This document shows, in pieces, positions 1 to 64,000 of a DNA stretch of 64,000 nucleotides. The stretch lies in assembly GCA_016125285.1 (NCBI GenBank), contig WGMA01000037.1, positions 62,001-126,000 on the forward strand, given 5' to 3'. Position 1 is the first letter of the stretch. Every line of letters starts with the position of its first letter. The DNA comes from Phycisphaera sp. Its GTDB lineage: Bacteria > Planctomycetota > Phycisphaerae > Phycisphaerales > Zrk34. The position numbers were made by a program, and so were the translations under genes. Under the pieces are notes generated by a model. That model was not told where the DNA came from. It saw only the letters and a list, made by a program, of their open reading frames with translations, and made no database searches.

Positions 1-2295
1 CGGCCCGAGCTTGATCGGCGCATCGAGTTCCTGGCGCGTGTCGAGCCGGTAGCGCACCGAGTCGTCGTACCCGGCCCCTTCCAGCAGCGTTCCGTATTCC
101 GTTCCGCCGGTCACGCCCATGCCGTAGAGGGCGGTGATCTCGCTGGGCGAGAAGCCGCGGTCGCGCGGTGAGTCGCGCGGCAGATTGATCTGCATCACCG
201 AGCCGCGATTCTCGCTGTACCAGGTCAGGCGGTCGTCCCAGAGGGAGTTCGCGATGCGGTGATAGGCCAACTCGGGGAACTTGTTGACGGTGTAGCCGGC
301 GCCGGGTTCCCCGAAGCCGCCGCGCGTCTGCAGCACGTCGTTCTGCGGCACGAAGTCCAGCAGGTCGTACTTGGCCAGGAACGTAAACGCCCAGTCGTCG
401 CGCTGCTGCTTGAGGAAGATCGACGTCTCGTATTCCTTCTCGGCGTTGGCGTCGTCGGGGTACCACTCCTCGAGGAAGGTCGGGTCGCTGAGCCACGCCA
501 GCTCGATCGACGCCTCCCAGTTGTCCGGCAGCAGGTGGCGGTGACGCCAGACCACGCGCCCGCGGTTCTCGGAGTCGGGGTCGACCTGCTCGCGTCCGCC
601 GGGTTCGTCGGTGCCGCGGTCGTAGAGGTAATACGCGTCGAACTTGCCGAACGCGTTGTTGACGTCGTAGTCCCAGTTGGTCCCGATGCCGACGCCGCGC
701 TTCGTGTAGCCGTCCACTAGCAGGCTCGCGTTGACGCCGGTCGGCTTGTCGACGCTCAGCAGGTTGAACAGGTCCCAGCGCGTTTCCATCGTGGCGCCGC
801 GACGCGACCCGCCGCCCACGCTGATCGACTGCAGCGGCACGTCCGCCGCCGTCCCGCTGATCTCCGGCCAGTAGAACAGCGGCACCTTCCCGGCGTTGAG
901 CGTGATGTTCTCGGCCTTGATGTGGTGACCGGTCAGCCCGGCGCCGCTGCGGTCGGCCTCGATCGTCACCTGATTGACGCCGATCGAGAAGTGCGGCTCG
1001 GCGAACTCGCTGGTGGTCATGCGGGCGCTCGTCGCAGACCACTCGTGCTGCGAGTGCTGGCGGAGTTCCTTGGCGCGGACGTACAGCGGGATCTGACGCT
1101 CGACGTCCCACGTGAAGAACACCGCGTCGAGCACGACCGCGCGGCTCGTCTTCAGGTCGTAGAACATCCGCGGGCCGCGCAGCGTGTACTGCCCGTCCGA
1201 CGCGATCACGTTGTCCTCGAGATACACGCCCTCGATCTGCCCCGAATCGATCGACTGCGCCACCGGGCCGTTGTCGCCCTCGCCGGTCGGCTTGGTAAAG
1301 ATCACCGCCTTGTCGGCACGCAGCGACAGCTGACGACCGGTGTTCGGGTCCTCGTACAGCACGCGGATGTCGCCCACGAGCAGCACGTAGCCTTCCTTGC
1401 GGTTGCCGACGATTCGACCGGCGTTGAAGTCCACCTGCGCGGTGCGCTCCGGCTTGGCCGGGCCCGCGATCGGCTTGCCGTCCGGGCCGATCTGCACCAT
1501 CGACGGCGGACGCTTGTCCGGCGGGAGCAGGTCGGCGACCTCCGGGGGCAGCTTCGGCGCTTCGCCCGTCAGCGCCGCTTCGCGGACGGCGCGATCGACG
1601 AATCGCTCGCGGTCGTAAAGGCGCGGCCCGCCGGGCAGCGGCTGCGTGTTCTGCGCGATCGCCGTGAGGTAACGATTGAGTCGGTCCGTCGCCGCGTTGA
1701 CCAGCGGGTCGTCGCCCTTCGGCGTCGGCGACAGGTCGTCGGTCTGCAGCTTCACGTCGCCGGTGATCACCGCCGTGACCAGCAGCCGCGTCGCTTCCTG
1801 CTCGATCGGCGTCCCGCCGAACTCACGCACGTTGTCCAGATAGATGCCCAGGTGGCGCGCCTCGACACCGTTGACGGTCTGGTTCGTGATGATCGCCACG
1901 GCCCGGTCGGCCTTGAGGCCGTAGGCGTTGATCTTGATCGACACGTCGCCGTCGAGCAGCACGTACTTGGAGCTTCCCGCCGTCCACGAGTTGGCGCGGG
2001 TGGACTTCATCTCCAGCGACGCGGGGATCGGCACGTTGGGCAGCGCCAGGCCGGTCGCGGAGTATTCGATCATGCGGTCGATGTCGCGACCGCTGTCGCC
2101 GGCGGGGATCGCGTTGGGTTCGGGCTTCGGCGCGGCGGGTGTTGCGGGCGCGGGCGCCGCCTGCTGGGCCGGCGACGGGACCGCCGTCAGCAGCGTCAAC
2201 GCGGTGATGATCGCCGCGGTTGCGCGGGCCGCGCCAAACGTCCAGCGGGAGGCCGCGCAGTGGGGCGTCGATCGATTACGAACCGGCTTGGTCAT
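1..2295 (-). CDS. lptD: LPS-assembly protein LptD (OstA-like), C-terminus cut by window edge
   Basis: The frame is open from the ATG at 2295 to the left edge (765 codons), so the C-terminus is missing. It reads as LptD, the outer-membrane barrel that inserts lipopolysaccharide into the outer leaflet. Visible: a hydrophobic export segment (about residues 23-40, ATAAIITALTLLTAVP), a Pro/Ala linker, an OstA-like beta-strand region (for example QVDFNAGRIVGNRKEGYVLL), the LptD-type signature KVPLFYWPEI near residue 468, and then beta-barrel-like alternating aromatic strands (RWDLFNLLS, DAYYLYDRG, EASIELAWLSDP). AGGGA precedes the ATG by about 9 nt. The gene is divergent from its neighbour. Identification is by eye; another large OstA-family barrel is the main alternative. 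Confidence 0.68.
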   Translation of the reverse strand, partial: MTKPVRNRSTPHCAASRWTFGAARATAAIITALTLLTAVPSPAQQAAPAPATPAAPKPEPNAIPAGDSGRDIDRMIEYSATGLALPNVPIPASLEMKSTRANSWTAGSSKYVLLDGDVSIKINAYGLKADRAVAIITNQTVNGVEARHLGIYLDNVREFGGTPIEQEATRLLVTAVITGDVKLQTDDLSPTPKGDDPLVNAATDRLNRYLTAIAQNTQPLPGGPRLYDRERFVDRAVREAALTGEAPKLPPEVADLLPPDKRPPSMVQIGPDGKPIAGPAKPERTAQVDFNAGRIVGNRKEGYVLLVGDIRVLYEDPNTGRQLSLRADKAVIFTKPTGEGDNGPVAQSIDSGQIEGVYLEDNVIASDGQYTLRGPRMFYDLKTSRAVVLDAVFFTWDVERQIPLYVRAKELRQHSQHEWSATSARMTTSEFAEPHFSIGVNQVTIEADRSGAGLTGHHIKAENITLNAGKVPLFYWPEISGTAADVPLQSISVGGGSRRGATMETRWDLFNLLSVDKPTGVNASLLVDGYTKRGVGIGTNWDYDVNNAFGKFDAYYLYDRGTDEPGGREQVDPDSENRGRVVWRHRHLLPDNWEASIELAWLSDPTFLEEWYPDDANAEKEYETSIFLKQQRDDWAFTFLAKYDLLDFVPQNDVLQTRGGFGEPGAGYTVNKFPELAYHRIANSLWDDRLTWYSENRGSVMQINLPRDSPRDRGFSPSEITALYGMGVTGGTEYGTLLEGAGYDDSVRYRLDTRQELDAPIKLGP

Positions 2296-2327
2296 AAAGA
2301 TTTCCCTGCGTCTACAGATCAGCGGCG

Positions 2328-2355
2328 ATTATAGGGTGTGCCCGCCTAACGGCAA
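2328..2355 (-). promoter_or_regulatory. Promoter for lptD
   Basis: On the minus strand a perfect TATAAT (2333-2328) lies 16 nt after TTGCCG (2355-2350). Predicted transcription start is about 2321, giving a 5' leader of about 25 nt. Seen directly; sigma70-type function is inferred. Confidence 0.55.
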
Positions 2356-2378
2356 GACACCGTGACGCTCCGCGAGCC

Positions 2379-2406
2379 TTGACCGGGATCCGTCCCGACG
2401 GATAAT
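2379..2406 (+). promoter_or_regulatory. Promoter that decides the start of the next gene
   Basis: TTGACC (2379-2384), a 16-nt spacer and GATAAT (2401-2406) form a good sigma70-type promoter. The first in-frame ATG of the downstream gene (2405) lies inside this -10 box, so if the promoter is real translation must start later, most simply at GTG 2420. Confidence 0.5.
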
Positions 2407-2419
2407 GGCTGTAGAGAAC

Positions 2420-3847
2420 GTGCACATCAATCGCCCATCCCGCCACGTTCGGGTCCTGAAGTGTGTCGGCCTGATGACCTGCCTGCTGGGGTCGCTGTGC
2501 GCGCCGATCCGGGCCGACGAGGCGACCGACACGTTCAATCAGCTCTTCGGGGACGAGGTCCGCCGCGTCACCGCCACGCGTGTGCCCGACGACGACGTGG
2601 CCCTCGCCAGGTCCATCATCTCCGCGGCCGACTCGGTCGAGGACAAGCCCGCGCTGGTCCGCGTCCTGCTCGACAACGCCCAGCGTCTCGCCGCGAAGGA
2701 CCCCAGCGGCTACGACACCGCCATCCTCGCCCTCGAGCGGCTCGCCGAGCGCGTCCCCGACGCCGCGGCCGACGCCAACGATCAACTCGTGACGCTGCTG
2801 ATGCGTCGGTACAGCGCGGCGCGCGGCGACGACCGCGCCGCCGTCGCCGCCGAGACCCTCGCCAAGATCGAAGCGATCGCCGACGGGCAGCTGACGTCCG
2901 GCGACTCCAAGTCCGCGTTGGCCCTCTACAAGCGCCTCGTGCCGCTGGCCGCGATCACCGGCGCCGACGACAAGGAGCGTGTCCGCAACAAGACGCTGGA
3001 GGCCGCACAACAGCAGCGCGTCGACACGGAGATCGAGCTGCTGAAGGGGAGGCTGAAGGCGTCGCCGGGCGACAAGTCGATCGGCGGCGACCTGATCAAG
3101 ACGCTGGTCGTTGAGAAGGACGACCCCGCCGAGGCGCGCAAGTACTCGTTCCTCACCGACGAAGCCACGGGCAAGCTCATCCGCGCCGCGACACGCGACA
3201 CCAGCGAGCTCGACGCCGACACCGCCGTGGCGCTGGGCAAGTGGTACTACGAGCTGTCGCGCGACGCCCGCGCCGGCGCGAAGCTCGCGATGCTCAACCA
3301 CGCCGACGCCGCGTATCAGCGTTTCCTCGAGCTGGCCGCCGCAGACCTCCAGGCGACCCAGGCGAAGCTGATGGTCGCGCGCATCGCCGACGAGATCGAG
3401 AAGCTCAACGCGCAGAACGTCACCACCGCCAAGCCCACGTCGCGTCAACCCAACATCGTCTTCCACGCCGACAAGAGCATGCAGCTGTTCCCCGTCGGCA
3501 CCACGCAGGGCGGCTTCCCGGCGCAGGAGACCGACGACGGCCGCGGCCCGTTCCTCGGCAAGGGCGTCTACTTCAACCAGATGACCGGCAAGGACGTCTA
3601 CTACGAGTTGTCGCTGCCGCGCCCCGCGAAGCAGGTCTACTGGAAGGGCGCGGCCATGCAGGGCATGACCATCACGATCCTCGACAAACGCGGCAAGGAA
3701 CTGGCGTCGACCGGCCCGCACGGCGGCGGCAACAACTGGGGCGAGTTCACCCTCGACGTCCCGCGCACCGCGGGCACACGGTTCGTCCTCCGCTTCCACA
3801 ACGAAGTCAGTCACTGGTACTACATCAACAAGATCGAGCTGCGCTGA
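2420..3847 (+). CDS. Secreted protein of unknown function, helical N-part and C-terminal beta-domain
   Basis: The product is about 475 aa with an N-terminal signal peptide (hydrophobic VLKCVGLMTCLLGSLCA, probable cleavage before DEATD). Residues 30-340 are Ala/Glu/Lys-rich and helical, resembling TPR-type repeats (paired helices such as DTAVALGKWYYELSRDAR). The last 120 residues (from about NIVFHADKSMQLF) look like a compact beta-sandwich of the carbohydrate-binding or discoidin sort (EFTLDVPRTAGTRFVLRFHNE). No catalytic motif was recognised. An ATG at 2405 would add five residues but overlaps the -10 box at 2401-2406, so GTG 2420 is preferred. It stands alone between lptD and a regulator gene; its role is unknown. 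Confidence 0.7.
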   Translation: MHINRPSRHVRVLKCVGLMTCLLGSLCAPIRADEATDTFNQLFGDEVRRVTATRVPDDDVALARSIISAADSVEDKPALVRVLLDNAQRLAAKDPSGYDTAILALERLAERVPDAAADANDQLVTLLMRRYSAARGDDRAAVAAETLAKIEAIADGQLTSGDSKSALALYKRLVPLAAITGADDKERVRNKTLEAAQQQRVDTEIELLKGRLKASPGDKSIGGDLIKTLVVEKDDPAEARKYSFLTDEATGKLIRAATRDTSELDADTAVALGKWYYELSRDARAGAKLAMLNHADAAYQRFLELAAADLQATQAKLMVARIADEIEKLNAQNVTTAKPTSRQPNIVFHADKSMQLFPVGTTQGGFPAQETDDGRGPFLGKGVYFNQMTGKDVYYELSLPRPAKQVYWKGAAMQGMTITILDKRGKELASTGPHGGGNNWGEFTLDVPRTAGTRFVLRFHNEVSHWYYINKIELR

Positions 3848-3892
3848 GCGTCGCGGTCCACCGAAATCGATGCCCCGGCGGCCCGGTTCTCG

Positions 3893-3901
3893 TGGTATAA
3901 T
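3893..3901 (+). promoter_or_regulatory. Extended -10 promoter of the PAS-AraC regulator
   Basis: TGG followed directly by a perfect TATAAT (3896-3901) is an extended -10 element; no -35 match is seen. Transcription would begin near 3908, which rules out upstream in-frame starts and supports translation from ATG 3978 with a leader of about 70 nt. Confidence 0.5.
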
Positions 3902-3977
3902 TTCACCAATCGGAACGCAACGAGGTCGCCGCGGATCGGGCCGCGCGACCGATCTTCACCGTCGCTGGGCGCACGTC

Positions 3978-4736
3978 ATGGAAGTCTCGGAACTGTCGCA
4001 AGAGGCGCTGGCCGTCCGGAATCAAGCCGGGGTGCTCGGCGCGCTGTTCGATCTGATGGACGGCCGGTACCTGTTCATGAAGGACACCGAGCACCGCTTC
4101 GCGCGCATCAACCGCGCGTTGTGGCTCGAGCACGGCCTCAGCAGCGAGGAAGAGATGCTCGGCAAGACCGACGCCGACTTTTTCGCGCCGTCGCTCGCGC
4201 GGGACTACGTCGAGCACGACGCACGCGTGATGCGAACCGGCGCGCCGATCCTCGACGATATCTGGCTCATGCCGTCGCAGAACTCGCTGCGGTGGTACCG
4301 CATCAACAAGCTCCCGGTGTTCGACGACCCGTCATCGAAGCACCGCAAGGTGATCGGCGTGGCGGGCGTGATGTCGCCCTACGAAGGCATCGGCGCCGTG
4401 CCGCCGGAGTACGAACGCATCCGGCCCGCGCTCGTCCTGGCCGACCGCGAGTTCGCCTCCGGCGTGAAGGTCGCGCAGCTCGCCGAGGCGTCCGGCTACT
4501 CGATGAACCAGTTCACGCGCGTGTTTCAGTTCCTGTTCAAAATCAAGCCCGTCGAATACCTGACCCGCCTGAAGATCGAGGAGGCCTCGCGGCTGCTGCG
4601 GACCACGACCGTGGAGCTGTCCGAGGTCGCGTCGCGATGCGGGTTTTACGATCAGAGCGCCTTCACCAAGGCGTTCCGCAAGCAGATGGGCATCACGCCG
4701 CAGAAGTACCGTCAGCGATTCAGCCGACCGCGTTGA
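3978..4736 (+). CDS. AraC-family regulator with N-terminal PAS domain
   Basis: The product is 252 aa. Residues 15-130 form a PAS-type sensor (FDLMDGRYLFMKDTEHRF, GKTDADFF, later HRKVIGVAGVM), and residues 150-250 are an AraC/XylS double helix-turn-helix (VAQLAEASGYSMNQFTRVF, then ELSEVASRCGFYDQSAFTKAF and the usual FRKQMGITPQKYR ending). It should bind DNA in the cytoplasm and respond to a small ligand or redox state. The PAS domain replaces the cupin domain usual in sugar-responsive AraC proteins. It lies directly upstream of the PVC-type dehydrogenase and sulfatase, so local activation of that group is a reasonable inference. Confidence 0.88.
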   Translation: MEVSELSQEALAVRNQAGVLGALFDLMDGRYLFMKDTEHRFARINRALWLEHGLSSEEEMLGKTDADFFAPSLARDYVEHDARVMRTGAPILDDIWLMPSQNSLRWYRINKLPVFDDPSSKHRKVIGVAGVMSPYEGIGAVPPEYERIRPALVLADREFASGVKVAQLAEASGYSMNQFTRVFQFLFKIKPVEYLTRLKIEEASRLLRTTTVELSEVASRCGFYDQSAFTKAFRKQMGITPQKYRQRFSRPR

Positions 4737-4882
4737 AGCCCGAGCGAGCCGACGCGTCAGTGAAAATCTACCACCAGCGGGTCCGTTTGATCCAAGACGC
4801 ACGCGAATCGACAGGGCTACGGTTAAAACGCGAGGGCGATACGGGCGCGTTCCCGCGACCTCTTGCGATTGAGGGCACACCC

Positions 4883-7864
4883 ATGATGAGTCGACGGACC
4901 CGACGGACGGGCGTGGCAACGGCGCTGCTGGCCGCGGCGATGGCGTTGGCGGGCGACCCGGCGTGTACGCACGCAGCCGTGCCGCAGCCGGACTTCCCGC
5001 CGATGTCGCCCGAGGCGTCGATGAAGGCGATCCACCTGCACGACGGCTACCGCGTCGAACTCGTCGCCGCCGAGCCGCTCGTCGTCGACCCCGTCGCGAT
5101 CGACTGGGGCCCGGACGGCCGCCTGTGGGTCGCCGAGATGCACGACTACCCGCTCGGCGTTCCCGGCGACGACGTCAGCGCGAAGGACTACGACAAGTTC
5201 CGTCCCGGCGGGCGCGTCAGCGTCCTTGAGGACACCGACGGCGACGGCCGCTACGACAAGTCCACCGTCTTCGCCGACAAGCTGACGATGCCCAACGGCG
5301 TGATGGTCTGGCGGAAGGGCGTGCTGGTCACCTCCGCCAACGCCGTGCTTTACCTCGAAGACACCGACGGCGACGGACACGCCGACGTGAAGCGCGAGCT
5401 GTTCACCGGGTTCGCCGTCAACAACCCGCAGCTCCGCATCAACGGCTTGCGCTACGGGCTCGACAACCGCGTCTACCTCGCCAACGGACTGACCACCCGC
5501 GGCGACATCACGTCGACGAAAACCGGCGAAAAGATCACGCTCGGCGCACGCGACCTGGCCATCGACCCCGACTCCGGCGCCATGGACCCGCAGTCCGGCG
5601 CGTCGCAGTTCGGCCGCAACCGCGACGACTACGGCAACTGGTTCGGCGTGCACAACAGCTACCCGCTGTGGCACTTCGTCCTCGACGATCACTACACGCG
5701 CCGCAACCCCAACGTGTCGATGCCCGACCCGAAGCGATACCTGATCCTCCCACGCAACCCGCCGGTGAAGTTCCGCAGCCAGTTTGTCAAACGCTACGAT
5801 CACCCGCACCGCGGCCACCTCACGACGTCGACGTGCTCGGCGATGGTGTACCGCGACACGCTGTTCAACACCGCGGGCGATCACGACGTCGAGCACGCGT
5901 TTACGTGCGAGCCCTTCGCGAACCTGGTGATGCGGTTCGCGCTGACCGACGACGGCGTCAGCTTCAACGCCGAACGCGTGCGCGACAAGGAGGGTTACGA
6001 GTTCCTTTCGTCTGAGGACGGCTGGTTCCGCCCCGTGATGGTGCGCACCGGTCCCGACGGTGCGCTCTACGTCGTCGACATGTACCGCTACCTGATCGAG
6101 CACCCGCAATACATGCCCGAAGAGGGCCGCGCGTCGCTCAAGCCGTTCTTCCGCATGGGTGACGATCGCGGCCGCATCTACCGCGTCGTGCCGATCGGTA
6201 AGTCGGCCCGCCCGATGCCGCGGCTCGACAAGCTCGACGCCGCGGGGTTGGTCGCGATGCTCGACGCGCCGTCCGGCGAGACACGCGACCTGGCGCAGCG
6301 GATGTTGATCCAGAGCGGCGACAAGGCGGCGGTCGCGCCGCTGTCGAAATTGCTCGCTAGTGACACAAATCCGCTGGGGCGGCTGCACGCGCTGTGCACA
6401 CTCGACGGGCTCGGCGCGCTGTCGACAGCCCAACTGATCGGCGCGATGAGCGACGCGCAACCGGCGGTGCGTCGACAGGCGGCGCGCATCGCCGAGGCGC
6501 GCGGCGACGACGTGACGGTGGTCAACGCCACCTTGACGCTCGCCGATGACACTGACGCGAAGGTGCGGCAGCAACTGGCGTACACGCTCGGCGAGTGGAA
6601 GGGTGACGGTTCCGGGGTCGCGGGCGCGGCGCTGGCGAAGATCGCGCTGCGGGATTCCGGCGACGAGTACATGCTCGCGTCGGTGATGAGCTCGATGACG
6701 CCGCACCTCGACGCGGTGATCGACGCGGCCGTCACGGCAAAGGTGGACACGTCGCGCCTGCGCGACCAACTGATGGCGCACGCGATCGCGGTGAATGCGC
6801 GCGGCGGGGCGGCGAAGCTGATGCACGCGATCGTCACGCCGGGTGACGGCGGCTACTCGGCTGACCAGATGCGCAGCCTCGCCGGGCTGTACGACACGCT
6901 CGGCCGACGCGGAACAAACCTCGCGAAGCTGCGCGGCAACGACGGCGATGCGCTGGCGGCAGAGGTCAACAAGGTCGCCGCGCTGCTCGATCACGCGCGA
7001 CAGGTCGCGGCCGACACCGACGCCCAACCCGCCGATCGCCTCGCCGCCGTGTCGCTGCTCGGTCGTGACCCGGCCACGCGCGACGCCGACGTCAAACGCC
7101 TCGCTGATCTGCTCACGCCGCGCACGCCGGTCGACGTGCAGGCCGCCGCGGTCAACGCCGTGCTGCGCAGCGGTCACGCCGACGGCCCGTCGATCGTGCT
7201 GGCCGACTGGGGCACGCGCGGCCCGTCGCTGCGCATGGCGATCATCGACGGCCTGGTGTCGCACGACGCCTGGGCCGAGCGCCTGCTCGCGGCGATCGAG
7301 TCGAACGCCGTGCCCGCGCGCGACATCGGCGCCGCGCACGTCGACCGCCTGCTCAAGTCACGCAACAAGGCGTTGCGCGCGCACGCGGAGAAGGTGTTCG
7401 CCGACCGCGCCACCGGCGACCGCGCGAAGGTCGTCGCCGCGTTCGCCGACGTGCTGAAGCTGAAGGCCGACGCCACGCGCGGCAAGGCCGTGTTCGCCCA
7501 GGTCTGCGCCGCGTGTCACCGCCTCGACGACGTGGGCAACGAGATCGGCCCGAACCTCCGCAGCGTCACCGACCGCACGCCGCCGTCGCTGCTCGGCGCG
7601 ATCCTCGACCCCAACCGCAACGTCGAGCCGCGCTACGTGGCGTACACCGCGACGCTCAACGACGGCGGCGTCCTGTTCGGCGTGCTCACCTCCGAGACCG
7701 GCGCCGCGCTGACCATCACCGGTCTCGACGCCAAGGCCAACACCGTGCTCCGCACCGATCTCAAATCGCTGCAATCGACCAACCGCTCGCTGATGCCCGA
7801 GGGCCTCGAAGCCGGGCTGTCGAAGCAGCAACTCGCCGACGTAATCGAATACATCAGCCAGTAG
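4883..7864 (+). CDS. PVC-type membrane-bound dehydrogenase with HEAT repeats and haem domain
   Basis: The product is 993 aa with a signal peptide (VATALLAAAMALAGDPA). Residues 45-440 form a beta-propeller of the putative membrane-bound dehydrogenase type (GYRVELVAAEPLVVDP, WVAEMHDYP, LEDTDGDGRYD, TMPNGV). Residues 450-840 are HEAT-like helical repeats. The C-terminus is the PVC haem-binding domain with CAACH at residues 875-879 and GPNLRSVTDR. The architecture is typical of Planctomycetes and Verrucomicrobia. It probably oxidises a sugar or alcohol in the periplasm and passes electrons to a c-type haem; the substrate cannot be read from sequence. ATG 4883 was chosen because it starts the signal peptide; ATG 4886 is equally possible. 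Confidence 0.9.
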   Translation: MMSRRTRRTGVATALLAAAMALAGDPACTHAAVPQPDFPPMSPEASMKAIHLHDGYRVELVAAEPLVVDPVAIDWGPDGRLWVAEMHDYPLGVPGDDVSAKDYDKFRPGGRVSVLEDTDGDGRYDKSTVFADKLTMPNGVMVWRKGVLVTSANAVLYLEDTDGDGHADVKRELFTGFAVNNPQLRINGLRYGLDNRVYLANGLTTRGDITSTKTGEKITLGARDLAIDPDSGAMDPQSGASQFGRNRDDYGNWFGVHNSYPLWHFVLDDHYTRRNPNVSMPDPKRYLILPRNPPVKFRSQFVKRYDHPHRGHLTTSTCSAMVYRDTLFNTAGDHDVEHAFTCEPFANLVMRFALTDDGVSFNAERVRDKEGYEFLSSEDGWFRPVMVRTGPDGALYVVDMYRYLIEHPQYMPEEGRASLKPFFRMGDDRGRIYRVVPIGKSARPMPRLDKLDAAGLVAMLDAPSGETRDLAQRMLIQSGDKAAVAPLSKLLASDTNPLGRLHALCTLDGLGALSTAQLIGAMSDAQPAVRRQAARIAEARGDDVTVVNATLTLADDTDAKVRQQLAYTLGEWKGDGSGVAGAALAKIALRDSGDEYMLASVMSSMTPHLDAVIDAAVTAKVDTSRLRDQLMAHAIAVNARGGAAKLMHAIVTPGDGGYSADQMRSLAGLYDTLGRRGTNLAKLRGNDGDALAAEVNKVAALLDHARQVAADTDAQPADRLAAVSLLGRDPATRDADVKRLADLLTPRTPVDVQAAAVNAVLRSGHADGPSIVLADWGTRGPSLRMAIIDGLVSHDAWAERLLAAIESNAVPARDIGAAHVDRLLKSRNKALRAHAEKVFADRATGDRAKVVAAFADVLKLKADATRGKAVFAQVCAACHRLDDVGNEIGPNLRSVTDRTPPSLLGAILDPNRNVEPRYVAYTATLNDGGVLFGVLTSETGAALTITGLDAKANTVLRTDLKSLQSTNRSLMPEGLEAGLSKQQLADVIEYISQ

Positions 7865-7897
7865 CTGATTCGGGGTAGAAAAATACCGAAATCCGGT

Positions 7898-7903
7898 TAT
7901 AGT
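7898..7903 (+). promoter_or_regulatory. Possible -10 box of the first sulfatase gene
   Basis: TATAGT stands in the short gap after the dehydrogenase gene; no convincing -35 element is seen at 16-18 nt. Predicted start near 7910, leaving a leader of about 57 nt with AGGAAG (7953-7958) 8 nt before ATG 7967. Confidence 0.3.
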
Positions 7904-7966
7904 ATCTGGAAGGCGCCCGTGCTCGGGTGCTGGCACACGTTCACTCCAGCCCAGGAAGTTCGTCCC

Positions 7967-9571
7967 ATGCGCAAGCTCACCGTCTGTACGTTCGCCCTGA
8001 TCCTGCTCGCGTGTCTCGGCACGCTGGCCCGCGCCGCGGATCGGCCGAACATCTTGTTCATCTTCACCGACGACCACGCCCCGCACGCGATCGGCGCGTA
8101 CAACGGCATCTACAAGTCGGTCAATCCCACGCCGAACATCGACAAGCTCGCCGCGCAGGGCATGGTCTTCGAGAACAGCTTCTGCACGAACTCGCTGTGT
8201 GGCCCGAGCCGCGCCGTCATCCAGACCGGCAAGCACAGCCACATGAACGGCTTCATGAACAACGGCAACTCCTTCGACTGGAACCAGCAGACGTTCCCGA
8301 AGCTGCTGCAGAAGGCCGGCTACCAGACGGCGATCTACGGCAAGAGCCACCTCAACGGCAAGCCGCTGGGCTACGACGAGTGGGCGGTCCTGCCGGGTCA
8401 GGGCCTGTACTACAACCCCGACATGATCACGCCGGACGGCACGAAGCGCATCGACGGTTACTGCACCGACATCGTCACGGACCTGGCGGTGGACTTCCTG
8501 AAGAACAAGCGTGACCCCAACAAGCCGTTCATGCTGATGTGTCAGCACAAGGCGCCGCACCGCAACTGGATGCCGCCGCTGCGCTACCTGCACCTGTACG
8601 ACGACGTGAAGATCCCCGAGCCCGACACGCTGTTCGACGACTACAAGGACAACGCGAGCCCGGCGCGCTGGCAGGAGATGGAAATCGATCGCCACATGGA
8701 CCTCAACTTCGACCTGTTCGTCGACCTCAAGCCCGAGTACGACGGCAAGTCGCGTAAGGGGCGCTTCGACAAGTCCGCGTGGGTGAACATGCAGCGTATG
8801 TCGCCGGAGCAGCTCGAGGCGTGGAACGACGCGTACGGCCCGAAAGACGCCGCGTTCCACGAGGCGAACCTCAGCGGCAGCGACCTGGTGCGGTGGAAGT
8901 ACCAGCGCTTCGTCAAGAACTACCTCCGCTGCATCCGCGGCGTCGACGACAGCGTCGGCACGCTGATGAAGACGCTCGACGATCTGGGCCTCGCGGACAA
9001 CACGATCGTGATCTACTCGTCGGACCAGGGCTTTTACGTCGGCGATCACGGGTGGTTCGACAAGCGCTGGATGTACGAGGAGTCGCTGAAGATGCCGCTG
9101 ATCGTCAAGTGGCCCGGCGTGACGAAGCCCGGCTCGCGCGACACGCACCTCGTGCAGAACCTCGACTACGCCGAGACTTTCCTCGACGCCGCGGGCGCGC
9201 CGGTGCCCAGCGACATGCAGGGCCGCTCGCTCGTGCCGCTGCTCAAGGGCGAAAGCCCGAGCGACTGGCGTGACAGCATCTACTACCACTATTACGAATA
9301 CCCCAGCGTGCACATGGTGCCGCGACAGAACGGCGTACGCACCGACCGGTACAAGCTGATGCACTTCTACCAGTTCGACGAGTGGGAGTTCTACGACCTC
9401 AAGCACGACCCCAAAGAGCTGACGAACCTCTACAACGACCCGGCCTACGCGACGACGATCGCCGACATGAAGAAAAAGCTCGAAGGCCTCGTCGAGTACT
9501 ACAAGGACAACTCCGACATGTCGGCCAAGCCCGAGGCGTGGCAGCAGCAGTTCCGCAAGGCGCCGCAGTGA
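7967..9571 (+). CDS. Type I sulfatase (formylglycine-dependent), exported
   Basis: The product is 534 aa and begins with a signal peptide ([20 protein letters not shown]) followed by [15 protein letters not shown], the metal-binding start of the sulfatase fold. The active-site motif CGPSR (Cys78) matches CxPSR, whose Cys must be converted to formylglycine; no maturase gene is in the window. Further family marks are [45 protein letters not shown] and the C-terminal [18 protein letters not shown]. It probably removes sulfate esters from a polysaccharide in the periplasm or outside. ATG 7967 is supported by AGGAAG at 7953-7958. It follows the PVC dehydrogenase on the same strand and is convergent with the next gene. 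Confidence 0.93.
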
Positions 9572-9585
9572 TCGCGTCGGCGTGA

Positions 9586-10965
9586 TCACTGGCCGAGCGT
9601 GACCGCGTAGATGTCGACGTGCCTGCCTTCGCCGCCGCGCGAGACGGGGTCGATGCGCAGGCCGACCATGCCGCCGCGATACCGCGGGTGCTTCGACAGG
9701 TCGACGACGTACCGGCGACGCACGCCGTCGGGCTTGATCTCGAACGACACGACGCATTCGCCCAGCGGGACCGATTCGTCGAGCGCGTCGAAGTAGACGA
9801 CAGCGGTCGCCTCGCCGTTGTTGAACGCCGCGTCGATCGTCAGCTTCGGCGCGTCCTCCGCACGCCAGAACGCGTGCGGGCTGATCACCTGCGGATCATC
9901 GCCGGACAGGTTCACGCTCAACCGGTCGACGATCGGCCAGCCCGCGTCGGTCGCGTCGTGATACGTCCATCCCATCCGCGTGTGCGCCTCGCCGAAGGTC
10001 CACGCGGGCGTCGCCTTACGCTCGGCGTGCTCGTAGACCCATCCGCGGATTGCGTCGAGCTTGCCGAGGATCAGCGCGTAGCGGTACTCTTGAATGATGT
10101 TGTGATCGAGTATCTCGCGGCGGTGCGGCGCGATGTAGCCGGTGTTCACGTCGCTCGGCCCGCCGGGTCCCGGCCGCCCGCTGAACCCGCCGCCGAAGCG
10201 CACGCAGTCGGCGTTCCACACGCCCAGGCCCCAGTCGTGGTCATCGACCTGCGCGGCCCAGTTTTCCGTGGCGAACCACATCGTCCACGGCCGCTGCGCC
10301 GTCGGCGTGTAGGTCATGCGCGACAGCGCATCATTGGTGAACGGCTTGTCGCCCGTATAGCTCATCAGCCGGTGATAGGGCGCATTGACGTACACCGCGG
10401 GCAGCTCCTGTCCGCGCGCCTCGTACTGCGTGGTGTCGACGCGCGCGTTGTTGATGCGGCTGAGGATGTGCGCGGCGGGGCCGTTGAGCGTGATCCACGT
10501 CTCGAAGGTGCACTGGGCCGGCACGTTGTCGAGCGGCCAGTGCATCGGCACGCATTTGACGTACAACTCACGCCCGTCGTTCCGCTGGTCGATCACACGC
10601 GAGCGGTGCCCGTGGTCGTCGCCGGACTGGATGGGGTTCCAGCCGATGTGCCGCCAGTTCGGGGCTGGCTGCTTGTCGCCCACGGCGTACGGCACCGGCC
10701 CGCTGTAGTACGACATCTGGATCTGTCGCCCGTAGTCGAAGCTGTTGACGAGGTTGTTGTCGGGCTGCTTCGACGGCGCGAGGTACGTGATCGCGCCGCC
10801 GAGGTTGAGGTCGACGCCGATGCGGATCTCGCCGTTGTCGAGGTACGACATCTTCGGCTCGTGCGTGCGATGCGGCGGGCCGTCGGCGCAGCAGACCGCG
10901 ACGCCCGTCGCCAAGGCCACGAGCGTCGCGAGCGACATCGCAATGATGTTGACGCGGTCTTTCAT
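9586..10965 (-). CDS. Exported protein of unknown function
   Basis: The product is 459 aa with a signal peptide (IIAMSLATLVALATGVAVCCA) and an otherwise soluble, aromatic- and Gly-rich sequence suggesting an all-beta fold (YLDNGEIRIGVDLNLGGAITYLAP, NWRHIGWNPIQSGDDHGHRS, WTMWFATENWAAQ, GLGVWNADCVRFGGGF). No catalytic motif was recognised; similar openings occur in planctomycete secreted proteins of unknown function, and a carbohydrate-active role would fit the neighbouring sulfatase but is only inference. It starts 35 nt after the histidine-kinase gene on the same strand, with GAGGGG just before ATG 10965, so the two may be cotranscribed. Confidence 0.75.
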   Translation of the reverse strand: MKDRVNIIAMSLATLVALATGVAVCCADGPPHRTHEPKMSYLDNGEIRIGVDLNLGGAITYLAPSKQPDNNLVNSFDYGRQIQMSYYSGPVPYAVGDKQPAPNWRHIGWNPIQSGDDHGHRSRVIDQRNDGRELYVKCVPMHWPLDNVPAQCTFETWITLNGPAAHILSRINNARVDTTQYEARGQELPAVYVNAPYHRLMSYTGDKPFTNDALSRMTYTPTAQRPWTMWFATENWAAQVDDHDWGLGVWNADCVRFGGGFSGRPGPGGPSDVNTGYIAPHRREILDHNIIQEYRYALILGKLDAIRGWVYEHAERKATPAWTFGEAHTRMGWTYHDATDAGWPIVDRLSVNLSGDDPQVISPHAFWRAEDAPKLTIDAAFNNGEATAVVYFDALDESVPLGECVVSFEIKPDGVRRRYVVDLSKHPRYRGGMVGLRIDPVSRGGEGRHVDIYAVTLGQ

Positions 10966-11000
10966 CCCCTCAGCTTATCAGGCGCACGCCCGTTGGTCGT

Positions 11001-13154
11001 TCAGTCCTCCATCAGGGCCCGGGTCACGACGGTGTCGTTCAGCAGGTTCAGTTCGTGGTCGTCCTCGGTCGGCCGGTTCGCCAGCACGGCCTGCTCGATC
11101 GCGTCGAACAGCAGGTTCGGCTTGAACGGCTTGGGCATGTGTCCGTCCATGCCGGCCTGCTTGCACTCGCGGATCTGCTCGGGGAAGGCGTGCGCGGTCA
11201 GCGCGATGATCGGCGTGTGTCCGCCGGCTTCGATCTCGCCCTCGCGGATCGCACGCGTGGCGGCGATGCCGTCCATCTCCGGCATCTGCACGTCCATGAG
11301 GATCACGTCGAAGTCGTTGGCCGCCCAGGCCTCGACGGCCTTGCGACCGTTCTCGACGGCGGTCACGTCGTGCCCGCGCCGCGTCAGCAGCGTCACGGCG
11401 AGCTTGCGGTTGATCGCGTTGTCCTCGGCGAGCAGGACGCGGTAGCTCTCGAGCGTCTGGATCGTCGCGGTCTGATCGAGCGCGACGGACTGCACGCCGG
11501 CGCGGTCGAGGCACGGGGTCTGGTCGCCGCGCTTGGCCCAGACGGTGGCGCGGAAGGTCGCGCCCTGATTCGGTCGCGACTCGACGTCGATCGTGCCGCC
11601 CATCAGCTGCACGAGCGAGGCGGTGATCGCCAGGCCGAGGCCGGTGCCGCCGGCGCGGCGCGTGGTCGACGTATCGGCCTGCTCGAAGGCGGTGAAGATG
11701 TCGCGCTGCTTTTCGAGCGGGATGCCGCAGCCGGTGTCCTTGACCGCGATCGACAGGCAGAGGTCTTCGCCCGCGTCGCGCCACACGCCGACGTTCACCT
11801 CGATGTGGCCCTCGCTGGTGAACTTGATGGCGTTGCCGACGAGGTTCGTGATGACCTGTTGGATGCGGATCGCGTCGCCGACCAGCTGGTCCGGCACACC
11901 CTCGTCGACGCGGACGCGCACGTCCAGCCCCTTCGTCGCGGCGTGCATGCTCAGCGGCTGCATCGCGCTGTCGATCGTTTCACGGAGGTCGAAGGGATTG
12001 CTGCTCAGGCGCATCTTGCCGGCTTCGATCTTGGACAGGTCGAGGATGTCGTTAACGATCGCGATCAGCAGCTCGCTGGAGCTGCGGATGGTCTCGATGT
12101 AGTCGCGCTGCTCGGCGTCGAGCCGCGTGTCGAGCGCCAGGGCGGTCATGCCGACGATGCCGTTGAGCGGCGTGCGGATCTCGTGCGACATGTTGGCCAG
12201 GAACGTGCTCTTGGCCTGGTTGATCGCCTCGAGCCTCGCCACGTGACGCTCACGCTGCTTGAACCACCACACGACCTCGGCCTGCTCGTACTGCTTGACG
12301 GCCAGCTCGATCATCGCGACCCATTCCTTCGACGCGTACGCCGTGGGCATCACGAGGTAGAGCGCCTTGATGGTGTCTTCGGTGATGCGGATCGGGCAGG
12401 CGATCGCGGAGATGTCGTCGGTGTCGAAGCTGGCGTCGTAGTTGATCCAGGTCTCGCCGGCGGTGAGCTTGTGGGCGAGCACGGGGCCGCCGCAGCGGCG
12501 CATCTCGCGGAGGACGGTGCGCGAGATGAACGGCTCGGTCGGCACGTTCTTCCGCGCGGCGCTGCAGAGGATGTTGGCGTTGATCATCTCGTTGGACCCG
12601 GCGTGGCGGTCGAACTTGAGCACCACCGCCCACCAGCCGCGGAAGCTGTCGCCTACGAGCGTGTTACACAGCAGCTGGCGGCGTTCGTCGTTGGAGTCGA
12701 CGCCGGCGAGGTCCGCACCGAGCTTGAGCAGCAGGTCGAGCTGGCCGATCTCCACACGCGCCTCGGTGCTGCCGGTGACCTGCGTCATCTCCGCGTCGAA
12801 GGTGTCACGCAGCGACAGGCCCATGTCGTGCAGCGAGCCGATGCCGGTGCACGCGGCGGGATCGGAGGCGAGGCGGACTTCGTAGCCGCCGATGGTGATC
12901 GTGTCGCCGGGCGTGAAGGGGGTCGCGTCGACAACCTGCGTGGCGTTGACGTAGGTGCCGTTGACGGACTCCAGGTCGCGCACCCACCACTGGCCGGTCA
13001 GGTCCTGCCAGATCTCGGCGTGACGCCGGGAGACGGTCGTGCCCACCAGCGGCACGTCGGACTTCGACGAGCGGCCGAAAAGGGCGCGGTTGGCGTGGAT
13101 CTCGATTTCTTTCGACGATCCTTCGGGGTCCCTGAGATTAAGGCGAATGCTCAT
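11001..13154 (-). CDS. Hybrid histidine kinase: FHA, GAF-like, HisKA-HATPase, receiver
   Basis: The product is 717 aa and cytoplasmic (no membrane segments). Residues 1-95 are an FHA phosphothreonine-binding domain ([26 protein letters not shown]). Residues 130-300 resemble a GAF sensor. A HisKA helix carries the phospho-acceptor His324 ([15 protein letters not shown]), followed by HATPase N, G1 and G2 boxes ([24 protein letters not shown]). A receiver follows with Asp near 621 ([12 protein letters not shown]) and Lys in MPKPF. FHA input suggests that Ser/Thr-kinase signalling feeds into phosphorelay. The start at 13154 is preferred over an in-frame ATG at 13193 because AGAGG lies 10 nt upstream and the FHA domain begins there. 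Confidence 0.93.
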
Positions 13155-13301
13155 GGCGCTAACCTCTGCGACGGTGGTTGTGTGGGTCCTCACCTACATC
13201 AGTCGTCCGTCGCACTCCTGTCATCGGCGGTTCGACCCGAACCTTTAGGGTCGTGACTATCTTTTTGAGGGGGTATTGTCCCCCGTGTTCGCTGGGTTTT
13301 C

Positions 13302-13320
13302 GGGGGGGGGGGAGGGGGGG
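13302..13320 (+). repeat. Poly-G tract (11 G, one A, 7 G)
   Basis: G runs at 13302-13312 and 13314-13320 interrupted by a single A, about 150 bases upstream of the hybrid kinase start (C-tract on its sense strand). Such runs can slip during replication or sequencing. Confidence 0.9.
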
Positions 13321-13544
13321 TACCGACGCGGGGCGCGTCGGCATTGCGAAATGAAGAATGCAGCGTGCAAGTTGGGTAGACGTCGCGTGTCAGCGCGGTA
13401 GGCGCGCGGAATGTGTGCGGGTCGTGGCATGTATGAGCCCTCCATTGATGGGCGAAACGACGCGCAGGTGCGCACGGGGGCGTCGCGACGCGTAGGGCGC
13501 GCACGAATAAGCCGTGTGGCGGGAGCCGTTTGACTTTTTTGCGG

Positions 13545-13573
13545 CAAAATCGCGCTGACGGGGGATTGTCAGC
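13545..13573 (-). terminator. Terminator-like hairpin after CPBP protease gene
   Basis: Read on the minus strand, GCTGAC (13573-13568) pairs with GTCAGC (13559-13554) around an 8-nt loop and is followed by GCGATTTTGCC. It lies just past the stop of the CPBP gene. The stem is short, so it is a moderate candidate. Confidence 0.45.
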
Positions 13574-13606
13574 CGTGGTGTGCGCACGGCGGGGCGGGTG
13601 CGTGGG

Positions 13607-14329
13607 TCAGCCGAAGATGATGATCCAGCCGGTGACGAACACGCCGATGTCGACCAGGGCGTGGCTGAGATAGCCGGGCCAGATGCTGCGGTAGCGCAGG
13701 TACATCCAGGACCACAGGGCGCCGCCGATAAAGATGCCGAGGCTGACGAGGATGGTGGGCAGCCAGTCGAAGTACGCCTTGACGGCGATGGCGTGGTGGA
13801 CGACGAAGATCGCCGCGGCGAGGGCGACGGCGGGCCATTTCGGCATCAGCGTCTCGCACTTGCGGAAGATGAACCAGCGGTAGACGTACTCTTCGAGGAC
13901 GCTGTTGATCAGCACCCAGTAGCCGACGCCGGCGAGGTAGGTCCAGCGGTTGGTCAGGCCGATGGGCTCGAGCTTGGCGCGGACGAAGTCGGCGTCGATG
14001 AGCTTGTGGGCGAAAAGGAAGTACGCGCCGATGATGACACCGGCGATGAGCAGCCCGGTCGCTGCGCCCACGGCAAGGCCGCCTTCGCGCATCGGCGAGA
14101 GGCTCGGCTTCTGCCTGTCGACCCACAGGCGCCACGCGACCGGCAGGCCGAACAGCCAGACCTTCGCCACGGCCCATAGCACGACGCCGAGCGCGCCTTC
14201 GCCGCCGTAGAACGCCACGAGCACGCCGACCGATGGCGCGGGCGCAATGAGCAGCAGGGCGAGCAACGCCTTGACGCGGGAGGGTTGGATCGGGGCATCT
14301 GGGGTGACGTGGCGGGGCGCATCGGGCAT
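13607..14329 (-). CDS. CPBP-family intramembrane protease (CAAX protease-like)
   Basis: The product is 240 aa with about six membrane segments (for example ALLALLLIAPAPSVGVLVAF, GAATGLLIAGVIIGAYFLF, ILVSLGIFIGGALWSWMYL). The signature of the CPBP/Abi family is present: the EExxxR motif (LEEYVYRWF), a following FVVHHA with catalytic His, and SHALVD near the C-terminus. Bacterial members are membrane-embedded metalloproteases, some linked to bacteriocin immunity or protein maturation; the substrate here is unknown. The gene is divergent from mutY with only 71 nt between them, and an AGTATA (14336-14341; TATACT on its own strand) may be its -10 box very close to the ATG. Confidence 0.88.
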   Translation of the reverse strand: MPDAPRHVTPDAPIQPSRVKALLALLLIAPAPSVGVLVAFYGGEGALGVVLWAVAKVWLFGLPVAWRLWVDRQKPSLSPMREGGLAVGAATGLLIAGVIIGAYFLFAHKLIDADFVRAKLEPIGLTNRWTYLAGVGYWVLINSVLEEYVYRWFIFRKCETLMPKWPAVALAAAIFVVHHAIAVKAYFDWLPTILVSLGIFIGGALWSWMYLRYRSIWPGYLSHALVDIGVFVTGWIIIFG

Positions 14330-14365
14330 GAGCGGAGTATACCTCGCGGGCTGACGGGAACGCTG

Positions 14366-14394
14366 CTCACACGTCCGATGGGATGTGATACGAT
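14366..14394 (+). promoter_or_regulatory. Promoter of mutY, apparently leaderless
   Basis: CTCACA (14366-14371), 17-nt spacer, TACGAT (14389-14394). The ATG at 14401 lies exactly 6 nt after the -10 box, so the predicted transcript begins at or next to the start codon. Confidence 0.45.
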
Positions 14395-14400
14395 CGAAAG

Positions 14401-15516
14401 ATGCTTCGGTTCGAGGACATCGCGCCCATCCGCAAAAAACTGTTGGCGTGGTATCGGCGGGACCACCGCGCGATGCCGTGGCGCGCCGAGCGGGGTGACA
14501 CGCCGAACCCTTATCACGTGATGGTCAGCGAGGCGATGCTGCAGCAGACGCAGGTCGCGACGGTGATCGACTACTTCAATCGCTTCGTGACGGCGTTGCC
14601 AACGGTCGAGGCGCTCGCGGCGGCGGACGAGCAGCGGGTGCTGCGGCTGTGGCAGGGGCTTGGTTACTACCGCCGCGCGCGGCGCCTGCACCGGGCGGCG
14701 CGGGTGATCGTTGAGCAACACAACGGGCGCGTGCCGGACGACGTGGACGCGCTGCGGGCGCTGCCGGGCGTGGGGCGGTACACGGCGGGGGCGATCGCGT
14801 CGATCGCTTACGGGCGGGCCGAGCCGGTGGTCGACGGCAACGTGATGCGCGTGCTGGCGCGGCTGGGCGGGTGTGACGAGCCGATCGACGACAAGGCGGT
14901 GCAGCAGCGGATGTGGGACACGGCGACGGCGCTGCTGCCGCGCGCACGCAAGGGTAGTTATGCGCCGGGCGAGTTGAATCAGTCGCTGATGGAGCTGGGC
15001 GCGACGGTGTGCACGCCGCGCAACGCGCGATGCCTGGTGTGCCCGGTGCGCGAGCTGTGTGAGGCCGCGGCGACGGGGCGCGTCGACGAACTGCCGATCA
15101 AGGCGGGACGCACGAAGCAGACCGACGTGACGCACCGGGTGATCGCCGTGTCACGCGGCGGCAAGCTGCTGTTCGAGCAGCGGCCGGACGACGGGCTGTG
15201 GTCGGGCATGTGGCAGATGCCGACGGTCGAAGTGGGAACGCGGAACGCGGAACGCGGAAGTGGTAGCGACGCGGACCTGGTCAGTTGGTTGAGTGAGCGG
15301 TATGGGTTGCGTGTGAACGGCGCGGGCGTGATGCAGGTCGGATCGTTCATCCACATGACGACGCATCGGCGGATCACGTTCGAGGTGTATCACGCGGGTG
15401 ACGTGGCGGGGCGGCTGCGGCCAAACGTCGCGGCGTGGCGAGCGCCGGGTGACACGGGCGATCTGCCGATGTCGAACCCGCAGCGGCGGGTGTTGCGGTT
15501 GCTTACGGGTGAGTGA
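14401..15516 (+). CDS. mutY: A/G-specific adenine glycosylase MutY
   Basis: The product is 371 aa. It removes adenine mispaired with 8-oxoguanine in the base-excision repair pathway. Visible: catalytic Glu in SEAMLQQTQV (Glu44), helix-hairpin-helix LPGVGRYTAGA, catalytic Asp in VVDGNVMRVLAR, the [4Fe-4S] cluster motif C-x6-C-x2-C-x5-C (CTPRNARCLVCPVRELC), and a C-terminal NUDIX-like 8-oxoG recognition domain (LFEQRPDDGLWSGMWQMP). The linker after MPTVEV is encoded by three copies of a 7-bp repeat, unusual inside a repair gene. No Shine-Dalgarno is seen and the -10 box sits 6 nt from the ATG. The stop overlaps a possible GTG start of the next frame. Confidence 0.97.
   Translation: MLRFEDIAPIRKKLLAWYRRDHRAMPWRAERGDTPNPYHVMVSEAMLQQTQVATVIDYFNRFVTALPTVEALAAADEQRVLRLWQGLGYYRRARRLHRAARVIVEQHNGRVPDDVDALRALPGVGRYTAGAIASIAYGRAEPVVDGNVMRVLARLGGCDEPIDDKAVQQRMWDTATALLPRARKGSYAPGELNQSLMELGATVCTPRNARCLVCPVRELCEAAATGRVDELPIKAGRTKQTDVTHRVIAVSRGGKLLFEQRPDDGLWSGMWQMPTVEVGTRNAERGSGSDADLVSWLSERYGLRVNGAGVMQVGSFIHMTTHRRITFEVYHAGDVAGRLRPNVAAWRAPGDTGDLPMSNPQRRVLRLLTGE
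15235..15259 (+). repeat. Heptanucleotide tandem repeat inside mutY
   Basis: Three exact copies of GGAACGC (15235-15255) plus a partial fourth (GGAA). The unit is not a multiple of three, so gain or loss of one copy would shift the mutY frame before its last 80 or so codons. Confidence 0.9.
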
Positions 15517-15536
15517 TCCTGAAATCGGGGAATCAC

Positions 15537-16703
15537 ATGGAACCAATCGACGAACCTGAGCACGAGGAATTGCCCGAAGCAGTCAAGAGGCTCATTCGGG
15601 CGTTCGATGATCCTGAGCGGATTGGTCTGACCGCGGATGGCGAGAGATACGTTGACTCGAGTGTGTTCAAGACTGCGTGTCACCGGCTCGCGGCGAATCC
15701 GAGTGCGGCGTCTGTCGCGACCCTCGCGCGGTTCATCTATCACAACAACGATTCCATCTATCAAACGGCTATCGAGTGTCTGGTCGCCACCGGGCACGAC
15801 GCGGCGATCCCACACATCGTGTCGCTTCTGGCCGACGAACAACGCAGCCGGTACGCGGTTTGGGGTGTCAGCCGCGCCGTCGAGGCGGATCGAGTCACAC
15901 CGCGATATCGACAGGAAGTATTCGACGCATTGATTACGGAGCTATTCCGATCAGATCGGAGCGACACGCCGGCGAAGGCGATGCTCGCACTCGATCGTGA
16001 GCGAGCGTTCGAAATCCTGACGGCTGACAAGGTGCTTCGGCTCGACTTTCCGGGACTCCTAGATGTCTTGCTGCGGCTCAACGCCGAGCGGATCGAGCTG
16101 CCACGGGAACGGCTGCTTAAGCTCACTGACGAGTTGCTTGAGATGGGCGATCCCGGGCGATTGGAAGTTTGCGCCGAATACATTTTGCTTGCATTGGGGC
16201 GTCATTGCGGCGCGGACGTCGAGGATCGCCTGCGCCGGGCGATGGATCATCCGTGTCTCTCGGACGGTGCGGTTTGGGGCTGGTGCGCCTATTGCGGGAT
16301 TGAGGGACCTTACGAGATCGCGATCATGCGCATGCGGACCGTTGGGTGGAAAGCCATGACGAAGACTGAGCAGCACGTCTTCAATGTCGCCTACATGGCA
16401 GATCTTGTATGGAGCGGCGGACTCGATGGGTACTTCGAAAACACCGAGGGAGAACACCCTCGGAGCGCCCTCGAATCACTCAAGGTGATCGACGCGCCCG
16501 TCGCGGTGTCGCTGCTGAAGCAGGCGATCAAGAAGGCCGGTCGGTTTCGTCGGTACGACCGTCTGTCGAACATGGAGTTTGACGGGGCTGAGAACGTCGG
16601 TGTTCTCATCGCGAGGTACGCAGCCGAGCATGTCGATGATATGACGCCTCGTGATCGGGCCGAGAGAGAGTATGAAGCGGTCAGGAGACGTGGCGCTGAC
16701 TGA
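15537..16703 (+). CDS. HEAT-repeat protein with C-terminal DUF4375/DMP19-like segment
   Basis: The product is about 388 aa, soluble, with no signal peptide. Residues 30-270 are helical repeats of the HEAT kind (SVATLARFIYHNN, AAIPHIVSLLADEQ, LLDLLRLN-type pairs). Residues 285-345 match the DUF4375 (DMP19 DNA-mimic) pattern (FNVAYMADLVWSGGLDGYFENTEG, then ALESLKVIDAPVAVSLLKQAI). DMP19 itself is an acidic DNA mimic, but most DUF4375 proteins are uncharacterised, so no function is claimed. Codon use and base composition are less GC-rich than in mutY upstream, hinting at separate origin. A GTG at 15513 overlapping the mutY stop is an alternative start; ATG 15537 was preferred. Confidence 0.75.
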   Translation: MEPIDEPEHEELPEAVKRLIRAFDDPERIGLTADGERYVDSSVFKTACHRLAANPSAASVATLARFIYHNNDSIYQTAIECLVATGHDAAIPHIVSLLADEQRSRYAVWGVSRAVEADRVTPRYRQEVFDALITELFRSDRSDTPAKAMLALDRERAFEILTADKVLRLDFPGLLDVLLRLNAERIELPRERLLKLTDELLEMGDPGRLEVCAEYILLALGRHCGADVEDRLRRAMDHPCLSDGAVWGWCAYCGIEGPYEIAIMRMRTVGWKAMTKTEQHVFNVAYMADLVWSGGLDGYFENTEGEHPRSALESLKVIDAPVAVSLLKQAIKKAGRFRRYDRLSNMEFDGAENVGVLIARYAAEHVDDMTPRDRAEREYEAVRRRGAD

Positions 16704-16740
16704 GGGCAAGCCGGATTGTCGTGATTGTCGGCCCCGCGTT

Positions 16741-16768
16741 TTGCCTGACCTGCCTGTCGATCTACAAT
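16741..16768 (+). promoter_or_regulatory. Promoter of argC, apparently leaderless
   Basis: TTGCCT (16741-16746), 16-nt spacer, TACAAT (16763-16768). ATG 16776 lies 7 nt after the -10 box, about where transcription should begin, and no ribosome-binding site can fit. Confidence 0.55.
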
Positions 16769-16775
16769 CTCCGCC

Positions 16776-17798
16776 ATGAGCATTCGAGCGGCGATATTGG
16801 GTCCGACGGGGTACACCGGCTACTGGCTGATCGAGCTGTTGCTGCGGCATCCCGGGGCGAAGGTCACGTATCTGGCGTCGGCGCGGGAGGAGCTGCCGAA
16901 CATCGCGGCGGAGTTTCCGGCGTTGATGGGGCGGTGCGAGCTGGCGTGCAAGCCGATCGACGCCGAGGCGATCGCGCATGACGCGGACGTGGCGTTCCTG
17001 TGTCTGCCGCACAAGGCGGCGATGGCGTACGTGCCGGGTCTGCTGGACGCGGGGCTGCGTGTGGTCGACCTCTCGGCCGACTACCGGCTGGCCGACGCCG
17101 AGCTTTACGAGACGACGTATCACACGCCGCACGAGGACCGGGCGAACCTCGAGCACGCGGTGTACGGCCTGCCCGAACTCACCGACCGGCAGCGCATCGC
17201 CGAGGCGGACCTGATCGCGAACCCCGGCTGCTACCCGACGGCGGCGGCGCTGGGCATCGCGCCGCTGCTGCAGCGGAGCCTGGTCAGCAGCGAGAACATC
17301 GTGATCAACGCGGCGAGCGGCGTGAGCGGGGCGGGCCGGTCGGCCAAGCCGCACCTGCACTTCCCGGAGCTCGTCGACAGCTACTTCGCGTACGGCTGCG
17401 GCGATCACCGTCACCAGCCGGAGATCGAGCAGACGCTGTCGGCGGTGAAGGGCGGCGACGTGGAGGTGCTGTTCGTGCCGCACCTGCTGCCGATCGAGCG
17501 GGGGATTCTGGAGACGATCTACCTCGATCCGCTGGACGAGGACGTGACGGAGGACGACCTGTTCGAGGCGTTCGAGGACGCGTACGGCGACGAGACGTTC
17601 GTGCGGGTGCGCAGCGAGATGCCGAACGTGAAGCACGTGCGGGGGACGAACTTCTGCGACATCACGGTGCGTCTGACGCCGCGCGGCAAGGTCGTCGTGT
17701 TCGCCGCGGAGGACAACATGATCAAGGGCGCCAGCGGCCAGGCGGTGCAGAACATGAACATCATGTTCGCGCAGGAAGAGACGGCGGGGCTGCTGTGA
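16776..17798 (+). CDS. argC: N-acetyl-gamma-glutamyl-phosphate reductase
   Basis: The product is 340 aa, the usual length. It reduces N-acetylglutamyl phosphate to the semialdehyde with NADPH, the third step of arginine synthesis, in the cytoplasm. Visible: Rossmann start AAILGPTGYTGYWLIELLLRHP, VVDLSADYRL, catalytic Cys152 in NPGCYPTA, AASGVSGAGR, HRHQPEIEQ, VPHLLPIERGI, and the C-terminal DNMIKGASGQAVQNMN. No other arginine gene lies nearby, so it is a stand-alone unit with its own promoter. A strong hairpin follows its stop. Confidence 0.97.
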   Translation: MSIRAAILGPTGYTGYWLIELLLRHPGAKVTYLASAREELPNIAAEFPALMGRCELACKPIDAEAIAHDADVAFLCLPHKAAMAYVPGLLDAGLRVVDLSADYRLADAELYETTYHTPHEDRANLEHAVYGLPELTDRQRIAEADLIANPGCYPTAAALGIAPLLQRSLVSSENIVINAASGVSGAGRSAKPHLHFPELVDSYFAYGCGDHRHQPEIEQTLSAVKGGDVEVLFVPHLLPIERGILETIYLDPLDEDVTEDDLFEAFEDAYGDETFVRVRSEMPNVKHVRGTNFCDITVRLTPRGKVVVFAAEDNMIKGASGQAVQNMNIMFAQEETAGLL

Positions 17799-17843
17799 GG
17801 CTCTGCACGCCGGACACTCCTTCTCGTATCAGCGCATAAAGAG

Positions 17844-17870
17844 GCCCGGGCGGCGGAGAGCCGCCCGGGC
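17844..17870. terminator. Bidirectional terminator between argC and a convergent small gene
   Basis: A perfect 11-bp stem (17844-17854 with 17860-17870, GC-rich) around a 5-nt loop separates two convergent genes. On the plus strand it is followed by GATGTGTTTG, on the minus strand by CTCTTTATG, so T-tails are short on both sides. Confidence 0.65.
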
Positions 17871-17893
17871 GATGTGTTTGAAGATTCACCTCG

Positions 17894-18232
17894 TCACTTA
17901 GTGGTCACGACGACCTTGAGCGCGACGTCATCCTCCGCGGTGACCTCCGCGGCGGCGCCCATCTTGAGCACGTCCCGCCGGTCGGCGAGTCGGCCGTCGA
18001 GCCAGTACTCCGTGGTCTTGGTGACCATGAAGACGTGGCTGACACCTTCGCGGGCCTCGAGAACGAAGCTGTTGCCCGCGACGGAATTGACCTTGCCGCT
18101 GTAGAGCTGCCGCTGGAACGATTTGTCTGCAAGCCCGGCGTGCGACGACCCGTCAGCGGCGACGGACAGGCCCGCGACGCCGAACATCAGGCTGAATCCC
18201 AGCGGCACGATCAGAACGTTGCGCCTTCTCAT
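17894..18232 (-). CDS. Small exported protein of unknown function
   Basis: The product is 112 aa. A signal peptide (RRRNVLIVPLGFSLMFGVAGLSVAADG) is followed by about 85 residues predicted to be beta-strands (YSGKVNSVAGNSFVLEAREGVSHVFMVTKTTEYWLDG, EVTAEDDVALKVVV), like an OB- or SH3-type barrel. The ATG at 18232 has an ideal AGGAGG 8 nt upstream (18246-18241), which fixes the start. The next gene upstream on the same strand encodes a protein of very similar plan (SGKITKIADDGGSFTL), so they may be diverged paralogues. Likely periplasmic; function unknown. Confidence 0.8.
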   Translation of the reverse strand: MRRRNVLIVPLGFSLMFGVAGLSVAADGSSHAGLADKSFQRQLYSGKVNSVAGNSFVLEAREGVSHVFMVTKTTEYWLDGRLADRRDVLKMGAAAEVTAEDDVALKVVVTTK

Positions 18233-18460
18233 GGCATAAACCTCCTCAAAGGCGACGGAGAAGCGTAACGCGAACATCGCGTGGTGGATCGATGCTTCTC
18301 CCGCAACTGCGCGCATCCTACGCCCGGCATTTCGGCGGACGATCGGACGCGGTCGCGTCAACGCGTGCGGCGGCGTCTGACGAACACATGGGGGTTCGCC
18401 CGGGATCTGACGCAGAATCCGCCACGCCGCGACGCCAGGGCGTTGTTTCCGTGTGCGTCG

Positions 18461-18496
18461 ATAAAAAACCCCGGTCCGGAGACCGGGGTCTTGTTT
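18461..18496. terminator. Bidirectional rho-independent terminator
   Basis: CCCCGGTC (18469-18476) pairs with GACCGGGG (18481-18488) around loop CGGA. On the minus strand it is followed by TTTTTTAT, directly after the gene ending at 18545; on the plus strand by TCTTGTTT. Confidence 0.85.
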
Positions 18497-18544
18497 GGTG
18501 CGTCGATGTGTGACTCCACTCACACAAACGCGCCGTGGTCGCGG

Positions 18545-18850
18545 TTACTCGCTGACCGAGACCTTCATCGCCGTGCCGTCCTTGACCTTGACGGTGGCGG
18601 CGGCGTTGACCTTGACGGTCGCGTCCTTGTTCGAGTCCTCGCCGTTCAGCGAGTAGGTCGTGTCGTCGTTGACGGAGATCTCGGTGTCGTCACCGTTATC
18701 GTCCTGCAGCGTGAAGCTGCCGCCGTCGTCGGCGATCTTGGTGATCTTGCCGCTCATCGTCTTGGCCTCGTCGGCGGTGGCCAGCTGAGTCATGCCGATC
18801 ATCAGTCCGAGTCCCATCAATACGCACACCAACATCTGACGCCTGTTCAT
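18545..18850 (-). CDS. Small exported protein, likely paralogue of the neighbouring gene
   Basis: The product is 101 aa, with a signal peptide (RRQMLVCVLMGLGLMIGMTQLATA) and a short acidic mature part rich in beta-strand pattern (KTMSGKITKIADDGGSFTLQ, DDTTYSLNGE, TVKVNAAATVKVKDG). The layout matches the 112-aa protein downstream: export signal, an SGK(V/I) strand, a SF(V/T)L strand and an alternating end. AAGGAG lies 8-9 nt before ATG 18850, and a strong terminator follows the stop, so it is probably its own transcription unit. Periplasmic location is inferred; function unknown. Confidence 0.82.
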   Translation of the reverse strand: MNRRQMLVCVLMGLGLMIGMTQLATADEAKTMSGKITKIADDGGSFTLQDDNGDDTEISVNDDTTYSLNGEDSNKDATVKVNAAATVKVKDGTAMKVSVSE

Positions 18851-19254
18851 GGAAGTTCTCCTTGGGTATAGGCGGTCGGAGACGCGCAGCCGCTAACTCG
18901 GCGGCGTGCCGGTCTCGTGTTTGTCTTTTTGATTTCGGGTGAAGGAGCGGTGCGGGCGAAGGTCATCGGGCGTGGATTGCTCCGTTGCCGGAGGCGGCCT
19001 GACTATTCGCGGGGGGAACGCATGGTCCCGAGGTAGCTTTCCGAAACTGGAATGCGTCGATGCTCCTGAAGGCAGATGCCTGATACGCGACGCTGCCGCG
19101 TCGTCTCACTAGGAAATGACATTATCCATGGGGTCTGCGAAAGTCAATGGGGTCAAACTCGGCCGATAATCGCTGGTTTTTTGGTAAATATCGCGTTTTT
19201 CGGCCGAATGTCTGATGTGCGGCGGGGCGGCGGGCTCCGGCCCCGATCCGGGCG
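18851..19254. other. Non-coding gap between small exported gene and PHP phosphatase
   Basis: About 400 bases without a supported gene. Visible: the octamer ATGGGGTC twice (near 19128-19135 and 19147-19154) and two copies of the palindrome TCGGCCGA about 40 bases apart (near 19159 and 19199) in an AT-richer patch. No clear promoter or terminator was recognised. Confidence 0.5.
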
Positions 19255-20094
19255 TCACACCCCGGCGGCGTTGGTGAGGCTGGCGCGGGCGTCGGCGATG
19301 GCGATGTCGTGCCGCCGGCGTTCGAGGAAGTAGCTGACGTGCGTGTAGCCCGCTGCCTCGAGCAGGTCGTAGGCCTCTTCGTAATGATCCGCGACGCGGT
19401 CGGGCACGTGCGCGTCGGCGCCGACGGTCACGGGGATGTCACGCCGCTTCATCTCCGCGAGGATGCGCGGCGAGGGATTCATCTCCGGCACGACCTTGTT
19501 CAAACCCGACGTGTTGAGCTCCATCGCCGCGCCGGTCTTCGCGATGCGGTCGAGCGTGGCGCGGATGTGATCGATGAGGTTGTCGAGGTTGTAGTAGTTG
19601 GCCGTGACGTTCTTGATCAGGTCGGGGTGCGCGATGGAGTCGAACAGGCCGGTCTCCGCGGCGTCGGCGAGCTGGTTGAAGTACGTGAACTGCGCGTCGA
19701 TGGGGCTGAACAGCGCGAACTTGCGTCGCCAGTTCATCAGCTGCGGGTGCACGGATCCGAGCACGAAGTTGAGCGGCAGGTCGCGCGTCTGTTGTTCGAC
19801 GACGTGTTCGAAGCCGGGGAAGTAATCACACTCGAGCCCTGCGTGAACCTCGACGCGTCCGTCGAAGGCGTCGCGGGCGCGCTCGATGATGGCGAGGTAG
19901 GTGTCGACCTCGTCTTCGTTCATGCGGATGTTGGGGCCGCCGAACCCGGCGTCGGGCATCGGATTGTGACACGTGACGATGATGCCGCGCAGGCCGCGCT
20001 GCTCGGCGACCTCGGCGTACCGCTCGGGCTCGCCCTCTGCGTGTCGACACAGAGGCGTGTGCATGTGCGTTTCATAAACGATGCGCTGGGTCAT
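19255..20094 (-). CDS. PHP-domain phosphatase, histidinol-phosphatase-like
   Basis: The product is 279 aa. The PHP metal-binding motifs are in order: HMHTPLCRHAEG, TCHNPMP, AGLECDYFPG, LGSVH, DSIAHPDLIK, ELNTSGLNK and GADAHVPDRV. Together they coordinate the metal ions for phosphate-ester hydrolysis. The closest well-known relatives are HisK-type histidinol-phosphate phosphatases (last-but-two step of histidine synthesis), but no other his gene is nearby, so another phosphoester substrate is possible. The start at ATG 20094 places the first metal motif at residue 9, as usual; upstream in-frame sequence is low-quality. Divergent from the response-regulator gene. Confidence 0.85.
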   Translation of the reverse strand: MTQRIVYETHMHTPLCRHAEGEPERYAEVAEQRGLRGIIVTCHNPMPDAGFGGPNIRMNEDEVDTYLAIIERARDAFDGRVEVHAGLECDYFPGFEHVVEQQTRDLPLNFVLGSVHPQLMNWRRKFALFSPIDAQFTYFNQLADAAETGLFDSIAHPDLIKNVTANYYNLDNLIDHIRATLDRIAKTGAAMELNTSGLNKVVPEMNPSPRILAEMKRRDIPVTVGADAHVPDRVADHYEEAYDLLEAAGYTHVSYFLERRRHDIAIADARASLTNAAGV

Positions 20095-20442
20095 CGCGGG
20101 ACCTTTCGGGTCTTGCGGGGCGTCGTTGTTGATCGGAGTGCGGCGACAGGGGGTCGCACGGCCTGGCAATGCACGAAGGCCGCCGCTGGTTTGCTCCGCT
20201 CCGAGTGCAATTGTTGGCGCGACGGGCGGATATTTCAACTGGCGGGGGTTGGGGCGGTGTCGATATCGGCGTCGATCGGCTGGCGCGGAGGCGAAAAGGG
20301 CCCGGAATCGGGGTGGAGAGTCCGTAAACCGGGGCTACAATGCGCTTTGGGTATTGCGGATCGGGGTTATAGAGCGTATTTTCATCAGATTAACACGGGT
20401 GGCGGCGCATCGTGCACAAGCCGCCCGAAGAACAGGGATTGC
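20095..20442. other. Divergent intergenic region, PHP phosphatase and response regulator
   Basis: About 350 bases between two divergent starts. No gene supported. A Shine-Dalgarno-like AAAGG precedes the phosphatase ATG. No promoter with both boxes was convincing; GGGTTATAGAG near 20366 is the best plus-strand -10 candidate. Confidence 0.4.
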
Positions 20443-21000
20443 ATGATCGCCATGAGCAGTACCGAATCGGCCAACACGTCGGCGCCTCCGCAGAACGCCG
20501 CGATGGAGAAGCTCTCCGCGGAGGAGTTGGCGCACATGGCCGACGCGACGCTGCTGGTCGTCGACGACAACCAGCAGAACCTGGAACTGCTGCAGGCGTA
20601 CCTCGAGCCGCTGGGCTGCCGGATCATGACGGCGACGGACGGCCTGGAGGCGCTGAAGGCGGTGGACACCGAGACGCCGGACCTGATCCTTCTGGACGTG
20701 ATGATGCCGCGGATGAGCGGCTTCGAGGTCTGCAAGAAGCTGAAGGCCGACCCGGCGACGCGTGCGATCCCGATCATCATGGTCACGGCGCTGAACGAGG
20801 TCGGGGACATCGAACGGGGTGTCGAGTCGGGCACCGACGACTTCCTCAGCAAACCGGTGAACAAACTCGTGCTGCTGACCCGCGTGCGGAACCTGCTGCG
20901 TATCCACCAGCTCAAGCGTGAGCTGGACAACGCAACGGGGCGCTCGGGGCAGGACGAGGCGAACGGACCCGCCAACGATAACGGGGCGGCGGGTCACTGA
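20443..21000 (+). CDS. Single-domain response regulator (CheY-like receiver)
   Basis: The product is 185 aa. One receiver domain occupies residues 35-155: acidic pair VVDDNQQN (Asp41-Asp42), phospho-acceptor Asp85 in LILLDVMMPRMSG, Thr in VTAL, and Lys137 in FLSKPVNK. Residues 1-34 are a flexible Ser/Ala segment and the last 25 are Gly/Asn-rich; there is no output domain. It may act by protein contact or in a phosphorelay, for instance with the hybrid kinase 7 kb away, though nothing in the sequence links them. ATG 20443 or 20452 are both possible starts. The M16 peptidase begins 43 nt downstream, suggesting cotranscription. Confidence 0.88.
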   Translation: MIAMSSTESANTSAPPQNAAMEKLSAEELAHMADATLLVVDDNQQNLELLQAYLEPLGCRIMTATDGLEALKAVDTETPDLILLDVMMPRMSGFEVCKKLKADPATRAIPIIMVTALNEVGDIERGVESGTDDFLSKPVNKLVLLTRVRNLLRIHQLKRELDNATGRSGQDEANGPANDNGAAGH

Positions 21001-21043
21001 ACGAATGAACACGTTGCAACACGAGAAGCGCAGGAGACGGCCC

Positions 21044-24000
21044 ATGCCCGCATCCGGATCTGCCCGTCGCGTCACGTTGGCGTCCTTGTCCGTCATGATC
21101 GCCCTTTGCGGGCTGATGACGGGCGGCTGCCAGGAGGATAACCAAGTGGATTACGACGCGCTGTCGTGGCGGTCGGATCGCCGCATCGTGCGGCTGGACA
21201 ACGGGCTGGTCATCGTCGCCAAGCGCATCCCCACCGCGCCGGTCACGTCGGTGCACTGCTGGGTGAAGACCGGCTCGATCTACGAGCGCGAGTTCAACGG
21301 CGCGGGCATCAGCCACTTCCTCGAGCACCTGGTGTCCGGCGGCACGACGTCGACGCGCACGGAGGAGGAGTCCAACGAGATCCTCGGCCGCATCGGCGCG
21401 TCGACCAACGCCGCGACGAGCCTGGACACCGTCCGCTACTACATCAATACGTCGTCGGACAACACCGCGACCGCGATCGACCTGCTCAGCGACTGGGTCG
21501 CCAACGCGAAGATCACCGACGAGGAGTTCGCCCGCGAGCGTGACGTGATCCAGCGCGAGTTCCAGATGGGGCAGGGCGAGCCGAACCGCATCTTCTGGAA
21601 GCTCACGCAGCAGGCCCGCTACACGGCGCACCCGGCGCGTCATCCCACGATCGGCTATCTCAACGAGTTCCTGAAGATCACCCCCGAGCAGGTCCGCAAG
21701 TTCTATCACGAGATGTACGTGCCGAACAACATGGTGTTTGTTGTCGCGGGTGACATCGATCCGGACACGGTGATCCACCAGGTCACCGGCCTGTGGGAGA
21801 AGAAGGCGCGCGGGCGCATCCCGGGCGTGGTGTTCCCCAACGAGCGGCCGATCCTCGCGCCGCGCTACGCGAAGGGCACGGCTGACATCGATCGTCCCCG
21901 CGTGCGGCTGGCGTGGCCCGCGACCAAGCTCGGTGACGAGTACGACTACGCCCTCGACCTGCTGTCCGGCGTGCTGGGCCAGGGCGAGCTGAGCCGCCTG
22001 AACCAGTCGGTGCGTGACAGCAAGCAACTGGTGACGTCGATCGACGCGTACAACTCTAGCTTCTCGTGGGCGCAGGGCTTCTTCGGCGTCGACGCCGTGG
22101 TCGAGAAGGACAAGGTCGACCAGGCGAAACAGGCGATCCTCGAAGAGGTGTACCGCATCAAGGTGATCGGCGTGTCGGACGCCGAGCTGGAACGCGCCCG
22201 ACGCAAGACGATCGCGCAGGTGGTGTACGCGACGCAGACGGCTCACGCCGCGGCGGAGCGCATCGCCAGCGACTTCATCCACACCGGCGACCCGGACTAC
22301 CTCGACCGCTACGCCGAGGCGATCCAGCACGTGACCAAGGCCGACGTACAGATGGCCGCGGCGAAGTTCCTGCGTCCCGACCGGCTGATCACGATCGACC
22401 TCGAGCCCGGCTCGATCGCGGACGTGGCGCGGGACGAGTCGCTGGTCGGCGATCGCTACATCGCCTCACGCCGCAACGACGTGGACCTGATCGACCTCGA
22501 CAACCGAAACCTCGTCAAGCATTTCCAGTCGCTCACGCCGCTGCCGGACTCGTCGATCGCCCTGGCGATCACCCCGACGCGCATGATCACGCTGCCCAAC
22601 GGCCTGCGCGTCCTCGTGCAGCGCAACACGCAGCTGCCGATCGTGTCGATGCAGTGGTACCACCTCGGCGGCCAGCTCGCCGACACGCCGGGCCAGCAGG
22701 GCGTGGCCAACGCGATGTCGGAGATGATGATCAAGGGCGCCGGCGACCGCTCGGCCGACGACATCGCGCGCACGCTCGAAGACCTCGGCGCCGAGATGTC
22801 GACCAACTGCGGCAACAGCACGTTCTACGTCGCGGCCCAGTCGCTGTCGCAGGACTGGGAGCAGGTGCTGTCGATCATGGCCGACGTGGTGCAGCGTCCG
22901 ACGTTCCCCTCGAAGGAGTGGAGCGAGCTGCAGCCGCGCCTGCTCGCGTCGATCGACTCGATCAACGACACGTGGTACGGCCAGCTCCGCAGCGAGTTCC
23001 GCAAGGCGTACTTCGGGCCTAACCACCCGTGGTCGGAGCCGACGGTCGGCGTGCGGAACACCGTGGCCAGCCTCACCGCCGAGCAGCTCAAGCAGTTCCA
23101 CGACGACCACATCGCGGCGAAGGACGGTGTGATCGCGATCTTCGGCGACGTTGACCCCGACACCGTGGCCAACCGCGTCCGCGAGCTGTTCGCCGACATG
23201 CCCGCCGAGCCCAAGGTGGCGTTCAACGTGCCCACCACGCCGCCGGCCTCCGGCAAGCTCACGCAGGTCGAGACCCGCAAGACGCTCGCCGCCGTGCAGA
23301 TCGGCTACGGCCCCGGCATGGCGCGCAACAACCCCGACTACGCTTCGATGCTGGTCATGACCGGCGTGCTGGACAGCTTCCCGGTCGGCTGGCTCGACCG
23401 CGCGCTGCGTGGCGAGGGCCCCGGCCTGGTGTACGCGGTCGGCGCGGGCATGATGACCGGCGCCGCGCCCGGCTACTGGGCCATGCTGTTCAACACCAAG
23501 CCCGAGACCGTCAAGCCCGCGATCGAGCGTTCGCTCGACGTGGTCAATCGCATCCGCGCCGAGCAGGTGGGCCCCGAGGACCTCGAACGGGCGCGCACGA
23601 AGGTGCTCGTCGGCGAGTCGATGAGCCGTCAGTCGAACGGCCAGCGAGCCGCCGCCGCCGCGCTCGACGAGCTGTACGGCCTCGGTCACGACAACCAGAA
23701 CAAGCTCGTCGCCGAGATCCGCGGCGTAACCGCTGGCGACGTGCAGCGCGTCGCGCAGAAGTACCTGTCCGACCCGGTCGGCGTCGTGCTGACGAACAAG
23801 CCGCTGCCGGTCGCGGAACTGCCGTCGATCACGCCGGGCGATTACGTGCCCGTCACCCCGCCGGTGGCCACGGCCGACGGCACGACGCCGAACCCCGCGG
23901 ACGGCACGCAGCCCGCCAATCCCAACGAGCCGTCGGCGCAGCCCGGTGGTAACGCACCCGCGACGCAGCCCGGCGGCGACACGGCCTCGCTGCAGCCCGG

Positions 24001-24691
24001 TGGCAACACGCCCGGGACACAACCCGGCGGCGATACACCCGCGACGCAACCCGCCGTGGCCAGCGAACTGCTGGCGCCCAAGCCGTCGCCGGTCGTCATC
24101 AAGCCCGCCGAGGCGTCGCGCACGTCCCCGGGATTCGTCGCATCGACCCCGCCGGCGCCCGCTCCGAGCCAGCCGAAGGCCGGCCCGACGGTGACCGTGC
24201 CGCCGGCGACCGCCCAGCCGCAGCCGGCTCAGCCGTCGGTCACCACGCCGAAGCCCGAGCCGCAGCCGGTCAATCCGGCGGTCACGACGCCCAAGCCCGA
24301 GCCTCAGCCCGTCACGCCCGGCACCAATCAGCCGAAGCCTCAGCCGGTTCAGCCGTCCGTCGTGACGCCGAAGCCCGAGCCTCAGCCCGTCAAGCCCGGC
24401 GTCAAGCCCACCGAGCCGACCACGCGTGTGGAGGACCGCTTCCGTCGCGGCAACAATCCGCTGAGCGCGGGCGACGCCCGCTCCAAGGGCGGCAGCTCCA
24501 AGGGCGGCTCGAGCATCCTGCGTCGCACACCCGTCGTGCCCAAGCCCAGCGTGCCCAAGCGTGACGACAAGGAAACGCCGCGTAAGGAAGACCCGGCGGA
24601 CATCCGCCGCGACAAGGACGGCAACCCCATCAGCGGCAAGGACAACCCGCTCGGGGCCACCGATCCGCGGAAGCCGATCAAGAAGGACTGA
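21044..24691 (+). CDS. Two-lobed M16 zinc peptidase with Pro-rich repetitive, basic C-terminal tail
   Basis: The product is 1215 aa. The export signal (TLASLSVMIALCGLMTGGC) could be a lipoprotein signal, though the lipobox is imperfect. The first M16 lobe has the inverted zinc motif HFLEH (His91, Glu94, His95) and the downstream ligand Glu172 in ERDVIQREF. The second lobe (from about LPNGLRVLVQRNTQLP) lacks HxxEH, as in other two-lobed members where it serves as the closing half. From residue 950 the chain becomes Pro/Thr/Gln/Gly-rich with two repeat families, ending in a Lys/Arg-rich segment (RRDKDGNPISGKDNPL). Probably a periplasmic peptidase, with the tail reaching the wall or envelope. 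ATG 21044 is preferred over 21005 because AGGAGA precedes it by 7 nt. Confidence 0.9.
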   Translation: MPASGSARRVTLASLSVMIALCGLMTGGCQEDNQVDYDALSWRSDRRIVRLDNGLVIVAKRIPTAPVTSVHCWVKTGSIYEREFNGAGISHFLEHLVSGGTTSTRTEEESNEILGRIGASTNAATSLDTVRYYINTSSDNTATAIDLLSDWVANAKITDEEFARERDVIQREFQMGQGEPNRIFWKLTQQARYTAHPARHPTIGYLNEFLKITPEQVRKFYHEMYVPNNMVFVVAGDIDPDTVIHQVTGLWEKKARGRIPGVVFPNERPILAPRYAKGTADIDRPRVRLAWPATKLGDEYDYALDLLSGVLGQGELSRLNQSVRDSKQLVTSIDAYNSSFSWAQGFFGVDAVVEKDKVDQAKQAILEEVYRIKVIGVSDAELERARRKTIAQVVYATQTAHAAAERIASDFIHTGDPDYLDRYAEAIQHVTKADVQMAAAKFLRPDRLITIDLEPGSIADVARDESLVGDRYIASRRNDVDLIDLDNRNLVKHFQSLTPLPDSSIALAITPTRMITLPNGLRVLVQRNTQLPIVSMQWYHLGGQLADTPGQQGVANAMSEMMIKGAGDRSADDIARTLEDLGAEMSTNCGNSTFYVAAQSLSQDWEQVLSIMADVVQRPTFPSKEWSELQPRLLASIDSINDTWYGQLRSEFRKAYFGPNHPWSEPTVGVRNTVASLTAEQLKQFHDDHIAAKDGVIAIFGDVDPDTVANRVRELFADMPAEPKVAFNVPTTPPASGKLTQVETRKTLAAVQIGYGPGMARNNPDYASMLVMTGVLDSFPVGWLDRALRGEGPGLVYAVGAGMMTGAAPGYWAMLFNTKPETVKPAIERSLDVVNRIRAEQVGPEDLERARTKVLVGESMSRQSNGQRAAAAALDELYGLGHDNQNKLVAEIRGVTAGDVQRVAQKYLSDPVGVVLTNKPLPVAELPSITPGDYVPVTPPVATADGTTPNPADGTQPANPNEPSAQPGGNAPATQPGGDTASLQPGGNTPGTQPGGDTPATQPAVASELLAPKPSPVVIKPAEASRTSPGFVASTPPAPAPSQPKAGPTVTVPPATAQPQPAQPSVTTPKPEPQPVNPAVTTPKPEPQPVTPGTNQPKPQPVQPSVVTPKPEPQPVKPGVKPTEPTTRVEDRFRRGNNPLSAGDARSKGGSSKGGSSILRRTPVVPKPSVPKRDDKETPRKEDPADIRRDKDGNPISGKDNPLGATDPRKPIKKD
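23938..24053 (+). repeat. Imperfect Gln-Pro-Gly-Gly coding repeats
   Basis: Four or five imperfect copies of a unit of about 27-30 bases encoding QPGG(N/D)(T/A)(P/A) within the M16 peptidase tail. Confidence 0.85.
24217..24412 (+). repeat. Imperfect Thr-Pro-Lys-Pro-Glu-Pro-Gln-Pro coding repeats
   Basis: Three clear copies of a stretch encoding (V/T)TPKPEPQPV plus related PKPQPVQPSV units, extending the Pro-rich tail of the same peptidase. Confidence 0.85.
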
Positions 24692-24722
24692 GGTCCTTAC
24701 AAAACTTCTTGTATTAAGACTG

Positions 24723-24762
24723 ATGCCCCGGTATTTTAAATAGAGTACCGGGGCATTTTCTT
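24723..24762 (+). terminator. Rho-independent terminator after M16 peptidase
   Basis: ATGCCCCGGTA (24723-24733) pairs perfectly with TACCGGGGCAT (24746-24756), 12-nt AT-rich loop, then TTTCTT. Confidence 0.88.
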
Positions 24763-24825
24763 GGCGCGATCGCGTCGCCAAGGGCACACATGTCAGACGC
24801 GGCTGGCGAATTGGAGATATTGACG

Positions 24826-25509
24826 ATGAATCACGGACGGGTACGTCGCGGGTTTACCCTTATCGAGTTGCTGGTGGTGGTCTCCATCATCGCCTTGCTG
24901 ATCGCGATCCTGTTGCCAAGCCTGCAGAAGTCGCGCCAGCAGGCGAAGCGCGTCGTGTGTCTTGCGCAGCTCAAGCAGATCGATACCGGCACGTTCACCT
25001 ACGCGGTCGAATACGCCGACTGGCTGCCGTACCGCGAAAAGACCATCACGCTGCCGCACCGGATGATCGCCGGCAAGACCAATCTCAACAAGACCTTCAT
25101 CACGCCGTACATGCACGACCGGTCAAAGATGATGTTCTGCCCGTCGAAGTTGCTGGAGGCGCGTTACCCCGAACTCAAGAACCCCGATTACGTGACACAG
25201 CACGTGACGTATCAGTACCACAACATCCCCGGGCGCCTGGCCAACGGCGTGTGGGCCGTCGATGAGCCCGACCTGTCGAAGACCTCGGCGTTCAATCGCC
25301 GCGTTTCGCTGTGGGGCTGCCTGACGCTCGAGGTGATCACCGCGAAGGTGTGGTTTGGTCACGACACGCCGGTCATCGTCGACGAGCCGCTGGGCATGAA
25401 CGCCGTCTACACCGACGGCTCGGGCGAGTGGTCCAGCCTCGACGAGACCGAGGTGTTCTACCGCGGCCAGGGCAACACGCAGTGGTACCACTGGCCGATC
25501 CCGCACTGA
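24826..25509 (+). CDS. Type II-like prepilin / pseudopilin
   Basis: The product is 227 aa. The N-terminus carries a class III signal (RRGFTLIELLVVVSIIALLIAILLPSL): prepilin peptidase should cut between Gly and Phe, leaving the conserved Glu at position 5. The remainder has a Cys pair (VVCLAQLKQI, MMFCPSKLL) and an end typical of planctomycete secreted pseudopilin-like proteins. It shares the pilin helix but not the C-terminal EGEGQN motif of the three other prepilins in this window. GGAG (24813-24816) favours ATG 24826 over ATG 24790. Function (surface fibre, secretion pseudopilus or matrix protein) cannot be decided. Confidence 0.85.
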   Translation: MNHGRVRRGFTLIELLVVVSIIALLIAILLPSLQKSRQQAKRVVCLAQLKQIDTGTFTYAVEYADWLPYREKTITLPHRMIAGKTNLNKTFITPYMHDRSKMMFCPSKLLEARYPELKNPDYVTQHVTYQYHNIPGRLANGVWAVDEPDLSKTSAFNRRVSLWGCLTLEVITAKVWFGHDTPVIVDEPLGMNAVYTDGSGEWSSLDETEVFYRGQGNTQWYHWPIPH

Positions 25510-25529
25510 TCCGCCCGCCGCGCCCGCCG

Positions 25530-25559
25530 TTCGAGAAATCATTTCCCCGTTGCTAAGCT
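25530..25559 (+). promoter_or_regulatory. Possible leaderless promoter of second sulfatase
   Basis: TTCGAG (25530-25535), 18-nt spacer, TAAGCT (25554-25559), and ATG 25566 only 6 nt downstream. Both boxes are weak, but the spacing repeats that seen at mutY and argC. Confidence 0.3.
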
Positions 25560-25565
25560 GTCGGC

Positions 25566-26900
25566 ATGGGTACGCACCGCATTCGTTATGTCGCTTTTTT
25601 GCTTCTCGTCCTCACCTGCGCGATCGCGTCGCTCGGCGCTCGATCCGCGCGCGCCGCCGATCGGCCGAACATCGTCGTCATCCTCGCCGACGATCTCGGC
25701 GTCGAGTGCGTCAACAGCTACGGCGGCACGTCGTACCACACGCCGAACATCGACGCGCTGGGCGCCTCGGGCATCCGCTTCACACACTGCTTCGCCAACC
25801 CGCTCTGCTCGCCGTCGCGCGCGCAGCTGCTCACGGGACGCTACCCGCTGCACAACGGCATCAAACGCGTCATCTACGACTTCGAGAAGCACCGCGAGTT
25901 CCTCGACCCCGCTAAGGAGACGAGCTTCGCGAACCTGCTGCACAACGCGGGGTATCACACCGCGATCGCCGGGAAGTGGCAGGTGGAGTTCCTGCACGAA
26001 CGCGATCACGTCAACGCGTTCGGCTTCGACGAGTACGCGATGTGGCAGATCTTCGTCGACGGCCACAAGACGTCGCGCTACGCCGACCCCACGCTGCGTC
26101 GCAACGGCGTGGTGGTGCAGGACGAGCTGCGCGGCAAGTACGGGCCGGACGTGCAGCTCGACTTCCTGCTCGACTTCGTCCGCCGCCACCGGGAGGGGCC
26201 GTTCCTGATGTACTACACGGCGCAGCTGCCGCACTACCCGTGGGAGCCGACGCCCGACAGCGGCGTGCCGCTCAAGCGCGCCGAGGACGGCCTGGGTGAC
26301 AAGAAGTACTTCCCCGACATGGTCGCGTACCTCGACAAGCAGGTCGGCGTCATCGTCGCGACGCTCGAGGAGCTGAAGCTGCGCGACAAGACGCTCGTGA
26401 TCTTCGTCGCGGACAACGGCACGGATCGCCGCATCACGTCGGCGTGGTCCGGCGACAACGTGACACGCCACGCGCAGGGCGGCAAGGGCACGATGACCGA
26501 CGCGGGCACGCGCGTGCCGCTCGTCGCGAGTTGGCCCGGCGTCATCCAGCCCGGGCGCGTGTGCGACGACCTGGTCGACCTGTCCGACATGCTGCCGACG
26601 CTGGTGGAGATCGGCGGGGCGTCGCCGTCGCCGAACCCGATCAACGGGCGCAGCTTCGCGCCGCAGCTGCGCGGCGAGACCGGCACGCCGCGCATGTGGA
26701 TCCACGCGCAGAACATGGAGGATCGCCTGGTGCGCAACCGCGACTACATCCTCACGAACAAGGGCCAGCTCCGCCCGGTGGTCGGCATCGGCGAGAAGCC
26801 CGCCGCCGCGCTCAAGTCGCTCGACGACGCGCAGCGCGCCGCACGCGACGCGCTCAAGGCCGCGCTCGAAGAAGCCGAGACGTTTTCGAGTTCTCAATAA
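25566..26900 (+). CDS. Type I sulfatase (formylglycine-dependent), exported
   Basis: The product is 444 aa. Signal peptide (YVAFLLLVLTCAIASLGARSARA), then DRPNIVVILADDLGVE and the CSPSR motif (Cys81, to be formylglycine). Other sulfatase marks: LTGRYPLHNG, GKWQVEF, FVADNGTDRRI, GGKGTMTDAGTRVPLVASWPG and NGRSFAPQL. It is shorter than the other sulfatase in this window and distinct in sequence, so the two probably act on different sulfate positions or glycans. It opens a same-strand cluster with two FAD oxidoreductases and an alpha/beta-hydrolase. A formylglycine-generating enzyme must be encoded elsewhere. Confidence 0.94.
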   Translation: MGTHRIRYVAFLLLVLTCAIASLGARSARAADRPNIVVILADDLGVECVNSYGGTSYHTPNIDALGASGIRFTHCFANPLCSPSRAQLLTGRYPLHNGIKRVIYDFEKHREFLDPAKETSFANLLHNAGYHTAIAGKWQVEFLHERDHVNAFGFDEYAMWQIFVDGHKTSRYADPTLRRNGVVVQDELRGKYGPDVQLDFLLDFVRRHREGPFLMYYTAQLPHYPWEPTPDSGVPLKRAEDGLGDKKYFPDMVAYLDKQVGVIVATLEELKLRDKTLVIFVADNGTDRRITSAWSGDNVTRHAQGGKGTMTDAGTRVPLVASWPGVIQPGRVCDDLVDLSDMLPTLVEIGGASPSPNPINGRSFAPQLRGETGTPRMWIHAQNMEDRLVRNRDYILTNKGQLRPVVGIGEKPAAALKSLDDAQRAARDALKAALEEAETFSSSQ

Positions 26901-27055
26901 AAGCGCCGCGTTCATGTCCAACCGCGCGGCGGGGAGCACTAAGACTGTCTAGCAGGCGGACACGCCCGCAGCCGTCGTCGCGCGAGCCAGCCACTCGAAC
27001 GGCGAAAACACCTGAAATACACGCCGAAATGGCGTCGCCCCCACGGAGACGACCG

Positions 27056-29089
27056 ATGCGTCTGATCACCACGTTCACGATCCTGCTGCTGAGTTTCGCG
27101 ATCCTGCCGGGCGTGTCGCGAGCCGCCGATCTGCCCGAGCCCGCGATCCCCGGCCTGCGTTACTACTACCCGCCGGAGAAGGTCGAGCACCGCGTGATCG
27201 AGGCCGACGTGTGCGTCTACGGCGGGACGAGCGGAGGCGTCGTCGCGGCGATCCAGGCGCAGCGCATGGGCAAGAAGGCCGTGCTGCTCGAGTTCGGCAA
27301 GCACGTCGGCGGGCTGACCACCGGCGGGCTGAGCCACACCGACGGCGGCGGGGCGAGCGTCTGCGGCGGCATCGCGCGTGAGTTCTACAGCAAGGCCGGG
27401 CAGTCGCACTTCAAGCCGTCCGACGCCGAGAAGCTCTACCTCGACATGCTCAAGGACGCGAACGTCGACGTGTACTACCTCGCGCAGCTCGACAAGGTCA
27501 ACAAGGACGGCGGGCGCATCACGTCCATCGTGATGGAGAACGGCCTGGAGGTGAAGGCCAAGCAATTTGTGGACTGCACCTACGAGGGCGACCTGATGGC
27601 GCGGGCCGGCGTGTCGTTCACCTACGGCCGCGAGGCGAACAGCCAGTACGACGAAACCTACGACGGCATCCGCAAGCTCGGCACGGGCGGTCACAACTGG
27701 CCGGCGAAGGTCGATCCGTACATCAAGCCGGGCGATCCATCGAGCGGCCTGCTGCCGCGCGTCGTCGCGGACGCCGGCACGCCGGGCGAGGGCGACAAGG
27801 CGATCCAGGCGTTCTGCTTCCGCATGCGTCTGGTCAAGGGCGACGACAAGCTGCCGTTCCCCAAGCCCAACGTCTACGACGAGCGGCAGTACGAACTGCT
27901 CGCACGCCTGTTCGAGTCCGGCGCGAACCCGCGTCCCGGCTGGTCCATCGACACCAACAACCATCACCTGTTCGGCGGGGCGTACTTCATCGACTTCGTC
28001 GGCGGCAACTACGGCTGGCCCGACGGCGACTGGAAGACACGCGAGCAGATCTTCCAGGACCACGCCAACTACCAGATCGGCGTGATGTATTTTCTGACCC
28101 ACTCGCCGCGCATCCCGCAGGAGTGGCGCGACAAGTTCAATCAGTACGGCCTGCCCAGCGATGAGTACCAGGGCACCGGCGGTTGGACGCATCAGCTTTA
28201 CATCCGCGAGGGCCGACGCATGGTCGGCGACTACGTCATGACGCAGCACAACTGTCAGAGCACGGTGGTGCCGGACGATTCGATCGGCCTGGCGTCGTAC
28301 AACATGGACTCGCACCACTGTCAGATGGGCGTGGTCGACGGACACGTGGCCAACGAAGGTAACGTGGAGATCGGCGTGCGGCCGTACCGCGTCGCGTACC
28401 GGGCGATCACGCCGAAGCGCGGCGAGTGTACGAATCTGCTGGTGCCGATGGCGCTGTCGTCGACGCACATCGCGTTCGGCTCGATCCGCATGGAGCCCGT
28501 GTTCATGATCCTCAGCCAGTCCGCCGCGACCGCGTCGTGCTTCGCCATCGACGACAGCGTCGACGTGCAGGCGGTGGACTACTCGAAGCTCCGCGAGCGG
28601 TTGATCGCCGACAAGCAGATCATCGATTACACAGGCCCGGTCGCGCGTGCCGGCGGCGGGCCCGGGACGCTCGACGCGAAGAAGCTGCCCGGCGTGGTCG
28701 TCGACAACTCCGACGCCAGGCTCACCGGCGACTGGGTGGAAGGCGCCGTGACCTCGCCGCGTGTCGGGCCGACGTATCACCACGACGACAACAAGGCGAA
28801 GGGCGAGAAGACCGCGACGTACACCGCGAAGCTGAAGCCCGGCCGGTACGAGGTGCGTGTGGCGTACCCGGTCAACCCGAATCGCGCGACGAACGTGCCC
28901 GTGACGGTCCGCTACGACGGCGGAGAAAGGACCGTGCTGCTCAACGAGCGGCAGGCGCCGAAGATCGACGGCGCGTTCGCATCGCTCGGCGTGTTCGCGT
29001 TCGGTGGTGACGCGACGGTGGTGATCTCGAACAAGGACACCGATGGCTACGTGATCGTCGACGCGGTGCAGTTTCTCCCCGCCGAGTAG
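27056..29089 (+). CDS. Exported FAD-dependent oxidoreductase with golvesin-like C-terminal domain
   Basis: The product is 677 aa. Signal peptide (TTFTILLLSFAILPGVSRA); Rossmann FAD-binding fold near residues 48-80 (EADVCVYGGTSGGVVAAIQAQRMG); GLTTGGLSHTDGGG; QFVDCTYEGDLMARAGVSFTYGRE, typical of the FAD_oxidored family. The last 130 residues form a beta-domain of the golvesin/xanthan-lyase C-terminal kind (TYHHDDNKAKGEKTATY, NPNRATNVPVTV, DGYVIVDAVQF), probably carbohydrate-binding. It likely oxidises a sugar or glycan outside the cytoplasm. Its close relative at 31101 shares both domains. GGAG precedes ATG 27056; the 155 bases before it hold only a GC-rich hairpin. Confidence 0.88.
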   Translation: MRLITTFTILLLSFAILPGVSRAADLPEPAIPGLRYYYPPEKVEHRVIEADVCVYGGTSGGVVAAIQAQRMGKKAVLLEFGKHVGGLTTGGLSHTDGGGASVCGGIAREFYSKAGQSHFKPSDAEKLYLDMLKDANVDVYYLAQLDKVNKDGGRITSIVMENGLEVKAKQFVDCTYEGDLMARAGVSFTYGREANSQYDETYDGIRKLGTGGHNWPAKVDPYIKPGDPSSGLLPRVVADAGTPGEGDKAIQAFCFRMRLVKGDDKLPFPKPNVYDERQYELLARLFESGANPRPGWSIDTNNHHLFGGAYFIDFVGGNYGWPDGDWKTREQIFQDHANYQIGVMYFLTHSPRIPQEWRDKFNQYGLPSDEYQGTGGWTHQLYIREGRRMVGDYVMTQHNCQSTVVPDDSIGLASYNMDSHHCQMGVVDGHVANEGNVEIGVRPYRVAYRAITPKRGECTNLLVPMALSSTHIAFGSIRMEPVFMILSQSAATASCFAIDDSVDVQAVDYSKLRERLIADKQIIDYTGPVARAGGGPGTLDAKKLPGVVVDNSDARLTGDWVEGAVTSPRVGPTYHHDDNKAKGEKTATYTAKLKPGRYEVRVAYPVNPNRATNVPVTVRYDGGERTVLLNERQAPKIDGAFASLGVFAFGGDATVVISNKDTDGYVIVDAVQFLPAE

Positions 29090-29144
29090 GCCGCCTATGC
29101 TGGGTCACACGCGCCGCACGCCGCGGCGGCATTGGAGCGATGTT

Positions 29145-30995
29145 ATGCGATCCGGCCTGACTGTTGCTTGTGTGATGACGCTGCTGTGTTGCCCCGCAAC
29201 GCGCCCCGCGCTCGCCGACGACGCCGCCTTCCCGCAGACCTTCGACGCGCTGTGGGCCGACGTCGATCCGCGGCGCGACCCGCTCGACGTACAGATCGTG
29301 CGCGGCTGGGAAGAGCAGGGCGTGGAGATGAACTACGTCGTGTTCACCGTCGGCACGTTCAAGGGCAAGGTGTCGCGCGTGGCGGGGTATTACGGTTATC
29401 CGCGCGGCGCGTCGGCGAACGGCCGCGTGCCCGGCCTCGTGCACATGCACGGCGGGGGCCAGCGCGCGTTCCGGGACGAGGTGCTCTACTACGCCAACCG
29501 TGGCTACGCGTGCCTGTCGGTGAACTGGGGCGGCCGCGAGATGGAAGACCAGAAGGAAGGCGAGCCGAACACCGACTGGGGCGCCGTCGACCCGACGCAG
29601 ACCAACGTGCCGGGCTACATCAACTTCGACCAGGGCGAGCGCTACGTCGATCGCGGCGTATCGGCGCGCAACAACAACTGGTACCTGCTCACGCTCGCCG
29701 GGCGTCGCGGGCTGACGTTCCTCGAGCAGCGCCCGGAGGTCGACCCGGATCGGCTCGGCGTGTACGGACACTCGATGGGCGGCAACCTCACGGTCTACAT
29801 CGCGGGCACCGACAGGCGTGTGAAGGTCGCGGCGCCGTCCGTCGGCGGCACGGGCTTCCGGTCGTACACGCGCGACCTGCTGCCGGCCGGTCAGCGTCCG
29901 CAGTGGCTCGGCAAGCGTGTCGACCTCTACCGCGCGACGATGGCGTTCGCGCTCTACGCGCCGCACATCCACGCGCCGATCCTCTGGCTCACCGGCGCTA
30001 ACGATTTCCACGGCCAGATGGACGACATGTACCGCACCGGCGCCCTCGTTCCACGTGACGACGTTCGCTACAGCGTTGCGCCGCACCTCAACCACCGCTT
30101 CACCGCGCCGTTCGCGGTCACGCGTCCGTTGTGGATCGATCAGCATCTCAAGGGTGGCCCCGCGCTGCCGGCCACACCGGGCGCGTCGCTCGAACTCGAC
30201 GCGAAGGACGGCGTGCCGCGCCTCGTCGTTCGGCCGGACCCGACGCGCAATCCGGATTTCGTCGAGGTCTACTACTCGATCGATCCCGATCCGCAGGCGC
30301 GGTTCTGGCGGTCAGCGAGCGTGGCGGGGGGCATCGGTACGTTCGAGGCGAAGTTGCCGATCAGCAGCCTCGAGCGGCCGCTGTACGCCTATGCGAGCGT
30401 CTACTACAAGCTCGACAAGCCCGAGACGCTCTACCGTGGCGAGACCACCGACAAGCTGGCGATGAGTTCGGTGATGCAGACCGCGTTGCCGGATCAACTG
30501 GCCGCGGCCGGCGTAAAGACGACCGCCGTGCGCCCCGATATGCTGGAGGACTTCCGCACCGGCTGGCGCGACTGGTACACGCTCAACGGCGACAACCCGC
30601 ATTACTGGCAGCACTGGACACGCAAGGTGACCGACCCGCTGTGGCGCGGGCCCGACGGCGCGACGCTCCGCATCACGCTGCGCAGCGAGCGCGACAACGA
30701 ACTCGTCGTCGTGCTCAACGAAAACACGTGGCGCGGCTACCGCGGACCGAGCCGCACGTATGTCGCCGTCGCGAAGGTGGGCGGGGGCGCGACGCGCGCG
30801 ATCGATCTGAAGCCGAGTGACTTCATCGACGCGAAGTACGGCAAGCCGCTGGAGTCGTGGGCGGAGATCGACGAGCTCGGTCTGATGGGCCGATACGAGG
30901 ACGACAAGCACAAGGGCGACGACATGTACGGCGCGAACTGGCAGGGACCACAACCCGCGTTCGAGTCGCTGAGTTGGATCAACGCGACTCCCTGA
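29145..30995 (+). CDS. Exported alpha/beta-hydrolase, acetyl-xylan-esterase-like
   Basis: The product is 616 aa. Signal peptide (LTVACVMTLLCCPATRPALA). The catalytic core shows an oxyanion region (PGLVHMHGGGQRAFRDEVLYYANRGYACLSVNWGG split across the strand), nucleophile GHSMGGN, Asp in TGANDFHGQ and His in HLNHRF, i.e. a complete Ser-Asp-His triad. A beta-rich region follows (EVYYSIDPDPQARFW), then a C-terminal segment resembling a carbohydrate-binding module. It lies between two FAD oxidoreductases on the same strand, which points to removal of acyl groups from the same polysaccharide. GGAG (29133-29136) supports ATG 29145. Confidence 0.83.
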   Translation: MRSGLTVACVMTLLCCPATRPALADDAAFPQTFDALWADVDPRRDPLDVQIVRGWEEQGVEMNYVVFTVGTFKGKVSRVAGYYGYPRGASANGRVPGLVHMHGGGQRAFRDEVLYYANRGYACLSVNWGGREMEDQKEGEPNTDWGAVDPTQTNVPGYINFDQGERYVDRGVSARNNNWYLLTLAGRRGLTFLEQRPEVDPDRLGVYGHSMGGNLTVYIAGTDRRVKVAAPSVGGTGFRSYTRDLLPAGQRPQWLGKRVDLYRATMAFALYAPHIHAPILWLTGANDFHGQMDDMYRTGALVPRDDVRYSVAPHLNHRFTAPFAVTRPLWIDQHLKGGPALPATPGASLELDAKDGVPRLVVRPDPTRNPDFVEVYYSIDPDPQARFWRSASVAGGIGTFEAKLPISSLERPLYAYASVYYKLDKPETLYRGETTDKLAMSSVMQTALPDQLAAAGVKTTAVRPDMLEDFRTGWRDWYTLNGDNPHYWQHWTRKVTDPLWRGPDGATLRITLRSERDNELVVVLNENTWRGYRGPSRTYVAVAKVGGGATRAIDLKPSDFIDAKYGKPLESWAEIDELGLMGRYEDDKHKGDDMYGANWQGPQPAFESLSWINATP

Positions 30996-31100
30996 CGGGA
31001 TCGCTGGCGGTGCGGCACGCGTCGGGCAAACAGCACGACGATGACTGACGTACACTAAACAGAACGACGCGCCGAAGGCGTCGCGAATGGAGATCTCAAT

Positions 31101-33221
31101 ATGGCACGTTGGATGCGGATGGTGATGGTCGCGGCGGTCGTGGCGATCGGGTCGGTGTCGCACGAAGCGGAGGCGGCCGACGCGGGCGAGTACGACGTGG
31201 TGATCTACGGCCCGACGAGCGCGGGCGTCGCCGCGGCCGTGCAGGCCAAGCGGATGGACAAGAGCGTCATCCTCGTCGGCCCCGACAAGCACCTCGGCGG
31301 ACTCAGCGCGGGCGGCCTGGGGTGGACCGACAGCGGCAACAAGTCCGTGATCGGCGGCGTGTCGCTCGAGTTCTACAAGCGCGTCTACAACTACTACGAC
31401 AAGCCGGAGACGTGGAAGTGGCAGGACCGCAACGCGTACGGCAACCGCGGTCAGGGCACGCCGGCGATGGACGGCAACGGGCGATCGATGTGGGTGTTCG
31501 AGCCGCACATCGCCGAGCAGGTGTTCGAGGACCTGATCCGCGACAACAAGATCACCGTCGTCCGCGATGAGTGGCTCGACCGTCGGCCCGGCAAGGGCGT
31601 GGAGATGAAGGACGGCCGCATACAGTCCATCACGATGCTCAGCGGCAAGACGTACCGCGGCAAGCAGTTCATCGACGCGACGTACGAGGGCGACCTGATG
31701 GCGGCCGCGGGGTGCAGCTACACGGTCGGGCGCGAGCCGAACGCGAAGTTCGACGAGACGCTCAACGGCGTGCAGAAGGGCCACAAGTCGCATCAGTTCC
31801 TGCACGACATCAGCGCGTACAAGACGCCCGGCGATCCGTCGAGCGGCCTGCTGCCGCGCGTCTCGCCCGACCCGCCCGGCGAGCAGAACGCCGGCGACAA
31901 GCGCGTCCAGGCGTACTGCTTCCGCATGTGCCTCACACGCGTGCCGGAAAACCGCGTGCCGTTCCCGAAGCCCGACGGCTACGACCCCGCCCAGTACGAA
32001 CTGCTGCTGCGTGACCTGCTTGCCGGGTCGCGGCACATCAAGGGCAAGTTCGACATGATCCCCAACGGCAAGACCGACACGAACAATCACGGGTCGTTCT
32101 CGACGGACAACATCGGCATGAACTACGACTACCCCGAGGCGTCGTACGAGCGTCGCGCGGAGATCATCGCGGAGCACCGCACGTATCAGCAGGGCTACTG
32201 CTACTTCCTGTCGAACGACCCGCGTGTGCCGCAGGACGTGCGCGACTGGTACGGCGCGTGGGGCCTGGCGAAGGACGAGTTCACCGACAACGGCAACTGG
32301 CCGCACCAGATCTACGTGCGCGAGGCGCGGCGGATGATCGGCGATCTGGTGGTCAACGAGAACCACCTCAAGCACAAGATCCCCACGGAGCACTCGATCG
32401 GCATGGGGTCGTACAACATGGACTCGCACAACGTGCAGCGCTACGTCGACGAGAACGGCTTCGTGCGCAACGAGGGCGACGTGCAGGTCAACCCGGGGGC
32501 GCCGTACCCGATCGACTACGGCGCGATCCGCCCGAAGAAGAGCGAGTGCACGAACCTGCTTGTGCCGTGCGCGGTGTCGACGACGCACATCGCCTTCGGC
32601 TCGATCCGCATGGAGCCGGTGTTCATGATTCTCGGTCAGAGCGCGGCGACGGCGTCGTGCATGTCGATCGACGCGGGCGTGGCGGTGCAGGACCTGCCGT
32701 ACGACAAGCTGAGCGAGCGGCTGAAGGCGGACGGGCAGGTGCTGGAGTACGCCGGTGGCCGCAGCGCCGCTGCCGGTGGCGGCGGCGCGAAAGGGCTCTC
32801 CGCCAAGAAGCTGGACGGCGTGGTGGTCGACGAGGCCGAAGCGAAGCTGACGGGCAGTTGGGAACTGAGCACGTCGCAGGGGCCGTTCGTCGAGTCGGGC
32901 TATCACCACGACGGCAACGCCAACAAGGGCAAGTCGACGGCGCGGTTCGAGTCGAAGCTGAAGGCGGGGCGGTACGACGTCCGTGTGATCTACTCGCCGA
33001 ACCCCAACCGCGCGACGAATGTCCCGGTGACGGTGATCCACGCCGGGGGATCGGCGACGGTGCAGATCAACGAGCGTAACGATCCGACGCTGGACAAGGT
33101 CGCGGTGAGCGTCGGCAAGTACGAGTTCGACGGCGATAAGCCCGCGGTGGTGGAGATTTCAAACGCGGGCACGGACGGCTACGTGATTGTTGATGCGGTG
33201 CAGTTTGTGTCGGTCAAGTGA
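31101..33221 (+). CDS. Exported FAD-dependent oxidoreductase with golvesin-like C-terminal domain
   Basis: The product is 706 aa. Signal peptide (MVMVAAVVAIGSVSHEAEA); FAD fold EYDVVIYGPTSAGVAAAVQAKRM; HLGGLSAGGLGWTDSGN; QFIDATYEGDLMAAAGCSYTVGRE; ECTNLLVPCAVSTTHIAFGSIRMEP. The last 130 residues repeat the golvesin/xanthan-lyase-type beta-domain of the upstream paralogue (YHHDGNANKGKSTARF, NPNRATNVPVTV, DGYVIVDAVQF). The two proteins are clearly homologous along their whole length but far from identical, so this is an old duplication around the hydrolase gene. A short GACGC/GCGTC hairpin and GGAG precede ATG 31101; TACACT at 31051-31056 is a possible -10 box. Confidence 0.88.
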   Translation: MARWMRMVMVAAVVAIGSVSHEAEAADAGEYDVVIYGPTSAGVAAAVQAKRMDKSVILVGPDKHLGGLSAGGLGWTDSGNKSVIGGVSLEFYKRVYNYYDKPETWKWQDRNAYGNRGQGTPAMDGNGRSMWVFEPHIAEQVFEDLIRDNKITVVRDEWLDRRPGKGVEMKDGRIQSITMLSGKTYRGKQFIDATYEGDLMAAAGCSYTVGREPNAKFDETLNGVQKGHKSHQFLHDISAYKTPGDPSSGLLPRVSPDPPGEQNAGDKRVQAYCFRMCLTRVPENRVPFPKPDGYDPAQYELLLRDLLAGSRHIKGKFDMIPNGKTDTNNHGSFSTDNIGMNYDYPEASYERRAEIIAEHRTYQQGYCYFLSNDPRVPQDVRDWYGAWGLAKDEFTDNGNWPHQIYVREARRMIGDLVVNENHLKHKIPTEHSIGMGSYNMDSHNVQRYVDENGFVRNEGDVQVNPGAPYPIDYGAIRPKKSECTNLLVPCAVSTTHIAFGSIRMEPVFMILGQSAATASCMSIDAGVAVQDLPYDKLSERLKADGQVLEYAGGRSAAAGGGGAKGLSAKKLDGVVVDEAEAKLTGSWELSTSQGPFVESGYHHDGNANKGKSTARFESKLKAGRYDVRVIYSPNPNRATNVPVTVIHAGGSATVQINERNDPTLDKVAVSVGKYEFDGDKPAVVEISNAGTDGYVIVDAVQFVSVK

Positions 33222-33237
33222 TACGCGTCACGGGCGC

Positions 33238-33271
33238 AAAAAAGGAACGCCGACCGTTTCGGGTCGACGTT
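33238..33271 (-). terminator. Terminator of the small gene at 33335-33547
   Basis: On the minus strand AACG.CGACC (33271-33262, one mismatch) pairs with GGTCG.CGTT (33255-33246) and is followed by CCTTTTTTGCG. The T6 tail on this strand assigns it to the small minus-strand gene. Confidence 0.7.
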
Positions 33272-33334
33272 CAACTGTATCTCCCATCAAGATTCATTCC
33301 ACGTTGGGGCGGAAGCTACAGGAATCTTGTCTGT

Positions 33335-33547
33335 TTATGCGTGCACGACATGCTTGTGTCGGCCGCGTGTGACGACGGCGGGCGTCTCGGCGTTGCGGAC
33401 CCAGAGGTCGCCGCTGCGCGGTCGCGTCGTGAATTGCAGGTGTGTGAGGTACCGCTCCAGCGCGGGCTCGTCGAAGGCGTTGAGGAACTCGGCGGCGGCG
33501 GAGGGGTTGTGCTCGCGGATGTGGTAGATCAGATCGTGCTTGCTCAT
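33335..33547 (-). CDS. Small conserved-looking cytoplasmic protein of unknown function
   Basis: The product is 70 aa, starting MSKHDLIYHIREHNPSA and continuing AEFLNAFDEPALERYLTHLQ, which predicts three amphipathic helices, then a short strand-like basic end (DLWVRNAETPAVVTRGRH). The helix pattern around FL-FDE-AL-YL-HL is one I have seen in planctomycete small hypothetical proteins, but I cannot name a family. A GAAGG lies 5-6 nt before ATG 33547 and an in-frame ATG at 33604 is less likely. A T6 terminator follows. It is divergent from the M24-fold gene. Confidence 0.65.
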   Translation of the reverse strand: MSKHDLIYHIREHNPSAAAEFLNAFDEPALERYLTHLQFTTRPRSGDLWVRNAETPAVVTRGRHKHVVHA

Positions 33548-33725
33548 GGTCGCCTTCTTTCCGCCGAACACGCTCCGGCACCCAAGGCATCGGCAAAGGG
33601 GCATGCGCCGCTTGAGCGTATAATCCGCGCGGACCTTGCCGTGGGCGTGTCGGGTTGACGCCGCGGCGCCGGTTCGCTGTCATACCGACTGGCGTGCGGG
33701 ACGCGGTGCGGTCGCTGGAGTGACG

Positions 33726-34832
33726 ATGGATTCACGCGAAGAACTGGGTATCAAGATCGGTCGTCTGCGGGCGCTGCTGACGCGGCGTCGGCTCGACGCG
33801 GCGGTGCTGCGCAGCCGGGCGAATTTCGCGTGGATCACCGCGGGAGGCCGCGGTTTCGTCAATCAGGCGCAGGCGTCGGGTGTGGCGGCGATCGTGGTGA
33901 CGCCGGGCGGCGTTCAACTCGTGTCGAACAACATCGAGGCGGCGCGGCTGGCCGAGGAGGAGATCGGCGACCTGCCGATCGACGTAGCGGCGCACGACTG
34001 GTGGGACGCAGACGGCGCGGCAGCCATGGTCCGGAAAGTCTCGGGCGGCGAGGCGATCGGCGTAGATATGGGACCCGGCGGGATTGATATCTCCGCGGAC
34101 ATCGACGCCGCCCGTGCCGAGCTGACGGACGCCGAGGTCGAGCGGTACCGTGAGGACGGCCCCGTGGCCGCGGCGACGGTCGAGGCGATCGCCCGCCAGA
34201 TCCGGCCCGGCGTAACCGAGCAGTCGATCGCGGCGATGGTGCAGTATGCGTTCAACGAGCAGGGCTTCCGCGTGGCGGTGTGCCTGGTCGGGGCGGACGA
34301 GCGGATCGACACGCGGCGTCACCCGGTGATGACCGATCGCAAGGTGCGTCAGCGGGCGCTGGTGGTCGCGGTTGCCGAGCGGCAGGGGCTGTTCACGGCG
34401 GTGTCGCGGCTGGTGTGTCTCGGCAAGCTGGACGACCAGATCGCCGCCCGCCATCGTGCCGTCTGCGAGGTGAACGCCACGGCGATCGACGCGACCCGCG
34501 TCGGTCGACCGATGAACGCGGTGCTGGCGGACATCGTCGCGGAGTATGAGCGGCAGGGGTTCGGCGACGAATGGCGGTATCATCATCAGGGAGGCCCGAC
34601 GGGGTACACCCCGCGTGACCTGATCGTCAACCCGTCGATCGACACGCCGGTCGCACCGCGGCAGGCGTTCGCGTGGAACCCGACGATCACGGGCACGAAG
34701 TGCGAGGACACGTTCGTGGTCGGCGATGACGAACCGGTCATGCTGTGCGGCCCCGGGGCGGCGTGGCCGGCGATCGTGGTCGATCGCCCGTGCGGAGCGA
34801 TCCGGTGTGCGGATATTCTCGTAGTAGACTGA
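33726..34832 (+). CDS. M24-fold (Xaa-Pro aminopeptidase-like) protein lacking several metal ligands
   Basis: The product is 368 aa. A creatinase-like N-terminal domain (IGRLRALLTRRRLDAAVLRSRANFAWITAG) precedes a pita-bread C-domain with the helix AAATVEAIARQIRPGVTEQSI. At the places where M24 peptidases carry the Asp, Asp, His, Glu, Glu metal ligands this protein has VVAVAERQGLFTAVSR (both Asp absent), YHHQGGPTGYT (His kept), FAWNPTITGT (Glu replaced by Asn) and KCEDTFVV (Glu kept). Like creatinase it may work without metals, or be a binding protein. ATG 33726 with GGAG upstream was chosen over longer non-ATG starts. Followed closely by the transporter gene. Confidence 0.82.
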   Translation: MDSREELGIKIGRLRALLTRRRLDAAVLRSRANFAWITAGGRGFVNQAQASGVAAIVVTPGGVQLVSNNIEAARLAEEEIGDLPIDVAAHDWWDADGAAAMVRKVSGGEAIGVDMGPGGIDISADIDAARAELTDAEVERYREDGPVAAATVEAIARQIRPGVTEQSIAAMVQYAFNEQGFRVAVCLVGADERIDTRRHPVMTDRKVRQRALVVAVAERQGLFTAVSRLVCLGKLDDQIAARHRAVCEVNATAIDATRVGRPMNAVLADIVAEYERQGFGDEWRYHHQGGPTGYTPRDLIVNPSIDTPVAPRQAFAWNPTITGTKCEDTFVVGDDEPVMLCGPGAAWPAIVVDRPCGAIRCADILVVD

Positions 34833-34914
34833 TCGTCACGCGCCGGGTGTGCCCGCGCGTCGACGAAGGGACGAGGCAGAGCGACGGACGCACGCGCGGC
34901 GTGCGATCGAAACG

Positions 34915-37698
34915 ATGATGGACAACTCACGCGAACAACTGCTGGGCTGGTGGGCGAGGTACCTGTGTACCCATCCGTGGCGGGTGTTGGCGCTGGCGTT
35001 GCTGCTCGCGGTGGCCGCGCTGATCCTGTCCGCCACGAGACTGACGTTTCAGTCGCAGCGCAACGCGCTGATCGATCCGGAACTGGAGTGGAACAAGCGG
35101 TTCATCCATTACCGCGAAGAGCTCGAGCCGTTCGACTCGATCGGTGTCGTCGTGGCGGTGCCGGACGGCGCCGATGGTCAGCAACGCGCCGAGGCGTTCA
35201 TCGACACGCTGGCCAAGCGGCTCGACGCGGATCCGCACGTGCAGCGCGCGGTGTGGGGATTCGACCCACGCGAGGCGTCAGCGGCGCTGGTGCGGCTGCT
35301 GCCGTACGACGAGTTCGAGGCGAAGATGGCCGAGCTCGCCGCGTCGCGTTCGATGCTCGGCGCGACCTCCGCGGCGGACCTGATCGAGACGATCGCACGC
35401 GGGCTCAATCAGCCCGGGCAGAGCGTCAGCCGAGAGCAGGCGCTGCACGAACTGATACTGCTCGAACACCTCATGCAGGGCATCGAGCGCGGCGTCGACG
35501 GCAAGCTTGACCTCGCGGAGATCGAACGCATCGGCCTCGAGGGCACGGAGACCTGGCGATACCTCACCAGCGAGGACGGCAAGCTGCTGTTCATCGACGT
35601 ACACCCGGCCCTGTCGACCACGGACATGAACCCCTACACGCCCGCGGTCGACTCCTGCCGCCGCCTGCTGAGCGAGGCTCGCGCCGAGATGCCGGGCATC
35701 GACGCGGGCCTGACGGGTGTGCCGGTGATGGAGGCGGACGAAACCAAGATCGCCATGAGCGATTCGACACGCTGTTCGATTATCGCCGTGATCGCGATCG
35801 CGCTGCTGCTGATCTGGGCGTACCACGGCTGGCGTCTCCCGACACTGGCGGTGCTGTCGCTGATGATCGCCGTGGCGTGGAGCTACGGGTTCGTGACGAT
35901 CGCGATCGGTCACCTGCAGGTGCTCAGCGTGGTGTTCACCGTCATCCTGCTCGGTCTCGGCATCGACTTCGGCATCCACCTGCTCAGCCGCTTCGAGCAG
36001 GTGCGTCACGACTTCCCCGACACGCTGGACGGCATGACCGACGCGATGGTCGACGCGTTGCAGAAGACCGGGCCGGGCATCATCACCGGTGCGGTGACGA
36101 CGGGCCTGGCGTTCGGCACGACGCTGCTGACGCAGTTCACGGGCATGGCGGAGATGGGCCTGATCGCGGGCGTCGGCGTGATGCTGTGCCTGGTGAGCAT
36201 GCTCGGCGTGCTGCCCGCGCTGATGCGCGTGGCGCACGTGCAGCACGCGTACGTCAAACCCGTCGCGCAGCGCCGCTTCGACCTCTACGCGTTCAAGTGG
36301 CTGATGCCGTTCGTGCGACACCCCTGGCTGACGATCGTCGGCGCGATCATCGTCGCGGTGCTCAGCACCCTCACGATCCCGATGGTGCGATACGACAACG
36401 ACCTGACGGACCTGCTACCGGAAGGCATGGAGTCGGTGGTGTGGCAGGACCGCATGCAGGCGCACAGCAACTCGGCGCTGTGGTACGGGGCGATGGTGGC
36501 GCGCAGCCGCGCCGAGGCGCGCGAGATGACGGAGGAGGCGCGGGCGTTGCCGGCCGTGGCGGGCGTCGGCGGGGCGGGGCTGCTGTTTCCGGAAGACGAG
36601 ACGAAAAAGATCGAGCGGATCCGCGAGCTGCGCAATCAGCTCGGCGACCTGCTGACGACGGACGCCGCGGCCGGTCACGCGCCGACCTCCGCGAGCGAAC
36701 TCGGCCAGCGGCTGCGTGGCGCGATGCTCGGGCTCGGCGCGGCGCTGCAGCGACCGGATGTGGCGCAGGACACGAAGATGCATGACACGCTCGTCGCGCT
36801 GCAGACGGTGCTGGCCCGCACGCTCGACAAGCTCGGCAGCGACGACTTCGCGGCGCACGCCGACGAGCGGATGAAAGCGATGCACGAGGCGCTGGTCCGC
36901 TGGCAGGACGGCATGCGTCGACGCATCAACGGCGCGCTGCAGGTCGACGAGCTGACGCCCGATCAGCTGCCGCCGCCGCTGCGTGCCCAGCTCGGCGAGG
37001 GCGTCGACCGCGGCGTCTACCTGGTCAAGCCTTACCCGCGCGAGAACGTGTGGGACCCGGTGAAGCTCAAGCCGTTCATCGAGCAGATGCGCAGCGTCGA
37101 TCCCAACGTGACCGGCACGCCGGTTCAGATCTACGAGTCGGGCCTGCTCATCCAGCGCAGCTACATCAAGGCGGGATGGATGGCGCTGCTGGCGGTGTTC
37201 GTCATCGTGCTGATCGACTTCCGGTCGTTCGTCGACGCGGCGCTGAGCCTGCTGCCGGTGAGCATCGGGTTCGTCACGACGTTCGCGGCGCTGTGGCTGG
37301 TCGGCGTGCCGATCAACCCGGCGAACATCATCGTGCTGCCGCTGCTGTTCGGCATCGGCGTCGATTGCGGCGTGCACATGCTGCACCGCTACCAGCAGGA
37401 CCGGCGCGATCGCCCCGCGGGCCTTGCGGCGGGCACCGGCAAGGGCGTCGTGCTGACCAGCGCCACCACCCTCATCGGCTTCGCGCTGATGATGACCGCG
37501 CGGCATCGCGGCATCCAGTCGCTGGGGTTCGTGCTGACCGTCGGCATCGCGATGACGCTCATCGCGTGCCTGATCGTCATGCCCGCCGTGCTCGAGCTGC
37601 GCAACCGCAACATCGCACGCAAGCGGCTCAAGTCGTGGTCGTGGTGGGGCGACAAGGCCGACGCCGCGGCGGCCGACGTCTCGAGCAAGGACGCGTGA
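34915..37698 (+). CDS. MMPL/RND-family transporter (HpnN-like)
   Basis: The product is 927 aa. Twelve predicted membrane segments in the RND plan: TM1 (VLALALLLAVAALILSATRL), a large periplasmic domain, TM2-6 (IIAVIAIALLLIWAYHGW, LAVLSLMIAVAWSYGFVTIA, VLSVVFTVILLGLGIDFGIHLL, LIAGVGVMLCLVSMLGVLPAL), then a second copy including NIIVLPLLFGIGVDCGVHMLHRY. The GxGxDFG and GIGVDCGVH motifs mark the proton-relay helices. MMPL proteins export lipids; HpnN moves hopanoids to the outer membrane, and this one may do a similar lipid job, which is inference. No squalene-hopene genes are nearby. The gene ends 7 nt from the convergent tadA. Confidence 0.88.
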   Translation: MMDNSREQLLGWWARYLCTHPWRVLALALLLAVAALILSATRLTFQSQRNALIDPELEWNKRFIHYREELEPFDSIGVVVAVPDGADGQQRAEAFIDTLAKRLDADPHVQRAVWGFDPREASAALVRLLPYDEFEAKMAELAASRSMLGATSAADLIETIARGLNQPGQSVSREQALHELILLEHLMQGIERGVDGKLDLAEIERIGLEGTETWRYLTSEDGKLLFIDVHPALSTTDMNPYTPAVDSCRRLLSEARAEMPGIDAGLTGVPVMEADETKIAMSDSTRCSIIAVIAIALLLIWAYHGWRLPTLAVLSLMIAVAWSYGFVTIAIGHLQVLSVVFTVILLGLGIDFGIHLLSRFEQVRHDFPDTLDGMTDAMVDALQKTGPGIITGAVTTGLAFGTTLLTQFTGMAEMGLIAGVGVMLCLVSMLGVLPALMRVAHVQHAYVKPVAQRRFDLYAFKWLMPFVRHPWLTIVGAIIVAVLSTLTIPMVRYDNDLTDLLPEGMESVVWQDRMQAHSNSALWYGAMVARSRAEAREMTEEARALPAVAGVGGAGLLFPEDETKKIERIRELRNQLGDLLTTDAAAGHAPTSASELGQRLRGAMLGLGAALQRPDVAQDTKMHDTLVALQTVLARTLDKLGSDDFAAHADERMKAMHEALVRWQDGMRRRINGALQVDELTPDQLPPPLRAQLGEGVDRGVYLVKPYPRENVWDPVKLKPFIEQMRSVDPNVTGTPVQIYESGLLIQRSYIKAGWMALLAVFVIVLIDFRSFVDAALSLLPVSIGFVTTFAALWLVGVPINPANIIVLPLLFGIGVDCGVHMLHRYQQDRRDRPAGLAAGTGKGVVLTSATTLIGFALMMTARHRGIQSLGFVLTVGIAMTLIACLIVMPAVLELRNRNIARKRLKSWSWWGDKADAAAADVSSKDA

Positions 37699-37705
37699 TC
37701 GCCCG

Positions 37706-38191
37706 TCAATCGCCGCGCTTGGCGCGACGACGCTCCTCGAAGAAGTCGCGCAGCATCCGACCGCACTCCTCCGCCATCACGCCAGGCAGCAGGACCGCCC
37801 GGTGATTGAGGCGGTCGTCGTCACAGAGCCGATAGAGCGTTTCGACGGCCCCGGCCTTCGGGTCCGTCGCGCCGTAGATTACGCGCCCGACACGCGCGTT
37901 GACGATCGCACCGGCGCACATCGGGCACGGTTCGAGCGTGACGGCCAGCGAACAATCGTTCAATCGCCAGTCGCCGATCGCACGCGCCGCGGCGCGAATC
38001 GCCAGCAGTTCGGCGTGTCCCGTCGGGTCCGCGTCAGACTCACGGGTGTTGTGCGCCTCGGCGATCACCTCGTCGCCGCGGTACACGATCGCGCCGATCG
38101 GCACCTCGCCCATGTCCCACGCGCGCTGCGCCATCGTGAGCGCCTTGCGCATCATGGCGACGTCGATGTCAGTGGGTTGTGAATCGGTCAT
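37706..38191 (-). CDS. tadA: tRNA-specific adenosine deaminase
   Basis: The product is 161 aa. It converts adenosine to inosine at the wobble position of tRNA-Arg(ACG). The deaminase zinc motifs are clear: GHAELLAI (His59, catalytic Glu61) and LEPCPMCAGA (Cys89, Cys92), followed by VIYGATDPKAGAVETLYRL, characteristic of TadA rather than cytidine deaminases. It is downstream of tatC on the same strand with a 64-nt gap. Confidence 0.95.
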   Translation of the reverse strand: MTDSQPTDIDVAMMRKALTMAQRAWDMGEVPIGAIVYRGDEVIAEAHNTRESDADPTGHAELLAIRAAARAIGDWRLNDCSLAVTLEPCPMCAGAIVNARVGRVIYGATDPKAGAVETLYRLCDDDRLNHRAVLLPGVMAEECGRMLRDFFEERRRAKRGD

Positions 38192-38255
38192 GGCGTCAGA
38201 ATCGCAAGAGCGCGATGTCAGTCGTTGACGGAAATGCGACTAAGGCGCGGCGCGA

Positions 38256-39329
38256 TCACGTGGTCGCCGGGAGCGTTTGATCCGCGTCGTCTTCTTCGTC
38301 CTCGTCTTCGTCATCATCATCGTCGTCGTCGTCGTCATCCCATTCGCTGTGGCGCTTGCCGACCATCCGGATGAGCAGGATGCCGAGTTCGTAGAGGGCG
38401 TACAGCGGCAACGCGAGGGCGAACATCGAGCCGGGGTCCGCGGGGGTGAGGACGGCTCCGATCACGAAGCAGCCGAAGAACGCGTACTTACGCACCGCGG
38501 CCGCCTGTTCATGGGTGATGAGGCCGATCCACCCCAGGATCAGCATCACCAGCGGCAGCTGGAACGCCACCGCGTTGGCCAGCGCCAGCGTCATCACCAT
38601 GCTGATGTAGGCGCCGAGCTCGAACAGCGGCGTGATCATCGATTGCGATTTCGTGAGGCTCACCTTGTGCAGGTCTTTGCCGTCGAATACGCGGATCTCG
38701 CCCTCGGGCAGCTTGAACCACGCATCGCCCGGATTGGGCTTCGCGGGGTCCTCCCAACGCTGCGGCAGGTTCAGCGGCTTCTGGTCGACATGGCCTTCCG
38801 GCGGCTTCTCCGTGCCCTGAACGAGCGTCTCCTGCACCCATGTCGGCTTCAGGTCGTTCTCGTTGATCTGGAACCAGCCCGTCGTAAAGCTGATGAAGAA
38901 CCACAGCGTGAACGGCAGCATCACGTAGTACATGAACGACAGGCCGAGGAACGTCAGCACGGCGCTGAACGGCGCCAGCCGCGTGACCAGCTTCCGTTCC
39001 GACGGATACAGCCCCGGCGCCACGAACATCCACAACTGCCACATCAGCCACGGCAGGCCGAGCACGATGCCACCGATGAAGGCGATCTTCATGTAGACCA
39101 TGAACGCCGTCTGGGCGTCGGTGATGATGACCTGCGGCGGGAGCTTTGCAGCCACCTGCGCGGCGAATAGCGGCTGGCAGAGGAAGATGATCAGCTGGTT
39201 GCCGACGGCCAACAATGCCAGCGCGATAGCCACCGGGCCGATCAACCCGAGGATCAAGCGATAGCGCAGCTCCTCGAGGTGGTCCCCGAGACTCATGCGT
39301 ACTTCTTCGGGATCTTTAACGGCAGCCAT
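38256..39329 (-). CDS. tatC: Sec-independent protein translocase subunit TatC
   Basis: The product is 357 aa, longer than the usual 250. Core marks: SLGDHLEELRYRLI at the N-terminus, the PLFAAQVAAKLPPQVII periplasmic loop, GLYPSERK, and membrane segments through ALPLYALYELGILLIRMV. The extra length is a roughly 90-residue periplasmic insertion between TM3/4 (NENDLKPTWVQETLVQ to VSLTKSQSM), known from planctomycete TatC proteins, and a cytoplasmic C-tail that is almost purely acidic (a run of ten Asp, then alternating Glu/Asp). TatC recognises twin-arginine signals and moves folded proteins, relevant for cofactor-bearing exported oxidoreductases. No tatA/tatB is adjacent. Confidence 0.96.
   Translation of the reverse strand: MAAVKDPEEVRMSLGDHLEELRYRLILGLIGPVAIALALLAVGNQLIIFLCQPLFAAQVAAKLPPQVIITDAQTAFMVYMKIAFIGGIVLGLPWLMWQLWMFVAPGLYPSERKLVTRLAPFSAVLTFLGLSFMYYVMLPFTLWFFISFTTGWFQINENDLKPTWVQETLVQGTEKPPEGHVDQKPLNLPQRWEDPAKPNPGDAWFKLPEGEIRVFDGKDLHKVSLTKSQSMITPLFELGAYISMVMTLALANAVAFQLPLVMLILGWIGLITHEQAAAVRKYAFFGCFVIGAVLTPADPGSMFALALPLYALYELGILLIRMVGKRHSEWDDDDDDDDDDEDEDEEDDADQTLPATT
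38286..38340 (+). repeat. Trinucleotide microsatellite encoding the acidic TatC tail
   Basis: Runs of TCG/TCA/TCT triplets (GAC, GAT, GAG codons on the minus strand). In-frame length changes would lengthen or shorten the acidic tail without breaking the gene. Confidence 0.9.
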
Positions 39330-39453
39330 GGCGGGGTATCACACCATGATATGCGTGTGAAGGCAAGCGACGGACACGCCGGGATTTGGGAGGGAGATAC
39401 AGATACCGACGTCGGCTAACGTCAGGTCGCGTCGGTGGTAGGGGCAATCCGCG

Positions 39454-39699
39454 TCAGTTCTTGCTGGTCGTCTTGGCGGCGTTGCGGCGACGCGGGCGAA
39501 TCTTGCCGATCTGCAGGCGTTGCACGTGTTCCGAGGCGTACCACACACCCTTGCTGTAGGGGCGGTGCGAGGCACGGATACAGACGAATCCCATGCCTTC
39601 CTCGTTACGGATCGAGCAAACTTTGCCCTTGAAGTCACCATTGATCGGGGCGACGATGTCGCCTTTCTTCAATGCCAGGCCATTGACGTCTTCGACCAT
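39454..39699 (-). CDS. Small basic protein with KOW-like motif
   Basis: The product is 81 aa. LKKGDIVAPINGDFKGKVCSIRNEEGMGFVCIR resembles, in its two halves, the KOW/SH3-like beta-barrel found in ribosomal and transcription proteins, and the C-terminus is strongly basic (KIRPRRRNAAKTTSKN), suggesting nucleic-acid binding. CAGGAG 9 nt before ATG 39699 supports the start. It is upstream of tatC on the same strand with about 120 nt between. No family name is claimed. Confidence 0.68.
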   Translation of the reverse strand: MVEDVNGLALKKGDIVAPINGDFKGKVCSIRNEEGMGFVCIRASHRPYSKGVWYASEHVQRLQIGKIRPRRRNAAKTTSKN

Positions 39700-39862
39700 A
39701 CCAACAGACTCCTGCGGTCAGGCGCGGGGCGCGGTGAAAAAAACAAAATATTCAGGGGAAACCGCCTTAGCAGGACCCGGAATTCCGGTTTCCCCAAGCA
39801 TTTATGGCGTGCAGGCGACTGGAATGCGCGTCACTGTCGCCCGATCCTCACACCATCTATCC

Positions 39863-39901
39863 TACAATACGTACTAGATGCCCAGATTGTTCGAGTACGT
39901 A
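39863..39901 (+). promoter_or_regulatory. -10 box overlapped by an inverted repeat (possible operator)
   Basis: TACAAT (39863-39868) is followed by, and shares one base with, TACGTACT (39868-39875), whose exact reverse complement AGTACGTA lies at 39894-39901. The 8-bp arms are 18 bases apart and end 20 bases before the GTG start at 39921. Confidence 0.5.
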
Positions 39902-39920
39902 CAAAATTTTTGGAGCCGCC

Positions 39921-40793
39921 GTGGATCGCGAACATCGTCGTAAACGCCGTCGAGCCGCGATCCGCCACGCCATCTTCACGCGTGGGGCGGTGCGACTGAC
40001 CGGTGGTCGGGTCGCACGTCCTCGCCCCGGTAAAGACTTTGACGTTAACGGGCGTGTGGTTACGCTTCCTAAGCTTCCTGACGCATTATGCGGGATGACG
40101 ATTACCCATCTGTCCGACCCGCACGTGGGCGAGTTGATCACGCCGGACCATCTGCCACACATCGTCGAATCAGCTAACGAATTGGGGGGCGATCTTATTG
40201 CCGTGACGGGCGACTTCGTCGACTTTTCCAACGCGTATCTTCCCGCGGTGGTCGACGCGATGTCGAAACTCGAAGCCCCGCTGGGAGCGTGGTTTGTGCT
40301 CGGCAACCACGACTACCTCGACGACGGCGCCGAGGTCTGTCGGGCCTTCAAATCCGCGGGGCTCAACCTGCTGATGAATGAGGGCCACCGCCTGGCGTTC
40401 CGCGATCACGCCATCGCGCTCGGCGGTATCGATTGGGCGGACAAACCCGCTGATCTGCAACGCCTCGTTCAACATACATGTCGCGCCATGCCGCAGCAGG
40501 CCGACCTGCGCATCCTGCTCGCGCATCACCCGCACGCGTTCGATGCCGCGCAGGAGCTCGGCATCGGCCTCACGCTCTCCGGGCACACGCACGGCGGGCA
40601 ACTCATCCTCTCCAACAACCACGGCAAGAAGGGCTCCATCGGCCTGGGTAACCTCGCGTTCCGCTACACACGCGGACTCTACGCACGCGGCGACTCACGG
40701 CTGTTCGTCTCTTCGGGCGTCGGCTCGTGGTTTCCGGTTCGCATCCAGTGTCCCGCGGAGATCACGCTGCTCGAACTCCAGGCTGAGCTCTGA
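39921..40793 (+). CDS. Metallophosphoesterase (YkuE/calcineurin-like)
   Basis: The product is about 290 aa. Calcineurin-like motifs are in order: ITHLSDPHVGE (D-x-H), AVTGDFVDFS (GDxxD), VLGNHDYLDD (GNH[DE]), LLAHHPHAF, and LSGHTHGGQ (GHxH), a full two-metal phosphoesterase site. Relatives such as YkuE act on cell-envelope or nucleotide phosphoesters. The N-terminus before residue 30 is basic and has no clear signal peptide. GTG 39921 was chosen because GGAG sits 5 nt upstream; the longer frame reading through TRCPDCSS has no plausible start after the promoter. The inverted repeat upstream suggests repressor control. Confidence 0.87.
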   Translation: MDREHRRKRRRAAIRHAIFTRGAVRLTGGRVARPRPGKDFDVNGRVVTLPKLPDALCGMTITHLSDPHVGELITPDHLPHIVESANELGGDLIAVTGDFVDFSNAYLPAVVDAMSKLEAPLGAWFVLGNHDYLDDGAEVCRAFKSAGLNLLMNEGHRLAFRDHAIALGGIDWADKPADLQRLVQHTCRAMPQQADLRILLAHHPHAFDAAQELGIGLTLSGHTHGGQLILSNNHGKKGSIGLGNLAFRYTRGLYARGDSRLFVSSGVGSWFPVRIQCPAEITLLELQAEL

Positions 40794-40928
40794 AGGCGCT
40801 CGCGGCTACGTGGTCTACGTCGTGCCAACCGACAGTTCTCAATTCTGCGCGATCACATTCAACGTGACGCTCGCCCGACGCATATCACCTATCAGAACAC
40901 TTGGGCCGAGCCCAGAAGGGGGACCGAC

Positions 40929-41879
40929 ATGGTCAATCCGCATCCGCAGCGCGTCCGTCGCATGAGTCACGCTCGACATCGAGGCATCTCGCTGCTCGAG
41001 GTCATCGTTGTGCTGTTCGTAATCGCGGTTCTTGTGGGCTTCCTATTGCCGTCGTTGAGCCGATCCGACCACGGATCCAGTCGTACGATCTGCTCGTCGA
41101 ACCTCGCCGGCATCTACAAGGCGATGTACACGTACTCTACGACCAACAAGGACAAGTTTCCGCGAGCGGGCGCGAGTGATCCCGAGGGCGCGGCGATCGG
41201 ATTCGCCGAGGGCAATCGACTGACCGGTGACGGGGCGGTGCTCGAGAACAACGTTACGGCGAGCCTCTGGATGTTGGTTCAGGATGGTTCGTGCGGAACG
41301 AAGAGCTTTGTCTGTGAATCGGACAAGGATTCTGAGCCGGACCCGCTGACGGTCGTCACACGCGGCGCGTTCACAGAGGAGCCCGTGATACTCGAGAAGA
41401 CGTTTGATTTCGGCGGGGCGAAGGCGCTGAGCTATTCCGTGATGAACATGCACGATGGCATCGCGGGCAAACAGTGGAACGCCGACGTCGATCCCGCGTG
41501 GATTCTGATGAGCGACGACAACAACGCGAACGACGCGGGCCCGGTCGACAAGGCGGCGCCTCACACGCGCATCAGGGCCGGCACGTGGGATGTCGAGGAC
41601 CTTCAGTACGGCGAGAACAGCCAGAACCACTCAGAGGGCGAGGGCCAGAACTTCCTGTTCGGCGACAGTCACGTCAGCTTCACCAACGATCCGTTCCAGG
41701 GACCGTCGTACGACAACGCGATGGCGCTCGACGTGAATCCGGACCCGATGACGGAAGCGGCCGCGCCGCCAACACTCTCGAACGCCGCGATCAACGAAGC
41801 GAACCGCAAGACCGATGTCGTGCTGCTGCCGATCACGGGCAACGGCGGCGGGGCGGGCAGCCTCGATCCGTTTGATTGA
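40929..41879 (+). CDS. Prepilin-like protein, EGEGQN-tail family (dispersed copy)
   Basis: The product is 316 aa. Class III signal with an atypical cleavage context (RHRGISLLEVIVVLFVIAVLVGFLLPSL): Gly before Ile rather than Phe. The body (SNLAGIYKAMYTYSTTNKD, DPAWILMSDDNNA, GENSQNHSEGEGQN, FGDSHVSFTNDPFQGPS) is nearly identical in places to the gene at 51986 although 11 kb separates them; the membrane helix differs. AAGGGGG precedes ATG 40929 by 6 nt; ATG 40962 would also preserve the signal. Belongs with planctomycete pseudopilin-like secreted proteins whose job is unknown. The 135 bases upstream show no strong promoter. Confidence 0.85.
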   Translation: MVNPHPQRVRRMSHARHRGISLLEVIVVLFVIAVLVGFLLPSLSRSDHGSSRTICSSNLAGIYKAMYTYSTTNKDKFPRAGASDPEGAAIGFAEGNRLTGDGAVLENNVTASLWMLVQDGSCGTKSFVCESDKDSEPDPLTVVTRGAFTEEPVILEKTFDFGGAKALSYSVMNMHDGIAGKQWNADVDPAWILMSDDNNANDAGPVDKAAPHTRIRAGTWDVEDLQYGENSQNHSEGEGQNFLFGDSHVSFTNDPFQGPSYDNAMALDVNPDPMTEAAAPPTLSNAAINEANRKTDVVLLPITGNGGGAGSLDPFD

Positions 41880-42238
41880 CGCGTCGCCTGACGCGTGATG
41901 GCTCGTGTTGCGTCCCTTGGCCGCGGACGGGTCTCGATGGTGTGCGTGCCCCGGGGGCGCGTCACGTCGGGCCCGTCCGTGTCTGCGCGCGTATTAGTCA
42001 TCACAGGCGCACTGTGCATATCGACAAACGCGCGCGGATCGGCGTTGAACTTCGCTGACTCCGACTATTTGGAACTAAGCATTGAGAGCAGCGATGCGCG
42101 CTCAGTGCGTGCGCGTCGAGACTTCGTCGCGAAGTTTTGACTGGGTTGTAACTCACAGCTAGGCTGTGCCAATACGTAGTCGATGCACGTCCGTCGGGCA
42201 CGGCGGACACGGGTTTTCAAAATCCAACGAGACACACC
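41880..42238. other. Intergenic region with several small hairpins
   Basis: About 360 bases between the prepilin and the multihaem cytochrome gene. Visible: CGCGTC/GACGCG (41880-41895), the terminator-like hairpin at 42121-42138, CACAGC/GCTGTG with a 3-nt loop (42154-42168), and GGGTTTTCAAAATCC just before the start codon (42211-42225). An 81-codon frame at 41895-42140 is not supported as a gene. Confidence 0.5.
42121..42138 (+). terminator. Weak terminator-like hairpin
   Basis: ACTTCG (42121-42126) pairs with CGAAGT (42130-42135) around TCG, followed by TTT. Short stem and T-run; it lies 240 bases past the prepilin stop. Confidence 0.35.
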
Positions 42239-45082
42239 ATGACACGAATGACGGTAGTGATGTTCTGTACCGCGGTCGTCGCCGGTTCGCTGTGGTCAGG
42301 CCACGCGGCGGCGTCCCCGGTGGTGCCGGGCTACGAACAACTCAAGGCGTCGGGCAAGTCCGACGCGGTCATGCGCGGCGAGCTGCTGATCAGCGAGCTG
42401 AACTGCCTGTCGTGCCATACCGCGTCCGACGCGGTCGCGGCGCGGATCGGCACGAAGCCCGCGCCGGACCTGTCCAACGCCGGCGCGCGCCTCACGCCGC
42501 AGTACCTGCGCAAGTACCTCACGGACCCGCACGGCGTGAAACCCGGCGCAACGATGCCCGACATCTTCCATGCCTCGGAAGCCAAGTCGCGCGACGGCGC
42601 CGTCGACTTCCTCGTGAACTACCTCGTGTCGCGCGGCGGGCCGATCAAGCTCGACGAGTCGTCGGCCAACAGCTCGATGGTGTCGAGCGGCGAGAAGCTG
42701 TTCCACTCGCTCGGCTGCATCGCGTGTCACGCTCCGGCGGCCGACGCCAACAAGACGAAGGTGCCATCCGTGCCGCTGGCGAACCTCGCGGAGAAGACGA
42801 CGCTCGCCGAGCTGACGAAGTTCCTGATGGACCCGGCGGCGATCCGACCGGGCGGACGCATGCCGAGCTTCCGGTTGGGGCGCGACGAGGCTGCGAACCT
42901 CGCGGCTTACCTGTTGCGTGACCAGCTCGACAATCCGCAGAACAAGGCGGGCAAGCCGTCCAAGCAGCCCGGGATGGCGTGGGAATACTACGAAGACGGC
43001 ATGAGCGCCAACGCACCGGACTGGAGCAAGATGAAGCCGAAGGTCACCGGCGTCGCGCCGGACTTCACGCTCAACCCGTCCGGCAACAAGCACCGTGGCG
43101 ACAACTTCGCGTATCGCTACACCGGCACGCTGCACATCGAGAAGCCGGGCAAGTACACGTTCTGGACGGGCAGCGACGACGGCTCTGAGTTGTTCATCGG
43201 CGACAAGCAGGTCGTGAAGAACTGGGGCGCCAAGCCGTACAGCGAGGTGCACGGCGACATCGAGCTGGACGCGGGTGACTATCCGCTGACCGTGACGTAC
43301 TGGGAGGTCGGCGGCCAGGAGCAGTTCGACGTCCACTGGCGCGGACCGGGCATCAAGAAGAAGTCGGCGATCCCGACGGGCGTGCTCAGCGCCGAGGGCG
43401 GCACGCCGATGCTGCCGCTGAACAGCGAGCCGGACTTCGCCGTCGACGCGCAGAAGGCGCAGATGGGCGAGCGGATGTTCACGATGCTCAAGTGCGTGCA
43501 GTGTCACAGCCAGGGCCAGCAGGCCAGCGCCGCGCCCGCGCCGCCGTTCGCACGCAAGGCCCCTGCGTTCGCCGACCTCAACGTCGACAACGCCGAGGGA
43601 TGCCTCGGCGACAAGATCCGCAAGGCGGTGCCGAAGTACGGCTTCAGCGACGATCAGAAGGCGGACATCAAGGCGGCGCTCGCGGCGCGGGCGAAGCTGA
43701 ATCAGAAGCGCGGTCCGCACGACGCGGCGCTGTACACGCTGGCGACCTTCAACTGCATCGGGTGCCACAACCGTGACGGCGTGGGCGGGCCCGGCGAGGT
43801 GCGCGAGAAGCTGTTCGACACCACCATCAAGATCGACCTCGGCGACGAGGGCCGCATCCCGCCGACGCTGACCGGCGTGGGCTCGAAGCTCCGCGCCGAC
43901 GCGATCGAGAAGATCGTATTCAACGGTGAACTGCATGTGCGCGAGTACATGGCCACGCGAATGCCGACGTTCCCGAGGGAGGCCGCGTCGGCGTTGGTCG
44001 ACACGCTGGTCGCCGCGGACTTCAAGCCGGGCGACGACACGAAGCCCGAGTTTGATCAGAAGTCCGTCGCCGCGGGGCGTCGTCTCGTTGGCGTGTCACC
44101 CTCGCCGAGCAAGTCGGGCCTGGGTTGCATCAACTGCCACAACGTCGCGGGCCAGACGTCGATCGGCATTCCGGGAATCGATCTGGCGACGGTGCACGAT
44201 CGCCTGAATCCCGGGTGGTTCAAGCGCTGGCTGGCAAATCCGGTGGAGGTCAAGCCGGGCACGCGCATGCCGGGCTTCTGGGCCGGCGCGTCGATCTTCC
44301 CCGACGTGCTGGGCGGCGACGCGGGCAAGCAGCAGGAGGCGATCTGGAACTACCTGTCGCTGGGCAAGTCGATGCCGCTGCCGGCCGGTTTCAGCGCGAT
44401 GTCGGCCAAGAACAATGAACTCGTGCCGCTTGACGTGCCGGTGATGTACCGCACGTTTGTCGACGGCGCGTCGCCTCGCGGCATCGTTGTCGGCTACCCC
44501 GAGAAGGTGAACATCGCGTTCGACGCAAACGTCGTAAGGCTCGCGGAGATCTGGCGAGGCCGATTCTGGGACCCGTCGAACACGTGGACCGGTCGTTCGG
44601 GTGGGTTTGGCAAACCGCTCGGCACCGACGTCATGGACATGCCCAACGGTCCGGCGATCGCGTTCCTCGAGTCGGAGGATCAGCCTTGGCCGAACCCCGA
44701 CATCAAGAAGGAACGCAACGTCGGCGGCGACTTCAAGGGCTACCGGCTCGACAAGGAGCGTCGCCCGATCTTCCACTACAACCTCAAGGGCGTCGACATC
44801 GAGGAGGCGCTGATCCCGCAACTGAAGCAGGGCGGTGTGACGCTGATGCGCCGCTTTACGGTTGACGCGCCGTCGGACCCGTCCGGCCTGTACGTGCTGG
44901 TCGCCGAGGGCAAGAAGATCGCGAAGGACGGCGACGCGTTTGTTGTCGACGGCGGCAAGCTGACCGTGACCGTCGTGAAGGCAGCGGACAACGCGAGGAT
45001 CCGCGAGGTCGGTGGCACGCAGCAACTGGTCATTCCCGCTACGAAGAAAAACGCCGTTATCGAGGTGGATTACAAATGGTGA
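42239..45082 (+). CDS. Exported pentahaem cytochrome c with embedded PA14 domain
   Basis: The product is 947 aa. After a signal peptide (VVMFCTAVVAGSLWSGHAAA) there are five CxxCH haem sites: CLSCH (56-60), CIACH (160-164), CVQCH (419-423), CIGCH (506-510) and CINCH (630-634). Between the second and third haems, residues 245-385 form a PA14-type beta-domain (FAYRYTGTLHIEKPGKYTFWTGSDDGS split by strands, then YPLTVTYWE), which usually binds carbohydrate. The C-terminal 250 residues are beta-rich without haems. This combination suggests a cytochrome that docks on glycans while passing electrons. It overlaps the next gene by 7 nt. No clear ribosome-binding site precedes ATG 42239. Confidence 0.9.
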   Translation: MTRMTVVMFCTAVVAGSLWSGHAAASPVVPGYEQLKASGKSDAVMRGELLISELNCLSCHTASDAVAARIGTKPAPDLSNAGARLTPQYLRKYLTDPHGVKPGATMPDIFHASEAKSRDGAVDFLVNYLVSRGGPIKLDESSANSSMVSSGEKLFHSLGCIACHAPAADANKTKVPSVPLANLAEKTTLAELTKFLMDPAAIRPGGRMPSFRLGRDEAANLAAYLLRDQLDNPQNKAGKPSKQPGMAWEYYEDGMSANAPDWSKMKPKVTGVAPDFTLNPSGNKHRGDNFAYRYTGTLHIEKPGKYTFWTGSDDGSELFIGDKQVVKNWGAKPYSEVHGDIELDAGDYPLTVTYWEVGGQEQFDVHWRGPGIKKKSAIPTGVLSAEGGTPMLPLNSEPDFAVDAQKAQMGERMFTMLKCVQCHSQGQQASAAPAPPFARKAPAFADLNVDNAEGCLGDKIRKAVPKYGFSDDQKADIKAALAARAKLNQKRGPHDAALYTLATFNCIGCHNRDGVGGPGEVREKLFDTTIKIDLGDEGRIPPTLTGVGSKLRADAIEKIVFNGELHVREYMATRMPTFPREAASALVDTLVAADFKPGDDTKPEFDQKSVAAGRRLVGVSPSPSKSGLGCINCHNVAGQTSIGIPGIDLATVHDRLNPGWFKRWLANPVEVKPGTRMPGFWAGASIFPDVLGGDAGKQQEAIWNYLSLGKSMPLPAGFSAMSAKNNELVPLDVPVMYRTFVDGASPRGIVVGYPEKVNIAFDANVVRLAEIWRGRFWDPSNTWTGRSGGFGKPLGTDVMDMPNGPAIAFLESEDQPWPNPDIKKERNVGGDFKGYRLDKERRPIFHYNLKGVDIEEALIPQLKQGGVTLMRRFTVDAPSDPSGLYVLVAEGKKIAKDGDAFVVDGGKLTVTVVKAADNARIREVGGTQQLVIPATKKNAVIEVDYKW

Positions 45083-46584
45083 AGCGCATCGCAATCGCAC
45101 TTGTCGCGTCGTTGATCGTCACGACGCTCGCCACGTCGTCGGCGCAGGCGGCGTCCGAAGACGACTACTACCATCTGGTCACGTTCGATCCGCCGGAGGG
45201 CGTGATCCTCGAGGTCAGCGGGCTGCTGCACCTCAAGGACGGACGCATCATGCTGTGCACGCGCGGCGGCGAGGTCTACATCGTCGAGAACGGTGAGGCG
45301 GCCGACCCGTCGCAGGCGAAGTTCAAACGCTACGCGTTCGGTCTGGCCACGCCGCTCGGTCTGTGGGAGCACACCGATGGCTACATCTACGTCGCGCAGC
45401 GCGGCGAGCTGACCCGTATGAAGGACATCGACGGCGATGACCAGGCGGACATATTCGAGACGGTCTGCGACGACTGGGCGATCAGCGGCAACTACCACGA
45501 GTTCTGCTTCGGCCCGCGTCCCGGGCCCGAGGGCAAGTTCTGGGTGACGCTCAACAAGCCCTTCGGCGGCGAGCCCTACGGGCGGGCGAAGTGGCGGGGG
45601 TGGTCCGTCCGCATCGATCTGAAGACCGGCAAGATGGAGGCGATGTGCAACGGTTTGCGCAGCCCCTGCGGAGTGGAGAACAGCCCGTGGGGCGACATGT
45701 TCTACACGGACAACCAGGGTGAGTGGTGCAACGCGTCGAAGCTGTCGCAGCTCGTGCCCGGCACCTTCCACGGTCACCCGCACGGCCTGGACACCGTCGA
45801 ACTGCCCGAGTGCACGCTCAAGGAGCCCAAGGCGTCGGACGTGCCTAACGGCGAGTTCATGAAGGACCTGCGTAACAAGATCCCCAACTTCCAACTGCCC
45901 ACGCTGTGGTTCCCGTACGAGAAAATGGGCAAGAGCCCCAGCGGTCTGAAGTGGGACCAGACCGGCGGCAAGTTCGGCCCGTTCGCCGGGCAGATCTTCG
46001 TCGGCGATCAGCACCACGCGTGGGTGATGCGATGCTTCATCGAAAAGGTTGACGGCCACTGGCAGGGCGCGTGCTTCCGCTTCCGTGAGGGGCTGATGTG
46101 CGGCGTGCTGCGGATGGCGTTTGGCAATGACGGGCAGATGTTCGTCGGCATGTCCAACGCGGGGTGGGGCTCGAAGGGCACCGCGCCGTGGGGGCTGCAG
46201 CGGATCGTGTGGAACGGCAAGATGCCGTTCGAGATTCACGAGATGCACGTCAAGCCCGATGGGTTCGAGCTGACGTCCACCAAGCCCGTCGACGCCGAGG
46301 CGATGTCGAAGCCGGAGGCGTACAAGCTGTCGAGCTACACGTACCGACTTCGCAGCAACTACGGCGGTCCCGAGGAAGACGTCAAGCAGCATGAGATCAA
46401 GTCCGTCACGGTCGGCGCCGACGGCAAGTCCGTTCGTCTCGTGATCGACGGCCTGCGCGCCGGGTACGTGCACGAGCTGCACATCGACGGCGCCAAGGCG
46501 AAGGACGGCACGGAACTGCTGCACCCCGAGGCGTACTACACCGTGATCAACATCCCCGGCGGCACGACGCTCGATCCGAAGTGA
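45076..46584 (+). CDS. Exported beta-propeller dehydrogenase-like protein
   Basis: The product is 502 aa. Signal peptide (IAIALVASLIVTTLATSSAQA), then a propeller of the glucose/sorbosone dehydrogenase and PVC membrane-bound dehydrogenase type (LHLKDGRIMLCTRGGEVYIV, GLWEHTDGYIYVAQRGELTRMKDIDGDDQAD in two strands, NGLRSPCGVENSPWGDMFYTDNQG, FVGMSNAGWGSKG). It has no haem motif of its own; its start ATG lies inside the last codons of the pentahaem cytochrome (7-nt overlap), so translation is probably coupled and the two form a dehydrogenase-electron acceptor pair. Substrate unknown. Confidence 0.87.
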   Translation: MVKRIAIALVASLIVTTLATSSAQAASEDDYYHLVTFDPPEGVILEVSGLLHLKDGRIMLCTRGGEVYIVENGEAADPSQAKFKRYAFGLATPLGLWEHTDGYIYVAQRGELTRMKDIDGDDQADIFETVCDDWAISGNYHEFCFGPRPGPEGKFWVTLNKPFGGEPYGRAKWRGWSVRIDLKTGKMEAMCNGLRSPCGVENSPWGDMFYTDNQGEWCNASKLSQLVPGTFHGHPHGLDTVELPECTLKEPKASDVPNGEFMKDLRNKIPNFQLPTLWFPYEKMGKSPSGLKWDQTGGKFGPFAGQIFVGDQHHAWVMRCFIEKVDGHWQGACFRFREGLMCGVLRMAFGNDGQMFVGMSNAGWGSKGTAPWGLQRIVWNGKMPFEIHEMHVKPDGFELTSTKPVDAEAMSKPEAYKLSSYTYRLRSNYGGPEEDVKQHEIKSVTVGADGKSVRLVIDGLRAGYVHELHIDGAKAKDGTELLHPEAYYTVINIPGGTTLDPK

Positions 46585-46614
46585 GACGAACCGCCTGGTG
46601 GATGATCGGTGGAT

Positions 46615-46644
46615 TGACGCGTCCGATGCGGCGTGTCATTTCTG
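46615..46644 (+). terminator. Possible terminator of the cytochrome-dehydrogenase pair
   Basis: TGACGCG (46615-46621) pairs with CGTGTCA (46632-46638, one G-T pair) around a 10-nt loop and is followed by TTTCTG. It overlaps the stop of convergent lspA. Confidence 0.35.
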
Positions 46645-47292
46645 CGCTGTCTTCGGCGTGTCTTCTTCGCTCGTCGGTTTGCGATCAAACAGCAGCGACC
46701 ACACGAGAATCGAACCGATGCCGATGAGCAGGTAGCTGTCGGCCAGGTTGAAGATCCACGGATACAACTCCGTCGAGCCGTTGTCCCACGACCAGCCGAA
46801 CGGCAAGTTGACGTCCGGGAACAGGTACAACATGTCGCGCACGAAGCCGTAGGCGATCCGGTCGTAGAGGTTGCCGATCGCGCCGGCGAGGATCATGCCC
46901 AGGCAGACGTGGATCAGGCGGTGCTGAGCCGACGAGGTGCAGAACACGTAGCCGACAAACGTCACGGCGAGCACGGTGAAACCGACAAACAGCCAGCGAG
47001 CGCCGGCCATCATGCCGAACACCGCGCCGGGGTTGGCCACGAGCTTGAGCGCGATCACCTTGGGGATCAGCGTGACATTATCGTGCGGCGGGATCGGCGG
47101 GGGATCGCCGTTGCGAATCGCGAGGCTGACCGCGCCGGGGTCGACGGGCACGGGAGCGACGTGCGCGTAAGACCAGCCCTTCAGCGCGAGGTCGGCGACG
47201 AGCAGGATGGTGAAGACAGCCACGAACGTGACGACCGCCGACCGGGACTTGTGGGCCGGTAGCGGATGTTCTGGGGTCTCGTCTTTAGGCAT
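46636..47292 (-). CDS. lspA: Lipoprotein signal peptidase (signal peptidase II)
   Basis: The product is 218 aa, slightly longer than usual. It cleaves prolipoproteins before the lipid-modified Cys in the inner membrane. Family motifs: VANPGAVFG, GAIGNLYDRIAYGFVRDM (first catalytic Asp) and FNLADSYLLIGIG (second catalytic Asp), with four membrane segments. The loop FPDVNLPFGWSWDNGSTELYPW between the two catalytic motifs is a modest insertion. It lies 18 nt downstream of the DksA-like gene, an arrangement I associate with Planctomycetes, and is likely cotranscribed with it. Confidence 0.95.
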   Translation of the reverse strand: MPKDETPEHPLPAHKSRSAVVTFVAVFTILLVADLALKGWSYAHVAPVPVDPGAVSLAIRNGDPPPIPPHDNVTLIPKVIALKLVANPGAVFGMMAGARWLFVGFTVLAVTFVGYVFCTSSAQHRLIHVCLGMILAGAIGNLYDRIAYGFVRDMLYLFPDVNLPFGWSWDNGSTELYPWIFNLADSYLLIGIGSILVWSLLFDRKPTSEEDTPKTAQK

Positions 47293-47310
47293 GACGGCTA
47301 GCCGTGCGGA

Positions 47311-48006
47311 TTACATCCGTCCCTTGCGTTCCATCGCGCGGGCGGCCTCGATGCAGTACTTCGCCCAGGGCTTGGCTTCCAGGCGGGCGCGGTTGATCGG
47401 GGCGCCGGTCTCAAGGCACACGCCGTAGGTGCGGTCCTTGATCCGCATCAACGCATCGTTGATTTCGCCAAGGCGCTTGCGCTCCTCCTCGAGCATGCCC
47501 AGCGTCAACTCCTGCTCGTAGTTGTCCGAGCCGATGTCGGCCATGTGCAGCGGCATGTGCGAGAGGTTCGCGGAATCGACGTTCAAGGCTTCCTTGTGCA
47601 TCGAATCCATGTCGCCAAGGATCTCCGCCCGCTTCAGCAGCAGCAGGTGCGCGAAGTAGTTCAGGTCCTTGGCCTTGAGGGGCGTCTTGACCTTGCGACG
47701 CGAAGTGGACTTGGTCTTAGGGGCAGCGTCGGTAGATTTGGCCGCGTTGGTCTTCTTCTTGGTCGTCCGCTTGGCGACCTTCTTGGGCGACGTGGCGCTC
47801 GTCTTGGCAGTCTTCGTGGCGGGCTTCGACTTCTTGGCCGGGCTCTTGGCCGCGGACTTCTTCTTCGTCGTAACCTTCTTGCCAGCAGACTTCTTCGTCG
47901 ACGACTTCTTGGAGGATTTCTTCTTGGAGGACTTCCCCGCAGCCTTGGTGGCTGGCCGCTTCTTGGTCGTCTTCTTGCCGGTTTTGGTTGCCTTCGTCTT
48001 CGCCAC
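47311..48006 (-). CDS. DksA/TraR-like protein with long histone-H1-like basic tail
   Basis: The product is 231 aa. Residues 1-110 are almost only Lys, Ala, Ser and Thr in KK(A/S/T) repeats, like the C-terminal domain of histone H1 or bacterial H1-like proteins. Residues 112-231 are DksA/TraR-like: a coiled-coil (LLLKRAEILGDMDSMHKEA, EERKRLGEINDALMRI) and a zinc-finger-like end YGVCLETGAPI...RLEAKPWAKYC, in which the second Cys of each usual CxxC pair is missing (CLET, CIEA). DksA binds RNA polymerase; the tail should bind DNA non-specifically. It may therefore tether a polymerase modulator to the nucleoid, which is inference. Upstream of lspA in a likely operon. Confidence 0.87.
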   Translation of the reverse strand: MAKTKATKTGKKTTKKRPATKAAGKSSKKKSSKKSSTKKSAGKKVTTKKKSAAKSPAKKSKPATKTAKTSATSPKKVAKRTTKKKTNAAKSTDAAPKTKSTSRRKVKTPLKAKDLNYFAHLLLLKRAEILGDMDSMHKEALNVDSANLSHMPLHMADIGSDNYEQELTLGMLEEERKRLGEINDALMRIKDRTYGVCLETGAPINRARLEAKPWAKYCIEAARAMERKGRM

Positions 48007-48150
48007 GCGCGTCTCCCGAGGGGGTACAGCGAAGCGCTGCTAAGAGGTGCTTCGCCCGGGCCCAAAATAGATGGGGAATAGTAATCATGGCGGGTCCGTT
48101 CGTCAATGTTCGGCGGGCCTGACCGAATGCGTTGCGGTAGAGTGGGTGTG

Positions 48151-50364
48151 ATGCGTACAGCGGCGATCATTGCGGCGGTGATTATCGGCCTCGGAGCCCG
48201 CGCGGCGGAAGCGGCGGCGCCACGCGTCCAGGTCACCCGCTCGACGCTTGCAGATCAGGTCACACTCGCCGCTGATCGGGTCATTGCGCGGTATGGGCAC
48301 AACGACACGACACGACCCGACGCGCTCCTCGTCGCACGCGCGCTGCTTGAGCAGGCGGTGTCGCTGGACGGGGAAGCGTCAGCGGCTTGGCGACGCCTGG
48401 CGTTTGTGGCCGAAGCGCAGGGCGACACCGTCGAGCAGCGACGCGCGATCACGAGCTACCTGCGTCTGGAGCCCCTGGACGATCGCATGCAGCTGCGCCT
48501 CATCGACATGATGCTGGCGGAGAAGGACACGGTAGATCAGCGGCTGACGATGCTCGAGCACCTCGCCGAGGGACCGGGTAGCGAGCGGTTGACCGGCGCG
48601 TTGCGCAGCCGTCTGGCGCTGCGTGCCGCACATCTGTGCGCGCGGCGGGGAGGCGACACGGCCATGGCGCCGTGGCTCGCCCGCGCAATCGATCTCGACG
48701 AAACCAATAAGGCCGCGGCCGCGGAGGCGCTCGCGCTGTTGATGCGGCGCGGCGGCACAGCCGAAGAAGAGATGGCCGCCCTCGTTTCACTGCTCGCGGC
48801 CGACCCGGCCGATGCGTCGACGCACGCCTTGATCGGCTCGGTGCTGTTGAACCTTGGGCGATATGACGCGGCGACCGACTGGCTGTCGACGAGTGAGTCG
48901 CTCGCGCGGGCGTCATCGTCGAGCAATCGGCTGGTCTCCGTGGCGCAGACGCGCGTCACCCAGCAGCGCATCTTAGCGATGTGGGGCGCGGGTCGACGGG
49001 CCGACGCGTTCCGCGTGGTCGACGGTCTGCTTGCGGAGCGAGACGCGGCGGCGGGTCCGGGCCTTGCGGCGTCCGACGGCGATGTGCTGGCGTTGCTGTC
49101 GACGGCTGCCGCGATGCAGTTGGCCGAACCGCCGACGCAGCCCGGCGCACCGCCGCGGCGCGACTACGCAGACGAGTTGCTATCCGCGATGCAGCGCCGA
49201 TTCACTGCGGCCGATGGAGATGCTCGCTTGATCGCGGCCGTCGATCTTGTGTGGTGGGGATTGCTCGTCGATCGAAACGCCGACGCCGCCGACGCCGCAT
49301 GGTCGACGATCGTTGCGAAACTTGGCGTCGACGACGCGACGCGCCGACGGCTCGAAGCTTGGCGCATGATGCGCGCCGGCCATTCAGACGAAGCGAGGCG
49401 ATCGCTTGCTTCATGCGCCGACTCCGACGGAGCCTGCGCGCTCGGTTTGGCGATGCTGGAACGGGGCGAAGCGCGCGCCGCACGACTGGCTTCGATCTTT
49501 GCTCGCGAACCCGGGTCGCTGATCGGGCTGCTGGCGCGCGACGGGTTGGTGGCGATCGGGAGGGAGCCGGGTGTGGCGCCGGAGCGTTCCGGCGCTGACG
49601 CCGCGCGCGTTGCCGCAATCGTTCCGGACGCGCTGCGTCATCCGGCTAACGCGGCGTCAAACATTCTGGCGTTGAACATTCAGCCGTACCGTCGCAGCAG
49701 CCCGTGGCAGCCATGGCGCGTTCGGGTCACGTTGTCCAACCTGTCGGGGATGCCCGTGAGCCTCGCAAACGATGTCGAAGCAACGAGGGTGCTGATCGTC
49801 CTGACGCAGGACGCCGGCGATGAGGCGGTGTCGTGCGGGCAGGCCGCGGTTGATCTGGGATGTCGATTGCGATTGGACCCGAACCGCAGCGTATCGGTTG
49901 ATGCTGTGCTCGACGTGGCTTCGATGCCGCCGGGCCCATTGGCACTGCACGCGATTCTCGATCCCACGAGCGATGGCCTCGGCGCCGTCTCGCCCGGTGT
50001 CCTGGGGGGGGCGGCGACCTGCCGCGGCGTTGAGCGATGGTGGGGCGCTGATCGCGATGAGTCGGCGACGGGCAATGCCTGGGTGGGCGGACGTGAAGAG
50101 CTTGCAGAGGCTTACGAGTCTTCGGACCCCATGGGGCGCATCTGGCTTGCGATGAATGTCGTCCGGCACGATGTTGGCTTATCGTTGACGCTGCGGCCGA
50201 CTGCGGCGGCGGCTGAACAACATTGGACATCGGTGCTGGGGGCTATCGCTGCCTGGGGGACCTGCCGTGGGGCTGACGTGGCGATCCCCGGACTCAAGGC
50301 TCCTGAGCTGCTGAAGCTGCGGCACGCCGTCGGATCGCTGTTGGATGATCCGCAAGAAAAGTAG
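48151..50364 (+). CDS. Exported TPR-repeat protein of unknown function
   Basis: The product is 737 aa. Signal peptide (RTAAIIAAVIIGLGARAAEA); residues 45-470 are tetratricopeptide-like helix pairs (ALLEQAVSLDGEASAAWRRLAFVAEAQGD-type, ALIGSVLLNLGRYDAATDWL); residues 500-640 look like a beta-sandwich (PWRVRVTLSNLSGMPVSL, SVSVDAVLDVASMPPGPLALHAIL). No enzyme motif. Probably a periplasmic scaffold. ATG 48151 begins the signal peptide; TAGAGT at 48138-48143 sits 7 nt before it and could be a -10 box. It precedes the tandem prepilin genes, but those have their own promoter. Confidence 0.78.
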   Translation: MRTAAIIAAVIIGLGARAAEAAAPRVQVTRSTLADQVTLAADRVIARYGHNDTTRPDALLVARALLEQAVSLDGEASAAWRRLAFVAEAQGDTVEQRRAITSYLRLEPLDDRMQLRLIDMMLAEKDTVDQRLTMLEHLAEGPGSERLTGALRSRLALRAAHLCARRGGDTAMAPWLARAIDLDETNKAAAAEALALLMRRGGTAEEEMAALVSLLAADPADASTHALIGSVLLNLGRYDAATDWLSTSESLARASSSSNRLVSVAQTRVTQQRILAMWGAGRRADAFRVVDGLLAERDAAAGPGLAASDGDVLALLSTAAAMQLAEPPTQPGAPPRRDYADELLSAMQRRFTAADGDARLIAAVDLVWWGLLVDRNADAADAAWSTIVAKLGVDDATRRRLEAWRMMRAGHSDEARRSLASCADSDGACALGLAMLERGEARAARLASIFAREPGSLIGLLARDGLVAIGREPGVAPERSGADAARVAAIVPDALRHPANAASNILALNIQPYRRSSPWQPWRVRVTLSNLSGMPVSLANDVEATRVLIVLTQDAGDEAVSCGQAAVDLGCRLRLDPNRSVSVDAVLDVASMPPGPLALHAILDPTSDGLGAVSPGVLGGAATCRGVERWWGADRDESATGNAWVGGREELAEAYESSDPMGRIWLAMNVVRHDVGLSLTLRPTAAAAEQHWTSVLGAIAAWGTCRGADVAIPGLKAPELLKLRHAVGSLLDDPQEK

Positions 50365-50373
50365 TTCGACACG

Positions 50374-50402
50374 CTTACATTTGGATACGCGTTGAGTATA
50401 AT
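50374..50402 (+). promoter_or_regulatory. Strong promoter upstream of the first tandem prepilin gene
   Basis: CTTACA (50374-50379), 17-nt spacer, perfect TATAAT (50397-50402). Predicted start 50409-50411, right at the first base-paired segment of the leader. Confidence 0.65.
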
Positions 50403-50408
50403 TCAGCA

Positions 50409-50613
50409 TTGGCGAGGCTGGCGGCGGCAATATCCGTCATCATTCTTATTACCTAATATGCACGCGCTGCCTCGCCCCGTTCGCGCATCATGCGCGAGGA
50501 GTCGACCGCGACCCGTGGAGAACGCTGGGGCTACCGCATCAGAACGCTGTGTGGGCGAGATGGGGAATTCCGTTATCGCCACATCAGCGTTACGGCGGGA
50601 AAGGATCAACGCA
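50409..50613 (+). ncRNA. Structured 5' leader of prepilin gene (possible riboregulator)
   Basis: About 205 nt. GGCGAGGC (50411-50418) pairs perfectly with GCCTCGCC (50469-50476). TCGCGC/GCGCGA (50481-50486, 50492-50497) form a tight hairpin. A long stem runs 50543-50591: AACGCTG/CAGCGTT, TGT/ACA and GGCGA/TCGCC, 15 pairs with two single-base bulges, ending 5 bases before the GGGAAAGGA ribosome site. A second AACGCTG (50521-50527) could replace the first in pairing with CAGCGTT (50585-50591), giving two exclusive folds. Structure is read by eye; function is inference. Confidence 0.5.
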
Positions 50614-51549
50614 ATGTGCATGTATGTCACACAATCACGACGACGGTTTCACAGTGGATTCACCATCCTCGAACTGCTGGTGGTCATGTTCATCATGGCT
50701 CTGCTGCTGTCGCTGCTGTTGCCGTCGATTTCGCGAGCCCGCGAGGCGGCGAACCGCACGATCTGTGGCACCAGCGAGTCAGGCATGTACAAGGCATTGA
50801 TGACTTACGCCTCGACGAACAGGGACAATTTTCCGCGATATGGCACCGATGGCTCTGACCAGACGGTGTTCGGGTTCGCCGGCATCGATCGACCGGAGAC
50901 GAGCCCTGACGCCCAGAGTCTCCGTGACAACCTCACCGCGGCGCTCTGGATGCTGGTGCGTGAGGTTCGTGCCGACACCGGTCAGTTCGTCTGTCCGTCG
51001 GCGCCCGTCGGGGTGCAAGACCCGTTGCGAGAGGTCGTCGGCAATGAATTTGGCAACCAGGGGGTCGCTGTTTCAAAGACCTGGGATTTCGCGTTTGCCC
51101 GAACGTTGAACTATTCCTTCGTCAACATGTATTGCCGCGGCGTCGGGGCCGGCTGGTCTTCGCTCGCGCGAGGCGACTGGGTATTCGCCGCGGACAACAA
51201 CAACGCAACGGAAGATCATCCCTTATCGCCTGGGTCCTTTCACACCAACAAGAAGGAAGACGGCGCCAACCCTGCGGTCATGTCGCAGGAGGAAAACAGC
51301 TATAACCATCGCGAGGGCGAAGGCCAGAACGTCATGTTCGGGGATGGGCACGTGGAATTTGTCACGGATCCGTTCCAAGGGCCTTCCAGCGACAACATCA
51401 TGGCGGTGGATACCGATTCCGATCCGTTCACCAATACGCCGGGGCCGCCAACTTTGATCAACAACGAAATCAATGGAGTCAACGAGAGCAAAGACGTGGT
51501 GCTGGTGCCGATTTCGGGCAACGGGGGCGTCAGTTTATCGGGCCTCTAG
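50614..51549 (+). CDS. Prepilin-like protein, EGEGQN-tail family
   Basis: The product is 311 aa. Class III prepilin signal (RFHSGFTILELLVVMFIMALLLSLLLPSI; cleavage Gly-Phe, Glu5). Family features: REAANRTICGTSESGMYKAL, a Cys pair (TICGT, QFVCPS), an AADNNNA segment, and the tail YNHREGEGQN followed by MFGDGHVEFVTDPFQGPS. This tail resembles the H-x9-DG motif of planctomycete prepilin-like proteins, with two more residues between His and Asp-Gly. ATG 50614 is supported by GGGAAAGGA 8 nt upstream. It is the most diverged of the three copies in this window. Confidence 0.88.
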   Translation: MCMYVTQSRRRFHSGFTILELLVVMFIMALLLSLLLPSISRAREAANRTICGTSESGMYKALMTYASTNRDNFPRYGTDGSDQTVFGFAGIDRPETSPDAQSLRDNLTAALWMLVREVRADTGQFVCPSAPVGVQDPLREVVGNEFGNQGVAVSKTWDFAFARTLNYSFVNMYCRGVGAGWSSLARGDWVFAADNNNATEDHPLSPGSFHTNKKEDGANPAVMSQEENSYNHREGEGQNVMFGDGHVEFVTDPFQGPSSDNIMAVDTDSDPFTNTPGPPTLINNEINGVNESKDVVLVPISGNGGVSLSGL

Positions 51550-51580
51550 CGGGCCGGCGGCGTCATAATGCCGCGCACAT

Positions 51581-51610
51581 TTGACAAGGCGTCTACACCG
51601 TGTCTATACT
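51581..51610 (+). promoter_or_regulatory. Strong promoter upstream of the second tandem prepilin gene
   Basis: Consensus TTGACA (51581-51586), 18-nt spacer, TATACT (51605-51610). Predicted transcription start near 51617, about 370 nt before the start codon. Confidence 0.75.
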
Positions 51611-51616
51611 TCCGAC

Positions 51617-51985
51617 GGTCGATGAATGGGACAGCAGCAGGAACTAAATCGCCATTATTCAAAACTTATGATTGCTGCAGTTCAATTCACCGCCACATGT
51701 GTTCGCTCGCCGAGGGGAAAGTAAGAGTTCTAGCGAGCGAACGGGGAGTTTGGCGGACACTTCCATGAGATACCTCACGGAGCGTGTCAAAAAACAAGTT
51801 GGTTGCGCTGCCTGTGTTAGGACAGGGGTGTTCATCGAGCCGGTTGCTTCGCTTCGCTGCCGTTAGTCCAAGCTCGAAATGGTCGGTGGTCGACCGTTTT
51901 TGAGATTCTGGCAGTGAACAAGCCGATCCGACGCACAGCAGCTTGGGTTTCCTCATCCTGTACCTTTCTACTAAGGAGTCTCCGA
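51617..51985 (+). ncRNA. Long structured leader RNA, possibly a separate small RNA
   Basis: No supported gene in this stretch. Stems seen: GCAGCA/TGCTGC (51634-51639, 51673-51678); CCGCCA/TGGCGG (51690-51695, 51751-51756) enclosing a perfect 10-bp stem GTTCGCTCGC/GCGAGCGAAC (51701-51710, 51733-51742); GACAC/GTGTC (51756-51760, 51784-51788) enclosing TCC-TGAG/CTCA-GGA; CCTGT/ACAGG (51811-51815, 51822-51826); TCGAGC/GCTCGA (51835-51840, 51872-51877); then a terminator-like hairpin at 51877-51901. It is either a 370-nt leader with attenuator or a small RNA of about 285 nt. No known RNA family was recognised. Confidence 0.55.
51877..51901 (+). terminator. Terminator or attenuator hairpin in the prepilin leader
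   Basis: GGTCG (51881-51885) pairs with CGACC (51891-51895) around GTGGT; with a U-G pair and three A-U pairs the stem reaches 9 bp, followed by the T-run ending at 51901. It lies 85 bases before the start codon, so it would stop transcription before the gene unless bypassed. Confidence 0.45.
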
Positions 51986-52936
51986 ATGAGACGCAAAGGC
52001 TTTACTCTGATCGAACTACTGGTGGTCGTTGCGATCATCGCTCTGCTGATCGGCATTCTGCTGCCGTCACTGAGCCGTGCTCGCGAAGTGGCCAACCGCA
52101 CGATCTGCTCCTCGAACCTCGCCGGCATCTACAAGGCGATGTACACCTATTCGACGACCAACAAGGACAAGTTCCCCAAGTGGCAGTCGGCGGGTACTGA
52201 CCAAAGCGCCACGGGCTTCTCGGACCTCGAAGACCGCGACGATCCGACCTCGACCATCACCGGTCGTGTGGTGACCGACAACGTTACCGCCGCGCTGTGG
52301 ATCCTCGTCCGTGACGGTTCCACGGGCGCCAAGAGCTACGTCTGCCCGTCGGACAAGGGTTCGGATCCCGATCCGCTGACTCAGTTCACGGCTGGCGACC
52401 CCGCCGCGTTCAACGACACGGCGTCGACGCTTGAGAACACCTACGACTTCGGTGGTCTCGACAACCTCAGCTACTCCGTGATCAACATGTACGACAACAT
52501 CGAGCGCGGTCAGTGGGACGCCGATGTGAACCCCGCCTGGATTCTGATGAGCGATGACAACAACGCCTATCAGTCTGGGCCGGTTGACATGACCGACTTC
52601 CACCTGCGCATCAAGTCCGACACATGGGACGTTGAGGACCTCAAGTACGGCGAGAACAGCCAGAACCACTCCGAGGGTGAAGGCCAGAACTTCCTCTTCG
52701 GCGACAGCCACGTCTCGTTCACCAACGATCCCTTCCAGGGCCCGTCGAACGACAACGCCATGGCTTGGGACTCCGACTCGACGAACACGACCGAGGTCGC
52801 TGCGCCCGGCACGCTCTCGAACCAGCTGATCTACTCGGGTAACCGTAAGCAGGACGTCTTCCTGCTCCCGGTCACTGGTGGCGATTCGGACGAGAACCTC
52901 TCGAATACCGATCCGGCAATCTTCGTCGGTAGCTAA
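51986..52936 (+). CDS. Prepilin-like protein, EGEGQN-tail family (probably abundant)
   Basis: The product is 316 aa. Classical class III signal (MRRKGFTLIELLVVVAIIALLIGILLPSL, cleavage Gly-Phe, Glu5), Cys pair (TICSS, SYVCPS), PAWILMSDDNNA, and the tail GENSQNHSEGEGQN followed by LFGDSHVSFTNDPFQGPS. A strong AAGGAG lies 7 nt before ATG 51986, the promoter at 51581 is near consensus, and codons such as CGT, GGT and GTT are more frequent than in most neighbours, all suggesting high expression. A strong terminator follows. It could be a major surface fibre or matrix protein; the precise role is unknown. Confidence 0.92.
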   Translation: MRRKGFTLIELLVVVAIIALLIGILLPSLSRAREVANRTICSSNLAGIYKAMYTYSTTNKDKFPKWQSAGTDQSATGFSDLEDRDDPTSTITGRVVTDNVTAALWILVRDGSTGAKSYVCPSDKGSDPDPLTQFTAGDPAAFNDTASTLENTYDFGGLDNLSYSVINMYDNIERGQWDADVNPAWILMSDDNNAYQSGPVDMTDFHLRIKSDTWDVEDLKYGENSQNHSEGEGQNFLFGDSHVSFTNDPFQGPSNDNAMAWDSDSTNTTEVAAPGTLSNQLIYSGNRKQDVFLLPVTGGDSDENLSNTDPAIFVGS

Positions 52937-52974
52937 TCGACCCAGTCGATTGGTGAGAATCGAGCCCTCTTGAC

Positions 52975-53010
52975 GGGGCCGGTCGCACGCGACCGGCCCC
53001 TTTCATTTTG
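52975..53010 (+). terminator. Strong rho-independent terminator after prepilin gene
   Basis: GGGGCCGGTCG (52975-52985) pairs perfectly with CGACCGGCCCC (52990-53000), 4-nt loop, then TTTCATTTTG. Confidence 0.92.
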
Positions 53011-53062
53011 TATGCCCGTCGTCGTTCATCGCGGTGTCTGAGAACGCCGGGGTCGTTCCCGA

Positions 53063-53068
53063 TACAAT
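53063..53068 (+). promoter_or_regulatory. -10 box of the TMTC-like gene
   Basis: TACAAT lies 14 nt before GTG 53083; no clear -35 element. Transcription would begin near 53075, leaving a very short leader. Confidence 0.35.
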
Positions 53069-53082
53069 CACGCACCGGCTGA

Positions 53083-55349
53083 GTGAACATGCCCAAGCGT
53101 TTGCAGGAATCCCGTGACCTTCGCCAGTGGCTGGCTCGACCCGCCGTAGCCGCAGCCACCTGCGCCGTCGTCGCGTTGATCCTCTATGGACCGGCGATCT
53201 TTCACGAGTTCACCTATGACGACGTCAGCATCGTCGCCAACGACACGCGGCTGGATGAACCGCTGTTCGGGCTCGAGGTCTGGGTGAGTCCGTGGTGGAA
53301 GAACGGTTCGGCGATGATGGAATCGCGGCCGTTGGTCACCTTCACGTTCTGGCTCCAGTCGCAGATCCACGGCAAGATCCCGATGCCGTTCATGGCCGTG
53401 AATATCGTCCTGTTTGCGATCCTTTCCGCACAGGTCGCGCTGTTGTCCTGGCGTTGGATCGGTCACGCCTGGGGCGGGTGGGCCGCCGGGCTGTTGTTTG
53501 CCGCGCATCCGATCCACGTGGAGGTCGTCGCCAATGTGGTTGGGCGAGCCGAGACGCTCTCGGCGATCTTTGTCGTCCTGGCGATGCAACTCTGGTTGCG
53601 ATGGAGGGACAATCTGACGAATCGTCGAGCGGTGCTCATCGGCGTCACGATCCTGCTCGCCGGTCTCAGCAAGGAGAGCGGCTACCTGGTCGCACCGATG
53701 CTGGGCGTGATCGAAATCGCCTGGCGCCGCAAAGAGCATCGGCCGATACTCGACAAGCCCATTCCCTGGAACTTCGTCGTCGTCGTGATGATCGTGGCGG
53801 GGCTGGCGATTACCCAGCGCACGGTCATGAGGGACATTGGTGGGGCGAACCACAGAATCGTGATGGTCAGCGACATCGACAATCCGCTGATGACCGCCAG
53901 CGCCACCGAGCGGATCTGCACGCCGGTCAAGGTCGTCGGTCAGATCGGGCGGCTGATACTCATGCCCGTCGATGTGGATCGAACGGAGCCGCTCCCTCAA
54001 GACGATCCGGCGCTGGAGCATCCCGGTGCACGCGCCGCCGCGAAGGCCATGTCGCCGAACACGTGGCGGTTCTGGGATTGGCGATGGTACAGCGCGCAGT
54101 CGCCCGACTACTCGCCGCGCATGCTGATGCCTACAAACCATCTGGGCGAGCCACTGTCGCTGCTGGGCTTGGCGTGTCTGCTCGTTTGGGGTGGGCTGAC
54201 GATCTGGACCTGGCGGAAGCGGAGCCCGATTCTCGGCGCGCTACTGGCGATGCCCATCGCATGGGCGATCCCATCGAACACGTTCCTGCTCATCGGCACG
54301 ATCTTTGGCGAGCGACTCACAACCCAGCTGACTCTGTTCCTTCCGATTGCGATCGTTGGGCTGATCCCCTTCGATCGCCTGACGCGGCGAGGCGTCTGGG
54401 CCGCGGCCGTCGGCTTGGCGATCGTGGTCTGGGGCCTGGGGGTTGCGACCCAGAACTATCGCTCGGTGTGGAGCGCCGGCGACAACCTGAACGTGTACAT
54501 GGTCAACCGCCACCCGCTCAGCGGGCGCTTTCAGGCGTTCATGGCGAGGCGGCTCATGGCGTTCGGTCTGGCGATTCCCGAGAAGCGGAAGGACTTCTTC
54601 GAGTACGCAGAATACCACGCCGACCTCGCCGACGAATACTGGCCGCGGCAGGCGATCGCCAACATGGTGCGCGGGGTGATCGCGTACGAACGCGGCGACC
54701 TGGTGACGGCGAAGAAACTGCTCACGCTCGCGGCGCAGTGGGACTCGTCGCTCGGGCTGGCCGAAGAGTATCTGGCGAAGATTGAGGGAGGGCCGACGCT
54801 TGAGGAATTGAAGAAGAGGCGGGCGCAGCTCGAGGCTCAACTCGAGAAGGATCCGGACAATCGACAGGACAAGCGAGCCTTGGCGATGGTGCTTGTTAAG
54901 TTGAAGAAGCCGGGGGGCGCCATCAAGTACTTTGAGGAACTCTGCACGCCGGAATCTGACGACGTCGAACTGCTGGCCGCGTACGCGGACGCGCTGTTGT
55001 TGCTGAACCGCTTCGGAAGCGCCGCCGACATCTACGTCCACCGCATCCGGTTGGAGCCGGGTCGTTGGGATTTGTATTCCGACGGCGCGATCGTCGCGAC
55101 ATATGCGGGAGGGACGCACCTGAAGATCGCCAAGCAGTGGGCGGAGGAGGCCGTGCGGTTGAATCCGGACGCCCCCGAGGCGTGGATGGCGCTCGGGCAA
55201 TGGTATCAAACGAGTGGAGATCCGACGTCGGCCGAGAAATACTACCGAGAGGGGATCCGTCGCGCTCCGCCCGATGATCCCAAACGCTCGCACTACCAGC
55301 TGATGCTCGAACGATTGCTTTCCACCGATAAGACACGAACCAAGGCTCC

Positions 55350-55353
<4 letters not shown>
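53083..55353 (+). CDS. TMTC-like GT-C glycosyltransferase with C-terminal TPR repeats
   Basis: The product is 756 aa. The N-terminal half has about ten membrane segments and GT-C features: FTYDDVSIVAND (Asp pair in the first luminal loop), SRPLVTFTFWLQ, and AAHPIHVEVVANVVGRAETLSA, the hallmark of TMTC-type O-mannosyltransferases, followed by LSKESGYLVAP. Residues 510-740 are TPR repeats (AQLEKDPDNRQDKRALAMVLVKL in pieces; AVRLNPDAPEAWMALGQWYQTSGDP). In eukaryotes TMTC proteins O-mannosylate extracellular domains from dolichyl-phosphate mannose; a bacterial member probably uses a polyprenyl-phosphate sugar. GTG 53083 or ATG 53089 may be the start. Its stop overlaps the HtrA start (ATGA). Confidence 0.85.
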
Positions 55354-56750
<1,397 letters not shown>

Positions 56751-56786
56751 GCGGCGAAACCAACCTGGAAATGCTGCAGTCGGGGC

Positions 56787-57170
56787 TCAGCTCGACGGGT
56801 ACTTCTTCTCGTACGCGTCGGCGTCCATGAGCTTGTCCAGCTGAGACGCGTCGGACATCTCGATCTTCACGAGCCAGCCTGTACCGAACGGGTCGTCGTT
56901 GAGCAGGCCGGGATTGTCGGCAAGCGCCTCGTTGATCTCAATGATCTTGCCGGACACGCCGGGGTAGATGTCGCTCGTGGCTTTGACGGATTCGATCTCA
57001 CCCATCGACTCGCCGGCGCTGACGTCGGCGCCGACGCTCGGCAACTCGACGTAGGTCACGTCGGTCAGCTCGTCGACGGCGTAGCGGGTGATGCCGATGG
57101 TCACGACGTTGCCCTCGGGGCGGTGCCATTCGTGCGAATCGAGGTAGCGGCATTCAGACGGTGCGGACAT
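56787..57170 (-). CDS. gcvH: Glycine cleavage system H protein
   Basis: The product is 127 aa, full length. It carries the methylamine group of glycine on a lipoyl arm between the P, T and L proteins. Lipoyl-lysine is Lys63 in GEIESVKATSDIY; the fold markers HEWHRPEGN, VGITRYA-type strand, and NDDPFGTGWLVKI are present. No gcvT or gcvP gene is in the window, so the H protein is encoded apart from the rest or also serves in lipoate transfer. The GT2 gene upstream on the same strand ends 36 nt away. Confidence 0.97.
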   Translation of the reverse strand: MSAPSECRYLDSHEWHRPEGNVVTIGITRYAVDELTDVTYVELPSVGADVSAGESMGEIESVKATSDIYPGVSGKIIEINEALADNPGLLNDDPFGTGWLVKIEMSDASQLDKLMDADAYEKKYPSS

Positions 57171-57205
57171 GCGTGTAAGCTCCTTCCGTGATCGGAGCCG
57201 TCATC

Positions 57206-58768
57206 TTAGGGCATCTCCGCCGCCGGGCAAGGGGCCGTTGCGCGGCGTGTCGATCGGCTACCCGCCGCGCATCCGACGCCCACCCAGCCGTAGCCCGCGG
57301 CGATGATCGCCATGAACGGGATCGACCAGATCGTCGATGCCGACCCGGCCGACACGGCGATCGTCGCGAGTGTGTAGAGGCACATCGTCGTCGCGCCCGC
57401 GGCGGTCCACACGCGTGTCGGCGCGCGGTCGACGTTTGCTCGCACCGCCCACGAAGCATCGCCGTCGATCGCGCGGTACTTGGGCGTCCGTTCGAACACA
57501 CGGGCGCGACCCGCTATCGCGGCGAGAACGCCCACCGTGTTCGACACGCTCAGCCCGACGCCCAGCGCCATCACGGCGGGGATGCGCCGGAGGATCACCG
57601 TCCAACGATGGCCCGCCGTCCGCATCGCCGCTCCGTAGTGCAGTACGATGGAGAGCGTCGCGGTGATAAACAGGCCAAGCGAGATGCCGGTCGCGGCTCG
57701 TGTGCTGCCGGTCAACTCCACGTGCATGCCGACCACGGGCAGCATGATGAGCGTGATCGCCACGATCACCGGATAAATGAGCGGATGCGTCAGATGAAAG
57801 GCCGCCTCGACGCGCGTCCGCAGCGGCAGGTCGCTACGGCCGAGGATGTTCAAAAGGTGTTTCTGCGCGTTCTGCAGCGCGCCGGTGGTCCAGCGTCGCT
57901 GCTGTGCAACCACCGCGCCGAGGTGTGGCGGCAACTCGGCGGGGCAGGTGACGTCGGGGCGGTAGACGGCGCGCCAGCCGCGCAGCTGCGCCCGGTAGCT
58001 GAGGTCCATATCCTCGGTGAGCGTGTCCGCGGACCATCCCCCGGCGTCGTCGATCGCCGCGCGGCGCCACACGCCCGCCGTGCCGTTGAAACCCGTCATC
58101 CGGCCGGCGAAGTTCCGCGCCGTCTGCTCGACGATGAAGTGTCCGTCGAGCAGCGCCGCCTCCACGCGTGTCAGCGCCGACGCGTCGGCGTTGAGATGAG
58201 CCCACCGGGCCTGGACAACGCCGACATGCTCGTCCGTGAAGTGGTCCACCAGACAGCGGAGAAAGTTACGTGGCGGGATGAAGTCGGCGTCGAAGATCGC
58301 GATCAGTTCGCCGCTGGCCGTGTCCAACCCGTTGGCCAGCGCACCGGCCTTGAAGCCGCTGCGGTCGTCGCGGTGAAGACACGTCACGTTGCGCCCGGCT
58401 TCGCGCAAGCGACGACAGGTCCGCCGAGCGATCTCCGTCGTCGCGTCGGTCGAGTCGTCGAGCACCTGGATCTGCAGCCGATCGGCGGGGTAGTCGATCT
58501 CGCACGCCGCGACGATGACCCGCTCGGCCACGTGCGGCTCGTTGTACATCGGCAACTGAACGGTCACAGTGGGCAACTCGCCCTCGGCAAACGGTCGGTC
58601 CGGCGTTGGCACGCATCGCTTCACACGCCACCATGTCGCCAGCACGCTCAGGCGATGGAGGCCATAGATGGCGATCACCGTGAGCAACGTCGCGTAGAAG
58701 ATTGCAACGGGAACGCGCACCCATTCGGCGATCGCGGCGGCGTCGATTTGTGCAAAGGTGGTCATCAC
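57206..58768 (-). CDS. Processive family 2 glycosyltransferase (cellulose-synthase-like)
   Basis: The product is 520 aa. One N-terminal membrane segment (VAIFYATLLTVIAIYGLHRL), a GT2 catalytic domain with VQLPMYNEP, the LDDSTD Asp, DADF (DxD), TEDMDLSYR (TED) and QQRRWTTGALQ (QxxRW), then four or five C-terminal membrane segments. The D, DxD, TED, QxxRW series marks processive enzymes that polymerise and export a beta-linked glycan across the inner membrane. Product could be cellulose, glucomannan or a similar polymer; no PilZ domain or accessory subunit is seen. ATG 58768 or 58765 are both possible. Confidence 0.92.
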   Translation of the reverse strand: MMTTFAQIDAAAIAEWVRVPVAIFYATLLTVIAIYGLHRLSVLATWWRVKRCVPTPDRPFAEGELPTVTVQLPMYNEPHVAERVIVAACEIDYPADRLQIQVLDDSTDATTEIARRTCRRLREAGRNVTCLHRDDRSGFKAGALANGLDTASGELIAIFDADFIPPRNFLRCLVDHFTDEHVGVVQARWAHLNADASALTRVEAALLDGHFIVEQTARNFAGRMTGFNGTAGVWRRAAIDDAGGWSADTLTEDMDLSYRAQLRGWRAVYRPDVTCPAELPPHLGAVVAQQRRWTTGALQNAQKHLLNILGRSDLPLRTRVEAAFHLTHPLIYPVIVAITLIMLPVVGMHVELTGSTRAATGISLGLFITATLSIVLHYGAAMRTAGHRWTVILRRIPAVMALGVGLSVSNTVGVLAAIAGRARVFERTPKYRAIDGDASWAVRANVDRAPTRVWTAAGATTMCLYTLATIAVSAGSASTIWSIPFMAIIAAGYGWVGVGCAAGSRSTRRATAPCPAAEMP

Positions 58769-58876
58769 GTTGCGTGATTGTATCGGTGTCTGCGGCGGGG
58801 CGTTTGGATCAGCACGCTTGTGGGCGACACCCGTGCTGTACCCGTCCGCCCGCTCGGGCTATCCTGTTGCCCAGCC

Positions 58877-59602
58877 ATGCATAGCAACCACAAGCAGCCA
58901 GATCAGCGGATCGTGACGATCGACGGCCCGGCCGGTGCGGGCAAGAGCAGCGTGTCACGCGAGGTGGCGCATCGGCTCGGGCTCGACTTCCTCGACACCG
59001 GCGCCATGTACCGCGCCGTGGCGGTTGCGGCGCTGAGCGCCGGGCTCGACACCGCGGACACCGACGCCGTGGGCGAGTTGGCCGAGGGGCTCGAGGTCCG
59101 TTTCGACTGGACAACCGATCCGCCGCGCATGCTCGTCGATGGCCTGGATGTCACCGATCGTCTGCGTGACGCTGATACGACCGCCGCGGTGAGCGACATC
59201 GCGTGCAACAGCCGCGTGCGCCGCGTGCTTGTCGAAGCGCAGCGGCGCATCGGTCGCGAGCACCCGAACCTGCTGACCGAGGGCCGCGACCAGGGCTCGG
59301 TGGTGTTCACGGATGCGGCGGTCAAGTTCTACCTCGACGCAACGCCCGAAGAGCGGGCGCGCCGGCGGACGCGGCAGTTGCAGGACGCGGGTAAGGAGGC
59401 CGACGAGCAGCAGATCCTCGACGCAATCATCCGGCGCGACGAACGCGATCGCAGCCGCGAGGACGGCCCGCTCGTGTGCCCCGACGGCGCGATCGTCGTC
59501 GACACGTCGGACATGACGCAGCAACAGGTTGTCGAACTGCTGACGGCGAAGGTCCAGGTGGAGTTCGCGGCCCGCGCCCAGGCTGCGGGTGACACGCCAT
59601 GA
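58877..59602 (+). CDS. cmk: Cytidylate kinase
   Basis: The product is 241 aa. It phosphorylates CMP and dCMP with ATP. P-loop GPAGAGKSS (residues 17-25), LDTGAMYRAVA, TEGRDQGSVVFTDAAVKFYLDA, RDERDRSREDGPL and the C-terminal ...IVVDTSDMT are all diagnostic. Start ATG 58877 is 16 residues before the P-loop; no clear ribosome site, and TATCCT (58860-58865) may be a -10 box, implying a short leader. It overlaps plsC by 4 nt (ATGA), a common cmk neighbour. Confidence 0.96.
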   Translation: MHSNHKQPDQRIVTIDGPAGAGKSSVSREVAHRLGLDFLDTGAMYRAVAVAALSAGLDTADTDAVGELAEGLEVRFDWTTDPPRMLVDGLDVTDRLRDADTTAAVSDIACNSRVRRVLVEAQRRIGREHPNLLTEGRDQGSVVFTDAAVKFYLDATPEERARRRTRQLQDAGKEADEQQILDAIIRRDERDRSREDGPLVCPDGAIVVDTSDMTQQQVVELLTAKVQVEFAARAQAAGDTP

Positions 59603-60363
59603 GTTGGTTCGCCACGCTGCGAAGCCGAAATCCCGGGTATCCGCTGCCGCACCTGCTGTGGTGGGAGTTTATGCGGCTAATGGTGTGGTGCGTGCTGACG
59701 TTGTTTTATCGTCACCGGTGGTGGGGTGAGCACAACGTGCCATCGAACGGCCACGTGCTGCTCGTGTGCAATCATCAATCGTTCCTCGACCTGGTCGTCA
59801 TCGGCGTCGGGCTCCCGCGACACTTTCACTCGATGGCGCGCTCGACGCTGTTCCGCGGGCGCTTCTTTACGTGGCTCATCCGCTCGCTCAACGCGTTCTC
59901 GGTCGACCAGAGCCGCGGCGACACGAAAGCGATCCGCACGGCGTTGGAGAAGCTCGACAGCGGGCATCTGCTGCTGGTGTTTCCCGAGGGAACGCGGTCG
60001 TCGGACGGCGCGTTGCATCGCTTCCGCGACGGAGCGCTGCTGCTGGTGCGGCGTGCGAAGTGTCCGGTGGTGCCGATGGCCGTTGAAGGCGTATTCGACG
60101 TCTGGCCCGTACACGGCAAGCCGAAGCTCCGGGGGCACACCGCCGCGATGTACGGCACGCCGATCCCCGCCGAGGAACTGCTGGCGATGAAGCCCGCGGA
60201 GGCCCGCGCGCGGATCGAGGCCGAGGTCGAGGCGCTGCGTCTGAAACTCCGCGCCGCGCTGCGGCATCAGACAAACGGACGCTATCCGCAGCGCGGCCCG
60301 GGCGATCACCCGGCCGAATTCGTGGCCGGCGTCTCTGCCGACCCGATCCTCGCGACGGAGTGA
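59599..60363 (+). CDS. plsC: 1-acyl-sn-glycerol-3-phosphate acyltransferase
   Basis: The product is 254 aa. It acylates lysophosphatidic acid to phosphatidic acid at the inner membrane. Hx4D motif NHQSFLD (His59, Asp64), the FPEGTRS motif near 129-134 and an N-terminal membrane helix (FMRLMVWCVLTLFY) are present; the basic C-terminus may bind the membrane surface. Start ATG 59599 overlaps the cmk stop. The thioredoxin-like gene follows after 3 nt, so cmk, plsC and the next gene form one operon. Confidence 0.93.
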   Translation: MSWFATLRSRNPGYPLPHLLWWEFMRLMVWCVLTLFYRHRWWGEHNVPSNGHVLLVCNHQSFLDLVVIGVGLPRHFHSMARSTLFRGRFFTWLIRSLNAFSVDQSRGDTKAIRTALEKLDSGHLLLVFPEGTRSSDGALHRFRDGALLLVRRAKCPVVPMAVEGVFDVWPVHGKPKLRGHTAAMYGTPIPAEELLAMKPAEARARIEAEVEALRLKLRAALRHQTNGRYPQRGPGDHPAEFVAGVSADPILATE

Positions 60364-60366
60364 CCC

Positions 60367-60963
60367 ATGTCCAACCCTGACTACTTCGACAAACGCGCCG
60401 ATCTCTGGCGCCGCGCGTTTACCGCTGCGCTCGACTACGACGCGTATCTCGCCGACAGCCCCGCGGATAAGGCGCAACGCTGGCGCGACCGCGCCGCGGA
60501 GATCCCCGCGCTGACGGCCGAGCAGGCCACCCGCGTGCAGGGATACCGGCGCAAGCTGAACGTCCTGGTCTACTCGGGTGTGTGGTGCGGCGACTGCGTC
60601 CGGCAGGGGCCCATGATCAAGGCGATCGCCGACGCTGCGGGCGACGGAGTGACGCTGCGTGTGATCGACCGCGACGCGGACGCGGAGTTGCGTGACGAGC
60701 TGCGGCTCGTCGGGGCCATGCGCGTGCCGGTCGTGGTGTTTCTCACCGAGGATTTCTGGGAGGTCGGACGCTTCGGCGATCGCGGCCTGACCATCTACCG
60801 ACTCAAGGCCCAGCGTGAAGTCGGCGCGACCTGCGCGACCGGGTTGATCGCGGAACCCGCCGAGCAACTCGCCGCCGAGCAGGGCGAGTGGGTCGATATC
60901 TTCGAACGCATGCTGTTGATGGCTCGCCTGTCGCCGCCGTTGCGTCAGCGTCACGGCGACTGA
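60367..60963 (+). CDS. Thioredoxin-fold protein with CGDC site
   Basis: The product is 198 aa, cytoplasmic (no signal peptide). Residues 65-140 follow a thioredoxin fold: VLVYSGVWCGDCVRQGPM with Cys74 and Cys77, a middle strand TLRVIDRDAD, and cis-Pro in MRVPVVVFL. The N-terminal 60 residues are helical and extra; the CGDC (rather than CGPC) dipeptide and the following acidic segment resemble YbbN- or DUF-like thioredoxins found in other planctomycetes. Probably a thiol-disulfide reductase; partner unknown. It ends the cmk-plsC operon. Confidence 0.85.
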   Translation: MSNPDYFDKRADLWRRAFTAALDYDAYLADSPADKAQRWRDRAAEIPALTAEQATRVQGYRRKLNVLVYSGVWCGDCVRQGPMIKAIADAAGDGVTLRVIDRDADAELRDELRLVGAMRVPVVVFLTEDFWEVGRFGDRGLTIYRLKAQREVGATCATGLIAEPAEQLAAEQGEWVDIFERMLLMARLSPPLRQRHGD

Positions 60964-61120
60964 TCCGCGGGGCCGAGTCTCAAGCCGACCGCGGCGCCGG
61001 TGCGTCGGCGTGGTAGTTTACGGGCGTATATGCCGGCATATCCGCTCTGCGCGGGGTTGTCTGTAGCCGGGGCGTCCACCCCGTGCCTTTCGCGGGTCGA
61101 GCCGATATGATGTGCCGCCT

Positions 61121-62908
61121 ATGCAGATACGTAACTTTTCCATTATTGCCCACATCGACCACGGCAAGAGCACGCTGGCCGACCGCATCCTGCTCGCCGG
61201 TGGGGCGATTACGCAGCGCGAGTTCCGCGAGCAGCTGCTCGACGACATGGACCTCGAGCGCGAGCGTGGCATCACGATCAAGGCTTCGGCCGTGACGCTC
61301 ATCCACGAGCACAACGGCGAGAAGTACATGCTGAACCTGATCGACACGCCCGGACACGTCGATTTTCATTACGAAGTGAGTCGGGCGATGAAGGCGTGCG
61401 AAGGGGCGTTGCTGGTGGTGGACGCCGCGCAGGGCGTCGAGGCCCAGACGGTCGCGAACGCCTATGCCGCGATCGAGCAGGACCTGCACATCATCCCGGT
61501 GCTGAACAAGGTCGACCTTCCCGCCGCCCAGCCCGACCGGGTCGCCGAGGAGATCGAGTCCGTCCTCGGGTTCGATGCGATGGACTGCCTGCGTTGCAGC
61601 GCGAAGTCCGGTGTCGGCATCCCCGACGTCATGGCGGCCATCTGCGACCAATTGCCGGGTCCGAAGGGCGACGCGAACGCGCCGCTGCAGGCGCTGATCT
61701 TCGACAGCGTCTACAACGACTACCGCGGCGTCATGGTTTACGTCCGTGTGATCAACGGAAAGCTGAAGGTCGGCGACAAGATCCGCCTGATGTCGTCGGG
61801 TCGGACGTACCCCGTGACCGGCATCTACAAGAACACGCCGCACGAAACCGCCTACGAGACGATCGAGGCGGGCGAGGTGGGCTTTATCATCGCTTCGATG
61901 AAGTCACTCGGTGAGGTGCACATCGGCGACACGGTCACGCTGGACCTGCGTCCCGCGGCCGAGCCGCTGCCCGGCTACCGCGAGCCACAGCGCGTGGTGT
62001 TCTGCGACTTCTATCCGACCGGCGGGTCCGACTTCGAGGACCTCCGCAAGGCCATCGATCGCCTGCACCTCAACGACGCGTCGTTCGTTTATCAGCCCGA
62101 ATCCAACGAGGCGCTCGGCTTCGGATTCCGCTGCGGGTTCCTCGGCCTGCTGCACATGGACATCATCCAGGAACGCCTCGAGCGCGAGGGCGGCGTTGAG
62201 ATCGTGCAGACCGCGCCGACCGTGACCTACGAGGTCGCGACGACCGACGGCACGGTCAAAGAGATCCACAACCCCGCGGAACTGCCGGACCCGACGCTCA
62301 TCGATGAGATACGCGAGCCGATCGTCCGCCTGGAGATCATCACGCCGAACGAGTCGATCGGCGACCTGATGCAGCTCTGCGAGACACGCCGCGGAACGTA
62401 CAAGAAGCAGCAGTTCCTGTCGCAGACACGTCAGATCCTCGAGTACGAACTGCCGCTCGCGGAGATCATCTTTGACTTCTACGATAAGCTGAAGTCGATC
62501 ACGCGTGGCTACGGCACGATGGACTACGAGCTGCTGGGCTACCGGGCGGACAACCTGGTCAAGGTCAGCATCATGGTCAACAGCCGACCGGTCGACGCAC
62601 TGAGCTTCATCGTGCACCGCGACAAGGCCGAGGCGCGCGGACGCTCGCTGCTGGTGCGGCTCAAGAAGGAGATCGAGCGGCACCAGTTCGAGATCCCGCT
62701 GCAGGCGGCGATCGGCGGCAAGATCATTGCACGCGAGACCATCAAGTCGATGGGTAAGAACGTTACGGCGAAGTGCTACGGCGGCGACATCACGCGTAAG
62801 CGCAAGCTGCTGGAGAAGCAGAAAGAGGGCAAGAAGCGCATGAAGCGGGTCGGCTCGGTCGACATCCCGCAGAAGGCGTTCATGACGGTCCTCGAGCAGG
62901 GCGACTGA
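61121..62908 (+). CDS. lepA: Elongation factor 4 (back-translocase GTPase)
   Basis: The product is 595 aa, the normal length. It back-translocates stalled ribosomes. GTPase motifs AHIDHGKST (G1), RGITIKAS (G2), DTPGHVDF (G3), NKVDLP (G4) and SAKSG (G5), then the EF4-specific C-terminal domain (YGGDITRKRKLLEKQKEGKKRMKRVGSV in two halves). TATGAT (61106-61111) 9 nt before ATG 61121 is the only promoter-like element and would give a near-leaderless mRNA. The ClpP-like gene follows after 4 nt. Confidence 0.98.
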   Translation: MQIRNFSIIAHIDHGKSTLADRILLAGGAITQREFREQLLDDMDLERERGITIKASAVTLIHEHNGEKYMLNLIDTPGHVDFHYEVSRAMKACEGALLVVDAAQGVEAQTVANAYAAIEQDLHIIPVLNKVDLPAAQPDRVAEEIESVLGFDAMDCLRCSAKSGVGIPDVMAAICDQLPGPKGDANAPLQALIFDSVYNDYRGVMVYVRVINGKLKVGDKIRLMSSGRTYPVTGIYKNTPHETAYETIEAGEVGFIIASMKSLGEVHIGDTVTLDLRPAAEPLPGYREPQRVVFCDFYPTGGSDFEDLRKAIDRLHLNDASFVYQPESNEALGFGFRCGFLGLLHMDIIQERLEREGGVEIVQTAPTVTYEVATTDGTVKEIHNPAELPDPTLIDEIREPIVRLEIITPNESIGDLMQLCETRRGTYKKQQFLSQTRQILEYELPLAEIIFDFYDKLKSITRGYGTMDYELLGYRADNLVKVSIMVNSRPVDALSFIVHRDKAEARGRSLLVRLKKEIERHQFEIPLQAAIGGKIIARETIKSMGKNVTAKCYGGDITRKRKLLEKQKEGKKRMKRVGSVDIPQKAFMTVLEQGD

Positions 62909-62912
62909 TTCG

Positions 62913-63581
62913 ATGAAGCAGTTCATCTCGGGCATCGTGTTGGGTCTGGCTGTTACCTGCGTGGTGGCGTTGGTCGCGGTGGATGTCGTCGAAGACCTGC
63001 ACGAGGACGCCGACACGCAGGAAGACGTGTCGCCGGTCGACGAGACCGTGCTGGACCCGGTCTACCTCGACGACCCGATGCTGGATCAGCGGATCGTGAT
63101 CGTGGCCGGAGACATCCACGCGAACTCGTCGAACGCGACGATGACCAAGCTCCTTTATCTGAACAGCCTCGACCCGAAGAAGCCGATCGATCTGTACATC
63201 AAGACCCTCGGCGGCTGGGAGGACGACGCGTACGCGATCGTCGACACGATCCAGCGGATCGACGCGCCGGTGAACACGTGGGCCGTGGGCGAGTGTGATT
63301 CGGCGGGCGCGATCATCGTGGCGTCGGGCACGGGCAAGCGACGCGCGATGCCGAATACGCTGCTGATGTATCACGCCGTTCCGTATGAGGGTGACGTCGG
63401 GCCGAGCGGCGCAGTCACACGTCAGCGCGACCGAAACGACCGCTACTGGCATCGTGTGGCGAAGATCCCCCAGGCGTGGTTCGACGCGAAGATTGATACC
63501 GAATTTTACATGTCGCCCGAGCAGGCGATCGAGTACGGCGTGATCGACGAGATCTATCAGCGCCCCGCATCGAAGCCGTAG
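62913..63581 (+). CDS. Membrane-anchored ClpP-like serine protease
   Basis: The product is 222 aa. An N-terminal membrane helix (FISGIVLGLAVTCVVALVAV) and an acidic linker precede a ClpP/crotonase-fold domain: RIVIVAGDIHANSSNATM, KPIDLYIKTLGGWEDDAYAIVDTIQ, nucleophile Ser130 in GECDSAGAIIVASG, His154 in LLMYHAV and the AIEYGVIDEI end with the Asp. The triad is therefore complete. Cytosolic ClpP has no anchor, so this one faces the periplasm or cytoplasmic surface and probably does not pair with ClpX in the usual way. Possible alternatives are SppA- or NfeD-type proteases. It follows lepA after 4 nt. Confidence 0.85.
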   Translation: MKQFISGIVLGLAVTCVVALVAVDVVEDLHEDADTQEDVSPVDETVLDPVYLDDPMLDQRIVIVAGDIHANSSNATMTKLLYLNSLDPKKPIDLYIKTLGGWEDDAYAIVDTIQRIDAPVNTWAVGECDSAGAIIVASGTGKRRAMPNTLLMYHAVPYEGDVGPSGAVTRQRDRNDRYWHRVAKIPQAWFDAKIDTEFYMSPEQAIEYGVIDEIYQRPASKP

Positions 63582-63620
63582 ACCGTGTGTCTGCGCGTGC
63601 CCGTCGACAGGCGAGCCCGC

Positions 63621-63626
63621 TACAAT
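63621..63626 (+). promoter_or_regulatory. -10 box immediately before the last gene
   Basis: TACAAT ends 6 nt before ATG 63633, predicting a leaderless transcript; no good -35 element is seen. Confidence 0.4.
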
Positions 63627-63632
63627 GCTCGC

Positions 63633-64000
63633 ATGCGGATTCCCACCACGATTATCGCTGTGTTGTTGCTGAGTGTGGCCACGGTGTTCGGCGCGCCGGA
63701 GGACTACTTCGCCATCGAGGTCGTGGACGCCGACACCGGGCGGGGCGTGCCGCTGGTCGAACTCGAGACCGTCAACAACATCAGGTACGTGACCGATTCC
63801 AACGGCCTGATCGCGTTCAACGAGCCCGGCCTGATGAACCAGCGTGTGTTCTTCAGCGTGCGCAGTCACGGGTACGAGGCGCCGAAGGACGGGTTCGGCA
63901 TCACCGGTAAGGCGTTCGACATCAAGCCCGGCGGGTCGGCAACGATCAAGCTCAAGCGGATCAACATCGCCGAACGCCTCTACCGGATCACCGGCGGCGG
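63633..64000 (+). CDS. Exported protein, N-terminal part only (cut by window edge)
   Basis: The frame is open from ATG 63633 to the right edge (122 codons). Signal peptide (TTIIAVLLLSVATVFG), then a beta-rich domain like a carboxypeptidase-regulatory or CNA-B type fold (YFAIEVVDADTGRGVPLVELETV, RYVTDSNGLIAFNEPGL, SVRSHGYE, PGGSATIKLKRINIAERLYRITGGG in pieces). Such openings precede longer secreted proteins in planctomycetes, whose functions are unknown to me. The rest of the gene must be seen before anything more can be said. Confidence 0.75.
   Translation, partial: MRIPTTIIAVLLLSVATVFGAPEDYFAIEVVDADTGRGVPLVELETVNNIRYVTDSNGLIAFNEPGLMNQRVFFSVRSHGYEAPKDGFGITGKAFDIKPGGSATIKLKRINIAERLYRITGG

Follow-up and report, generated by a model that had tools for sequence, protein, structure and literature searches.

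What kind of RNA leads into the prepilin gene that starts at position 50614 of the window, the whole 64,000-nucleotide stretch of Phycisphaera sp. DNA analysed here, and does this RNA act as a switch? The original prediction described a structured, promoter-proximal leader in which the segment CAGCGTT, just ahead of the ribosome-binding site, can pair with either of two AACGCTG copies, and took these mutually exclusive pairings for a switch-like layout. The promoter boxes, the 8-bp stem, the two AACGCTG copies, and CAGCGTT all lie, letter for letter, where it had placed them. A structured leader close to the promoter is likewise supported, the closing stem being part of an element that recurs across the class. 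The parts of the leader are:

50374..50402, + strand: sigma70-type promoter CTTACA-N17-TATAAT (sequence, promoter scan)
50411..50476, + strand: 5' leader element, closing stem P1 and inner extension around an AU-rich loop (folding)
50433..50444, + strand: conserved loop core with AnYGYYATYATT as approximate class consensus (matrix built on nine relatives, without the window leaders)
50521..50527, + strand: first AACGCTG copy, the distal partner, within GGAGAACGCTG (pairing probability)
50543..50591, + strand: ribosome-side hairpin of the second AACGCTG copy and CAGCGTT (folding)
50600..50605, + strand: ribosome-binding site AAAGGA (sequence)
50614..51549, + strand: prepilin gene, N_methyl, H-X9-DG type (domain matches; ATG at 50614)

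The promoter boxes CTTACA (50374-50379) and TATAAT (50397-50402) are separated by a spacer of 17 nt, and a scan over 6 kb places this site and the one at 51581 among three found against 1.2 expected. P1 is formed between GGCGAGGC (50411-50418) and GCCTCGCC (50469-50476) and starts 8 nt past the -10 box, compared with 7-19 nt in relatives. Further downstream, the second AACGCTG copy (50543-50549) and CAGCGTT (50585-50591) form the ribosome-side hairpin, the 3' end of which lies 8 nt ahead of the ribosome-binding site. A sigma70-type promoter followed by P1 within about 20 nt is found both in the window and in family f23 of the same class, and in the window the element is followed by a prepilin gene.

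Pairing at the ribosome side of the first leader

As a whole, the first leader is only mildly stable (z -1.80, with 7/200 shuffles equally good). P1 forms in folds restricted to the first 92 or 140 nt, and reaches a probability of just 0.2-0.3 in the full 232-nt fold. The hairpin 50543-50591 has an energy of -25.7 kcal/mol. Folding of 50409-50640 agrees with the prediction for the proximal stem, which is favoured, but not for the distal stem, which is almost unpopulated. Over all 232 nt, the probability is 0.93-0.996 for the proximal pairing (50543-50549/50585-50591) versus 0.004 for the distal pairing (50521-50527/50585-50591), which comes to 0.016 on 50409-50613 and to at most about 0.2 in truncated folds. 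Therefore, the ribosome-side switch is thermodynamically lopsided.

Moreover, the ribosome-side pairings alone are weak evidence, since shuffled sequences also give such a layout and such a hairpin: a 7-mer with two upstream complements appears in 29/2000 shuffles (tested post hoc), and 19/200 shuffles equal the leader's best hairpin of 60 nt. No homologue conserving the AACGCTG/CAGCGTT pairing was found in our collection, in which the genus of the window is represented by this single genome, and a DNA similarity search of the own genome found no second copy of the leader (next best match at E 0.1). The hairpin is apparently lineage-specific, and a fixed structure is a likelier description of it than a switch between two states. 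With the distal pairing nearly unpopulated and no conserving homologue found, the mutually exclusive pairings are not supported as a working switch, and we rejected the two-copy layout as the main feature of the leader.

The loop core in neighbouring and related prepilin leaders

The first leader had also been described as unlike in sequence to the leader at 51617-51985, which precedes the adjacent paralogue. This distinction does not hold. The features of the adjacent locus are:

51581..51610, + strand: promoter TTGACA-N18-TATACT of the adjacent prepilin gene (promoter scan)
51623..51689, + strand: 5' leader element of the adjacent paralogue, with the architecture of the first; core at 51648-51659
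51986..52936, + strand: adjacent prepilin gene, N_methyl; DUF1559 below threshold (domain matches)

When a matrix derived from the cores of nine relatives, without either window leader, is run over both strands of the 64-kb window, the core at 51648 ranks first and that at 50433 fifth of all positions. The two leaders are not unlike, because the loop motif is common to both, and from these ranks we rejected the view that they are unrelated. The stability of the second leader against shuffles is z -1.76. A second core in the first leader is weak (6.5 at 50566).

For the family of the window, f1, we read the upstream regions of orthologous prepilins from nine genomes, the own genome included. 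By reading, the canonical prepilins (M-K/R-x-x-GFTL-ELLVV) combine a sigma70-type promoter, a closing stem, and a YGYYATYAT-like core in 8/9 genomes; in leader L048 of the ninth, G006, no clear core was seen. The element is also present in G078, which belongs to another family of the same order. Neither L048 nor the G078 core entered the f1 matrix. Nine divergent paralogues display no promoter-proximal core, the match of 12.8 in L014 being located far upstream. A gene-blind search with TTGACA-N16-18-TANNNT-N20-50-YGYYATYAT yields five matches in the nine family genomes, all of them prepilin leaders, with one match in each of five genomes and zero in the other four; the reversed control gives 0 matches in the same nine genomes. 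Searching for loci with the single prepilin protein returned no relatives, the protein alignment returned six loci, apparently in genomes already counted, and a 33-aa query added nothing.

Across the class, 15/45 out-of-family prepilin leaders reach a score of at least 12 with the f1 core matrix versus 1.2 expected from Markov controls, counted on 45 of 46 class loci (L088 was dropped as no start was found). The corresponding count for the upstream regions of the other prepilin paralogues of the own genome is 0/24. As 30/45 class leaders stay below 12, the element is patchy or diverged. Additionally, the flanks of a core pair better with each other than after swapping. For this comparison, 27 leaders with a score of at least 13 were taken from 66, and three were then dropped, their core being judged by eye to lie inside an upstream reading frame; the observed pairing is reached in 2/20000 permutations with the remaining 24 sequences and in 12/20000 with all 27, and another flank-pairing measure gives 2/20000 on all 27. 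For the stem of the window's own family, the flank-swap tests are positive, but they draw on mixed-family sequences and few relatives and have no reliable alignment behind them. MAFFT alignments across families did not align P1 and are excluded from the counts.

A pattern of promoter plus core with a spacing of 25-55 matches 111 times in 397 class genomes versus 22 times in the control, and 15/28 newly fetched pattern loci precede prepilins, in families f15, f23, and f25. The matrix counts in class leaders and the promoter/core pattern, each set against its controls, led us to reject a chance origin of the loop motif. In the f11 prepilin leaders L085, L086, L098, L099, L106, and L130, no f1 core is found near the promoter; some f11 leaders have an ATyAT-type motif close to the ribosome site instead.

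Stem and ribosome-side structure in family f23

The covariance model R1, made from three elements, detects additional copies within a single genome, where they precede two genes that do not encode prepilins. Rebuilt on six elements, the model R2 gives 92 matches in 43/397 class genomes, 36 of these 43 genomes belonging to f23, and 0 matches in the genome of the window. Aligning 75 f23 matches, 74 of them distinct, gives the shortened consensus.AGGcaGGuuu..uuUAUnAUA..uuGucAUCAUA..uUUCAUAyC..aaaCCugCCU, with the three spaced stretches UAUnAUA, GYCAUCAUA, and UUUCAUAyC in the loop. Two-sided changes occur at 12/12 pairs of the f23 P1 and 90.1% of its cells pair, compared to 35-53% in slid versions, while the 130 cells with two-sided changes stand against 46.6 (sd 6.7) in shuffles; all these values are taken from rows aligned to a model that already held the stem, a bias in its favour that the controls limit and do not remove. 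The loop is conserved better than the stem, and RNAalifold gives no further helix within it. P1 starts 7-19 nt past the -10 box in 23/24 loci, the other one being without a strict promoter match.

The downstream genes of 72 loci comprise 41 prepilin genes, 29 genes for secreted proteins, and 2 unclear cases (L176, L220), the secreted class being judged by eye from the N-terminus. Nine secreted products were scanned against Pfam, and each has at least one match at E 0.01, some of them weak (e.g. L198, L201, L224); the domains include beta-helix, RCC1, macroglobulin, FG-GAP, GLUG, and DUF3160. At G430:C1:4797599-4797850, G383:C25:5759-5962, G255:C15:13289-13540, and G265:C104:33793-34030, two 5' elements stand in tandem before one gene.

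At the ribosome side, the 35 f23 prepilin leaders form a pseudoknot, in which helix P2 (CCGGCCGUU.../...AACGGYCGG) crosses helix P3 (GGAGAUUCGC/GCGAAUCUC), and P3 ends shortly ahead of AAGGAG. P2 and P3 together show two-sided changes in 16/25 pairs and 88.1% of cells paired versus 25-48% in slid versions, with pairs defined on the same alignment and partly from RNAalifold; 0/500 shuffles reach the observed values. Most of the covariation is held by P2 (13/15 pairs), P3 being nearly invariant (3/10 pairs). L141 is one more G430 locus, and the prepilin loci L189, L213, L221, L225, L228, L229, and L232 were left out of the P2/P3 set. The relation between this pseudoknot and the ribosome-side pairing of the window is only positional. 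As a lead rather than a result, we note that the distal AACGCTG copy sits in GGAGAACGCTG, a segment placed like the P3 5' strand GGAGAUUCGC in f23. In 9/12 f1 leaders, another motif, which reads GTYnGTYCA or nearly so, is located 97-251 nt past the core, for example at 51862-51870 in the window; it is absent from the first window leader and resembles the 3' strand of f23 P2, CGGUCGGUC.

The leaders of surface proteins have a repeat of the motif at the ribosome side instead, typically GUCAUAAUAUAUUUAUCAUAAA...AAAGGAG. With a regular expression picked after viewing the sequences, 18/24 surface-protein leaders contain the motif within the 52 nt that precede the ribosome site or start, versus 4.4 expected, and its density there is 0.0321 per nt compared to 0.0010 mid-leader; the 24 were used out of 29 secreted-protein leaders, L223 and four others being omitted. 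The last stretch of prepilin leaders displays a weaker enrichment with the f1 matrix (6/58 at score 11 versus 0.8 expected).

How the elements of f1 and f23 are related is answered in part by the model R3, built from the 75 f23 elements. Like R1, it has no significant match on f1 loci, and it misses the window elements and their family relatives; on the first window element it scores 9.2 bits on the stem only, and wrong-strand matches score alike. Since R3 misses the f1 elements, the link between the two families rests on loop motif, place, and gene. The best hit of the f1 matrix falls exactly on the f23 core in 18/33 loci and inside the element in 21/33. Part of the likeness could be convergence. 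The window leader is best read as a divergent relative of the class element that R3 does not detect.

Proposed function, alternatives, and known systems

The sigma70-type promoter ahead of the element, the conservation of the loop, the covariation of the f23 stem, and the association with prepilin and secreted-protein genes are direct outcomes of the computation. Our preferred reading, to which we lend a little less than even confidence, is that the prepilin mRNA begins with an undescribed cis-acting leader element, old in Phycisphaerae, at the loop of which a trans-acting factor docks. The hairpin would begin at or a few nucleotides past the presumed transcription start, its stem would be kept as structure and not as sequence, and the AU-rich loop bearing YGYYATYAT might be where a regulator acting in trans docks, an RNA-binding protein being the likeliest candidate. 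We read the 5' loop as such a recognition site because surface-protein leaders repeat the motif next to the ribosome site. The regulator would make a further contact with a site or fold close to the ribosome site, i.e. the motif repeat in surface-protein leaders and the pseudoknot in f23 prepilin leaders, and would set translation and/or mRNA life of the pilus and surface-protein genes jointly. It is conceivable, and on balance rather doubtful, that this amounts to a Phycisphaerae-wide RNA regulon, in which one leader family (5' motif-loop hairpin plus ribosome-side partner) places the main prepilins and large secreted surface proteins under the common translational control of a single RNA-binding protein or ligand.

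Protein-binding sites in translational leaders serve autogenous or CsrA/KH-type regulation. Like such sites, the present element displays a short motif, unpaired in the loop of a hairpin, and a second copy beside the ribosome site; unlike them, it has another motif. To our knowledge, the control of surface structures in these bacteria is little studied. At E 0.001, the prepilin protein has 122 matches in the own genome (G000), a very large family of prepilin-like proteins, and the shared leader RNA may mark the likely main prepilin. It also links the pili with large secreted repeat proteins as members of one presumed regulon, and provides a small, testable RNA for finding the regulator.

The main rival is a small-molecule switch through the P2/P3 pseudoknot. 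In this model, which we consider unlikely, the leader would be an orphan riboswitch that binds a small molecule, and the pseudoknot adjacent to the ribosome site would either mask it or make it accessible; in f23, the GGAGA of P3 and that of the ribosome site are alternative potential partners of the P3 3' strand UCUC(C). The pseudoknot next to the ribosome site covaries, the SD letters GGAGA occur again in the P3 5' strand, and the 5' element has tandem copies in several leaders, all of which would suit a riboswitch. However, the Rfam 15 covariance models give no match at gathering threshold or at E up to 1, which led us to reject a known riboswitch, and the 5' element consists simply of a stem and a large AU-rich loop that appears to be unpaired, with no further helix. 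The bare-sequence motif beside the SD in surface-protein leaders suits a protein or RNA partner better, and inspection of the first window leader by eye, as opposed to a formal test, showed neither P2 nor P3. Cyclic di-GMP riboswitches occur upstream of pilus and surface-protein genes. The present element resembles them as a leader RNA common to pilin and extracellular-protein genes with several copies per genome, but differs in having no Rfam match and in its 5'-terminal stem with an AU-rich motif loop.

Recognition of the loop by a trans-acting factor also has to be weighed against passive stabilization of the mRNA. Stems at the 5' terminus of the ompA type stabilize mRNA, and the element shares with them the place at the extreme 5' end and the mRNA of an abundant exported protein; what sets it apart from the ompA stabilizer is the class-wide conservation of its loop sequence. 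A stem-loop at the 5' terminus that protects the mRNA against decay from this end, with the loop motif as only a weak preference, agrees with the short distance of P1 from the -10 box in f23 and in the window and with abundant exported proteins as gene products. We nevertheless regard it as distinctly unlikely, as a bare stabilizer needs neither a loop conserved better than the stem nor the motif again beside the ribosome site. More doubtful still is a DNA operator, i.e. a repressor or activator that binds conserved sequence just past the promoter. The promoter-proximal place and the short palindrome TTATnATAA in the f23 loop would fit, but the flanking stem changes in sequence and yet remains paired, a property not required for binding to DNA, the core occurs in a single orientation relative to the promoter, and a further copy is located beside the ribosome site. 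Finally, competition of the two AACGCTG copies for CAGCGTT, toggling ribosome-site access of one gene, is very improbable: both pairings exist in the sequence and the distal one, if forced in 50480-50640, comes within 0.6 kcal/mol, yet forcing it causes no clear change in exposure of the whole ribosome site, and its low probability in the full leader, the shuffles giving the same layout, and the lack of a conserving homologue (see above) speak against it.

The literature searched contains no description of the leader element. The Rhodopirellula-1 candidate motif, a probable cis-regulatory motif of Planctomycetes that also occurs in Proteobacteria, is like it in being planctomycete and probably cis-regulatory (Weinberg 2010, PMC2864571); the table entry available for that motif does not lend itself to comparison. 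In the surroundings of the prepilin genes, a metallophosphoesterase-type gene (GHTHGGQ), seemingly the same one, lies ahead of prepilins at 40971 in the window and at L043, L046, L053, and L068. Further, the product of the ORF 47311-48006 on the minus strand of the window has a long Lys/Ala/Ser-rich, histone-H1-like N-terminal tail, followed by a remainder resembling a DksA/TraR-type domain.

Follow-up and report, generated by a model that had tools for sequence, protein, structure and literature searches.

A prepilin gene in the 64,000-nucleotide stretch of Phycisphaera sp. DNA analyzed here (hereafter the window) is preceded, at some distance, by a near-consensus promoter. This raises the question of whether the long interval between them is a structured leader acting on the gene, the source of a separate small RNA, or spacer without any RNA-level function. 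The overall explanation toward which we lean is that it is the 5' leader of the mRNA of the major prepilin gene and carries a conserved cis-acting RNA domain.

The leader and its gene

The features of the locus on which the argument draws are listed below.

51581..51610, + strand: promoter TTGACA-18 nt-TATACT, -35 box at 51581-51586 and -10 box at 51605-51610
51617..51985, + strand: leader RNA (5' untranslated region), predicted start about 51617, placed from the -10 box
51625..51639, + strand: 5' strand of stem P1, AATGGGACAGCAGCA (swap test, nine genomes)
51648..51658, + strand: conserved unpaired motif ATCGCCATTAT in the P1 loop (outside-trained matrix; family pattern count)
51673..51687, + strand: 3' strand of stem P1, TGCTGCAGTTCAATT (predicted fold; swap test)
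51690..51756, + strand: hairpin with a 10-bp stem, 51701-51710/51733-51742, inside CCGCCA/TGGCGG, 51690-51695/51751-51756 (exact sequence and predicted fold)
51756..51788, + strand: hairpin GACAC..GTGTC (predicted fold)
51873..51904, + strand: terminator-like hairpin with an internal T-run (predicted fold; not conserved in 35 other leaders)
51973..51978, + strand: Shine-Dalgarno sequence AAGGAG, ahead of the prepilin ATG at 51986 (sequence)
51986..52936, + strand: prepilin gene putatively served by the leader, 316 aa (PF07963 N_methyl, E = 5e-8; TIGR02532 above cut-off)
52975..53000, + strand: intrinsic terminator after the prepilin gene, 11-bp stem (terminator scan)

The promoter is identical to the consensus at 11 of 12 positions and lies exactly where a first-pass annotation of this DNA had located it (TTGACA, 18 nt, TATACT, ahead of the prepilin gene). 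Promoter-like sites of such quality number two in 2.9 kb, against 0.8 expected. All nine genomes of the window's family contain an ortholog of the prepilin gene, and in all nine a near-consensus promoter occupies the matching place, 336-570 nt 5' of the ATG, in the form TTGACA or TTGACC, a spacer of 16-18 nt, and TAnnnT. Each of these orthologs stands more than 400 nt from the gene or open frame before it, a comparably long gap being missing before most prepilin paralogs, and a Shine-Dalgarno sequence, AAGGAG in most, precedes the ATG in every one (9/9). The first-pass annotation had described the interval as having no supported gene, and the short open reading frames within it indeed have no support. 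The prepilin encoded in the window also has a DUF1559 match just under the cut-off.

By itself, the fold of the window leader is only mildly unusual compared with shuffled sequences, its folding energy of -131 kcal/mol corresponding to a z of -1.85, with four of 100 shuffles equally good; over 36 leaders, the mean folding z is about -2.4. The Rfam covariance-model search proposed at first pass gave no match for the window at the gathering threshold of Rfam 15, and none for the leader at E <= 5, whereas among 16 related loci it gave one tRNA and no RNA-leader match. The lack of any recognizable riboswitch, RNase P, tmRNA, 6S, or SRP signature noted earlier is thus upheld by the scan, which finds no T-box either. 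Because the window fold barely beats its shuffles and Rfam is silent, the case for a functional RNA rests on the relatives of this locus.

A covarying stem and loop motif in the family of the window

Nucleotide BLAST of the window leader against 60 relatives recovered no related leader DNA. Set side by side, the leaders of the family would each begin with a stem, P1, that varies in sequence between genomes and encloses an unpaired motif. When each 5' segment of P1 was combined with every 3' segment from the nine genomes, its own partner ranked first or second of nine in all nine (permutation p = 3e-5); the segments in this swap test were fixed windows around the motif, with no fitted alignment, and were picked after the sequences were known. 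A combined shuffle test of P1 in the family gave p = 6.6e-6.

The motif in the loop lies about 30-35 nt past the predicted transcript start (47 in one genome), and its pattern is present in eight of the nine family leaders, whereas in 2000 shuffles it occurred in 0.97 on average and in no more than 5. A second motif-like site, CCTGTTCTGAT, follows ACCGA at about +101 in the family leader L044 (genome G007) and is near the form found in other families. The 10-bp stem that the first-pass annotation had emphasized and the 6-bp stem in which it is nested are both exact in the sequence; the stem for which conservation is seen is P1, just 5' of the 10-bp stem.

A related RNA domain across the order

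Prepilin orthologs in other families of the order are preceded by promoters 306-766 nt upstream, and the leaders behind these promoters share a predicted domain of recurrent layout. It consists of a 5' hairpin (P0), a P1 of 7-8 bp that starts with UGG and ends with CCG, a loop with the motif YGYYCTYATT, a hairpin P3 (for example GGCGGC/GCCGCC, GGTGGC/GCCACC, or GCGGTC/GACCGC), in many cases a hairpin P4, and GACA(A/T) directly after P1. In leaders of the f2 family, GCGAA or GCGTA often stands after the -35 box (TTGACAnGCGAAT), a conservation that exceeds the needs of a promoter spacer.

The first covariance model of the domain was built from five hand-aligned sequences, and further members were recruited with it. 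In an alignment of 22 sequences, 96% of cells are paired, 15 of the 18 pairs show two-sided changes, and the covariation is 0.358, compared with at most 0.062 with slid partners; an alignment of 42 sequences reaches 0.506, compared with at most 0.069. In both cases, the sequences were aligned by fitting them to the model, so that pairing is inflated. A separate consensus-fold run on the 42-sequence alignment, making its own structure prediction, recovered P1 and P3 with compensatory changes in 12 of 13 pairs. The GACA after P1 is identical in all 42 sequences, and YGYNNTNAT is present in most.

When 301 genomes of the order were searched with a covariance model, 50 gave matches, 48 of them a single one and two a second, weak match as well. 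At all 30 loci that were read, a prepilin gene lies about 190-640 nt downstream of the RNA match; this includes L131 and L132, which are cut by contig ends. A larger model placed the RNA at a prepilin gene in five of six f5-family genomes, and additional in-order matches were likewise upstream of prepilin genes. Two weak matches in the order, L148 and L149, are not near a prepilin gene, and the f6 family gave no convincing match to the models. Outside the order, the matches returned by class-wide and phylum-wide searches were all marginal, and none of the five that were read is at a prepilin gene. As far as the models can see, the RNA would serve one gene in one order.

Other kinds of search gave few loci. 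A protein-pattern scan of genome contigs gave four, and an exact search for the promoter plus TTATTC gave eight genomes, two of them clear members. Protein similarity led to L067 (JAJDDP010000119.1, Phycisphaerae), where the prepilin gene is preceded by TTGACA, by the motif CTCTTTTATTCGG, and by a P1 that looks plausible; the locus has no model match and is possibly another diverged member.

The window leader as a probable diverged member

The order-wide models R1-R3, applied to whole genomes, did not recover the window or its family; this family is without GACA after P1 and without P3 beside the motif, as is seen in the window leader itself, which has neither GACA directly 3' of P1 nor a P3 hairpin after the motif. 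Membership of the window therefore rests on the gene, the promoter position, P1, and the motif. Like the order-wide RNA, the window leader has a near-consensus promoter some 300-600 nt before a prepilin ATG, a covarying P1 near its 5' end, and YGYNMTNAT in the P1 loop. A motif matrix made from 42 sequences outside the family was scanned over whole leaders of 300-530 nt, and its best site fell in the P1 loop in seven of the nine family leaders; in the window, the best site of the whole leader is at 51648. Given that the matrix site falls in the P1 loop, and that gene, promoter position, and P1 are the same, the window leader is in all likelihood a diverged member of the order-wide prepilin-leader RNA, rather than a demonstrated member of the family that the models define.

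Comparison of these genomes demonstrates that the predicted promoter, P1, and the loop motif are kept together, nearly always once per genome, before the prepilin gene in several families of the order, with strong covariation; in the window's family the form is a diverged one. Conservation of the stems in related genomes, the lack of which would have refuted the first-pass reading by its own standard, is found both in P1 of the window's family and in the order-wide helices, which covary. The long structured leader that it had described before the prepilin gene is supported by this conservation and covariation, and we regard the existence of a conserved structured leader at this position as close to certain.

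How the leader may act

In the mechanism that we propose, the RNA would be transcribed from about 51617 through to the prepilin gene. The domain would occupy the very 5' terminus, which would be protected against degradation by a self-complementary stem, either P0 or, in the window's family, P1 itself. The bases that are conserved and unpaired, namely YGYNMTNAT in the loop and, in other families, GACA after P1, would serve for recognition by a partner, with a protein as the likeliest, and the 190-640 nt or so of variable sequence between domain and gene would be mainly structured spacer. The outcome would be a long-lived or regulated pilin mRNA. That the leader acts in cis on the prepilin gene is highly probable; that it works mainly through mRNA stability or the control of it is a proposal to which we give slightly less than even weight.

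The constancy of the 5'-terminal stems and of the unpaired motifs fits a leader by which the lifetime of the pilin mRNA is protected or regulated, probably with a partner bound at the motif. In 35 of 36 leaders, no more than 14 nt separate the start of the first predicted helix from the predicted transcription start. The paired fraction of the first 14 nt, from the partition function, is 0.59 against 0.54 in shuffles (p = 0.12); as this is not above shuffles, protection of the end is a guess.

Perfect palindromes of 10-16 nt occur at the transcript start (about +1 to +12) in 19 of 50 leaders and show a sharp positional peak, with a sequence that differs in nearly every genus (CGCTACGCGTAGCG, AGCCACGTGGCT, CCGCATGCGG, CTCGCTCGAGCGAG). 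They are borne by L077, L080, L083, L085, L088, L094, L097, L028, L126, and others. A plain hairpin needs no palindromic loop, so self-pairing between two RNAs or a role at the level of DNA is possible.

Alternative explanations

The near-invariance of GACA and YGYYCTYATT is not needed by a plain stabilizer and is therefore a hint of a bound partner. An autoregulatory protein or a global regulator might occupy the loop motif together with the GACA flank, thereby repressing or protecting the mRNA. This reading accords with the brevity of the conserved single-stranded motifs and with the variable sequence of the structure that carries them; we consider it unlikely. Of much the same doubtful standing is a new ligand- or protein-sensing class of RNA in one order of the Planctomycetes, whose P1-closed junction, with its invariant loop and flank bases, would control a single major pilin and whose 5' palindromes could pair two mRNAs.

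Somewhat less plausible is a riboswitch, in which the P1-closed domain would bind a small molecule and switch pilin expression. The junction-like domain, the near-invariant unpaired bases (GACA in 42/42, YGYNNTNAT in most), and the covarying helices would all suit such a device, and expression of a pilin gene could be responsive to a signal. However, the domain-to-gene distance of about 190-640 nt varies threefold, making it unlikely that the Shine-Dalgarno site is switched directly, and there is no conserved terminator near the gene, no regulon beyond the single gene served, and no match to the riboswitches of Rfam.

The first-pass annotation had offered an attenuator or a separate small RNA of about 285 nt as the product of the interval. 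The hairpin and T-run that it saw ending 85 nt before the ATG are present, including TTTTT, and the conserved domain is far from the gene, as might be expected of a trans-acting RNA transcribed from the same promoter and ended at 51873-51904. Against this, a terminator-like hairpin near the 3' end is found in one of 36 leaders, that of the window, and in none of the eight other family leaders. A standard terminator scan of the window does not list the hairpin, the T-run of which is part of a longer stem in which it can pair with AAA at 51877-51879. In relatives, the leader continues to the Shine-Dalgarno site and gene, which are always downstream, and strong model matches were not found away from prepilin genes. 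With no conserved terminator in the leaders, an attenuator or a terminated RNA is unlikely, and we consider the separate trans-acting RNA quite improbable. That the locus is a strong promoter followed by a long, GC-rich leader with chance stems agrees with a window fold just mildly better than shuffles but is contradicted by the swap test, the covariation, and the single matches upstream of the same gene, and is scarcely credible.

Relation to known RNAs

The structured mRNA leader is a well-known kind of element, and the prepilin-leader family is absent from Rfam 15. A literature search, the coverage of which left most subscription journals outside, found no publication on a prepilin-leader RNA. 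Stem-loops at the 5' terminus stabilize mRNA, as in ompA (reviewed in PMC7509114), and the ompA 5' untranslated region of Escherichia coli resembles the present leader in belonging to a surface-protein gene and in combining length, a stem at the extreme 5' end, and a spacer leading to a strong Shine-Dalgarno sequence. This likeness is one of architecture, with stabilization by the prepilin leader being putative, and the prepilin leader differs in that its loop motif is specific and, like a 3' flank, is conserved over an order. Riboswitch-type leaders, such as those for c-di-GMP, are likewise 5' leaders in which conserved unpaired bases are framed by covarying helices, whereas the prepilin leader has no Rfam match, no conserved expression platform that we could see, and one gene only. 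Rhodopirellula-1 and other candidate structured RNAs have been reported from Planctomycetes (PMC2864571), and these are alike in being structured RNAs deduced by comparison in the same phylum; they differ in that no Rfam leader match was obtained here and that pilin genes are unmentioned in that report.

Genomes of the order encode tens to hundreds of prepilin-like genes with unknown roles, and the RNA would mark one per genome for special control. For a phylum in which genetic studies are few, it offers a direct way to test what determines pilin output, and the defined motif, covariance-supported fold, and single target gene mean that mutations and probing can be designed at once.

The prepilin gene and its paralogs

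The first-pass annotation had called the prepilin probably abundant. The codon adaptation of its gene, 0.60, lends this weak support in exceeding that of the neighboring paralogs (0.41 and 0.51; ribosomal reference 0.74), but several ordinary genes in the window equal it. Two other prepilin genes of the window, at 50638-51549 and 40929-41879, are 43% and 64% identical to the leader-bearing gene and have no such leader upstream. A first-look protein search of the window's genome (G000) gave 139 prepilin candidates; as far as tested, the closest paralogs are without the leader, which stands before just one prepilin gene.
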